DNA of 36,614 bases from a virus: positions 1-36,614 of IMG/VR virus record IMGVR_UViG_3300044961_000937. The stretch is one strand, 5' to 3'. Numbering within the stretch: the first letter of the stretch is position 1; every line of letters begins with the position of its first letter. This document shows positions 1-36,614 of this stretch, piece by piece. The position numbers and the translations under genes were made by a program. The notes beneath the pieces are model-generated. The model saw nothing but the letters and a program-made list of their open reading frames with translations. It was not told where the DNA came from and made no database searches.

Positions 1-836
1 AATCATATTCACAGCTTTATCATCAATTTTACGTTAGCTCATATTCACCTTTCGGGAAGTTTAAGAATTTCTATCAATTTGCAAGAGAGTTTGTCAACAT
101 CAAACGTCTTGAGCTAAAAACAGGTCCCGTTAACGACTACAGCCATGCAAAAGTTGATTTGATGAAGACAATCATTGAGCCGTATTTTTTGACCTATACG
201 CAAGAACAAGCAGGGTTTGAGCAGGCTGAGATACAAGAAGAAGTCATCACTGTGAAAATGCATCCTCATTTGTCATTGCTAAGAAAAGTGTTTTTGCGTG
301 ACGATATTTACAAATTTCGCGACGGAACAGTAATTGTTGGCGATACACCTGCAAAAAAGATGGGCAAGATTCATCAGCTTAGTTCCGGGACTGTGATTAC
401 AGAGGAGGGTAAACTCAAGGTTCTTGATGATTCGAAAGCTCGCTTTATCAAAGAAAATTATTCCGGGAAAAAGATTGCGATTTTCTATAAGTACAAAGCT
501 GAAGGAGAAATGCTTAAATCTCTGTTCGAAAACGTTACTGAAAGTCCTGAGGAGTTTCAATCAAGCGATAAGGTTTTTATCTCACAAATTCAATCCGGTG
601 CAATGGGTACCAATCTATCATCGGCAGATGTGTTGCTGTTCTTCAATATTGATTACAGTGCAACAATGTACTGGCAAGCACGGGCAAGACTTCAAACTTT
701 CGAGCGGAGCAAAATTCCGGTAGTGCATTTTCTGTTTTCCGAAGATGGAATTGAAAAAAATATTTTAAAAACTGTAAAAAATAAGTTAGATTACACTTCA
801 AAATATTTTAAAAAAGATTTTCTTGGAGTAAACTGA
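1..836 (+). CDS. SNF2-like phage helicase, C-terminal part (cut by window edge)
   Basis: The frame is open from the window edge (first full codon at base 3), so only the last 277 residues are present. The visible part looks like the second RecA-like domain of a superfamily 2 DNA helicase of the phage SNF2/DEXH type. A segment beginning IAIFYKYKAE would correspond to the start of that domain. QSGAMGTNLSSAD matches motif V (gain of nucleotide-dependent coupling), and YWQARARLQTF resembles motif VI, though the usual R-x-GQ is degenerate. The Walker A and DExH motifs must lie outside the window. The stop overlaps the start of the next gene by one base (TGATG), so it belongs to the same operon. 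Inferred role: DNA remodelling in phage replication or recombination. A second, different helicase of the same class lies at the right end of the window. Confidence 0.75.
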   Translation, partial: SYSQLYHQFYVSSYSPFGKFKNFYQFAREFVNIKRLELKTGPVNDYSHAKVDLMKTIIEPYFLTYTQEQAGFEQAEIQEEVITVKMHPHLSLLRKVFLRDDIYKFRDGTVIVGDTPAKKMGKIHQLSSGTVITEEGKLKVLDDSKARFIKENYSGKKIAIFYKYKAEGEMLKSLFENVTESPEEFQSSDKVFISQIQSGAMGTNLSSADVLLFFNIDYSATMYWQARARLQTFERSKIPVVHFLFSEDGIEKNILKTVKNKLDYTSKYFKKDFLGVN

Positions 837-1297
837 TGAAGAAGCGACTTTTGTATTTGTTTTTTGCGATGTTCTTTGTTTTGGCAGTATCCTGCACAGA
901 AAATACGGTTACAAATTGCGAATGTGTAAATCCATTGCTCGATAGTTCTGCAACAGTAGTAATCAGCTACGTGACAGACGGCGACACATACAAGTTCGGA
1001 ATCAAGAGTGATACTGTAACAATACGACTGCTGCATGTTGATTGTTACGAAGTAAGAAATACTCAGAGGTTAAGAGACCAAGCAGATGCAAAGGGTATTT
1101 CTGTTGACTCGGCTCTTGCACTCGGTTATGCGGGTAGAGATTTTGCGGTGAGATTCCTGCTTAACAAAAAAACACTTTTGCTAAGGGATTTTAATGAGCC
1201 CAACATGGATTCATTCGGCAGATTGCTGAGACATGTATTTGTGGACGGTGTTTCGATGGCAGATACACTTAGAGCATTGGGGCTTGTTTATGAGTAA
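836..1297 (+). CDS. Lipid-anchored staphylococcal nuclease-like protein (thermonuclease)
   Basis: 153 aa. Residues 1-20 form a lipoprotein signal peptide ending in lipobox LAVSC (Cys20), so the mature protein should be exported and lipid-anchored. The rest is a staphylococcal nuclease fold (SNase family, Ca2+-dependent DNA/RNA phosphodiester hydrolysis). DGDT at 48-51 supplies Asp50; IRLLHVDCYEV supplies Arg64, Asp69 and Glu72; and DSFGRLL supplies Arg129. Spacings Asp50-Arg64 (14), Arg64-Asp69 (5) and Asp69-Glu72 (3) equal those of Asp21, Arg35, Asp40 and Glu43 in the S. aureus enzyme, so catalysis is likely intact. A roughly 13-residue insertion precedes Arg129. The start overlaps the helicase stop. 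A surface nuclease in an early phage operon is unusual; roles in excluding other phages or scavenging nucleotides are only inference. Confidence 0.88.
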   Translation: MKKRLLYLFFAMFFVLAVSCTENTVTNCECVNPLLDSSATVVISYVTDGDTYKFGIKSDTVTIRLLHVDCYEVRNTQRLRDQADAKGISVDSALALGYAGRDFAVRFLLNKKTLLLRDFNEPNMDSFGRLLRHVFVDGVSMADTLRALGLVYE

Positions 1298-1424
1298 AGC
1301 AATGTTGAAGTTTCATTCACATTTGCCCGTGGCGATGATTTTATGCTTCAATGAATAGGATTTCCCGATGCGAATATAAAATGCTCTTAAAATCGAAATA
1401 CGGGCGAAAAATGAAAAGTTGGTT

Positions 1425-1868
1425 ATGGATGAGAAAAAATTACAAAGCAAAGTTCTTGAATTGCTAAAAAAAAATGGAGCATATGCAATCAAGACAATTC
1501 GAACGAATAAAAATGGCGTACCTGACATCATAGGTTGTTTATACGGCGTTTTTTTTGGTATAGAGGTAAAAAGTATCGGAAATAAACCAAAAGCTCTCCA
1601 GAATTGGAATATTGAGCTAATTTTGAGTGCAGGCGGAAAAGCAACTACGATTTATAACTTGGACGATTTTTATAAATTTTTTGATGAGGTGACTATGGCA
1701 GCAGGTCTTAGCGTTAACAATACAACAAAATTTGCGTTGATGCAAATGAAGAAAAAACACCAACTCAGCATGTCAAGGATTCTTGAATATGCGGTCTCGA
1801 AGTTGACAGACGATGAACTACAGAAACTTTCGGAGCAGAAAGCTCAAAAAGTAGAGCAAAAATTATGA
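1425..1868 (+). CDS. VRR-NUC domain nuclease with a C-terminal helical extension
   Basis: 147 aa from the ATG at 1425; a TTG two codons earlier is a weaker option and no good SD is visible. Residues 1 to about 90 match the VRR-NUC family (PD-(D/E)xK nuclease fold, often a structure-specific or Holliday-junction-type nuclease in phages). GVPDIIG carries Asp34, FFGIEVKS carries Glu47 and Lys49, and Gln59 follows in ALQNW, the expected D-ExK-Q order. Phage VRR-NUC proteins commonly end near residue 90-100. Here about 55 further charged, helical residues follow, and an in-frame ATG at 1695 preceded by GAGGTG could express that tail separately. It sits in the early operon after the SNase-like gene, which fits a recombination/replication role. 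Confidence 0.8.
   Translation: MDEKKLQSKVLELLKKNGAYAIKTIRTNKNGVPDIIGCLYGVFFGIEVKSIGNKPKALQNWNIELILSAGGKATTIYNLDDFYKFFDEVTMAAGLSVNNTTKFALMQMKKKHQLSMSRILEYAVSKLTDDELQKLSEQKAQKVEQKL
1695..1868 (+). CDS. Possible nested 57-aa product from an internal start of the VRR-NUC gene
   Basis: An in-frame ATG at 1695 is preceded by GAGGTG (1685-1690), closer to the SD consensus and better spaced (4 nt) than anything at the start of the full gene. It would give 57 residues beginning MAAGLSVNNT, mostly helical and strongly charged, with no recognisable family. The position coincides with the end of the VRR-NUC domain, so the codons look like a second module. This may be a separate small protein or only a C-terminal domain; the sequence alone does not decide. 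Confidence 0.35.
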   Translation: MAAGLSVNNTTKFALMQMKKKHQLSMSRILEYAVSKLTDDELQKLSEQKAQKVEQKL

Positions 1869-1893
1869 CTGTGGATTAAACAAGGCATGAAGC

Positions 1894-2181
1894 ATGGACA
1901 CAAAAGAGGAACTTCTAAACTACCTGAAAATGGAGCACTTAACGGGGGATATAAAAGTTATTGCCGAATTGACAGGTCTCGAAATAGCACGAATGTTGCT
2001 ATTACAAATGGATGGATTGACATTGCACATTCCGTCGGTAAAATTGATTGACGATTTGTTGGTTGAGTATCTTAAAGCGAAGTATGGCAAGATGCCGATT
2101 GACAAAAAAACGGAGGTTATAATTTCAAATAAAATCGGTCGCCCGGTGCGAGAGGTTCGGAAGCTTCTTTGCAGGATTTGA
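1894..2181 (+). CDS. Mor-like transcription activator (Mor/C family)
   Basis: 95 aa. The centre (VIAELTGLEIA, then DGLTLHIPSVK) resembles the dimerisation half of the Mor family of phage Mu (consensus: a Gle.al.l stretch, then a GG.riYIPK strand). The C-terminal third (KKTEVIISNKIGRPVREVRKLL) fits a helix-turn-helix. Mu Mor is about 129 aa, so this is a short version. Mor-type proteins bind upstream of weak promoters and recruit RNA polymerase for middle/late transcription. It is the last gene of the early plus-strand operon, followed by a hairpin terminator, and lies next to the control region of the amidoligase cassette and the inverted packaging block. Which promoter it activates is unknown. 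Confidence 0.6.
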   Translation: MDTKEELLNYLKMEHLTGDIKVIAELTGLEIARMLLLQMDGLTLHIPSVKLIDDLLVEYLKAKYGKMPIDKKTEVIISNKIGRPVREVRKLLCRI

Positions 2182-2183
2182 CG

Positions 2184-2213
2184 ACGAAGAGCCCTCCTTT
2201 CGGGGGGCTTCGA
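2184..2213. terminator. GC-rich hairpin between convergent genes
   Basis: AGCCCTCC (2190-2197) pairs with GGGGGGCT (2202-2209; one G-U pair) around a TTTC loop, and CGA/TCG outside it can extend the stem. It lies between the stop of the Mor-like gene (plus) and the stop of the small acidic gene (minus), the usual place for a bidirectional terminator. The following T-tract is poor, so termination strength is uncertain. Confidence 0.6.
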
Positions 2214-2228
2214 TTTGGTAGTTTAATT

Positions 2229-2468
2229 CTACCAACAATCCGAATGCATCTCGTCTAAAATTTCTTCTGCGATTGTATCCCACAAATCGGTAGGGAAATT
2301 ATCTCCATCAATCCAATCAATCTCGTCGATGTATGTTGTTCCGCATTCGACGTAAGTATTGTATTCTACGATGCTTGTTTTTGTTACAGTTACGAAGTCG
2401 TCTAATTCTTCGTTGTAAACTTCATCTTTCCAAGTGAATTCGTAGGTTGGTTTAAGCATTCTTCTCAT
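2229..2468 (-). CDS. Small acidic protein of the amidoligase cassette
   Basis: 79 aa and highly acidic (many Asp/Glu, five Trp/Tyr-rich turns), beginning MRRMLKPTYEF and ending HSDCW. No family is recognised. It is a credible gene because AAGGAG lies 9 nt before the ATG (reading the minus strand) and its whole leader, including promoter-like blocks, is a mirrored copy of the leader of the divergent amidoligase gene. This shared leader implies co-regulation and joint function. Candidate roles, all inference: a peptide substrate of the amidoligase, an inhibitor, or a DNA-mimic protein as acidic phage proteins often are. The C-terminal Asp-Cys-Trp end is notable if it is a ligation substrate. 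Confidence 0.7.
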   Translation of the reverse strand: MRRMLKPTYEFTWKDEVYNEELDDFVTVTKTSIVEYNTYVECGTTYIDEIDWIDGDNFPTDLWDTIAEEILDEMHSDCW

Positions 2469-2793
2469 TTTTTTTAACTCCTTGATTTTAAATAATGTTG
2501 TTTAATTCTATGTCTAATGTAACATAAGAATTTAACTTACGCAAGTTATATTTTCAATAAATCGAATAAAATCAACAATTTATTCGATTTTTTTTGTTTT
2601 TTTTTTTGATGAATTTCTGAGCGAATTCGCTTGTCAATTACTGTGCCGCAATAAGTAAAAAGTAATAATAAAAAAGTTTAAATAAATCTGCTAAATTATT
2701 GAATTTAATGCAGATATAACTTGCGTGTGAAAAATATTAATTGCACATTAGACATAGAAAATGTTAAACAATTGATATTAAAGGAATTAAACA
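2469..2793. promoter_or_regulatory. Divergent control region with duplicated, mirror-image promoter-leaders
   Basis: Reading away from the centre, both arms contain the same 13-mer ATATAACTTGCGT (2539-2551 on minus, 2714-2726 on plus), then exactly 18 unrelated bases, then the same 15-mer ACATTAGACATAGAA (2506-2520 minus, 2745-2759 plus). Next come a shared TTAAACAA and an SD-like AAGGAG/AAAGGA before each ATG. TTGCGT could act as a -35 box, with the -10 near the 15-mer. The left copy of the 13-mer also lies in a palindrome, AACTT-ACGC-AAGTT. Equal spacing in two otherwise diverged sequences points to a functional promoter or operator pair. No gene is seen in this stretch. Confidence 0.75.
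2559..2595. other. Perfect 12-bp AT-rich palindrome with T-tract
   Basis: AAATCGAATAAA (2559-2570) and TTTATTCGATTT (2579-2590) form a perfect 12-bp stem with an 8-nt loop, followed by a long T-rich tract. It has the shape of an intrinsic terminator reading rightward, but no plus-strand gene ends here. It lies in the middle of the divergent control region, so an operator or an insulator between the two promoters is as likely. Confidence 0.6.
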
Positions 2794-3771
2794 ATGACAC
2801 AACAAGAAATTTTAAACAGCAATCAAACCAAAACTTGGAAAATTCAGAGACTTTTGGAAATGGGACTTTCGAGACGGGAAGTTGCAGAGTTGGTTGGCAC
2901 AAACTACGGTTTTGTGCAAAATGTTTATGCGAGTCTTTTTCCTGACAGAATCAGAACCAGAGCAAGACAAGCGGTTCGAGAAGCGATTGAAAGGGGATTT
3001 CGGCTTGAGAGTTTTACATTCAATCACAAATTTGGTGTTGAGATTGAAATGTACGGAGTTGACAGAGAAGAATTAAGAACCGAATTGCGAAATGCAGGGA
3101 TTACGGTTGACATTGGAATGAGAAGAGAATCGAATGAAGGATATTGGAAAGTGACATCGGACGGTTCGATAACCGGCGAGAATGCTTTGGAATTGGTAAG
3201 TCCGATTTTGGAAGGACCGCAAGGAATTGCAACTTTGAAAACGGTAATGTTGATTGTGAGAGGATTGGAAGCGAAGGTCAACAGAACTTGCGGATTGCAC
3301 ATTCATTTTGATGCATCGAGTTTTAGCTGGGATGCATGGAAAAACCTTTTTATCAATTATGCAATGATTGAAAACCACATTGATTCCTTTATGCCGGCAT
3401 CAAGAAGAGCCAACAACAACACTTACTGCTACTCGATGCGGGTTTCAAATTTTAAGCAAAAAGTAATGGAAACAAGACAATTGCGGACCATGATAAACAG
3501 CGTGAAATCATTGCACCAAAGAATCACCGGAAACAGCAGATATTACAAAATCAATGCAAGTGCTTTTTGGAGACACGGTTCGGTAGAATTCAGACAGCAT
3601 GGCGGGACGGTTTCATTCAACAAGGTTAACAATTGGATTAAATTTTTAGCAAGATTGATTGAATTTTCAAAACACGGACAATTCCAAACAGGAGGTGAAA
3701 ATGAATTTAACAATTTTTTAGATGAACAAACAATTGCTTACATTCGCAACAGAAAGAGTGAATTAGCATAA
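2794..3771 (+). CDS. Amidoligase_2 family enzyme with N-terminal helix-turn-helix
   Basis: 325 aa. Residues 24-45 (SRREVAELVGTNYGFVQNV) look like a helix-turn-helix. Residues 79-320 match the amidoligase family (COOH-NH2 ligase with a glutamine synthetase-like/GCS fold). FGVEIEM at 80-86 supplies the paired Glu of the metal/ATP site; the WKVTSDGSI block follows at 118-126, ELVSPIL at 133-139, CGLHIHFD at 166-173 and EFRQHGGT at 265-272. The family joins a carboxylate to an amine using ATP and is proposed to make peptide tags or modify proteins; phage members are known but their substrates are not. The start has AAAGGA 8 nt upstream. It is probably co-transcribed with the 75-aa gene downstream and co-regulated with the divergent acidic gene. 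The fused HTH suggests DNA binding or autoregulation. Confidence 0.85.
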   Translation: MTQQEILNSNQTKTWKIQRLLEMGLSRREVAELVGTNYGFVQNVYASLFPDRIRTRARQAVREAIERGFRLESFTFNHKFGVEIEMYGVDREELRTELRNAGITVDIGMRRESNEGYWKVTSDGSITGENALELVSPILEGPQGIATLKTVMLIVRGLEAKVNRTCGLHIHFDASSFSWDAWKNLFINYAMIENHIDSFMPASRRANNNTYCYSMRVSNFKQKVMETRQLRTMINSVKSLHQRITGNSRYYKINASAFWRHGSVEFRQHGGTVSFNKVNNWIKFLARLIEFSKHGQFQTGGENEFNNFLDEQTIAYIRNRKSELA

Positions 3772-3789
3772 TTATTATTAGGAGGATTT

Positions 3790-4017
3790 ATGAAATACAA
3801 ATTAAACACAGGCGAGATTGTCGACGCAAAGAATGCTGACGAGTTGGTAGCCATTTTGAACAACACTTCTTTTTTCGGAAGTCGAGATACAATCAAAGAG
3901 TTTATGGTGGATACAGCCGCAAGGGTGTCAACCGATTTAGATGTGACAATAAACACAAACACAACAGGAGCGTTTGTGGCTGATTTGATAAAGCACGGTT
4001 ACATCGAATTGATTTAA
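3790..4017 (+). CDS. Small protein downstream of amidoligase, function unknown
   Basis: 75 aa, starting after a perfect AGGAGG (ATG 4 nt later), 18 nt after the amidoligase stop. The sequence begins MKYKLNTGEIVDAKNADEL and ends GYIELI. A short beta-rich start (KLNTGEIVDA) and a helix-rich middle are visible, but no family is recognised. The strong SD suggests abundant expression. Because it follows the amidoligase directly, it is a reasonable candidate for the substrate or partner protein. It ends only 2 bp from the stop of the convergent minus-strand packaging/portal operon, with no terminator visible between them. Confidence 0.65.
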   Translation: MKYKLNTGEIVDAKNADELVAILNNTSFFGSRDTIKEFMVDTAARVSTDLDVTINTNTTGAFVADLIKHGYIELI

Positions 4018-4019
4018 CT

Positions 4020-4472
4020 TTACGTTCGCTTGAAGTGGTCGAGGAAAGCATCTGTAATGTCCTCGATTACTTCCGGCGGGAGTATTTGGTCTGGAAATAT
4101 TGGTCTCGGCGGCATGTAGCGAGTTCCGAAATGTAGATGCTTCGCATAATCCACATTTGTGCCGAGAGTGACTCCGGTGCCGGTTGCACTAAAGTTTATC
4201 GAGCCCAAGAGCCCTGCATCGCCGGCTGTTCTTCTTAGGATTTGAATCGGGCTGTATCCTAACCTCTCACGTTGTCGAACAGTAGATGGAGCCAAAGGTG
4301 CCCACGGCAACCCTCTTTGGAAGTAGGCACCTTCAACTTCAAAGTTATCCATTACTGCGTTAAGCAGGATTTTACCGACATCGAGATAAAAAGGATAAAG
4401 CTCCAATCCGTTATGAACAACCTCGAGGATTACTCGCTGTGCTTCTTGAGCGAAAAGTTCAATCTTTATCAT
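4020..4472 (-). CDS. Mu G-like virion morphogenesis protein
   Basis: 150 aa. It matches the phage virion morphogenesis family (Mu gpG / P2 gpS type). WAPLAPSTVRQRERLGYSP, then LRRTAGDAGLLGSI, then VTLGTNVDYAKHLHFGT and PPRPIFP reproduce the family order (W..L...T...R......L...G.L..si.......v.iG....YA..hqfG......PaRpfl). Members act at head completion or tail attachment. The start overlaps the stop of the Mu F-like gene by 4 bp, and it is the last gene of the minus-strand packaging operon. In Mu-type phages this gene directly precedes the protease/scaffold gene, which here lies 5.7 kb away on the other strand. Confidence 0.85.
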   Translation of the reverse strand: MIKIELFAQEAQRVILEVVHNGLELYPFYLDVGKILLNAVMDNFEVEGAYFQRGLPWAPLAPSTVRQRERLGYSPIQILRRTAGDAGLLGSINFSATGTGVTLGTNVDYAKHLHFGTRYMPPRPIFPDQILPPEVIEDITDAFLDHFKRT

Positions 4473-5137
4473 TTCAGTTTATCCTTGAGTTTTTTGGGAA
4501 ATCCTGTTACATCGGGCTCGTAAGAATTCGGCAGACGTCTAAAATTTTTATCGTTCAAATATTGTTCGGGGATTTCAGAAATGCTGACTTCACGTAGTCC
4601 GAGTCTTTCTTTTTGTTTTTCGGTAATCGCAACCCAAATTGTTCTGCAATGGAAATGGCGCGGCGAGTAAACATTTTTGAGCTTTTTATCGTTTGCACGA
4701 ACGCAAATGTTCTGCTCGGCTAACCATTTGCAGGGTTTTGTAGTTTTTTGGTCTTGCATGACAATCGGGCGTAGCAGAGGAAATCGCTCGATGCCTTCCA
4801 TTTGTTGTTGGAATCTGCCACCGTTATAGGCATTTGAGATGTTTTGGGTAACAACAAGGTCGGCGTGCCATGCACGGAGCTTCATCGTTTCCCTGAATTC
4901 CTTTTTAAATTCACGCAGATTTTGCCCATTTTTGATAGCATCTTCGATAAGTTTTTTTGCATCCATGAGGTGATTTGCGTTGTTTACGCCGGCGATTTTG
5001 AATGCCATTTTCTCAAATAGTTCAAGGAATGAATCCCAGTCTTTCGACAGGACTATGCCGAGTGATTCAAAATACTCGCGTACTTCGGTCGGGTCCTTCT
5101 CGAATGCGATAAGCAAGTCATTAAGTTCAATTTCCAT
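4469..5137 (-). CDS. Mu F-like head morphogenesis (minor head) protein
   Basis: 222 aa. The family signature (phage Mu protein F / SPP1 gp7-like) is clear: a helical segment with a conserved AW-x-ADLVVTQNISNAYNGGR stretch, then PIVMQDQKTTKPCKWLAEQN and the C-terminal zinc-site-like SPRHFHCRTIWV with His and Cys residues. Such proteins enter the procapsid with the portal and help stabilise or eject DNA. It is shorter than Mu F (over 400 aa), keeping essentially the core domain. It overlaps the portal stop by one base and the gpG-like start by four, so all three are translationally linked. Confidence 0.88.
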   Translation of the reverse strand: MEIELNDLLIAFEKDPTEVREYFESLGIVLSKDWDSFLELFEKMAFKIAGVNNANHLMDAKKLIEDAIKNGQNLREFKKEFRETMKLRAWHADLVVTQNISNAYNGGRFQQQMEGIERFPLLRPIVMQDQKTTKPCKWLAEQNICVRANDKKLKNVYSPRHFHCRTIWVAITEKQKERLGLREVSISEIPEQYLNDKNFRRLPNSYEPDVTGFPKKLKDKLK

Positions 5138-6705
5138 TATTCGCTCTCCGATTTGTGGTATCCATATGCTTCCATTGTTGTTATCATGCGATAGATGAAG
5201 TCTTTTTTGTCTTCGAGCGGCAAGTCGTCGTAAATGTCGAATAATTTGTCGTTCATCTCTTCGAGCGATTCTGCGTTTTCGACAAATTCTGCAATCGCGT
5301 CAATTGTTGCGTCTTTGAGAGATTTGAATTCTGCTGATTTCAAAAGTTCATCCGCAAATTCATCTTGTAATTCGGGCTCGTTGTTGTCTTGAGCTAAAAT
5401 TTTCAATGCGTGAAAACCTTGTTTTTTCGGCTTAACTTTTGCTTCATCTAAAGTATCTTCCGGCTCAGTTGTTTCGGGAGTTGTTTCTTTCGGCTCACTT
5501 TCGATACTTTGTTTGAGGGTAAAGTATTTTGCATCAATGTTGAACTGTTCAGAAATATAATCTTCGTTAACGCTTACTCCGCAATTTTTGAGTGTTTGCA
5601 ACAAATTAGCTTTTGATTGATATTTTTCAATGTCGTCAAGTTCGAAAAATCGTATTTGACAATGCTTGTTGCCGCTAAAATTCAATTCATGCTGCCATTT
5701 GAGGAGCTTGTTGATGTAGTTAACGATGAATTTTGTGTATGCTTCGACGCGGTCTGTTTTGGTCGACAATGCCATATCTTCGCTCCCAAGCTTTCCGGGA
5801 GTTGATGAAGCACTTCCTTCATGTCCGAGAATGAGGATTGAGATTTGTTTATCGCAGAATATAATGAGTTGATTATAAATATCGCTACTGCCTGATGAAC
5901 CTGCGGGGAATAGGTTTGACGTTACTCCTTCAGGGAGTACAATGACCTTGTTTTGTACCATGTCTTCGAGTAATTCTCCGAGCTCTATTGCGTATTCATC
6001 AATGGACTTTTTCGCCAATGCGGCGGCTTGCTGGCTGTAAGTTGCTGACACTCCGGGAGAGCCGAAGGTTTCGGTAAAGACAGCCCAAAAATCCGCTACG
6101 TTATTTTTGATAAATACTTTTTTGTAGCAGTTGACAAACAGACCGTTCCCGTATGGATTTTTCCACGTCGGTTCATAAGTCGGTGCAAGTATTCTGTATG
6201 GTTGAATCAGCTCTCCGGTTGCTCGTTTAGTATCTGTCAAAACTCTCAAATTTCGCTCTACGTCATAGACAAAAGCATCGTGTGGAAGTTCGATAATTTC
6301 GTCAATTGTCATATACTTACCACGTTTCCAAAGCAAATTGAGGTACTGACTACCATAAAAGATAGCCCAGAGGATTTGCCGAATGAGATTGTTTGACATG
6401 AGTTGCTCGATAGTTTGTTGAGCAAGAGCAACCTCAGCCGCTGAAGCTCCATTTTTTATGATTTCATATTCAAGACTTGTGATTGCCTCAAATATCGAGT
6501 TCACACACCCGCGAACGTGCGGGTCTGCGAATGTTTCTTGAAATAGATTATAGCTTCCCAATTGCCCGATGAGTTTAGTAGGATTCGGCAAAATGTCGTA
6601 ATACCTGCGATAACTGTCGTTGACGGTTTCGAGTTTTTCCGTCAGGTCTGACTTTTTGAGCTTTGCCGCTGAAGCCATAAATGCTTTTTGAATAATATTT
6701 TCCAT
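5137..6705 (-). CDS. Portal protein, DUF935 / Mu gp29-like
   Basis: 522 aa. It matches the DUF935 portal family: an N-terminal LPNPTKLIGQLGSYNLFQE segment, ADPHVRGCVNSIF (the usual D.hv.a.l..R helix), WAIFYGSQYLNLLWKRG, and a central SDIYNQLIIFCDKQISILILGH-x-GSAS block that is hallmark sequence of the family (disk/stem region). The portal is the dodecameric ring at one capsid vertex through which DNA enters and to which the tail attaches. Residues from about 400 on are acidic and low-complexity (EPKETTPETTEPED), probably a flexible linker before a helical end. It lies between TerL (8 bp upstream) and the F-like gene (1-bp overlap). Confidence 0.9.
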   Translation of the reverse strand: MENIIQKAFMASAAKLKKSDLTEKLETVNDSYRRYYDILPNPTKLIGQLGSYNLFQETFADPHVRGCVNSIFEAITSLEYEIIKNGASAAEVALAQQTIEQLMSNNLIRQILWAIFYGSQYLNLLWKRGKYMTIDEIIELPHDAFVYDVERNLRVLTDTKRATGELIQPYRILAPTYEPTWKNPYGNGLFVNCYKKVFIKNNVADFWAVFTETFGSPGVSATYSQQAAALAKKSIDEYAIELGELLEDMVQNKVIVLPEGVTSNLFPAGSSGSSDIYNQLIIFCDKQISILILGHEGSASSTPGKLGSEDMALSTKTDRVEAYTKFIVNYINKLLKWQHELNFSGNKHCQIRFFELDDIEKYQSKANLLQTLKNCGVSVNEDYISEQFNIDAKYFTLKQSIESEPKETTPETTEPEDTLDEAKVKPKKQGFHALKILAQDNNEPELQDEFADELLKSAEFKSLKDATIDAIAEFVENAESLEEMNDKLFDIYDDLPLEDKKDFIYRMITTMEAYGYHKSESE

Positions 6706-6713
6706 AAATTTCT

Positions 6714-7943
6714 CTAAAGTTGTGAAAGTTGATTTTTAAGTGAATTTCTTTTTGTACGAACTTTTTTAGGCAGAGAGACCATACCCTCGGTCCAATACTT
6801 TGAGCCGTGAGTGAACATTGCATAACGCATCGCATCCATAGAGTGGTCGTTAAATTTGAGAGGAGTATCGTCAAGGATTAAACCGTTGCGGTCTTCTTTC
6901 CATTTGTAGGACTTGATTTCTTTGATGATATTTGATGCGTTTTTGCAAATATGTAGATTATATCTTTTGCAGAAGTCAACCCCGGCTTTAACGTTTTTCT
7001 CCGCTTTGTGTACGTTAAATCCTGCTCGGTAGATTTCCTCAATTCTGTCGGTTTCGGCTGAATCGGCATAAATCGGTTCGTTGCGAATATTAAGCAGTTT
7101 CATCCGCTCGATTAAATCATTGTTAGTGAGTTTTGTTTCGTAAATTAATTCATCAACAAACGGTACGCCGTCGTAAAAGCGAATCTCGACTAATGCAGAA
7201 GGACTATTATAACCGAAGTCGAGTCCGTAGATTGTTTCGCCGGAAAAGGGCATCCTCTCAACGACATTAAATCTCGTGTAAATCAAATTTGTTGCATGTG
7301 CTTTCTCTCCAAGACCGTAAATTTTCCAATAATTCGGGTCTTCGTTGCGGAGTCTTTCGATTTCCTCAATTTGCGATTTCGGGAGGAAGTCGTAATTATC
7401 AAGATAAGTTGATTGAATAAATTTGACATCATTACGAGTTAAGACGTTATCGTATAGCCAGTGAAATTCATCGGCAGGATTATAATCGGCGAATGTTTTG
7501 TGACGAGTACGAAAAAGTAACTGACGCCATTCGTCATATGAGAGCAAGTTTGCTTCATTGACAAAGAGAATATCACGGCTCGGACCACGCAGTTTGTCTC
7601 CATTGTCTGCCGAGAAGAACTCAACAAAAGTGTTCGGAGTGAATCTATATATTAAATCTGTCTTGTTAAATTTCTTCTCCTCCCAAATTCCCAAATATTG
7701 CATGATTTTAAAAAAATCTCTCAAGGCGCCCTTTTTCAAATGCGGCAGAGTATGACTAACGACAGAGACCTCAAGTGGTTCTTCTGAGTAAAAAGCAAGT
7801 AAGCAAAGAATTTGTATGATTGAATATGTTTTTCCCGACCGCGTACCGCCTTGGTTTACGATGATTTTGAAATTATCATCATAAAATGCGTTGTAGTTTT
7901 TCAAAAAAACAGGCGATACATCAAGATTTATCAAATCAATCAT
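6714..7943 (-). CDS. terL: Terminase large subunit (TerL)
   Basis: 409 aa. The ATPase domain has Walker A GGTRSGKT (32-39), Walker B ILFVNEA (125-131) with catalytic Glu130, and a DYNP motif at 153-156. The RNase H-like nuclease domain has LDFGYNSPSAL (Asp242), YADSAE (Asp294) and FNDHSMDAMRYA (Asp367/Asp370). This is the DNA-packaging motor that translocates phage DNA through the portal and cuts the concatemer, of the compact PBSX/Mu-like terminase group. It overlaps the small-subunit gene by 8 bp and is followed by the portal gene. All catalytic residues appear present. Confidence 0.95.
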   Translation of the reverse strand: MIDLINLDVSPVFLKNYNAFYDDNFKIIVNQGGTRSGKTYSIIQILCLLAFYSEEPLEVSVVSHTLPHLKKGALRDFFKIMQYLGIWEEKKFNKTDLIYRFTPNTFVEFFSADNGDKLRGPSRDILFVNEANLLSYDEWRQLLFRTRHKTFADYNPADEFHWLYDNVLTRNDVKFIQSTYLDNYDFLPKSQIEEIERLRNEDPNYWKIYGLGEKAHATNLIYTRFNVVERMPFSGETIYGLDFGYNSPSALVEIRFYDGVPFVDELIYETKLTNNDLIERMKLLNIRNEPIYADSAETDRIEEIYRAGFNVHKAEKNVKAGVDFCKRYNLHICKNASNIIKEIKSYKWKEDRNGLILDDTPLKFNDHSMDAMRYAMFTHGSKYWTEGMVSLPKKVRTKRNSLKNQLSQL

Positions 7944-8571
7944 CTATGCTTTCTACTCCCGTCAAGAGATTTGACATCGAGCCTTTTACTTGAATGTTGA
8001 TGCTCGGTTTGATGACCTCTCCACCTGAAGTGTGGTCGAGTCCGAGCTTTTTGATGTCAGTCGGCTCACCTCTTGTTTTTCTTTCCAAATCGGCAACCTG
8101 CACGAGTGCTTGTGCTGATTTATAAGTAAGTTCAAGCAATTTTACTGACGGCAGATTTCTGATGTCGTTTGTATCGCCTGCGTGAATTTTCTTGAGCAAC
8201 TCGATAACCGGAAAATATGCCGCAAATAGAGTATTTTTGGCATAATCAGCGTGTCGAGATGCCATATCACGGACTGCTTTTTCCGTTTCTTCAAGATGAA
8301 TTCTGTCGAGATGTCGGTGATATGCAGAAATTCGTTCAGACCATCTCCATTTCATTGACATGTTACCCACATTTTTCCTGCCTTGGTACAATCGTTCCGG
8401 CGGATACATCTGCTTTGCAACATTCATATGGCTGCGAAAAATTCCCATATCCCGATACATTTTGAACATTTCAAATGCTTTGACCGGCTCTTTGGGTTGT
8501 CGTTCCCATTCGGGATAAACAATTTCCTGTCTAGCCCAATTGTTCTTGTGTTTCGGTTTTTCTAAGTTCAT
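7936..8571 (-). CDS. terS: Terminase small subunit (TerS)
   Basis: 211 aa. Assignment rests on position directly upstream of TerL and on its make-up: an N-terminal DNA-binding-like helical region (WERQPKEPVKAFEMFKMYRDMG, then RSHMNVAKQMYPPERLY and WSERISAYHRHLDR), a helical middle suited to oligomerisation, and a C-terminal tail rich in Ser/Lys. TerS recognises the packaging site on phage DNA and delivers it to TerL. The first 41 bp lie within the end of the methyltransferase gene, and the SD is weak, so translation is probably coupled. Confidence 0.75.
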   Translation of the reverse strand: MNLEKPKHKNNWARQEIVYPEWERQPKEPVKAFEMFKMYRDMGIFRSHMNVAKQMYPPERLYQGRKNVGNMSMKWRWSERISAYHRHLDRIHLEETEKAVRDMASRHADYAKNTLFAAYFPVIELLKKIHAGDTNDIRNLPSVKLLELTYKSAQALVQVADLERKTRGEPTDIKKLGLDHTSGGEVIKPSINIQVKGSMSNLLTGVESIDD

Positions 8572-9982
8572 TTCTAAACTCTTCGTTTGTGATTAAAACT
8601 CCATTCTTTTTGATTTCGCATGGTAAGTTATGCTCTTCGCAATATGTGATATAGCGATTCACTATTCCATCCACAAATGCCGGAGAGAGTTCCATTGCAT
8701 AGCATTTGCGTTTCAATTGCTCGGCGGCGATTAGTGTTGAGCCTGAGCCACCAAATAATTCAAGAACGATTTCACCATCTTGCGAGCTGTTGTGAATTGC
8801 TCTTGCCGGCAGAGCTATCGGCTTTTGTGTCGGATGAATATACTTGCGATTATCTTCTCTGTTATACTCCCAAACATTACTTTCATTGTTTGGACCGAAC
8901 CACCGAGCGCCTTCTCCGTTACCGTTGACTGCACCTTTTCCGGCAAAGAAACAAGGTTCGTACTTGCGTTTGAATCGCACCCAACTGAGCGGTGCCACTT
9001 GTTTTACCCATACAATCGGAACTTTATCGTACGGAATGTCGAGTTCTTCAAAAATCTGCAGGAAAGTTCGAACGTAAGACGTAGCGTGCCAGATGTAGTA
9101 GTGAGCATGCTCAATCATATTGTTTTTTGCATTTAATAAGAATTTGCGAACAAAATCTTCGTATTCTTCATCTGCCATTGAGTCATCCCACTCGGTGCAA
9201 TATACATCAGTCCAATCTTTGCCTGTTTTTGAGCGTTTTTTATTGAGTTTTGCATATTCGACATTGTAGGGAGGGTCTGTATGAAGCATATGTGCTTTTT
9301 TTCCGTTCATTAAAACTGCAACATCATCAGCCGAAGTTGAGTCTCCGCATAAGAGGCGATGCTCGTTTAGTTCGTAAAGGTCTCCGGGTTTTGAGACGGG
9401 ATTTTTCGGTAGCGGTTCATCGTAAGTATCTTCTTGTACTTCATTGAGAGGAATTTCTTCAATATCGAATTTCAGCATTTCTTCTACTTGTTTTGAATCG
9501 AACGGTAAAGTGGTCTCAAGCTCCCCCATGTCATAACTTAAGCTCAAATCTTTGATTAATGCAGCGAGTTTATCCGGGTCGTGACCGAATCGTGTCTCGT
9601 TGGTTTCAATAGCAATTCTTTGAGCTTCGGCAAGTGTGATTTTACCGTGGTCATATGCAACGATGAATTTACGACCGATTTTGTCATTGCTGTCGAGGCG
9701 ATGATTACCGTTAACAACTTCATAGTAGCCGGTATCAAGCAGACGTACTTGTATATTTTCCACTTGCCCGATGCGTTTAATGTTGTTTGTGAGTTTTTCG
9801 TGAGTGAAGTCACTATCGTTTTTGTAGTTCCACGAAGCCTTTACCAATAGCTCTCTCGGAAAGATTTTATATCTGAGATAATTATTAATCTCGTAGTCGG
9901 GAATATTCATTTGAGCAAGCTGTTGCTCGTTGAAAAAAGGTACAATCTGCGTTTGCAGGGTTGATACATTAAGAGCTTCCAT
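8531..9982 (-). CDS. ParB/Srx-domain DNA methyltransferase fusion
   Basis: 483 aa from the ATG at 9982, chosen because AAGGA precedes it by 11 nt; a TTG at 10018 would add 12 residues. Residues about 60-130 form a ParB N-terminal-like domain (VENIQVRLLDTGYYEVVNGNHRL; NGNHR replaces the usual GxHR). Residues about 195-450 form an adenine/cytosine-N methyltransferase with motif IV DPPY (236-239) before motif I FGGSGST (410-416) and HPTQKP (383-388), i.e. beta-class order. This fusion is frequent in phages beside terminases. It could protect phage DNA from restriction or mark the packaging site; its target sequence cannot be read. It is the first gene of the minus-strand packaging operon. Confidence 0.92.
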   Translation of the reverse strand: MEALNVSTLQTQIVPFFNEQQLAQMNIPDYEINNYLRYKIFPRELLVKASWNYKNDSDFTHEKLTNNIKRIGQVENIQVRLLDTGYYEVVNGNHRLDSNDKIGRKFIVAYDHGKITLAEAQRIAIETNETRFGHDPDKLAALIKDLSLSYDMGELETTLPFDSKQVEEMLKFDIEEIPLNEVQEDTYDEPLPKNPVSKPGDLYELNEHRLLCGDSTSADDVAVLMNGKKAHMLHTDPPYNVEYAKLNKKRSKTGKDWTDVYCTEWDDSMADEEYEDFVRKFLLNAKNNMIEHAHYYIWHATSYVRTFLQIFEELDIPYDKVPIVWVKQVAPLSWVRFKRKYEPCFFAGKGAVNGNGEGARWFGPNNESNVWEYNREDNRKYIHPTQKPIALPARAIHNSSQDGEIVLELFGGSGSTLIAAEQLKRKCYAMELSPAFVDGIVNRYITYCEEHNLPCEIKKNGVLITNEEFRNELRKTETQEQLG

Positions 9983-10018
9983 AGATTTATTAATCCTTAC
10001 AGGTGATACATAATACAA

Positions 10019-10201
10019 AAGTGTGTCATTTTACTTGCGATTTTACTTGCGATTTTTCTGCGATTTTTCTGCGATTTTTCTGCGATTTTTCTGCGATTTT
10101 TCTGCGATTTTTCTGCGATTTTTCTGCGATTTTTCTGAGAAATCGCTAAAAAAATCGCACAAATTGTGTTTTATTTTAGCAGAAAAAGTATGGAGAGGAA
10201 A
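10019..10201. promoter_or_regulatory. Divergent region between packaging and capsid operons
   Basis: This 183-bp gap separates the minus-strand methyltransferase start from the plus-strand protease start, so promoters for both operons should be here or upstream. It contains the 11-bp repeat array, a hairpin (GCGATTT at 10126-10132 with AAATCGC at 10140-10146), a further inverted copy of the unit (AAAAATCGCA, 10150-10159) and a short palindrome CACAA-A-TTGTG (10158-10168). I could not assign a clear -35/-10 pair. Confidence 0.6.
10031..10140 (+). repeat. Tandem array of 11-bp units (TTTTTCTGCGA)
   Basis: Seven exact CTGCGA units start at 10058, 10069, 10080, 10091, 10102, 10113 and 10124, all 11 bp apart. 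They are preceded by two variant units with CTTGCGA (10034 and 10046, 12 bp apart) and followed by a decayed unit CTGAGA at 10135. There are no unique spacers, so this is not a CRISPR array. The period is close to one helical turn, so bound proteins would line up on one face of the DNA. The arrays of this size typically serve as binding sites for a packaging, partition or regulatory protein, but the role here is unknown. Confidence 0.95.
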
Positions 10202-11380
10202 ATGGAAATTGATATTTTTGGTGCTATAAACGACTACGGAGATGAGGACTGGGGCTTCTCTGCAAAGACTTTGAGAAAAAAACTCGAAGGATTGAAAGAA
10301 GGTGATGAATTGACGGTTTACATCAACTCACCGGGTGGAAATGTATTCGAAGGTTTAACAATTTATAACATTTTAGCAGAAAAAAAGCCAATTATTAAAA
10401 TAGTTGGTGAAGCATCTTCAATGGCATCCGTGATTGCTTGTGCCGGAAAGGAAGTAATGATAGCGGAATCAGCGGTTATGCTACTTCACAAGCCATGGAC
10501 AGTAGCAATCGGCAACGAGGATGACATGAAAAAAACTTCTAAAGAGCTCGAAACACTAAAAAATTCTATAATTGCCGCTTATAGAACGAAAACAGGAATG
10601 AGCGCGGAAGAAATCAATGATTTGTTGGAGCAAGACAGATATTTCGGTGCTGAAGAATGTTTAAAGTACGGACTTGTAGATAAAATTTACTCTCCAACAC
10701 AGTCCGAATCACGCGAAGCGGCGATGGCATTTGCAAGAATGCAGTATTACGCAATGAAAATACACACGAAACTAAACACGAATCAACTAAATTCTCAAAA
10801 TCATGGAGGAGAAATGGACTTTGAAGGAATGAAGGCTCAGAGAGATGAGCTTCAGAACAAGGTTAATGAACTGACTTCACAATTTACTGCTTTGAACGCT
10901 GAAATCAGCGAAGCAAGAGCTGAAGTAAAAACTATGAAGGAAGAGCGCAACACCTTGACAGCAACAATATCCGAGTTGCAGGCTAAAATCAGCGATTATG
11001 ACGAAAAGCATATCCTGAATACTGTAAAACTCGATATTGAGAGGTTAAGAGACAAAATATTGCCGGTAGAAAATAGTGCCGAGAACAATTTCGAACTTGA
11101 GCAAGAACTGTTGATGCTCCGCAAGATGGACAGCAACATAAGGATTAACGGAAAACATCCTTACGACAAAAGAATCGCTGAAATCGAAGCACGAAAGAGC
11201 TTGAAAGAGCTTGAAGAACTACTCGAGATTGATTCGGACATCGTATCGCTAACCGATGCTGATGTTACATCGGATGAGGGCAGAGAAGCAGTGCATAGCG
11301 CGGTACTTGCTCTAATGAAGCGAGATAACATCAAGGATTACAACACAGCATTAGAAATAATCTTGAAGGAGAATAAGTAA
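10202..11380 (+). CDS. Prohead protease-scaffold fusion (ClpP/S49-like)
   Basis: 392 aa from the ATG at 10202, chosen because GGAG precedes it by 6 nt; an ATG at 10190 has no SD. Residues 1 to about 165 form a ClpP-like serine protease: INSPGG (41-46), the nucleophile in SSMAS (Ser73 likely), His96 in LLHKPW and a downstream Asp-containing segment EQDRYFGAEECLKYGLVD. Residues 205 to about 265 are a strong coiled coil (MKAQRDELQNKVNEL onward), the usual scaffold part. The protease cleaves the scaffold and sometimes the capsid during head maturation. It is the first gene of the plus-strand late operon, directly before the capsid gene (1-bp overlap). Confidence 0.9.
   Translation: MEIDIFGAINDYGDEDWGFSAKTLRKKLEGLKEGDELTVYINSPGGNVFEGLTIYNILAEKKPIIKIVGEASSMASVIACAGKEVMIAESAVMLLHKPWTVAIGNEDDMKKTSKELETLKNSIIAAYRTKTGMSAEEINDLLEQDRYFGAEECLKYGLVDKIYSPTQSESREAAMAFARMQYYAMKIHTKLNTNQLNSQNHGGEMDFEGMKAQRDELQNKVNELTSQFTALNAEISEARAEVKTMKEERNTLTATISELQAKISDYDEKHILNTVKLDIERLRDKILPVENSAENNFELEQELLMLRKMDSNIRINGKHPYDKRIAEIEARKSLKELEELLEIDSDIVSLTDADVTSDEGREAVHSAVLALMKRDNIKDYNTALEIILKENK
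10814..11380 (+). CDS. Nested scaffold protein from an internal in-frame start
   Basis: An in-frame ATG at 10814 is preceded by GGAGGA (10805-10810), one of the best SD sites in the window, at suitable spacing. The product would be 188 aa: the coiled-coil scaffold region without the protease. This is the arrangement of lambda C/Nu3 and related protease-scaffold genes, where the free scaffold is made in excess from an internal start. The sequence just before it (QLNSQNHGG) is linker-like, supporting a domain boundary. Confidence 0.7.
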   Translation: MDFEGMKAQRDELQNKVNELTSQFTALNAEISEARAEVKTMKEERNTLTATISELQAKISDYDEKHILNTVKLDIERLRDKILPVENSAENNFELEQELLMLRKMDSNIRINGKHPYDKRIAEIEARKSLKELEELLEIDSDIVSLTDADVTSDEGREAVHSAVLALMKRDNIKDYNTALEIILKENK

Positions 11381-12348
11381 TGTCATTAGATAATAAAAGA
11401 ACGCGAAATCTGAGACTGGATGTTGACCCGATTTTAACAAGTCTGGCACAGCAGTTTGAACAGTCGGCATTTGTAGGAAGTTTGCTTCTGCCCGATGTTG
11501 CCGTCGATAAAGTAACAGGTAAGTACCCGCTATTCGGCAACGAACACATGAGAATTCACGATACCGAACGTCCGATGGGTGCTCCGGTTAAGAAGATGCC
11601 CTTGGATGCGTGGACTCTTGAGCCTTTCAGCTTGAAAGAGCATTCACTTGAAGCACAAGTAGATTACAGAGAGGAAGAAGCCGCTGAGGATGTACTCGAC
11701 CTTGAGAAATACGCAATGAGTGCCGTGATGGACTCTTTGTTGTTGCAGAAAGAAATCGAGGCAGTATCCGTAATCCAAAACCCGGACACTTACAGCGCTG
11801 ACCATGTCGAGGCTTTATCGGCAGGGAATGAATTCAACGACCCGGACTCTGACCCATTGCTCATCATTCAGGATGCGATGGAAACTGTACGCAGAAAAAT
11901 CAATAGATTACCTAACGTGATGGTACTTGGTCAAAGAACCTTTCTTGGGCTGAAGAATCATCCGAAAATTCTCGAAAGAATCAAATACACTCAATTGGGC
12001 ATTGTGACGGAAGATTTACTTGCTTCAATGCTGAGCCGTGACAACAACAAAGTCATAATCAAAGTTGGCTCGGGGATGTTCGAAGACCCGGTAACAAAGA
12101 TTAATGTTGACTTGTGGGGAGATATTTTGGCGATGGGATATGTTCGCTCAAACGACAAACAGATGACAAGGTATGACCATAGTTTTGGTAAATGTTTTGT
12201 TCAGAAAGGATTTCCGAAAGTATCTGTTGAATTGACGAATCACAAGACAATCAAGCAATTGGCAGTATTCATGACATACAAGACTTACATCACAATGAAA
12301 GATGCGGGCTTTTTAATCACTAACACTTACGCTGAAAGTGAAGATTAA
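11380..12348 (+). CDS. Major capsid protein
   Basis: 322 aa, directly after the protease-scaffold gene and before a cement-like gene, the standard place for the major capsid protein. The N-terminal LRLDVDPILTSLAQQFEQSAFVGSLLLP, the central EEAAEDVLDLEKYAM helix and LPNVMVLGQRTFLGLKNHPKILERIKY are typical of the HK97-fold capsid proteins of Mu-like and related siphophages (P-loop/A-domain with the 'lg..t...L..hp.i..ri' helix). It forms the icosahedral shell. Start and stop of neighbouring genes overlap by one base (TAATG). The exact family was not assigned, but the identity as capsid protein is well supported by context. Confidence 0.85.
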   Translation: MSLDNKRTRNLRLDVDPILTSLAQQFEQSAFVGSLLLPDVAVDKVTGKYPLFGNEHMRIHDTERPMGAPVKKMPLDAWTLEPFSLKEHSLEAQVDYREEEAAEDVLDLEKYAMSAVMDSLLLQKEIEAVSVIQNPDTYSADHVEALSAGNEFNDPDSDPLLIIQDAMETVRRKINRLPNVMVLGQRTFLGLKNHPKILERIKYTQLGIVTEDLLASMLSRDNNKVIIKVGSGMFEDPVTKINVDLWGDILAMGYVRSNDKQMTRYDHSFGKCFVQKGFPKVSVELTNHKTIKQLAVFMTYKTYITMKDAGFLITNTYAESED

Positions 12349-12359
12349 GGAGAATTAAC

Positions 12360-12587
12360 ATGCCAAAGTACATCATTAATCATGGACAAATCAGGGTGAA
12401 GGGTAAAATTCTGAGAGTAGGTGCTACGGTAGAATTAGGGGAACTTGAAGCGAGGAAACTCGGTAAGATGGTTACTTTGATTGCGGAAGCCCCCAAGGGA
12501 ACTGTACCTATTAAGCCTGAAGCAGGGAAACCTGTACCGCCCAAAACAACAGAAGAAAAACCATTAACTAAAGAAGGAGATAAATAA
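12360..12587 (+). CDS. Small head-operon protein with basic core and Pro/Lys-rich tail
   Basis: 75 aa, start supported by AAGGAG. Residues 1-40 (MPKYIINHGQIRVKGKILRVGATVEL) look like a short beta-rich domain. The tail (KPEAGKPVPPKTTEEKPLTKEGDK) is Pro/Lys-rich and probably disordered. Similar small proteins are common between capsid and cement genes of Mu-like phages and are thought to be structural, but no function can be assigned here. Confidence 0.7.
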   Translation: MPKYIINHGQIRVKGKILRVGATVELGELEARKLGKMVTLIAEAPKGTVPIKPEAGKPVPPKTTEEKPLTKEGDK

Positions 12588-12970
12588 TGTCTGAAATAGT
12601 AAATCCAACATATGTCCCTACCGGACGTATCGCCGTGACATTGACTGCAAACGTTGGCAAATTCAAGTTTGTCACACCTGCGGGCGCTCTTTGTGGAGCC
12701 GGTCAACTTGCTCTCGGTATATCGGAAAATGAGCATGATTCAGGCGAATTGGCAGCTATCGTAGTTGAGAGGACATGCCTTTTGCAAATTAAAGAGCAAC
12801 TCTCTGCAGGAGCGTTAATTGCATCTGACCTTAACGGTAACGGTGTTGAAGCCGAGCCCGGAGATTATGTCAACGCAATCTTGCTCACCGATGCAGAAGC
12901 CGATGACATCAAAGAAGTTTACTTAACTCAGTTTGTATTACCCGAAGCTGCGGAAACGCCCGGACCATAA
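12587..12970 (+). CDS. Capsid cement-like protein (DUF2190-like)
   Basis: 127 aa. A beta-rich protein with a Gly/Ala-rich core (GKFKFVTPAGALCGAGQLALGISENEHDSGELAAIVVERTCLL, then LSAGALIASDLNGNGVE), the pattern of DUF2190/decoration proteins that bind the outside of HK97-type capsids. It follows the capsid gene by one small gene and overlaps both neighbours by one base. Cementing and stabilising the shell is the likely role; this is family-level inference. Confidence 0.65.
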   Translation: MSEIVNPTYVPTGRIAVTLTANVGKFKFVTPAGALCGAGQLALGISENEHDSGELAAIVVERTCLLQIKEQLSAGALIASDLNGNGVEAEPGDYVNAILLTDAEADDIKEVYLTQFVLPEAAETPGP

Positions 12971-13407
12971 TGCTTAACTTGTTAGATATGGACTACATAA
13001 GAGGTAAGATGACAGAAGATGACATCAATGCCTTGACTGACAATCAATATGCTCCCGATAAACTTCAAACTTACATGAATGAGTCGGGAGCATACATTGA
13101 AACGATGTTGTCCGATGTTTACAATTTGAGCGGCATCAACGAATACGACAAAAATCTTGCATCAATAATATTGTTGCAACGGATACAATTCGAGATATTT
13201 AAGCATTTTCTCTATCAAAGTAAATACGATGATGAGCAGAAAGAAGCTGTAAAGCAATCTTACAACGAACACATGGCTCAATTAGAGCGAATTCGGAACG
13301 GTCAAATACCGCTCAAGGGCATTCCGAAGCAAAAACGAAATACTGTTTATGTAAAGAGCCCGGAGCGAATATTCACACAATCAACATTAAAAAGATATGA
13401 TTCTTGA
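12970..13407 (+). CDS. Mu gp36-like head-tail connector (DUF1320-like)
   Basis: 145 aa. The N-terminal DYIRGKMTEDDINALTDNQYAPDKLQTYMNESGAYIETML is the typical helical start of the gp36/DUF1320 group (adaptor of head-tail connector type), followed by ASIILLQRIQFEIFKHFLY and a basic tail. Its partner gp37-like gene follows with an 11-bp overlap, the same order as in Mu. Adaptor proteins of this type join the portal to the tail-completion proteins. Confidence 0.75.
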   Translation: MLNLLDMDYIRGKMTEDDINALTDNQYAPDKLQTYMNESGAYIETMLSDVYNLSGINEYDKNLASIILLQRIQFEIFKHFLYQSKYDDEQKEAVKQSYNEHMAQLERIRNGQIPLKGIPKQKRNTVYVKSPERIFTQSTLKRYDS

Positions 13408-13825
13408 ATTGCGGAATAAAATTAAGGATGAGATTGAAAAAGGATTCAAAGAGCTGAATCTTAGACCGTTTGTAACGATTACAGCATTTCCCGATTCAGA
13501 GAAAGCTCTTGAGGAGTTAAGCAAAACAGCACAATCAAGACAACAACCCGGCGGAGCGATATTTATAACTTGGTCTGCCGAACATCCCGGACCGCTGACG
13601 GGCAGAATTTACGGTAACTTTGTAGATTACTTTACGATTTTCATTTTTTCGAACGACAAAAGCGGAGATGTGGAAATCATCAAGCAGTATGAGGCAGTTC
13701 GGAATATTTTAAATAAAAGTTTCTATCTCTATCGAGGAGAGATGGCTCCGGTAAAGACCGGAAAAGAAGGACTTTATATGGCATATTTACAAGTAGGAAT
13801 ACGAAACATTTATCAAGGAGAATAA
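13397..13825 (+). CDS. Mu gp37-like head-tail protein (DUF1834-like)
   Basis: 142 aa. The beginning (MILELRNKIKDEIEKGF), the central FVTITAFPDSEKALEEL and the late EMAPVKTGKEGLYMAYLQVGIRNIY match the gp37 type of Mu-like phages (a conserved domain with an Ala-rich start and a PxxxxxxG-W/Y-strand end). It works with the preceding gp36-like protein in head-tail joining. The two reading frames overlap by 11 bp, indicating translational coupling. Confidence 0.65.
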   Translation: MILELRNKIKDEIEKGFKELNLRPFVTITAFPDSEKALEELSKTAQSRQQPGGAIFITWSAEHPGPLTGRIYGNFVDYFTIFIFSNDKSGDVEIIKQYEAVRNILNKSFYLYRGEMAPVKTGKEGLYMAYLQVGIRNIYQGE

Positions 13826-13826
13826 A

Positions 13827-14126
13827 ATGGATAGTGGATGGCTGATTGCAGGAGTGATTTTAGAGGCATTGTTGGCGATTTTTCTCTTCATTTTCGGATT
13901 TATTTTAAATAATTTCAAAACCGCTATAAGAGAACTGCAAATAGCTATCAAATCGCTCGAAACATTCATGAACATACAGGGCGAGAAGAATGCCCATTGG
14001 ACAATGCAAATTGATGCTCTTTGGGAAAAATACAACATTTTGAGCGAACAATTACACAAACTAAAAGACAGAGTTTTAACAGTTGAAAATCAGCACAGGA
14101 ATAATCATGGAAAAGACTACAGATAA
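13827..14126 (+). CDS. Single-pass membrane protein with coiled coil (lysis block)
   Basis: 99 aa, preceded by AAGGAG. Residues 6-27 form a membrane segment (GVILEALLAIFLFIFGF); the remainder is a hydrophilic coiled coil. This topology fits an accessory holin or an inner-membrane spanin. It is the first of three membrane or lysis-associated genes before the endolysin. Function is inferred from position and topology only. Confidence 0.65.
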   Translation: MDSGWLIAGVILEALLAIFLFIFGFILNNFKTAIRELQIAIKSLETFMNIQGEKNAHWTMQIDALWEKYNILSEQLHKLKDRVLTVENQHRNNHGKDYR

Positions 14127-14346
14127 TATAGATAAGTTGCTTACTGCTCTAATCTCTTTGACAGCTCGCTCAAGCGACGGAGATTTGTCAGCGAGCGGGA
14201 AGTTTGACTTACTGCAACAAGCAAAGGAAATCCGAAAATTAACGTTGCCTGCAAAAAGTGAGGTCGGCTCGATTACTGATGACCAACAAGACCAGTTAAC
14301 GCTGAAATTCGGAGAAGCATTCTTTAAGATTCTGCGAGGTAAGTGA
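14107..14346 (+). CDS. Small soluble protein in lysis block, unknown
   Basis: 79 aa from the ATG at 14107, chosen because AGGA lies 6 nt before it. An upstream ATG at 14083 would deepen the overlap with the previous gene. The protein is charged and helical (KLLTALISLTARSSDGDLSASGKFDLLQQAKEIRKL), with no signal or membrane segment. It overlaps the preceding gene by 20 bp and the next by one base. No family recognised. Confidence 0.6.
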   Translation: MEKTTDNIDKLLTALISLTARSSDGDLSASGKFDLLQQAKEIRKLTLPAKSEVGSITDDQQDQLTLKFGEAFFKILRGK

Positions 14347-14903
14347 TGACTAACGAAGAGAGACTTATTAATCTTGAGTCAAAGGTTGACAGAATCATCG
14401 AGGCGATAAGTCCGCAAGCGACGCAAGAATCCGACGCAAACGCAGAAATACTTGCCGAAATACGCAAACTGCGGAACGAACAAAAGATGACTACGGCATT
14501 GAGTTTCGATGAGCAAGATGAATTTACTGATGAAGACATCACTTTTAACAAGCGAAGAAACATATTCATGGCGTTGGCTCTTGTAGTATCGTGTGGCTTT
14601 ACCGTAGCGATGTGGCTCTTTTATCTGCCACTTTTCACGCTTGCGTTCATTTTGTTTTTAATATTCGGACTCCAAGCTGTAATCTTAGTGCTTGATGAGT
14701 ATAATTTACCCGGTAACACAATAAAAAGGATAAGTAAAAATGCGGTTGCTTCTGCTATCTTTATACTTGCTGTTACTCTTGTCGTTAGCACTGGTGCTCA
14801 AATTGGAAATTCCCTCATCACTGAGCGAAGCAGAGGCGAAGAATATCGCCCACCGGCTATTGAGCAACGATACGACAACGGCAGAGGAGACAAAGAAGAA
14901 TGA
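14346..14903 (+). CDS. Holin-like three-transmembrane protein
   Basis: 185 aa from the ATG at 14346; a GTG one codon earlier is also possible. Residues 1-70 are hydrophilic and coiled. Three membrane segments follow at about 72-90, 93-115 and 132-152, then a charged tail. A protein of this shape just before an endolysin is a probable holin or lysis regulator. Its third membrane segment and its tail are encoded by the same DNA, in another frame, as the signal anchor of the endolysin. The 164-bp overlap is far more than translational coupling needs. Confidence 0.65.
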   Translation: MTNEERLINLESKVDRIIEAISPQATQESDANAEILAEIRKLRNEQKMTTALSFDEQDEFTDEDITFNKRRNIFMALALVVSCGFTVAMWLFYLPLFTLAFILFLIFGLQAVILVLDEYNLPGNTIKRISKNAVASAIFILAVTLVVSTGAQIGNSLITERSRGEEYRPPAIEQRYDNGRGDKEE

Positions 14904-15681
14904 CATACCGTTTCACGTGGCACTCATGCTTGAATGCATTGATGTTGTCGAGGTGCCGAAAGGCTCAAATCGTGGAGACAGTATTGATAAGTGGAGACAG
15001 TATTTCGGATTCACATTCCCGGTGCCGTGGTGCGGAATATTTACAGGACTGAAATCTTATCACGGCAAGGCTACTCCGGTAGTACTTTCGGCATTAGCGA
15101 GGGATTATGCGGTAACAGGATTTACTTATACATTAAGCGACGTTATTTACGGCAATTATATCCCTAAGCCGGGAGACTGGCGGGTAAAACTAAGACAAGG
15201 CGGTGCTCACGTTGATACATTCATAAGTTGGGACACGGCAAATCAAAGAGGCATCATTATCGGGGGGAACGTTAACGATGCAGTACAAATGAGAGAAGTG
15301 ACACTTAGAGGCATGATTGCAGATAGAACAACACATATAACTGATGTAAACGGACTTTACGAATGGAGCTTACAGAATGCAGAAGTTGACATTATTGAGA
15401 GCTTTGAAGGAATTGCGACCTATTATTCCGATTATTTTATCGGTCGGCGGACTGCTTCTGGAGAAGTATATAGAGCGGAAGCTTTCACAGCCGCAAGCAA
15501 AGAGCTTGCATTCGGAACAAGAGTCAGAGTCACAAATCCGAGAAACGGTAAAAGTGTAGAAGTAGTAATCAATGACCGTGGACCGTATAAGAATAATGCA
15601 ATCATAGACTTGAGCCATGCGGCGGCTGACTTAATTGATATACGAAAAGGAAGAGTACTTGTAGAAGTGCTTAATTATTAA
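14740..15681 (+). CDS. Dual-domain endolysin: CHAP-like plus RlpA-like
   Basis: 313 aa. Residues 1-22 are a leucine-rich signal anchor (MRLLLLSLYL...), possibly of signal-arrest-release type. Residues about 60-205 resemble a CHAP/NlpC peptidoglycan hydrolase: VEVPKGSNRGDSIDKW, catalytic Cys98 in VPWCGIF and likely His157 in GGAHVDTF. Residues 226-311 are an RlpA-like double-psi beta-barrel (ATYYSDYFIGRRTASG, then FGTRVRVTNPRNG, then VINDRGPY with Asp279, and IIDLSHAAA), a lytic-transglycosylase-type fold. It would cleave cell-wall peptide and glycan bonds. The start has AAGGA 9 nt upstream; later starts would remove the signal. The fusion of these two activities is uncommon. Confidence 0.85.
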   Translation: MRLLLLSLYLLLLLSLALVLKLEIPSSLSEAEAKNIAHRLLSNDTTTAEETKKNDIPFHVALMLECIDVVEVPKGSNRGDSIDKWRQYFGFTFPVPWCGIFTGLKSYHGKATPVVLSALARDYAVTGFTYTLSDVIYGNYIPKPGDWRVKLRQGGAHVDTFISWDTANQRGIIIGGNVNDAVQMREVTLRGMIADRTTHITDVNGLYEWSLQNAEVDIIESFEGIATYYSDYFIGRRTASGEVYRAEAFTAASKELAFGTRVRVTNPRNGKSVEVVINDRGPYKNNAIIDLSHAAADLIDIRKGRVLVEVLNY

Positions 15682-15700
15682 TAAATTGTAGGAGTTTAAA

Positions 15701-16066
15701 ATGGATTTCTTACCTGATTATCTGAGAGAGTTCAATGTGCTAATCGGCTTATTGCTCTTATTTGGCGTTACAGTAATCGGAGTTATTCTTCTTAACTGGG
15801 TAGGTAAAAAAATTGGCATCGAGACCAAGGCGGCCGAAGAACAGTTAAAGACAATCAACGAGACGGCACAAAAGGAAATCGTAAAGGAAGTACAGAAAGT
15901 AAGCGAACAATTGACAAAACCACAAACAATTGAGACACAACCGGACGAGAGCGTAACAATCAAACCTGTAACAAAAACATATGTAGCAAGAGATGAAAAT
16001 GGACGATTCACGAAAGTTGAGGACGCTCCGAAACGTGGTCCCGGAAGACCAAGGAAGGCAAAATGA
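15701..16066 (+). CDS. Membrane-anchored protein with AT-hook-like tail (inner-membrane spanin candidate)
   Basis: 121 aa. The membrane segment is at about residues 13-33 (VLIGLLLLFGVTVIGVILL). A coiled-coil stretch follows at 40-70 and a Pro/Thr-rich linker leads to a basic C-terminus KRGPGRPRKAK, which contains the AT-hook core (GRPRK). Its location right before a lipoprotein gene, with a 4-bp ATGA overlap, is the layout of inner/outer spanin pairs, which fuse the two membranes at the end of lysis. The AT-hook-like tail would not be expected in a spanin, so a role in DNA or envelope tethering cannot be excluded. Confidence 0.65.
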   Translation: MDFLPDYLREFNVLIGLLLLFGVTVIGVILLNWVGKKIGIETKAAEEQLKTINETAQKEIVKEVQKVSEQLTKPQTIETQPDESVTIKPVTKTYVARDENGRFTKVEDAPKRGPGRPRKAK

Positions 16067-16383
16067 GAACTTTACTGATTGCTGTAATTCTTTTGTTTAC
16101 TATGAGCGGTTGCAGTTTTCTGAAAAGTACAGCAAGTTACTTTTACGAAAACATTGAAATCACATGGAAGCCCGACAAAGCGAAGGATACCGAGCCTGTG
16201 GATTCAATTGTTGTCCACTTTCCACCGGTATATTGGACAGAACCACCGTGCGAATTTGTGACTGAAGAGAAGGAGACTGAATTTACTAAAAGCGGTTACG
16301 AGGTTTGGATTTTGGATAATCCATTTGCTCGCAGAGTTGAAGTTAAACGGCAAGATACAGTAATTTACATTTACAGGAAGTAA
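16063..16383 (+). CDS. Small lipoprotein (outer-membrane spanin candidate)
   Basis: 106 aa. The signal peptide ends in lipobox TMSGC (Cys17), so the mature protein is lipid-anchored. The rest is a beta-rich domain with no recognised family (VVHFPPVYWTEPP, then GYEVWILDNP). It overlaps the membrane-anchored gene by 4 bp, which together suggests an i-/o-spanin pair. At about 90 mature residues it is longer than Rz1 lipoproteins but within the range of two-component spanins. Confidence 0.7.
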   Translation: MRTLLIAVILLFTMSGCSFLKSTASYFYENIEITWKPDKAKDTEPVDSIVVHFPPVYWTEPPCEFVTEEKETEFTKSGYEVWILDNPFARRVEVKRQDTVIYIYRK

Positions 16384-16384
16384 C

Positions 16385-16717
16385 GTGAAAAGTCAAGTTG
16401 TCAGAGGTTCGACACTTAGGATACATTTTCAGTACAAACTGAATGGAATTGTGCAGAGCTTGACCGATTGCACGGTTTATCATACTTGGAAGAGGTCAGC
16501 AAAAGACACAACTCCGGCTCTCGAAATTGCCAAAACCGAGCATGACAGCGAGTATGAAACAATAATCGAAGTCACTCCGGCAATGAGTTCGGAACTTGAC
16601 TTAGGAACGTACTATTACGACTTTGCAATAAAGACCGCTGACGACAAAATCATAACTGACAAAAAGATGCAGGGACATTTTGAGCTAATACCGATGATTA
16701 GTAATGTTTCGGAGTAA
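16385..16717 (+). CDS. Tail-associated beta-domain protein, baseplate-like
   Basis: 110 aa starting with GTG at 16385. The sequence reads as one immunoglobulin-like/BppU-N-like beta domain (QVVRGSTLRIHFQYKLNGIVQSLTDC, then YETIIEVTPAMSSELDLGTYYYDFAIKTADDK). Such domains occur in baseplate or upper tail proteins that connect fibres to the tail tip and often lie at the start of fibre clusters, as here. Family assignment is by pattern only. Confidence 0.6.
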   Translation: MKSQVVRGSTLRIHFQYKLNGIVQSLTDCTVYHTWKRSAKDTTPALEIAKTEHDSEYETIIEVTPAMSSELDLGTYYYDFAIKTADDKIITDKKMQGHFELIPMISNVSE

Positions 16718-16719
16718 GC

Positions 16720-16926
16720 ATGGACATTGAATTTGTATTTGATGTAACAACAGATACGCATGAGATTTCAATCGAAAGCAACGAGATTGTTGTTAATCAG
16801 GAAGACAGAGCATTGGTCGAAGAAGGACATAATCATGACGACAGGTATTATACTAAAGTCCAAACCGATGACAAACTTGATTTAAAACATGACAAAAATT
16901 CATATATAAACGGAGGGACATTTTAA
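16720..16926 (+). CDS. Short tail-fibre module ending in NGGTF
   Basis: 68 aa. Contains the tail-fibre repeat GHNHDDRYYTKVQTDDKL (the HNHDxRYYTKxExD type) and ends in YINGGTF. It looks like one fragment of a modular fibre rather than a whole fibre, and its last codons overlap the start of the next gene (TAATG). Confidence 0.7.
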   Translation: MDIEFVFDVTTDTHEISIESNEIVVNQEDRALVEEGHNHDDRYYTKVQTDDKLDLKHDKNSYINGGTF

Positions 16927-17384
16927 TGTCACAGCAAAGAATACAATTAAGGCGAGGGCTTGACGAGAACTTGCCGAATAGCGGGATGCTTGAAGGCGAA
17001 CCGCTTGTAACTCTTGACAGAGGGAATATACACATAGCAACTGAAGCGACAGTTCGTAAACCAATTACTCCTGCGATTGAAGACTTGGCATCAATCGGCA
17101 CTATAAACGGAGCAGCAGATTTACTAATCATCCACGATGCTGACGGCTCGGGGCAGAAAGAAAAAAAAGTAACAGTAAACGATTTAAAAGAAGCTTTCAA
17201 CATACCCCCTGCAAGTACCGATGAGAAGGTTGCTGTTGTATCCGGGGCAACTGCCGGATATATCTGGGGAACTGATGGTACAGATGGTATATTTCGTATG
17301 GGTAGCTCAATGAAGTGGACCAAGGACGGGGGTAATGCATTTGTTACGCTCGATGTTGATGTGATAGACGGTGGCACATTCTAA
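16926..17384 (+). CDS. Tail-fibre/receptor-binding module, Mtd-N-like start
   Basis: 152 aa. The start MSQQRIQLRRGLDENLPNSGMLEGEPLVTLDRGNIHIAT matches the N-terminal adaptor of the major-tropism-determinant type (R.QLRR.T......P..GE......g...iGdg), which fixes receptor-binding proteins to the tail. The end is VIDGGTF, the same closing module as the preceding gene. Receptor-binding or fibre-chain role inferred. Confidence 0.7.
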   Translation: MSQQRIQLRRGLDENLPNSGMLEGEPLVTLDRGNIHIATEATVRKPITPAIEDLASIGTINGAADLLIIHDADGSGQKEKKVTVNDLKEAFNIPPASTDEKVAVVSGATAGYIWGTDGTDGIFRMGSSMKWTKDGGNAFVTLDVDVIDGGTF

Positions 17385-17896
17385 TGGCAAGAGATAAAAC
17401 AATAAGGTTTTTACGCACTTCGCTGTCAAGTTTGAATACTCAGGCAGGGAGTAGTAATTTGCTTATTGGCGAGCCTTATTATGTCACAGATGAAGATGCA
17501 ATTGCCATTGGTAAGTCAACAAGTACCTATATTTTATTTGAGAGAAAAAGAGCTATTTTTATAGAAATGTTTGATATGACCGATGATGTCACGATAAATA
17601 AAGAGTACCATTTTAGAGTACCTGAAATAATCGGGACTAATAAACTAATTACAGCAAAAGCAAGAGTTATTACGGCAGGAACTACCAATGCAACAACTGT
17701 TTCTGTTTATAATGGAGCTACTAACATGCTATCAAGCAATATCTCGGTATCATCGGCAAGAACAAATGGTTCAGGAACGGTAAACACAAGTAACAACTCG
17801 GTAGCCGAAAACGACTTAATCAAGCTGAAAGTAGAAACTGTCAGCACAACAGCACCAAAAGGACTTGTAATTGAATTAATATTCAGGAAAGACTAA
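17384..17896 (+). CDS. Receptor-binding protein, Mtd-N start plus beta domain
   Basis: 170 aa. The N-terminal KTIRFLRTSLSSLNTQAGSSNLLIGEPYYVTDEDAIAIG is a second Mtd-N-like adaptor. The remainder (from KRAIFIEMFDMTDDVTINKEYHFRVPEIIG) is a single beta-sandwich-like domain, probably host-facing. It overlaps the preceding fibre module by one base, and the 1-bp gap to the next gene keeps it in the same operon. Receptor type unknown. Confidence 0.65.
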   Translation: MARDKTIRFLRTSLSSLNTQAGSSNLLIGEPYYVTDEDAIAIGKSTSTYILFERKRAIFIEMFDMTDDVTINKEYHFRVPEIIGTNKLITAKARVITAGTTNATTVSVYNGATNMLSSNISVSSARTNGSGTVNTSNNSVAENDLIKLKVETVSTTAPKGLVIELIFRKD

Positions 17897-17897
17897 A

Positions 17898-18161
17898 ATG
17901 GAATACAGATTAACCGAAAAAGAGGTTTACAGCAAAGATACAACGCCAATTGAGGTATATGCAAACGATAAATTGCTTTACACTACATCACGTTCGCAAC
18001 TTTTGTCAACGATGCACATGATAGAGCAAAGGCGACGTGAGTATAATGTAAGAGCAGATAAAGAGATCGAAATGAACAAAGAAGAACTTGCAGAAATAGA
18101 TGAACTATTAAGAGACGTAATAGTAATTGTACCTGAAACAGAAGAAGAGGAAGAAGAATAA
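17898..18161 (+). CDS. Small charged protein in fibre cluster, unknown
   Basis: 87 aa; helical and very charged, ending in seven acidic residues (EEEEEE run). No signal or known domain. Located between two receptor-binding genes, it may be a fibre chaperone, but this rests only on position. Confidence 0.6.
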   Translation: MEYRLTEKEVYSKDTTPIEVYANDKLLYTTSRSQLLSTMHMIEQRRREYNVRADKEIEMNKEELAEIDELLRDVIVIVPETEEEEEE

Positions 18162-19390
18162 TGCCCGCACATCGCAGAGTCAAATCCTTTTTAAGTAATG
18201 CAACTTTCGTAGCACCATTCGACGGAACTTATTCTTTTTTTGGAATTGCAGCCGGAGGTGGAGGTACAATGAATGTTCGTGCTGGTGGCGGAGCGGCTTC
18301 TGCCCATAAGTCGGTATATATGAATAAAGATGACGAAGCTGATATTGTTGTTGGGACCGGAGCATCTGATACGAATGGCGGAGATTCAACTGTAACTATA
18401 AACAGTACGGTAGTATTAAAAGCTGTTGGTGGGAAAAGAGGTGGTTACGGAGCAACAAACGGTGGTCAAGCAAGCGATTGTATCGGTGATGTTGCATACA
18501 GCGGTTCAAGTGGTCAAACAGGAACAGGAACGACAAGACGATATGGTGGCGATGCCGCAGGCTCTTTAATGAATGCTGAAGCCGGTGGAGGTAATTATTT
18601 TGGAGGTTGTTCAGGAAACTTAGCCGCAGTCACTCACAGATTGTACGGTTCGGGCGGTCATAGCAGAAGTGACGAAGCAATTGCAGGTCGACAAGGTGTT
18701 GTAATGGTATATTACAATGAGGAAATCTCTGATTATCCAACGATTAAAGACTGGGCATATAGTAGAAGTGCAGAGCCCGGCTCAACAAGTCATGTTATTA
18801 ATATGCCCGATGCAAATGCAGGGGATTTGTTGCTTGTAATGTTTTCTTGTGATTCTCTCAGCACAAACACTTATACAACAACAAGCGGATGGACACTTCT
18901 GGGGCAGCAAGCGAATACAGGTACAGAAACAGTAAGACTACTCGTTTATTACAAAGTAGCAACCGGAAGTGACTCGTTAACAATAACATCGAGCATCCAA
19001 GAAGGCAGTACAGCAATGGCGATTAGTATTAGGAATGCTGATACTCCAACAGGGTCAAGTGTAGGAGGGAATTCTGCAAATGCTAATCCACCGAATCATT
19101 CTATTGACAGTACTGCTAACTGTTTATGGATAGCAGTAATGGGGCGAGATTTGAGTGATGGAGGAACAAGAGAAGTAACTGCACCACCGAGTGGATACCT
19201 TGACTTTCATTATTTATCTCCTAAAAATCAAATAAATGGAGCTGATATAGCCATAGCAACAAAACATGCTAACGCAAGCAGCGAAGACCCCGGCGTATTT
19301 ACGTCTGATGTAGAGCAATGGGCAGCATTTACAATAGGCATAAAGTATACAGCAGACACAAAGAAAAGAAGAAAATTAATGATAATATAG
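18161..19390 (+). CDS. Gly-rich receptor-binding/tail-tip protein
   Basis: 409 aa. Residues about 20-180 are a Gly-rich beta domain (GIAAGGGGTMNVRAGGGAAS, then VVGTGASDTNGG, GGNYFGGCSG) typical of phage tip proteins with packed polyglycine helices or loops. Residues about 190-400 are a separate beta-sandwich-like domain (WAYSRSAEPGSTSHVINMPDANAG onward). The C-terminus is basic (KKRRKLMII). Expected to sit at the tail tip and contact the host. Composition differs sharply from neighbouring head genes, as usual for exchanged adhesin modules. Confidence 0.75.
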   Translation: MPAHRRVKSFLSNATFVAPFDGTYSFFGIAAGGGGTMNVRAGGGAASAHKSVYMNKDDEADIVVGTGASDTNGGDSTVTINSTVVLKAVGGKRGGYGATNGGQASDCIGDVAYSGSSGQTGTGTTRRYGGDAAGSLMNAEAGGGNYFGGCSGNLAAVTHRLYGSGGHSRSDEAIAGRQGVVMVYYNEEISDYPTIKDWAYSRSAEPGSTSHVINMPDANAGDLLLVMFSCDSLSTNTYTTTSGWTLLGQQANTGTETVRLLVYYKVATGSDSLTITSSIQEGSTAMAISIRNADTPTGSSVGGNSANANPPNHSIDSTANCLWIAVMGRDLSDGGTREVTAPPSGYLDFHYLSPKNQINGADIAIATKHANASSEDPGVFTSDVEQWAAFTIGIKYTADTKKRRKLMII

Positions 19391-19391
19391 C

Positions 19392-19655
19392 ATGGAAGCA
19401 CTACAAGCAATAGACTTAGAAAGTGGAGAAGAATCTGTAATCGAAAAAAGCGAGATTGCAGACCGTTACTACGTTCACGAGCAAACGAATGCAGAAGCAA
19501 TATGGGAGATTGAGCATGAGCTCGGCAAACGTCCGTCGGTCTCGGTCGTGGACACAGGGGACAACGTAATCGTACCCGACATTCTATACATTGACGATGA
19601 TAATTTGGAACTGCATTTTGCAGGGGCAACAAGCGGTAAAGCATATTTGAATTGA
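19392..19655 (+). CDS. Tail-fibre carboxy-domain module (NLGK-type)
   Basis: 87 aa. Residues 28-87 are the widespread fibre-tip domain seen in many phages: YVHEQTNAEAIWEIEHELGK, RPSVSVVDTGDNVI, DNLELHFAGATSGKAYLN. It is short and stands alone as its own gene, so it probably assembles with the neighbouring fibre chains. Confidence 0.75.
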   Translation: MEALQAIDLESGEESVIEKSEIADRYYVHEQTNAEAIWEIEHELGKRPSVSVVDTGDNVIVPDILYIDDDNLELHFAGATSGKAYLN

Positions 19656-19662
19656 GGAACTT

Positions 19663-20685
19663 ATGATATTAGCCAATCACCTTGACGCAGCGAAGCATGA
19701 ATTAAGAAATGCGAAAGGACACATTTTAACTGCCAATCCGAGTAGTCCGGGAGAGGCACAATTTTATTACAACTCCGTTGACAAGCAATATTACTATTTC
19801 AACGGTACCGTTTGGGTTCCGTTCGGAGTCAACGACCATACGATGTTAAGCAATATCGGGACGAATACTCATGCTCAAATTGACAGTCATATTGCAAATA
19901 CATCGAATCCGCACGCTGTAACCAAAACGCAGGTAGGACTTGGGAATGTTGATGATGTTCAGCAATTGCCGATGGCTTATTTAGACACGGATAATACTCT
20001 TGCTGCCGATTCTGATGTAAAAATACCGTCACAAAAGGCAATCAAGCATTTTGTAGAGGCGCATCTTGCAGGGTTGAAGTGGAAAGACTCGGTTCGGGTT
20101 CTGATTGTATATGAAGATGAATTTTCGGGGACAGTCACACGTGATGGCATTTCACTCGTAGCCGAAGATAGAGTTTTGGTTGTAAATGCTGACGTTTCCG
20201 GGAAAGAGGGCGTTTGGGTAGTCAAATCAGGTGCTTGGGTAAGGGCAACAGATGCGGATACTTCTGCCAAAATACTGCAAATGGTTTGTTATGTTAGAGA
20301 GGGGACTTATGCCGAAACAGCGTGGGTATTGTCGAATGATACGGTTGTTTTAGGTACAACACCACTGAGCTTCGTTCAATTCAGCGGTACAGGATTATAC
20401 ACTCCGGGCTCCGGATTAAGTTTAAACGGTAATCAATTCAACGTCACAAATGCAATCCCGAGAATACATTCTTCAAATATCGGCAACGGCTCAGACACAA
20501 GTATTGTAGTTACTCATAACCTTGGCACACGTGACGTAATAGCGAGAATAAGAGAGAATGCAAGTCCTTACGCTTATTATGAACCGGACTATGAAGCGAC
20601 AAGTACGACACAACTAACGATTAAATTTAGCACAGCACCGACAAGCAATCAGTTTAGAGCTATAATCTTGGGAGCAATAGCATGA
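19663..20685 (+). CDS. Tail fibre protein
   Basis: 340 aa. Order of modules: a short N-terminal attachment segment (MILANHLDAAKHELRNAKGHIL, then FYYNSVDKQYYYFNGTVWVPFG), a fibre repeat THAQIDSHIANTSNPHAVTKTQVGLGNVDD (residues about 67-97), a central beta domain (about 125-240), and a C-terminal HNLGTRDVIARI domain of the same type as the preceding 87-aa gene. This is a classic host-recognition fibre. Its first 55 residues are related to those of the next gene, implying duplication of the attachment part. Confidence 0.85.
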   Translation: MILANHLDAAKHELRNAKGHILTANPSSPGEAQFYYNSVDKQYYYFNGTVWVPFGVNDHTMLSNIGTNTHAQIDSHIANTSNPHAVTKTQVGLGNVDDVQQLPMAYLDTDNTLAADSDVKIPSQKAIKHFVEAHLAGLKWKDSVRVLIVYEDEFSGTVTRDGISLVAEDRVLVVNADVSGKEGVWVVKSGAWVRATDADTSAKILQMVCYVREGTYAETAWVLSNDTVVLGTTPLSFVQFSGTGLYTPGSGLSLNGNQFNVTNAIPRIHSSNIGNGSDTSIVVTHNLGTRDVIARIRENASPYAYYEPDYEATSTTQLTIKFSTAPTSNQFRAIILGAIA

Positions 20686-21305
20686 TTTTAATCAATGACT
20701 TAGACATGAATCACCACGCTTTGCTTAAAGCAAAAATTGAGGAAGTAGGCACTTTGCCGACCGGCTTAACGCAGGATGATGCAGGACGTGTAGTCTTCAT
20801 GAACGGTTTGTTTGTGTGGAACGGATGGCGTTGGCTTGGTTTCTCGGATAACAAGTATTTATTTAAGCCGAATGGACAAATCGTTGTAAACAACGACACG
20901 TGGGTTGATGACGCTCACATAGAGTTTGAAATCGGATCTTATGAGCTATACAGTTTTCAGTTTTATTTATTTCCCGAACCTCAGCCCGGGAGCAATGCAG
21001 TTGAATATTCGTTAAGATTTTCAGCAAGCGAAACCATAACAGAAATGTTTGGCACAAATACACACAATTTCTGTAGGCCTTATTCAGTTACAATTGAAGC
21101 GTTAAAGTATAATACAAATTTACTCAACGATATAGTATTTACAGGGCTTGAAGATGAAGACCCACCACGACCGAAATTATGGTTCGGCATAATTTACGGC
21201 GGTTCACAAATAAGTACAGTTACATTACAGCATAAGGTTACATCAGTAACGGGCATGGTTGAAATTAAAGCAAGTTCACGCTTAATCTTACAGAGGATTT
21301 ATTGA
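20682..21305 (+). CDS. Tail-fibre-like protein sharing an N-terminal anchor with the preceding fibre
   Basis: 207 aa. The first 55 residues (MILINDLDMNHHALLKAKIEEVGTLPTG, then FVWNGWRWLGF) align with the start of the preceding fibre (MILANHLDAAKHELRNAKG, then YYFNGTVWVPFG), so both likely attach at the same place. The remainder is a different beta-rich tip (YSFQFYLFPEPQPGSN onward) with no recognised family. It overlaps the fibre by 4 bp. Confidence 0.7.
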   Translation: MILINDLDMNHHALLKAKIEEVGTLPTGLTQDDAGRVVFMNGLFVWNGWRWLGFSDNKYLFKPNGQIVVNNDTWVDDAHIEFEIGSYELYSFQFYLFPEPQPGSNAVEYSLRFSASETITEMFGTNTHNFCRPYSVTIEALKYNTNLLNDIVFTGLEDEDPPRPKLWFGIIYGGSQISTVTLQHKVTSVTGMVEIKASSRLILQRIY

Positions 21306-21544
21306 TGGCTTTGATTTACAAAATATTGTCAAAGCATATTTCGGGAATACGGAAAATAGTGGCATACAACCGTTATCGTGACGTTCAATTAATCGTTGAA
21401 TGTGACGACAGCGGTACTAATGCAGAAATTGACACCCTGTTACTGCTTGAGACAAATGTACATTACAAAGTGCATATGACAGATAACGCAGACCGACACT
21501 TACGTGATTCTGAAATTTATAAATTTATTAATGTTTATCCATAA
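21305..21544 (+). CDS. Small protein after fibre cluster, unknown
   Basis: 79 aa from the ATG at 21305; a TTG one codon earlier is less likely. It overlaps the preceding stop (TGATG). A mixed alpha/beta sequence without recognised family (IRKIVAYNRYRDVQLIVECDD). Tail-associated by position only. Confidence 0.55.
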   Translation: MALIYKILSKHISGIRKIVAYNRYRDVQLIVECDDSGTNAEIDTLLLLETNVHYKVHMTDNADRHLRDSEIYKFINVYP

Positions 21545-21558
21545 AGGAGAATTAAAAC

Positions 21559-22257
21559 ATGGCAGCAATCCCGCTTTTATACGGTGAATCCGCATGGCTC
21601 AGACTTGTACCCTTAACTTTTACAGAAGGACAGTTTGTAGAGCTTGCAACAATGGGTTCGAAAATTGACTTTACTAATGCGATTAAGGTGACACCATCTA
21701 TCGCAGGAACATCGGCAGGTGACGAAAGTCCCAAGTATCACACGACAGAAGGTGCTAATAAGAATCAATTCTCAGTACCTGACACATCGAAAAATTTCAA
21801 CGTTATTGACGGCTCGGTAATTTCTGAAGAATCGGGTTCGGACAATCAAAACAAGTTTGAGGTGAGTGTAATGTGTACACCTGCTCAACGTTCAACGCTC
21901 ATTGCGGCTTATGAGGATGGAAGTCCGGTTATTGCATCGCGAGAAATCGGTCAAAATTCTGAAACTCAAGCAGTAGCAGGTTATGAGTTTATCTTGGGTA
22001 AAATCACCGACTTCAAAGACAACCCGCAAGCCGGTCCGGCAAGTGTTGATTTTACGGTTGTCGGTATCGGCACATTCACAGTTAAAGAGACCGAGAGCAC
22101 CCCGGACTTTGACCACACAGATTACAATTCAGAAGCAACCGGCTCAGGAAACAAAATACAGCCGGTTAACACTACAGAGAGAACAATACTTGCGATTACA
22201 TCAGGCGATTGGACAAGACTGTTTCAAGGCAAAATTGTCACTAAGTTGGTGTCGTAA
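21559..22257 (+). CDS. Major tail tube protein
   Basis: 232 aa, preceded by a strong AAGGAG. Beta-rich, with FTNAIKVTPSIAGTSAGDESPKYHTTEG, VSVMCTPAQRSTLIAAYEDG and YEFILGKITDFKDNPQAGPASVDFTVVGIGTFTV arranged as in lambda gpV/tube-type proteins (the 'K.t.f....................g.P..vsftl.g.g' strand pair). The strong SD fits high expression. No sheath gene is present, so a non-contractile tail is expected. It precedes the large tail protein and the chaperone. Confidence 0.75.
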   Translation: MAAIPLLYGESAWLRLVPLTFTEGQFVELATMGSKIDFTNAIKVTPSIAGTSAGDESPKYHTTEGANKNQFSVPDTSKNFNVIDGSVISEESGSDNQNKFEVSVMCTPAQRSTLIAAYEDGSPVIASREIGQNSETQAVAGYEFILGKITDFKDNPQAGPASVDFTVVGIGTFTVKETESTPDFDHTDYNSEATGSGNKIQPVNTTERTILAITSGDWTRLFQGKIVTKLVS

Positions 22258-24560
22258 TGGATATCACGTTTAGAAAAACATATAGTTGGATCGAAGATGG
22301 CTTCGGTCCAACTGTAGTATATGTTGTTGTATCAAACACTTTTGCGGGTTTATATTCAGGCGCACCTGTCGAAACAAACATTATGGACATCGAGGGGCTT
22401 CAACAAAGTATAAAGGGTAAAAACGGGGGATTTGAAGAAACAGAATTAAAACTCGTAGTTTATGAACTCGCGGTTGAATCAAATGATGATTTAGACTTTA
22501 TACAATTCATCAAGGAGACTGAAAGTGTGAACGCGCGAAGAATTGTTGGAATTTTCTTTGATGAAATAAGCCATGAAAACCTAATGTTTCATGGTACAGT
22601 AAAAAGAGAAATCGAAGCAGAGGACTTGGTTTGGCATGGGCAACATTTTGACCAGTTTCCTAACCCAAAACGCGAACTGCGTTTTCGTATAACTCCATAT
22701 CGGCAGAGTATTTTTGGTGCATTTACAATTGAAGAACTGGTTAGCAATATTTCACCCGAATGGGAATCTTCTAATGTAAGAACAAGGATGGGATATGCTT
22801 ATTACCCTACACATAACTCTGACGTGAGAGTTGACAGCATTGTTAATCTAAACGATATATTACGAGAATTGGCGAATAGGCTTCAAGAAGCCATCGTTAA
22901 TGAATTCGAGGATGAAGTAGAAATCAAATTCGACCCTATAGAACTCGACGGAAATTGGCATCCGGCAAGGTGGAAAAAATTAACTGCTTACAATATTAAA
23001 ACCCGATATGTTGTAAATCCTTATCCAAGCAATGACCCTCCATTTGATATTTTCTCAGATGATTATATTAGTCTTAAAATAGACCCGGATGGTAAGCCGG
23101 AGGCTTTTGAAATTGATGAATACGGTTTGCCGGTTAATAGTGAGAGTTATGATTACATGGCAAGTTCGATTTATGTTAGCTATAGATTGTTCAAGTATTT
23201 AGGTGGTAATGATAGAAGAGACGCTGCTAAACAGCATTCTTTGTATAGAATAAAAAATTTCTTTGAACTAATAGAAATCATTTCGTTGAATTTTGGCTTA
23301 TTCGCAAGAGTGTATTGGTCAACAAACAACCAAATAAGAATTGGCTTTACCTCAAGGAATGAAAATATCGGAGAGATTGTGTATTTAAAGACAGTTTTAG
23401 CCGGTAAGTTACAACCGAGCGGAGATGAAATAACCAATAATAAATACATCGGGAAAGCTAATTATAAAGCTGTAGAAGGATATGATATTTATATTAAAAA
23501 TCTTTTCACTGCAGACGTTGAAATCAGACCATCAGATAGAATAAGAACTGAAAATTTGGAAGGCACTGAGATTTCGTTAACTATATCACCAACCGTGGTC
23601 AGCATGTCTGATGCGAGAGAATTTAGTCTCACATTAAGAAATGTCTCTATGCCAGAGAATCATGTATTTTATAAAAACAACTCACCTGAAACAGCAGATT
23701 GGCAGGAAACCAAAGGAATACATACCGCTTTATATTTATTGTGTGAGAGAAGGGATGAGGCTGACTCTAATGAGCCGGCAAGATACTTCACGCCAGTAGG
23801 TGCAATGACTTTAAAAGACAAAAACAATGATTTGACATTTTACCGATTATCTGACTACTTAAATTATATAAATGGCTTCGATAATCAGGCGTTGTATCAT
23901 GAATATTCATTGATACTCCCCGGTTTCTACTGTTTATCTGGCAACTCAGATGGTTCAGAACCATCATGGAAAAATCTTAAGCTGCATAATAAAATGTTTC
24001 TTGACAATCATTGGTGGAAAATAACTCGAATTGACTATAATTTTGGAAGTAAAGAAATAGAGATAGTATTGCACAGTGCTGAACAATACTCATTCAGCAA
24101 CCCTTTATCGCCAGTTATACAACCCGATACTGTATCGATTGGATTTACTCCACAAAGTGAAGTATTCAGCAGGAATATCGAAACGGTCAATCTCTCGGCA
24201 CCGGTGACAAGGCTTGAGATTGTTGCAAGAAAGAACGATGGGACACATGTAAAAGCTCTGCCAATCAGACAGCATTACAAATGTATCGTCGGAATAGCTA
24301 CCGTTGACGGTGAATCGGGAGATTACATCAACATTCAATCAGGTGGAGTAATTTCAGATGAGTCACTTCCTGATTATCCCATCAACACGAAAGTGTTCTT
24401 GAGAAAAAATGACGAAGGGATAAACTTCTCAGACATCCCCTTAACTATCCCTAATGCTGATGAGCATGTGTATGTGATTTTAGGGATGTATATCGGTTAC
24501 AAAACTTTGAAATTGAACGACAATTTTCCACAACAATGGATTTTCTCTAAGTTTAAATGA
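22257..24560 (+). CDS. Large tail hub-like protein
   Basis: 767 aa, starting one base into the tube gene's stop. It is beta-rich throughout with a distal-tail/hub-like start (ITFRKTYSWIEDGF, then GLQQSIKGKNGGFEETELKLVVYEL). A late segment (GDYINIQSGGVISDESLPDYPINTKVFLRKNDEGINF) resembles the fibre/receptor-binding end of hub proteins that carry a C-terminal tip. Probable structural part of the tail tip. No enzymatic motif seen; I do not recognise a named family with certainty. Confidence 0.6.
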   Translation: MDITFRKTYSWIEDGFGPTVVYVVVSNTFAGLYSGAPVETNIMDIEGLQQSIKGKNGGFEETELKLVVYELAVESNDDLDFIQFIKETESVNARRIVGIFFDEISHENLMFHGTVKREIEAEDLVWHGQHFDQFPNPKRELRFRITPYRQSIFGAFTIEELVSNISPEWESSNVRTRMGYAYYPTHNSDVRVDSIVNLNDILRELANRLQEAIVNEFEDEVEIKFDPIELDGNWHPARWKKLTAYNIKTRYVVNPYPSNDPPFDIFSDDYISLKIDPDGKPEAFEIDEYGLPVNSESYDYMASSIYVSYRLFKYLGGNDRRDAAKQHSLYRIKNFFELIEIISLNFGLFARVYWSTNNQIRIGFTSRNENIGEIVYLKTVLAGKLQPSGDEITNNKYIGKANYKAVEGYDIYIKNLFTADVEIRPSDRIRTENLEGTEISLTISPTVVSMSDAREFSLTLRNVSMPENHVFYKNNSPETADWQETKGIHTALYLLCERRDEADSNEPARYFTPVGAMTLKDKNNDLTFYRLSDYLNYINGFDNQALYHEYSLILPGFYCLSGNSDGSEPSWKNLKLHNKMFLDNHWWKITRIDYNFGSKEIEIVLHSAEQYSFSNPLSPVIQPDTVSIGFTPQSEVFSRNIETVNLSAPVTRLEIVARKNDGTHVKALPIRQHYKCIVGIATVDGESGDYINIQSGGVISDESLPDYPINTKVFLRKNDEGINFSDIPLTIPNADEHVYVILGMYIGYKTLKLNDNFPQQWIFSKFK

Positions 24561-24961
24561 CGACAATATTTTTACGATACGGCAATTATGATGAAGGCGA
24601 TATTGTTTGGAGCGAACCGATGGAGTTTGCTCCGAGCCGCGTTATACCTATTTTCTTGAATACGAGAATCACGGGAGTTGACCTAAGAGATATTGAATTC
24701 AACCATTTGGTTGCCAAACGAACAAAATCAATCGAGATAACACTCGTACCACACGACCTTGTTGATGATGATAAGTTTAATTTTATCATCGAATTTTTTA
24801 ATGCAATGGCTTGGGAATATAACTTTGCAAATGATGATTGGGAATCCGAAGCTGTAAGGGTTCAGCTTGAGGAAAAAGAAAAACTTGAATATGAAATTAT
24901 TAATAACCATAAGCAATTGAGAAAATTAAGACTTACTTTAATACAAAAAACACCTGATTAA
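24557..24961 (+). CDS. Tail protein, unknown family
   Basis: 134 aa overlapping the hub gene by 4 bp. The N-terminal half is beta-rich, the C-terminal helix charged (KEKLEYEIINNHKQLRKLRLTL). Placed between hub and chaperone genes, so probably a tail-tube-end or tail-completion component. No motif recognised. Confidence 0.6.
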   Translation: MTTIFLRYGNYDEGDIVWSEPMEFAPSRVIPIFLNTRITGVDLRDIEFNHLVAKRTKSIEITLVPHDLVDDDKFNFIIEFFNAMAWEYNFANDDWESEAVRVQLEEKEKLEYEIINNHKQLRKLRLTLIQKTPD

Positions 24962-25479
24962 TGGCTTCAACTCAATATAATGATTGGAAAAAGTGGAAAA
25001 TCATTCCAATTCAAAGTATAAGATTTTACTTTGATAATAATAAGAATTACACATTCTCAACTCTCGAATCCGGGAGTTCTTTCTCTATTGAATTTTTAGA
25101 AGAAGACAATGATTCGGGGGGAAGCGACATCCAAATGCTCGTAATTAACACACAAGCAATTGTTGTGCAGAATGACTACGGCAACATGTACAGCTTTTTC
25201 AAGGATGTCCACAAACAAAAGTGCATCAATTTCACCATCTTGCTCAAGTCCAATCCGGGACAGCCCAACGGAGGTGAGATTTATATACATCCGGCAGAGT
25301 ATATTATCGGAGAAGATGCGCTTGACCCATTGCCGAAATTTATGTCCTACAACGTAAAATATAATATCCGCCAAAGTGAAGTAACTCCACGCCTGATTAT
25401 TACCGCTCAAGCGATGATTAGCATGGATGCTTTCGAGTTGATTCACGGAGGTATAATAATTGTTCAATCAGGAGATTAA
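24961..25479 (+). CDS. Tail protein, beta-rich
   Basis: 172 aa, overlapping the previous stop (TAATG). A beta-sandwich-like protein (IRFYFDNNKNYTFSTLESGSSFSIEFLEEDNDSGGSD, then GGEIYIHPAEYI) directly before the tail assembly chaperone. In many siphophages the gene at this place is a tube or distal-tail component; the function here is not recognised. Confidence 0.6.
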   Translation: MASTQYNDWKKWKIIPIQSIRFYFDNNKNYTFSTLESGSSFSIEFLEEDNDSGGSDIQMLVINTQAIVVQNDYGNMYSFFKDVHKQKCINFTILLKSNPGQPNGGEIYIHPAEYIIGEDALDPLPKFMSYNVKYNIRQSEVTPRLIITAQAMISMDAFELIHGGIIIVQSGD

Positions 25480-25482
25480 TTG

Positions 25483-26094
25483 ATGACTCATGAATTCAAA
25501 ATAGCACGTTTGGATAAGCAGGGACGTGTAATAAAAAACTCTGCAAACGAGACCGTTTACGATACTTATGTCTATGATTTTAATTTACTTAGTGTTGATA
25601 GAGTGCTTACTGCCCGCAAACTATTTCATCTCAGCACAAAGGATTATGCTCAAGCTCCAAAACAAAATGATGAGCTGGAAGTGTTGGTTAAGCGAGAGAG
25701 CGAAAAAATGGCTTTTGCGGCTATTCTGATGAAGTTGAACGAGGACGGAATTCCTGAGCCGTACGACCCTTATCAAACATCAAGCAAGTTCTTAGGTCAA
25801 ATTACAGGTGAAGAAAACTTCAATAAACTAATGGAGTGTCAAGGGGATTTTTTTCACAAAGCAGGACTGCAATCTCCCGAATTGATGACTCAATCTCTCG
25901 ATATAATGATGCAATCGTTAAACATAATGAAAGAATTCAAAAATCTCGAGGGAGCTATGGGGGGCGACATGCAGTCCATAATGAAGACGATACTCGAAGC
26001 GGCAATGCCGAGTTCATCCACAAAACCAGAGACGAGCTTCATAGAGAGTATTATTCCACAGAGTACTACGAAAAAGAAACCAGAGACCCGCTAA
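25483..26094 (+). CDS. Tail assembly chaperone, short form (gpG-like)
   Basis: 203 aa from the ATG at 25483; a TTG one codon earlier is possible. An alpha-rich protein right before the tape measure (LFHLSTKDYAQAPKQNDE onward, then a coiled Met-rich helix MTQSLDIMMQSLNIMKEF). By position and by the overlapping second frame it is the G-type chaperone that coats the tape measure during tail assembly. Near its 3' end is ACG-AAA-AAG, a likely slip site, giving the longer G-T-like product listed separately. Confidence 0.75.
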   Translation: MTHEFKIARLDKQGRVIKNSANETVYDTYVYDFNLLSVDRVLTARKLFHLSTKDYAQAPKQNDELEVLVKRESEKMAFAAILMKLNEDGIPEPYDPYQTSSKFLGQITGEENFNKLMECQGDFFHKAGLQSPELMTQSLDIMMQSLNIMKEFKNLEGAMGGDMQSIMKTILEAAMPSSSTKPETSFIESIIPQSTTKKKPETR

Positions 26095-26240
26095 ATTGGA
26101 AAATTGTCTGGTTGGCGGCTAAGTTTGAAGGCATCAGAAGAAATGATGTTCTACGCTACCGCATAATTGAATTTGTTGAAATCATCGAACAAGCATTAGA
26201 GGAGAGAGCTAACGAATATGGCACAGGAAGTAAAATTTAA
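25483..26240 (+). CDS. Tail assembly chaperone, -1 frameshift long form (gpGT-like)
   Basis: The second frame runs past the first stop to 26240 and starts only inside the first gene, with no in-frame ATG after the stop, so it should be reached by a -1 frameshift. The likely slip site is G-AAA-AAG at 26070-26076, in the 0-frame as ACG AAA AAG. The fusion adds about 55 residues (ETRDPLNWKIVWLAAKFEGI onward), ends 23 bp into the tape measure start, and is the classical G/GT arrangement. The short and long forms must be made in a set ratio for tail assembly. Confidence 0.75.
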
Positions 26241-29200
26241 GTTTAGAGCTGATGTTGACTTTAACAGCGTTATTAAGCAATTCAATGTTTTGCTCAGTAA
26301 TTTGAAAAGTTCACTCGGAGCATTTGGCAAGACTGTAACGTTAGTTGATGAAACTAAAATCAAACGTGAGCTCGACGCGATTAAACTCAGTTTTGACAAT
26401 ACTGAAGCATCGGTAAAAAAAATCGGGACCGAAACCGATAAACTTGCCGATGGTTTGAAAAGAGCCGCCGACAAAGGTTCACTACTCGGGAAAGCTTTCC
26501 AATTCAATCAAATTGCCCAGTCCATGAACCTTGTTGTAGGTGCAATGGATAGATTTGTTCAGCCATACGTTGAGCTTGATAAACAAGTTAAAAACATAGG
26601 TACTCTTCTTGCGGGCTCAGGACGTGACTTCAAAGAATTTGCTCAACTTACGACAGAACTTTCAAAAACAGTCCCTTCAAATGCCGCTGAAATAGCACAA
26701 GGCGCCTATCAGACAATATCTGCCGGGATTGGTAACACAAATGAAGAAGTAATAAAATTTACCGAAACAGCTGCAAAAGCCGCCGTTGCAGGTTTGGCAA
26801 CTACTGAAGCGGCTGTTGACGGTTTATCCTCCGTATTGAATGCATTCAAGAACTCCACCGGAGATGCAAAACTCTCACTCGAAGACACAAACAAAGTAGC
26901 AGATACCTTTTTTGCCGCAATTAAACTCGGCAAGACTGACTTCAATCAGATGAACGCTGCAATTGCGTCATGGGTGCCATCTGCAGCTGCTTTGGGATTA
27001 TCATTCGAACAAGGTGCGGCTGCAATTGCTAATTTAACCGCTCAAGGTACGCCAACGGCACAAGTTGGTACACAACTTAACGCATTATTTACGCTTGTTC
27101 AAAAAGGTACGGGCCCGTTGAATAAAGCTCTTGAGGCGACGGGAACAAATCTGAAAGAGTTGCAGGAAAAAATGAAAAAACCTGTTGCAGAGGGCGGCGG
27201 TCTTGTTGCTGTTATGAAAACGATTCAAGATGCAGCCGAAAAGACAGGTCAATCCGTTGTCAACCTCACAGGGAGGGTTGAAGCGGCAAAACTCATACAG
27301 TCTCTTGCGGGCTCGGAAGATAAAGTACGTGACAGCTTTAAAACTTACGAGGATTTGTTGACTGAAATTGCCAATGGTGCCGCTTCGACTGCTTATGAGG
27401 TCGCGGCTGAGGGTATTGAGGTACGTACAAAAGTATTTCTCAATAAGATTCAAGCAGGGTTCTCTGAATTCTTCGGCATTATCGGTACCGGTGCCGTAAC
27501 TGCATTAAACTCAGTTGCTCAGTTAGGTCCTGCCTTGTCAGCTTTTGCGGGTCTCGGTCAAATATTGCCCACAAAGCAAGCCCTTGAGGGGATAAAAAGT
27601 CTGCCGAAATTGTTTAGCTCGGCTCTAATTCCTGTCAGCAAGTTATCCGCAACAATAACTACACTCGTCCCGGGCTTTACAGCAGTCGTACCAGCCGCTA
27701 CAGCTGCCGGAGCTGCAGGCGTGGCATCGGGTACAGCCACCGCTACTGCTTGGATGACAGCCCTCGCTCCAATCATGGCTATAATTGCCGCTGTCGGTTT
27801 ATTGGTAGCCGCATTCATCTATTTGTATAAAAATGTTGAGCCGTTCAAAGAGTTTATTGATGGAATGGTTGAGGTTGGTGAGTATGGATTTAAACGACTC
27901 GGCGACATAATCAGCATCGTTGCTGATATCCTCCTTGCCTTTGGCTCTGCCGTATTTGAGTCTATAACTCTACCTATTCGCCTTGCCGCAGAGGTGATTG
28001 GCGGTATCGTTGATACTTTGTTTGATTTAACAGGCGAAGCACTAACCGCCGAAGATGTCATAAATGCGTTGGGAAAAGCGTTTGACTTTGTTATACTTAC
28101 TCTAAATGCCATGAAAGCGACGGTTACCGCCGCCGTTGCAAGTATTAAGTCGATATCAGCTGGGGTTATTGATGTTATTGACAAATTAATGAAGGGTGAT
28201 TTTAAAGGAGCAATTGCGGCTTTTGGAGACCTAGGCAAAAAAGCAGCACAGGAATATAAGGAAAAATTTGAAAACACAATGGGACAATCTAATTTTACCC
28301 AAACAGCAAAGAAACTTGACGAAGTTCTGAACCGAGATGCTGAATTCAAAATTGAAGTGAAGGAATTCTCCGGCATTGACAAGCTCATAGAACAATACAA
28401 AACAATTGAAATTGAGATTGATGTTTTAAAGTCCAAAGCACCGGAGGAATTAACCAAGGAAGAGCAAGAGCAATTGGCGGCTCTTGAGAAAAAAGCAGAG
28501 CAAACTGCAGAGCAAATCGGCAAACTTGCGCCGGAAGCGAAGAAAAATATGAGAGCTGTCGTTGATGAGACCGGAGTAATCAGAGAAGTTTATGATATAA
28601 ACATCGAAAAAGCGGAGCAGTTTGCTGAAGCTCAACAAAAACTTTACGACAGTCAATTAACCGAATCGCAGGAAGATTATTCGAAAAATCTGATGACAAT
28701 TTCGGATGAATTAGAAAAACAAAAACGACAACTTGACGAAAAAAATGCTAAACTGGTGCAACTTGCTCAGGAAGGTAAGCAAGGAACGGCTGAATATCGT
28801 AATCAAACCAAAGAAATCCAAGAGCAGAGCAAGAAAATTGAGGAAAACAAAAACAGTCTCATAAATTACTATCAGCAAGGGGCTCGCAACGGATTATTAA
28901 CCGAGCAAGCGGCAGAGAAAATCGGCAAACGTATCGGACTCAACAATGAGGGTATCCAACAAGCAACGAATTTGCAGGCTGACTTTACCGCAGAAGTGGA
29001 GAATACAGAAGAAGCGGCGCGTAGTCTCGGCGGAGCATTTGAGGAAGCAATGAGTAAAGCGAAGCAATCGCAGACTGAAGCCATCGGAGCACTTGCTGAA
29101 TTGAAACGTCAGCTTAAAGCAGGCGAAATCAGTCAGGAAGATTACAACAAGAAACGGAAAGAGACATTGGATGAAGGGAAAAAAGCCGTCAAAGAAGTGC

Positions 29201-31473
29201 TTTACTTAACAGAACTCGAAAAACAGGCAAAACGTGAGCTCGGCATTGTTGAAGGTCAAAAAGCAACTGCCGTTGCATCGAGTCTGCAAAATGCCAAAAA
29301 GCTCTTTGACCAGGAGAAAAAATCAATTCAAAATACACTTGAGCAAAAGCGAATAATTGAAGAAACAAATCGGCTCGAAAATGAGCGAGAAAAGACGATT
29401 GTAGATGAGATTTCAGCACAGAAAGACAAAGTTGCATCACTCGAAGCGGAAAAACAAAAACTGATTGAAATTTATCGCCTCAATCTTGACAATCAAGGGC
29501 TCGTCGTTGATGTAGGCATCAAGTTGAACAAAAACGAGAAGAAAGATGAAGTAATTGCTGACATTAACAATCAGATAACTCAGTTAAACAATGAAATCGC
29601 AAAGGAAAAGAACAAAGACATCGAGCTGTCGTTACGTGCCAAACTTGATGATGCGGAATTGCAGAAAAAGTTGGATGAACTCTCACTTGCTCAACTGCGT
29701 TATGAGGTGGAAATTGGCATCGCATCACCGGAAGATTTAGTTTCGAGACTTAAGAGCGATTATTCGAAAATTGCTGACACGATTTCAGAAGAGCAAAACA
29801 AACTTGATAATCTGATGTCTCAATTATCGGCAACGAAAGGCGATGAGGACTTAAGCGATGAGAGAAGACGTGATATTGAGGCAGAAATCCGCATTCTTCG
29901 CTCAAAACTTGTTGATTTGAAGAAAGCCGAGCTCGGAGCCCGGAGTGAAATCTTTAGCGAAGAGAAAACCTTGAGGGAAAAGCGGCTCAGAATGCTTGAA
30001 GAACAACATAACAAAGAAATGCAACTGGTAGATAAGAGGGCTCAAGCTGAATTGTCTATAACTCGTGCTCTAATCGGAGCATCTGCAAGCGGGATGTCTC
30101 GTTATGCTGAGATTGAGCAACAAAAGAAGCTCGACAATCTTGAGCGATTACGCGAAAATGAGATGCTTTCCGAAATTGCGTTTAAAAGGCAGAAGGAAGA
30201 CTTGGAGCGTGAGCATTATAATCGCATCCAAACAATTCAAGCAGCGGCACGGGGTGCTGAACTTGAAGCTCAAAGACAACATGAATTACGCATTCTTGAG
30301 CAGAAAAGGAAGGCTGCACAAGAGAAACTGTCACAGTTAGACCCGATTGCCGACAAAGAAGCATTCGAAGCCGCTCAATCACAGTTTGATGAGTTGAACA
30401 ACCTTTGGGAAGAAAAGGGAGATTTGCTTTTAGTAACCGCTGAAGCTATGCAGGAGAATATGTCCGAAATATTCAGCAGTATGTTTGATGGTGGCGAGGC
30501 GATGAAAGATTCTGCCAGAAAGATGTTTGCTGAAGTAGCCGGGATATTAAAAACAGCGGCAAGTGCAACGGTAACAAAACTTGTATTAGACCAGTTGATG
30601 CTTACCGGTGGTGGATTGGGAGCTCTTGTTGCGGCGGCTGTTATACGTGGCTTGGTGTCGGGTGCCATCAACAAAATCCTTGAGCCGATTTTAGCACAAC
30701 TAACAAGTTTTTCTACCGGCGGACGCGTGGATTCTCCCACAATTGCCGTTGTTGGTGATGCATCTCGCTCACGTCCGGGCAGTAATACCGAGTGGATACT
30801 TCGTGATGACCACATGTGGTTTATATTTGCTGAAGCAATGCGGAGACAAGAGCCGGTCTTACGCTCTGCAATCTCTTTTGTTGCATCGGAGATGGTTCGT
30901 GAGATGCAGGATATTGGAGAATCACTCAACATGGATACTTTGATTGATTTGCTTCAGATGGATACAACCCCCGAGAAACATTTACAGCAACTTGAGATTG
31001 TGAACATGGGGCTTGAGAGAATAAACGAGGGACTTCAGGCAATTGAGAGTGAGCTGCATACTAAATTAACGAGCGACAAAACCTTTGAGCTGTTGATGGA
31101 TATGAACAAACTTATGCGAATGCAAATCGAACATAACAGCGGAAGAATCACCGATGATGAATATTTGCGTCGTTACGGTCAAACCGAGCTTAAACTTCGT
31201 TCCTACGCTTCCGGTAGCGGCTTCATTAACAAACCGCAAATGGCAATAATCGGCGACGCGGGGCAGAACAACCCGGAGATTGTGCTGAATAATCCGCAAC
31301 TTCAAGCTCTCATACAAGAAGCATCAAGAGTCGGCAATGAGAAAGTTGAAAAAATGTTAGGAGAGTTGATAAATGTAGTTGAAAATATCGACTGGGATGT
31401 TTATATTAGTAGTGATAAAATTACCGATTCCGTAAACAGAATAAATAATCAAAGGAAAGCGAGGATTACATGA
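26218..31473 (+). CDS. Tail tape measure protein
   Basis: 1751 aa. Residues about 115-310 match the TP901-type tape measure core (KNIGTLLAGSGRDFKEFAQLTTEL, then YQTISAGIGNTNEEVIKFTETA, ANLTAQGTPTAQVGTQLNALF). A hydrophobic stretch lies at about 490-540 (AGAAGVASGTATATAWM onward), as in tape measures that form channels for DNA entry. Residues about 740-1430 are long coiled coil. The C-terminal part has two related modules (GGRVDSPTIAVVGDASRSRPG and SGFINKPQMAIIGDAGQNNPEIVL). Length determines the tail: at about 0.15 nm per residue the tail would be near 260 nm. Start overlaps the frameshifted chaperone. Confidence 0.95.
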   Translation: MAQEVKFKFRADVDFNSVIKQFNVLLSNLKSSLGAFGKTVTLVDETKIKRELDAIKLSFDNTEASVKKIGTETDKLADGLKRAADKGSLLGKAFQFNQIAQSMNLVVGAMDRFVQPYVELDKQVKNIGTLLAGSGRDFKEFAQLTTELSKTVPSNAAEIAQGAYQTISAGIGNTNEEVIKFTETAAKAAVAGLATTEAAVDGLSSVLNAFKNSTGDAKLSLEDTNKVADTFFAAIKLGKTDFNQMNAAIASWVPSAAALGLSFEQGAAAIANLTAQGTPTAQVGTQLNALFTLVQKGTGPLNKALEATGTNLKELQEKMKKPVAEGGGLVAVMKTIQDAAEKTGQSVVNLTGRVEAAKLIQSLAGSEDKVRDSFKTYEDLLTEIANGAASTAYEVAAEGIEVRTKVFLNKIQAGFSEFFGIIGTGAVTALNSVAQLGPALSAFAGLGQILPTKQALEGIKSLPKLFSSALIPVSKLSATITTLVPGFTAVVPAATAAGAAGVASGTATATAWMTALAPIMAIIAAVGLLVAAFIYLYKNVEPFKEFIDGMVEVGEYGFKRLGDIISIVADILLAFGSAVFESITLPIRLAAEVIGGIVDTLFDLTGEALTAEDVINALGKAFDFVILTLNAMKATVTAAVASIKSISAGVIDVIDKLMKGDFKGAIAAFGDLGKKAAQEYKEKFENTMGQSNFTQTAKKLDEVLNRDAEFKIEVKEFSGIDKLIEQYKTIEIEIDVLKSKAPEELTKEEQEQLAALEKKAEQTAEQIGKLAPEAKKNMRAVVDETGVIREVYDINIEKAEQFAEAQQKLYDSQLTESQEDYSKNLMTISDELEKQKRQLDEKNAKLVQLAQEGKQGTAEYRNQTKEIQEQSKKIEENKNSLINYYQQGARNGLLTEQAAEKIGKRIGLNNEGIQQATNLQADFTAEVENTEEAARSLGGAFEEAMSKAKQSQTEAIGALAELKRQLKAGEISQEDYNKKRKETLDEGKKAVKEVLYLTELEKQAKRELGIVEGQKATAVASSLQNAKKLFDQEKKSIQNTLEQKRIIEETNRLENEREKTIVDEISAQKDKVASLEAEKQKLIEIYRLNLDNQGLVVDVGIKLNKNEKKDEVIADINNQITQLNNEIAKEKNKDIELSLRAKLDDAELQKKLDELSLAQLRYEVEIGIASPEDLVSRLKSDYSKIADTISEEQNKLDNLMSQLSATKGDEDLSDERRRDIEAEIRILRSKLVDLKKAELGARSEIFSEEKTLREKRLRMLEEQHNKEMQLVDKRAQAELSITRALIGASASGMSRYAEIEQQKKLDNLERLRENEMLSEIAFKRQKEDLEREHYNRIQTIQAAARGAELEAQRQHELRILEQKRKAAQEKLSQLDPIADKEAFEAAQSQFDELNNLWEEKGDLLLVTAEAMQENMSEIFSSMFDGGEAMKDSARKMFAEVAGILKTAASATVTKLVLDQLMLTGGGLGALVAAAVIRGLVSGAINKILEPILAQLTSFSTGGRVDSPTIAVVGDASRSRPGSNTEWILRDDHMWFIFAEAMRRQEPVLRSAISFVASEMVREMQDIGESLNMDTLIDLLQMDTTPEKHLQQLEIVNMGLERINEGLQAIESELHTKLTSDKTFELLMDMNKLMRMQIEHNSGRITDDEYLRRYGQTELKLRSYASGSGFINKPQMAIIGDAGQNNPEIVLNNPQLQALIQEASRVGNEKVEKMLGELINVVENIDWDVYISSDKITDSVNRINNQRKARIT

Positions 31474-31643
31474 GAATGCAGAAAGACAGGAAGTATTATC
31501 TACTAAACGATAAAGTTCTCCGCGAACGTTTAATTAACAAGCTCGAAAAAGAGCTAAACAATCCCGAACAATCACTAAAAAAGATACTCACAAGTGAGGT
31601 CGAAAAGATGAGAAAAGAGCTTGACGTACCGATAAAATCTTAA
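31470..31643 (+). CDS. Small charged protein after tape measure
   Basis: 57 aa, ATGA overlap with the tape measure stop. A charged helical sequence (KVLRERLINKLEKELNNPEQSLKKIL) with no signal or known family. Possibly a tail-tip chaperone, by position only. It is the last gene of the late operon, about 120 bp before a strong terminator. Confidence 0.55.
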   Translation: MRMQKDRKYYLLNDKVLRERLINKLEKELNNPEQSLKKILTSEVEKMRKELDVPIKS

Positions 31644-31656
31644 TATTATTACTTAT

Positions 31657-31838
31657 ATTCTGCTTAATTTATAATACGAAAAGCAAGAATATAGGAATAA
31701 TCGGGGATTTCAGGGAACTATGGCATTCCACTCGGGCGTGCTATGTAGGTTTTATATACTTGAAGATGCTGATTTAATCAGCATTTTTTGTTTCTGATTG
31801 TTCCTATTTTAGTTTTTATTCTGCTTACATTCTGCTTA
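31657..31838. repeat. Three copies of ATTCTGCTTA near the integrase 3' end
   Basis: Direct copies at 31657-31666, 31818-31827 and 31829-31838, the last two adjacent at 11-bp spacing and one overlapping the int stop. Direct repeats beside an integrase gene are candidate arm-binding sites of an attachment region, but could also be chance in AT-rich DNA. Confidence 0.5.
31766..31790 (+). terminator. Intrinsic terminator of the late operon
   Basis: ATGCTGAT (31766-31773), a 3-nt loop and ATCAGCAT (31777-31784) form a perfect 8-bp stem, followed by a run of six T. It sits after the last late gene and before the convergent integrase gene. Confidence 0.85.
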
Positions 31839-32886
31839 AATTTGCTAATCTTTCTTTGTAAAAATTCAAGTCCGGGGCAACAAGATAATAATCCTTTTCA
31901 ACATCTTTTGTATGTCCTGATAGTAAATTCCTTGTTTCTGCATCCAATCCTAATTGACGCCAACGGTTTATGGCTGATTTTCGTAAACTATGGAAGTGGA
32001 TGTGGTCAAGGTTTTGATTAAGAGATTTACTCAGTTTCTCTCGCAGTGAGCATAGCTTTTTCGTGGGTGTTTGAGTAAACTTCCAGGGGAAAGGTTTGTT
32101 ATTTTGCCGGAGCAAATTCAATATTTCTACAACTCGCGGGAAGAAAACATATGGAAATATTCGGTCTCTGGCACCTTTACCGCGAACGATAAAATAATCA
32201 TCTTTGATGTCATCCCATTGTAAATTTATGGCTTCTTGAATGCGAAGTGCAGTAAGGGATAAGAATTCAACGAGAAGGGCTTCTTTCGGTTTGCCCATTT
32301 TATTGAATTCATCAATCAGTAACTTTATTTCATCTTCGGAGCAAATAACCACCTTGCCCTGTGTCATTGCAGGAATCATGGTGCTTATGATGGGATTTTT
32401 TTCCATCATTTCATTTTCGATGGCATAATTGAAGAGCTTTCTTAAACGTTGCATATGCTTTCGCATGGAATTCTGACTGTAGTTAGCACGCTGTTCAATA
32501 GCAACGTTTCTTATATGCTCTCGGATTTCAATATGGTCGGCAAGATTCAGGTCAACGTTTAAGAACAAACGATAAGTCACTCTATAGCCGCTACGAGTAT
32601 TTCGATGCGGAAACTTAATAACATAGTCACGATAAAAGCGAATAAGCAAGTCTTTAATGGTTCTCGCTGACCTTTTTAATTGAGACTTGTTATTCTCATC
32701 ATAGATTCTCCTGTTCAAAATGTCCATGCATATTCGGCGGTTCTTGTTATCCCAGACATAGCCGGTGGCTTGTCGGTGTCCATCAACTGATGTATATACC
32801 ATTCCATTGCGGTATTTAAAGCAGAATGCCCGTCGGTATGACGGGTGCAACCATCTATTTTCATTACTTTTTGCATATCTTGGCAT
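31825..32886 (-). CDS. int: Tyrosine recombinase (phage integrase)
   Basis: 353 aa from the ATG at 32886; an upstream TTG at 32907 is less likely. Residues about 1-50 include an arm-binding-like beta domain (FCFKYRNGMVYTSVDGHRQATG), residues 70-165 the core-binding domain, and residues 180-345 the catalytic domain. Catalytic residues: Arg215 in TALRIQEA, Lys237 in RGKGAR, His299/Arg302 in HSLR, His325 in SGHTKD, and nucleophile Tyr333 or Tyr334 in DYY. All are present, so it should catalyse site-specific integration and excision. It is convergent with the late operon and flanked by attachment-like repeats, but no obvious att core is seen. Confidence 0.93.
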   Translation of the reverse strand: MPRYAKSNENRWLHPSYRRAFCFKYRNGMVYTSVDGHRQATGYVWDNKNRRICMDILNRRIYDENNKSQLKRSARTIKDLLIRFYRDYVIKFPHRNTRSGYRVTYRLFLNVDLNLADHIEIREHIRNVAIEQRANYSQNSMRKHMQRLRKLFNYAIENEMMEKNPIISTMIPAMTQGKVVICSEDEIKLLIDEFNKMGKPKEALLVEFLSLTALRIQEAINLQWDDIKDDYFIVRGKGARDRIFPYVFFPRVVEILNLLRQNNKPFPWKFTQTPTKKLCSLREKLSKSLNQNLDHIHFHSLRKSAINRWRQLGLDAETRNLLSGHTKDVEKDYYLVAPDLNFYKERLANLSRM

Positions 32887-32907
32887 AATACAAAAATATA
32901 AAAACAA

Positions 32908-33090
32908 TGTAAAACTTAAAAATGATGCGTTTAATATGAATTGAAAATGAAAAACAAATTAATTCTTTCAAAATTGAAAAAAAAAATTTCAAAAATAAAA
33001 AAAAAATTTGCATATGTGAAATTTATGTATTATTTTTACATCAGAACGATTGACAATTTAATTTAAAACATTTTTTATAGGAGATTTGAG
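32908..33090. promoter_or_regulatory. AT-rich intergenic region between int and the early operon
   Basis: 183 bp of very AT-rich sequence with A- and T-tracts between divergent int and the first early gene. It must hold the promoters of both. A TTGACA at 33050-33055 is visible, but no well-spaced -10 box follows, so I do not call a promoter. No ORF is supported here. Confidence 0.5.
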
Positions 33091-33501
33091 ATGAATTTTG
33101 TGGTAAGATACAGCGAGCATATAAACGAAGATTTGGCAAGGAATTGGTCTTCCTTTAATTTCGGCGAAGAAGGGCTAAATTGCACAGCTGAAGAGTTGCA
33201 GAGTGAAATTAATAGTTGTTTAAACGAAGAGCGTCCGCTTTATATTAGCGGCATGGAGCTTTGGGGTGATGAATTACGTAGTGCAACAATAAAAGAGTTG
33301 TACAGTAACTACTGGGTGCTGGTTGACATGCGTCAGCGCGGGCTGTCTTGCAATTTGCTAAACGCAGATACAGTTGAAGAAGCAATTGAAATTGTAAATG
33401 ACCCTGAATTTGCGATTGACTTTGGCTCGGAGCTGATGGTAAATTGTTCCGCCGCGAAGATTGTGTTTAGTAAAAACAACGTGCATGTACTTTGCGTTTA
33501 A
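33091..33501 (+). CDS. Unknown protein, first gene of the right early operon
   Basis: 136 aa, AGGAG 7 nt before the ATG. An acidic protein with Trp/Tyr-rich helical segments (MELWGDELRSATIKELYSNYWVLVDMRQRG) and four Cys. No family recognised. It begins the plus-strand early transcript 205 bp from the integrase start, and its stop codon overlaps the first base of the tRNA-like element. Confidence 0.7.
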   Translation: MNFVVRYSEHINEDLARNWSSFNFGEEGLNCTAEELQSEINSCLNEERPLYISGMELWGDELRSATIKELYSNYWVLVDMRQRGLSCNLLNADTVEEAIEIVNDPEFAIDFGSELMVNCSAAKIVFSKNNVHVLCV

Positions 33502-33543
33502 CCGTGTCAGGAATTTGCGGGGGTTCGACTCCCCCGCACGGTT
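33501..33543 (+). other. Minimal tRNA-like structure (acceptor stem plus T-arm)
   Basis: A T-arm with 5-bp stem GGGGG/CCCCC (33519-33523, 33531-33535) and canonical loop TTCGACT (33524-33530) is followed without a gap by GCACGGT (33536-33542). That strand pairs with ACCGTGT (33501-33507) over 7 bp (one G-U), exactly as an acceptor stem; a base T at 33543 sits at the discriminator position. Only 11 nt (33508-33518) replace the D-arm and anticodon arm, so it cannot be a normal tRNA. Alternatives: a terminator (T-tract eight bases later), a tRNA-derived attachment-site remnant, or a processing signal between two early genes. Confidence 0.6.
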
Positions 33544-33579
33544 CAAGATTTTTTTTTAACAATTTTGGGAGATTTTAAA

Positions 33580-33894
33580 ATGAAAACTGAATTACAAAAC
33601 AAGGAAATTCGCAAATGGTGGGTGGTTTATGGGAATGACAAAATTCACCAATTTTGGGCAATCACGCTCAACAGCGTAGAAGCAATTCTTTGCAAAAACA
33701 GGGAAGTTGAGGTAAAAGAATTGGGTTATGCAAAATATGTATTAAGCACTCACGCCAGGGATTGGAAGCATGTATCATTTTTACTTTGCACACGCGAAGA
33801 AATAATTGACATGATGAAGAAAGACGATGTTGCAGATACAACGGGACTGCCCCCATTAGATTTGTATAATTTTAATGCAGGTCTTTTAAAATGA
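33580..33894 (+). CDS. Unknown early protein
   Basis: 104 aa from the ATG at 33580, chosen because GGGAG precedes it by 8 nt. An alternative TTG at 33565 is in frame but lacks an SD. Basic-aromatic beginning (RKWWVVYGNDKIHQFWAITL) followed by an alpha/beta segment; no family recognised. Lies just after the tRNA-like element, on the same strand as the following early genes. Overlaps the next start by 4 bp (ATGA). Confidence 0.65.
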   Translation: MKTELQNKEIRKWWVVYGNDKIHQFWAITLNSVEAILCKNREVEVKELGYAKYVLSTHARDWKHVSFLLCTREEIIDMMKKDDVADTTGLPPLDLYNFNAGLLK

Positions 33895-34220
33895 GACAAA
33901 CAAAATGTTTATCTGTAAGAGTAAAATCGCTTGAGTACCTCACTGCAAAATGTTGTAAAATTATATCTCATAATGGGACTGAGGCTCTTATACCGGCATC
34001 GTGTGTTTTTGGGAGGGATGCTTCTGTAAAAAAATCAGAAGCATATTGGATTGCAGAGTGGATTTTAAAAAATAAGAACATACAACATTCATCTCGCAAG
34101 GTAGGATATTTTCACGAAAAATACGGCATTCTACCCGAAATTAGTATTAAAAAGCATGTGCCCCAAAAAATTAAAGCAACAGAGGTATCAATCATTTCTG
34201 AACTAGTAAAATGCTCTTGA
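33891..34220 (+). CDS. Unknown early protein
   Basis: 109 aa. It overlaps its neighbours on both sides (4 bp and 10 bp), so it is tightly coupled to the helicase that follows. Sequence starts MRQTKCLSVRVKSLEYLTAK and contains several Cys/His residues early (KCCKIISHNG) but no clear zinc motif or known domain. Possible helicase partner by context only. Confidence 0.65.
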   Translation: MRQTKCLSVRVKSLEYLTAKCCKIISHNGTEALIPASCVFGRDASVKKSEAYWIAEWILKNKNIQHSSRKVGYFHEKYGILPEISIKKHVPQKIKATEVSIISELVKCS

Positions 34221-35422
34221 CTCATCAATCAGAAGCAATCGAAAAACTTAAAAAGTACAAGGTCGGCGCCTTGTTGATGGAGCCTGGTGCGGGTAAAACT
34301 CGAGCCGCTTACGAACTACTAAAAAATACAGACGCTGATTATGTGCTTTATCTTGCACCTTATCAGACATTGAATAGCGAGAATATAGAGGCTCGCATTC
34401 AAACTGAAATTGACAAGTGCGGTGGCTTCGATATTCAATACGATTTTGTAGGTATAGAATCATTGTCAAACTCAGACAGGATTTATCTTGATTGTCACTC
34501 GAAATTGGAAAAAGCGAACAAAGCTATGGTGATTTGTGATGAAAGTTTGAAGATTAAAAATCGGGATGCAAAGCGAACACAACGCATTATTAAACTCGGC
34601 AATTTAGCCGAATATCGTTTGATATTGAACGGCACACCATTAAGCCGTGATTTACTTGATATATGGTCTCAATTCGAGTTCCTAAGCCCGAAAATACTCA
34701 ATATGAATTACAATCAATTCAAAGATACGTTCTGCGAATATACAGTAATGAAAAAGCGAATCGGCAATAGAAGTATTACGCGTGAGTGGATTAATGCATA
34801 CCACAACGTTGAGTATTTGTATTCACTTATACAGCTTTATGTCTATGAATGTTCGCTTGACATCGAAGTTAATAAGCAATATATTGAAATTGATTACACA
34901 CTTGATGATGAGCATAGAGAAGAATATAACAATTTGAAAGAGCACTATCTCGACAATGAGCGATTGGAATACTTCAACAATAAAATATTCTTGATGATGA
35001 CTCAAAAAATGCAACATTCCTATTGCTTGTCATCGGATAAGTTTTACTACGTAGAGCGATTCTTACGGAACAATGATCCTTCGAAAGTAGCAATTGCTAC
35101 TAAGTTCGTAGCAAGCCGAAAAGCAGTAGAAGAAGCCTTCCCGAATGTAAAAGTGCTGAGTTACGGTAAGCATTCATTCGGTTTGAATCTTCAGCAATAC
35201 GACACTACCATATTTTGGGACAAGACTTTCGACTATGGCAAGCAAGAACAGATAGAGCACCGGACATACCGTACAGGGCAAGATAGCAAAACTGTTAGGT
35301 ATATTTCACTCACAGGCGATGTTGGGCTTGAGCGGTTGATGGATAACAATATTCAGAAGAAAATCAAATTACTTGACTATTTCAAAAAGCACGGAATTGA
35401 GAAAGTGAAGGAGGAGTTGTAG
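34211..35422 (+). CDS. SNF2-like DNA helicase/translocase
   Basis: 403 aa. Walker A EPGAGKT at 24-30, DExH-like DES at 110-112 (VICDES), motif III GTPL at 141-144 and a C-terminal RTYRTGQ at 351-357 match motif VI of superfamily 2 SNF2-type proteins. The DES triplet replaces the usual DEAH/DEGH. Such compact phage enzymes are thought to move on DNA during replication, recombination or anti-restriction. It overlaps the preceding gene by 10 bp and the following PAPS-reductase-like gene by one base, implying joint function. It is different from, but related to, the helicase fragment at the left edge. Confidence 0.88.
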   Translation: MLLTHQSEAIEKLKKYKVGALLMEPGAGKTRAAYELLKNTDADYVLYLAPYQTLNSENIEARIQTEIDKCGGFDIQYDFVGIESLSNSDRIYLDCHSKLEKANKAMVICDESLKIKNRDAKRTQRIIKLGNLAEYRLILNGTPLSRDLLDIWSQFEFLSPKILNMNYNQFKDTFCEYTVMKKRIGNRSITREWINAYHNVEYLYSLIQLYVYECSLDIEVNKQYIEIDYTLDDEHREEYNNLKEHYLDNERLEYFNNKIFLMMTQKMQHSYCLSSDKFYYVERFLRNNDPSKVAIATKFVASRKAVEEAFPNVKVLSYGKHSFGLNLQQYDTTIFWDKTFDYGKQEQIEHRTYRTGQDSKTVRYISLTGDVGLERLMDNNIQKKIKLLDYFKKHGIEKVKEEL

Positions 35423-36614
35423 TGGGCAAAAAATACTTAGACAAAAACGTATATGAAGCTGCGATGGAGAGATATGAATATATTTTCAACAACTTCGAGA
35501 GAGTATGTATATCTTTTTCCAATGGTAAGGATAGCGGTGTTTTGCTCAATCTTGCTATAGAAGTTGCACGAAAGATGAACAAACTCCCGGTGCACGTACT
35601 CTATGTTGATATGGAAGCTCAATACCAACACGCTATTGATTACACATACAGAACGTTTAATAGACCTGAAGTGATAGGATACTGGGTATGTCTGCCGATT
35701 CACCTGAGGAATGCAGTCTCACAACTTCAACCACATTGGCTCTGTTGGGACCCTGACAAAAAAGACGCTTGGGTGAGAGATTTGCCTACACATAAATCTG
35801 TAATCTCTGATGAATCATTTTTCCCATTCTTTAAACGAGGAATGGAGTTTGAAGAGTTTGTACCTGCATTTGCAAAATGGTTCTCACAGGGTAAAACGAG
35901 TTGCTCTGTTGTCGGTATCCGTGCGGATGAAAGTCTTAATCGTTATCGTACAATTGCAAGCGAAACAAAAATAACGTTTAAAGATAAACAGTGGACTACT
36001 AAATTATTTAGAGATGAAGAAAACACTCAAATATACAATGCTTATCCATTGTACGATTGGCGAGTAGAGGATATTTGGATTGCCAATGGCAAGTTTGGAT
36101 GGGATTATAACAAAATATATGACTTGATGTATTTAGCAGGTGTTTCGCTACACAAACAGAGATTATGCCAACCGTATGGCGATGATCAACGTCAAGGATT
36201 GTTCCTCTTCAAAGCATTAGAGCCTGAAACGTGGGCAAAATTAGTTAATCGTGTAGAAGGTGCTAATTTTGGGAACAGGTATGCAGAAACTGACAAAACT
36301 GTTCTCGGCAACTACAAAGTAAATCTACCTCAGGGACATACATACGAAAGTTACGCAAAGTTCTTACTCGACACTATGCCGCCGTATTTAGCTGAACATT
36401 ACAAAAAGAAGATTGATACTTTTTTAAAGTGGTGGGAGAAAGAAGGAATTAAAGTGATACCTGACACGGCAGACCCCAAAATGGAAGCAATGAGAAAAGC
36501 TCCAAGCTGGCGAAGAGTCTGTAAAGTACTTTTAAAAAATGATTACTGGTGTAAAGGCTTATCTTTCACACAGACTAAAAGAGACATGGAAAAACAAGTA
36601 GAATTAATCACAAA
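35422..36614 (+). CDS. PAPS reductase-family protein, IbrA/DndC-like (cut by window end)
   Basis: At least 397 aa, starting with GTG at 35422 after AAGGAGGAG; the end lies outside the window. The N-terminal SFSNGKDSGVLLNL (31-44) is the PP-loop of the adenosine phosphosulfate reductase fold, and KTSCSVVGIRADESLNRYRTI and the DWRVEDIW block also fit the family. Size and C-terminal part match the DUF3440/IbrA group, usually paired with a ParB-like IbrB gene, which should follow if the pairing holds. Related DndC acts in DNA phosphorothioation. A sulfur or nucleotide transfer role on DNA or RNA is inference; location beside an SNF2-like helicase strengthens a DNA-related role. Confidence 0.85.
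   Translation, partial: MGKKYLDKNVYEAAMERYEYIFNNFERVCISFSNGKDSGVLLNLAIEVARKMNKLPVHVLYVDMEAQYQHAIDYTYRTFNRPEVIGYWVCLPIHLRNAVSQLQPHWLCWDPDKKDAWVRDLPTHKSVISDESFFPFFKRGMEFEEFVPAFAKWFSQGKTSCSVVGIRADESLNRYRTIASETKITFKDKQWTTKLFRDEENTQIYNAYPLYDWRVEDIWIANGKFGWDYNKIYDLMYLAGVSLHKQRLCQPYGDDQRQGLFLFKALEPETWAKLVNRVEGANFGNRYAETDKTVLGNYKVNLPQGHTYESYAKFLLDTMPPYLAEHYKKKIDTFLKWWEKEGIKVIPDTADPKMEAMRKAPSWRRVCKVLLKNDYWCKGLSFTQTKRDMEKQVELIT

Follow-up and report, generated by a model that had tools for sequence, protein, structure and literature searches.

A phage amidoligase gene and its small neighbours

What do phage amidoligases act on, and do the small genes beside one of them belong to the same system? Amidoligases are common in phages, and a demonstrated substrate was not found in the literature within reach; Iyer et al. 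2009 is reportedly the main source on these enzymes. The window, that is, the whole stretch of DNA analysed here, is a 36.6-kb virus record. Since it encodes a Mu-type portal, a terminase, a ClpP-like head protease, and a tyrosine integrase, and further an SNF2-type helicase and a PAPS-reductase/DUF3440 protein, it is classified from its predicted gene content as a temperate tailed phage, either whole or fragmentary. The following features of the window are discussed.

2229..2468, minus strand: 79-aa acidic protein, divergently transcribed, with AAGGAG upstream; shares the promoter type
2506..2550, minus strand: inverted copy of the promoter-like element before the 79-aa gene; score 21.7, the best in the window
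2715..2759, plus strand: promoter-like element of the amidoligase operon (TATAACTTGCGTGTG...ACATTAGACATAGAA); score 15.1; the window's copy among the matrix regions
2794..3771, plus strand: HTH-fused amidoligase, 325 aa; HTH at about residues 1-50, amidoligase domain at residues 78-288
3780..3785, plus strand: ribosome-binding site AGGAGG, 4 nt ahead of the ATG of the 75-aa gene, read directly
3790..4017, plus strand: small partner protein, 75 aa, unnamed family; homologues lie directly 3′ of amidoligases
33002..33043, plus strand: third copy of the promoter type, upstream of the ORF at 33091-33501; score 19.9

From left to right, the cassette consists of the leftward 79-aa ORF, the inverted duplicated promoter region, the HTH-amidoligase ORF, and the 75-aa ORF. 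In summary, I found that the last two are a true two-gene module, which is conserved widely and whose small protein belongs to an uncurated family; the mechanism proposed below is offered as a hypothesis. The cassette lies where the rightward early genes end, and the 75-aa ORF stops just before the leftward neck/MuF/portal/terminase block. The initial annotation had placed it between the early genes and an inverted packaging block, and the same order was indeed found in five related phage loci (L018, L019, L024, L027, and L068), in which portal and/or MuF genes point back toward the cassette. Since this boundary is identical in the five loci, the cassette is a stable part of the window's phage type. 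In Porphyromonas phages, the cassette was found in the head-tail regions, and in two other loci (L013 and L042) it lies upstream of conjugation-type genes (TraG P-loop and ParA-like). The packaging block of the window also contains an N6/N4 DNA methylase gene (495-aa ORF; 8531-10018, minus strand), which adjoins a 211-aa ORF preceding the terminase.

The HTH-fused amidoligase

The 325-aa ORF matches the Pfam family Amidoligase_2 (PF12224) with an E value of 1.3e-37 and 130.4 bits against a curated cut-off of 22, spanning profile positions 3-244 of 245, and it also matches the PHROG 2443 amidoligase (E=2e-47). The residues of the GS-type motifs, ExE (E83/E85), HxH (H169/H171), and ExR (E265/R267), are invariant in 46 homologues. 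By tblastn, the window amidoligase was matched in 99 phage records, the best being those of Porphyromonas phages (43% identity), where the homologues carry the annotation 'amidoligase enzyme'. The conserved N-terminal region is HTH-like, with helices predicted by AF2 at residues 3-8, 13-22, 27-34, and 38-48, and has a weak Pfam match (HTH_58, E=0.009, below the cut-off). Thus, the Pfam score, the invariant motifs, and the HTH-like region agree with the first description of this ORF as an amidoligase with intact family motifs fused to an HTH. The predicted enzyme is a clear member of the phage Amidoligase_2 proteins (PF12224, PHROG 2443), but differs from them in its HTH fusion and in the uncurated, dedicated small protein encoded directly downstream.

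The structural model of the ligase has a GS fold, with a Z score of 13.0 to glutamine synthetase (3.5 A over 208 residues) and of 11.4 to YbdK, and gamma-glutamylmethylamide synthetase (GmaS) was also among the matches. Although YbdK/GCS2 and gamma-glutamylmethylamide synthetase are among the nearest solved folds, the identity of the ligase domain to these folds is only 11-17%, and the substrates may differ. The fold class of the ligase, like that of the partner described next, is a predicted one.

The 75-aa protein

The near-perfect SD first attributed to the 75-aa gene is the AGGAGG at 3780-3785. No match to the family of this protein was found among the Pfam, PHROG, or NCBIfam models. An alignment of eight sequences, with 15 invariant positions, shows that this protein and its homologues are one family. 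Using 77 homologues, AF2 predicted a compact globular fold (pLDDT 94.8, pTM 0.82) with the order beta-beta-alpha-alpha-alpha-beta. Sequence and fold searches for solved relatives gave nothing convincing (best Foldseek E value 1.1, best VIA Z score 2.3), and the model matches unnamed viral models at TM 0.93. In the 77 sequences, the conserved positions are V20, M39, R45, F62, D65, and L66, namely core positions plus R45 and D65, the latter being D in 80% and E in 9%. The tails after L66 are 7-47 residues long and vary in both length and sequence. Neither an invariant Lys, Glu, Gln, Cys, or Ser nor a conserved C-terminal residue was found in this alignment.

Since it is encoded directly after a predicted bond-forming enzyme and belongs to an undescribed family, the 75-aa protein stands first among the candidates for the partner or substrate that the enzyme is missing. 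What is new here is the tight coupling of a large amidoligase branch to a small, uncurated protein with a confidently predicted fold, and the question of what phage amidoligases act on becomes directly testable by co-expression.

Does the small protein resemble a known tag, carrier, or precursor? The locus is reminiscent of pupylation (Pup, PafA) in that a GS-fold carboxylate-amine ligase has a small protein gene nearby. In contrast to Pup, the small protein here is predicted to be globular, and the ligase is an Amidoligase_2 protein to which the Pup ligase model gave no match. A Pup-like tail was rejected because the C-termini are variable and the GG[E/Q] ending is absent from the 77 sequences. 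An amino-group carrier of the LysW type was also rejected, the conserved C-terminal Glu motif being absent in the same sequences. The possibility of a RiPP precursor was rejected, since there is no conserved leader with a variable short core and conserved positions occur throughout the domain, as far as about residue 72.

Linkage of the amidoligase and the small gene

Is the gene pair common outside the window? In Porphyromonas phages and gut contigs, the 75-aa protein had weak matches (E values from 7e-6 to 0.3), which lay directly behind the amidoligases matched there. The amidoligase alignment was then scanned against 84,980 genomes and 2.9 million viral contigs, yielding 129 loci, most of which have the small gene directly downstream. 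With redundancy included, homologues of the small gene lie directly 3′ of amidoligases in more than 130 loci, and the commonest geometry is a 4-nt ATGA-type overlap of the two genes (48/133 loci, likewise redundant). Non-HTH relatives were added by a further scan, and duplicates were removed before the following counts. The small gene accompanies 86 of the 90 non-redundant HTH-amidoligases, usually with an overlap of a few bases. Of the four exceptions, one (L027) has the small gene further downstream, two (L061 and L063) are short open frames, and the fourth (L183) has decayed. The non-HTH amidoligases have the small gene less uniformly (49/82, non-redundant), and six of these 49 pairs form a divergent subgroup recognised by eye.

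It was also asked whether the small gene occurs mostly without an amidoligase. It does not: when the small protein alone was used as the query of a reverse viral scan, an amidoligase lay immediately upstream in 26 of 27 loci, a count from a closer small-protein set that favours Bacteroidales relatives. The 27th locus is at a contig end, with only about 250 bases before the small gene. In genome draws that include centre genomes picked because they hold the pair, three of 295 evenly drawn Bacteroidales species have the small family, adjoining an amidoligase in 3/3, and 291 evenly drawn Cytophagales genomes include 15 with the small gene, 15 with the ligase, and 13 with both (Fisher p about 8e-19). 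One of these 13 (G557) has only decayed pieces of both genes, about 4.6 kb apart. The Cytophagales exceptions having the small gene without an amidoligase are L165 and the weak L167. Furthermore, four cyanobacterial genomes (L297, L298, L299, and L300) have a homologue of the small protein, and no amidoligase match was found in them; in one of the four, the homologue (L298, 1501-1743) is read as an ORF that stands alone and has a ribosome site of its own. Because of L165, L167, and the four cyanobacterial genomes, the use of the small fold extends beyond the amidoligase partnership. The small partner is in turn dispensable for some members of the enzyme family, since some amidoligases have a gamma-glutamyl cyclotransferase (GGCT) or a class II glutamine amidotransferase instead.

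The linkage of the amidoligase and the 75-aa protein is far beyond chance, and gene order, tight coupling, and co-occurrence are read directly from these loci. Many viruses and mobile elements carry the pair, their hosts being Bacteroidota and certain other bacteria. A read-through AF2 model, in which the TAA stop of the window was taken as Gly solely to fold both chains together, reproduced both folds (mean pLDDT 91.9, pTM 0.71) and informs on the folds rather than on an interface.

The 79-aa protein and the promoter-like element

The cassette had been proposed as a unit of three genes, and the pair of the amidoligase and the 75-aa protein stood, while the 79-aa protein is not a third conserved member. 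No phage homologue of the 79-aa protein above noise was found, and a pattern scan returned the identical contig only. The sole relative in the loci fetched is a divergent 87-aa acidic ORF (L068, 2088-2351, minus strand; 33% identity), which has the same position and promoter element. In L027 and L074, unrelated small ORFs lie behind further copies of the element. The trio as a conserved unit was rejected on the basis of this one relative; with a single homologue and no other match, the 79-aa protein is outside the conserved module, being a neighbour with a common promoter type.

The duplicated promoter that the amidoligase was first said to share with the 79-aa protein took the form of an inverted repeat, whose arms (2506-2607 and 2658-2759) are 71% complementary over 102 nt and contain identical 12-nt and 15-nt blocks. 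The consensus of this ACTTGCGTGT element is ungapped, roughly TATnACTTGCgygT-N13-AGTGTTAcCTTAG. Most HTH-amidoligase genes have it, at about -71 to -101, and 25 of the 86 upstream regions contain an exact match to the core ACTTGCG, as compared with 3% of random stretches. An iterated matrix accepts about 70 of the HTH-amidoligase upstream regions, the scores not being independent since the matrix was refined on these regions, many of which are related. When a single 12-nt block was searched with mismatches allowed, the result did not exceed chance; it was the matrix over 42 positions that resolved the element. Only three sites in the window score above 4, the next best elsewhere being 3.3. The top-scoring copy, that of the 79-aa gene, lies in the same intergenic region as a training sequence, but its strand was outside the training set.

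The spacing of the element fits the -33/-7 promoter of Bacteroidota, plus an extra conserved block. This block is a putative site for a regulator, perhaps the ligase through its HTH. The element also suggests expression with early or lysogeny genes. The early ORF at 33091-33501, which has the amidoligase promoter type, lies beside the integrase gene and encodes 136 aa of no known family. In five loci, L107, L108, L109, L112, and L113, the element recurs on the minus strand near 5205-5252, directly behind the small gene, and faces the operon, an arrangement as for an antisense transcript.

Gamma-glutamyl cyclotransferase in related operons

In the non-HTH branch, a three-gene run of amidoligase, small protein, and GGCT is common. 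A GGCT gene lies within 4 kb in 28 of the 49 non-HTH pairs and often overlaps the small gene, and a match to Pfam GGACT confirms the cyclotransferase in four loci. A close HTH relative from an Ignavibacteria genome (L019) likewise has a GGCT. Amidoligases lacking the small protein are accompanied by a GGCT in 18 non-redundant non-HTH cases and by a class II amidotransferase in seven; a class II amidotransferase together with the small protein was never seen in the loci counted. Searches of the window, whose record may be incomplete, with the GGCT and class II amidotransferase profiles gave no match. Gamma-glutamyl amide bonds would fit the GGCT pattern, and since the window has neither gene, such chemistry can be extended to it only by analogy with its relatives.

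In PMC5498523, phage cassettes of amidoligase and GGCT are proposed to be cell-wall modifiers, and a related chemistry is proposed for the peptidoglycan-modification cassettes of PSA-HP1 and phiEco32, which combine amidoligase, GGCT, and glutamine amidotransferase. The GGCT of those cassettes is present in the non-HTH relatives of the window enzyme, but has no match in the window, and the passage on amidoligase/GGCT cassettes does not mention the small protein. The present analysis adds to such cassettes the three-gene GGCT version and the conserved promoter-like element.

Proposed mechanism and alternatives

How might the two proteins work together? In the preferred reading, to which I give roughly an even chance, a predicted GS-fold ligase and its dedicated small partner form a non-covalent complex that likely makes a gamma-glutamyl amide and is expressed from its own promoter. 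One autonomous bicistron would thus produce both the carboxylate-amine ligase and the partner. In the complex, the small protein would position, restrict, or regulate the ligase, which would use ATP to join a carboxylate to an amine. The product would most likely be a gamma-glutamyl amide, because the non-HTH operons add a cyclotransferase able to cleave such bonds. The HTH probably gives the enzyme DNA binding, perhaps to its own promoter. As has been proposed in print for other phage amidoligase cassettes, the likeliest use would be to alter a cell-wall peptide or surface component of the host, as a prophage or early in infection.

Alternatively, the small protein may be a covalent substrate or carrier, to which the amidoligase attaches an amino acid or amine, or which it joins to a target; the GGCT of the relatives would then release the group. 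LysW carriers, the BtrI/BtrJ/BtrG steps of butirosin synthesis, and pupylation follow a parallel logic. The tight one-to-one coupling of ligase and small protein and the existence of ligase-small protein-cyclotransferase runs speak for it, but it is unlikely, though a serious contender, given that the small protein has no invariant Lys, Glu, Gln, Cys, or Ser, has variable tails, and is predicted to be globular unlike Pup, and that the ligase is also found without it. Since the small protein has a confident globular fold with conserved positions, and neither its tail nor any Lys is conserved, a non-covalent partner seems likelier than a covalent tag. Peptide tagging by the small protein is possible and is not favoured, because its C-terminal tail varies and Lys is not conserved, unlike in Pup or LysW; modification at one of its termini or at D65 is also possible. 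A fuller version, in which a virus-borne protein modification system has the GS-fold amidoligase charge or conjugate a dedicated globular small protein and the GGCT release it in the three-gene versions, appears somewhat more doubtful still. By the matches obtained here, such a carrier or tag system would be unrelated to LysW, Pup, or ubiquitin-like proteins. In PMC2588565 (Iyer et al. 2008), it was argued that protein conjugation is unlikely for a related family of carboxylate-amine ligases, as a small conserved ORF is absent nearby. Here, a small conserved ORF accompanies the amidoligase, which bears on that argument and favours the covalent reading; that family and the phage amidoligase are related and may or may not belong to the same subfamily.

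The small protein might instead inhibit an amidoligase harmful to the host or to rival phages, as in a toxin-antitoxin-like or regulatory pair serving addiction or superinfection exclusion. A compact bicistron that occurs on phages and conjugative elements and has a promoter-like element of its own, an HTH that could autoregulate, and the HicAB-like genes adjoining the pair in some P. gingivalis phages are consistent with such a role, but amidoligases without the small protein and standalone small proteins occur, and PADLOC gave no match at E<=0.1. I regard it as quite improbable. A counter-defence system, considered at the outset, was not borne out by the same PADLOC search, systems beyond that library being a possibility. 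Finally, could the small gene be an unrelated passenger that travels with the amidoligase by phage synteny? Phages close to the window do share synteny across the entire region, but the pair persists with different phage neighbours, on TraG/ParA-like elements, and in non-HTH phage clades, with a single gene order throughout. Mere synteny is already disfavoured and very improbable.

Variants of the module

Several loci depart from the simple pair. L090 (347-601, plus strand) and L197 (1673-1927, plus strand) have a second, divergent copy of the small protein upstream, giving the order small protein, amidoligase, small protein. In L031, L032, L099, L100, and L104, which are of Prevotella type where named, the small protein has an N-terminal extension of about 50 residues. 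In L182 (1486-2880, minus strand), where no downstream small protein was found, a 465-aa amidoligase has the HTH region in a tandem duplicate; this duplicated HTH has a better Pfam match than that of the window, yet it is sub-threshold or borderline.
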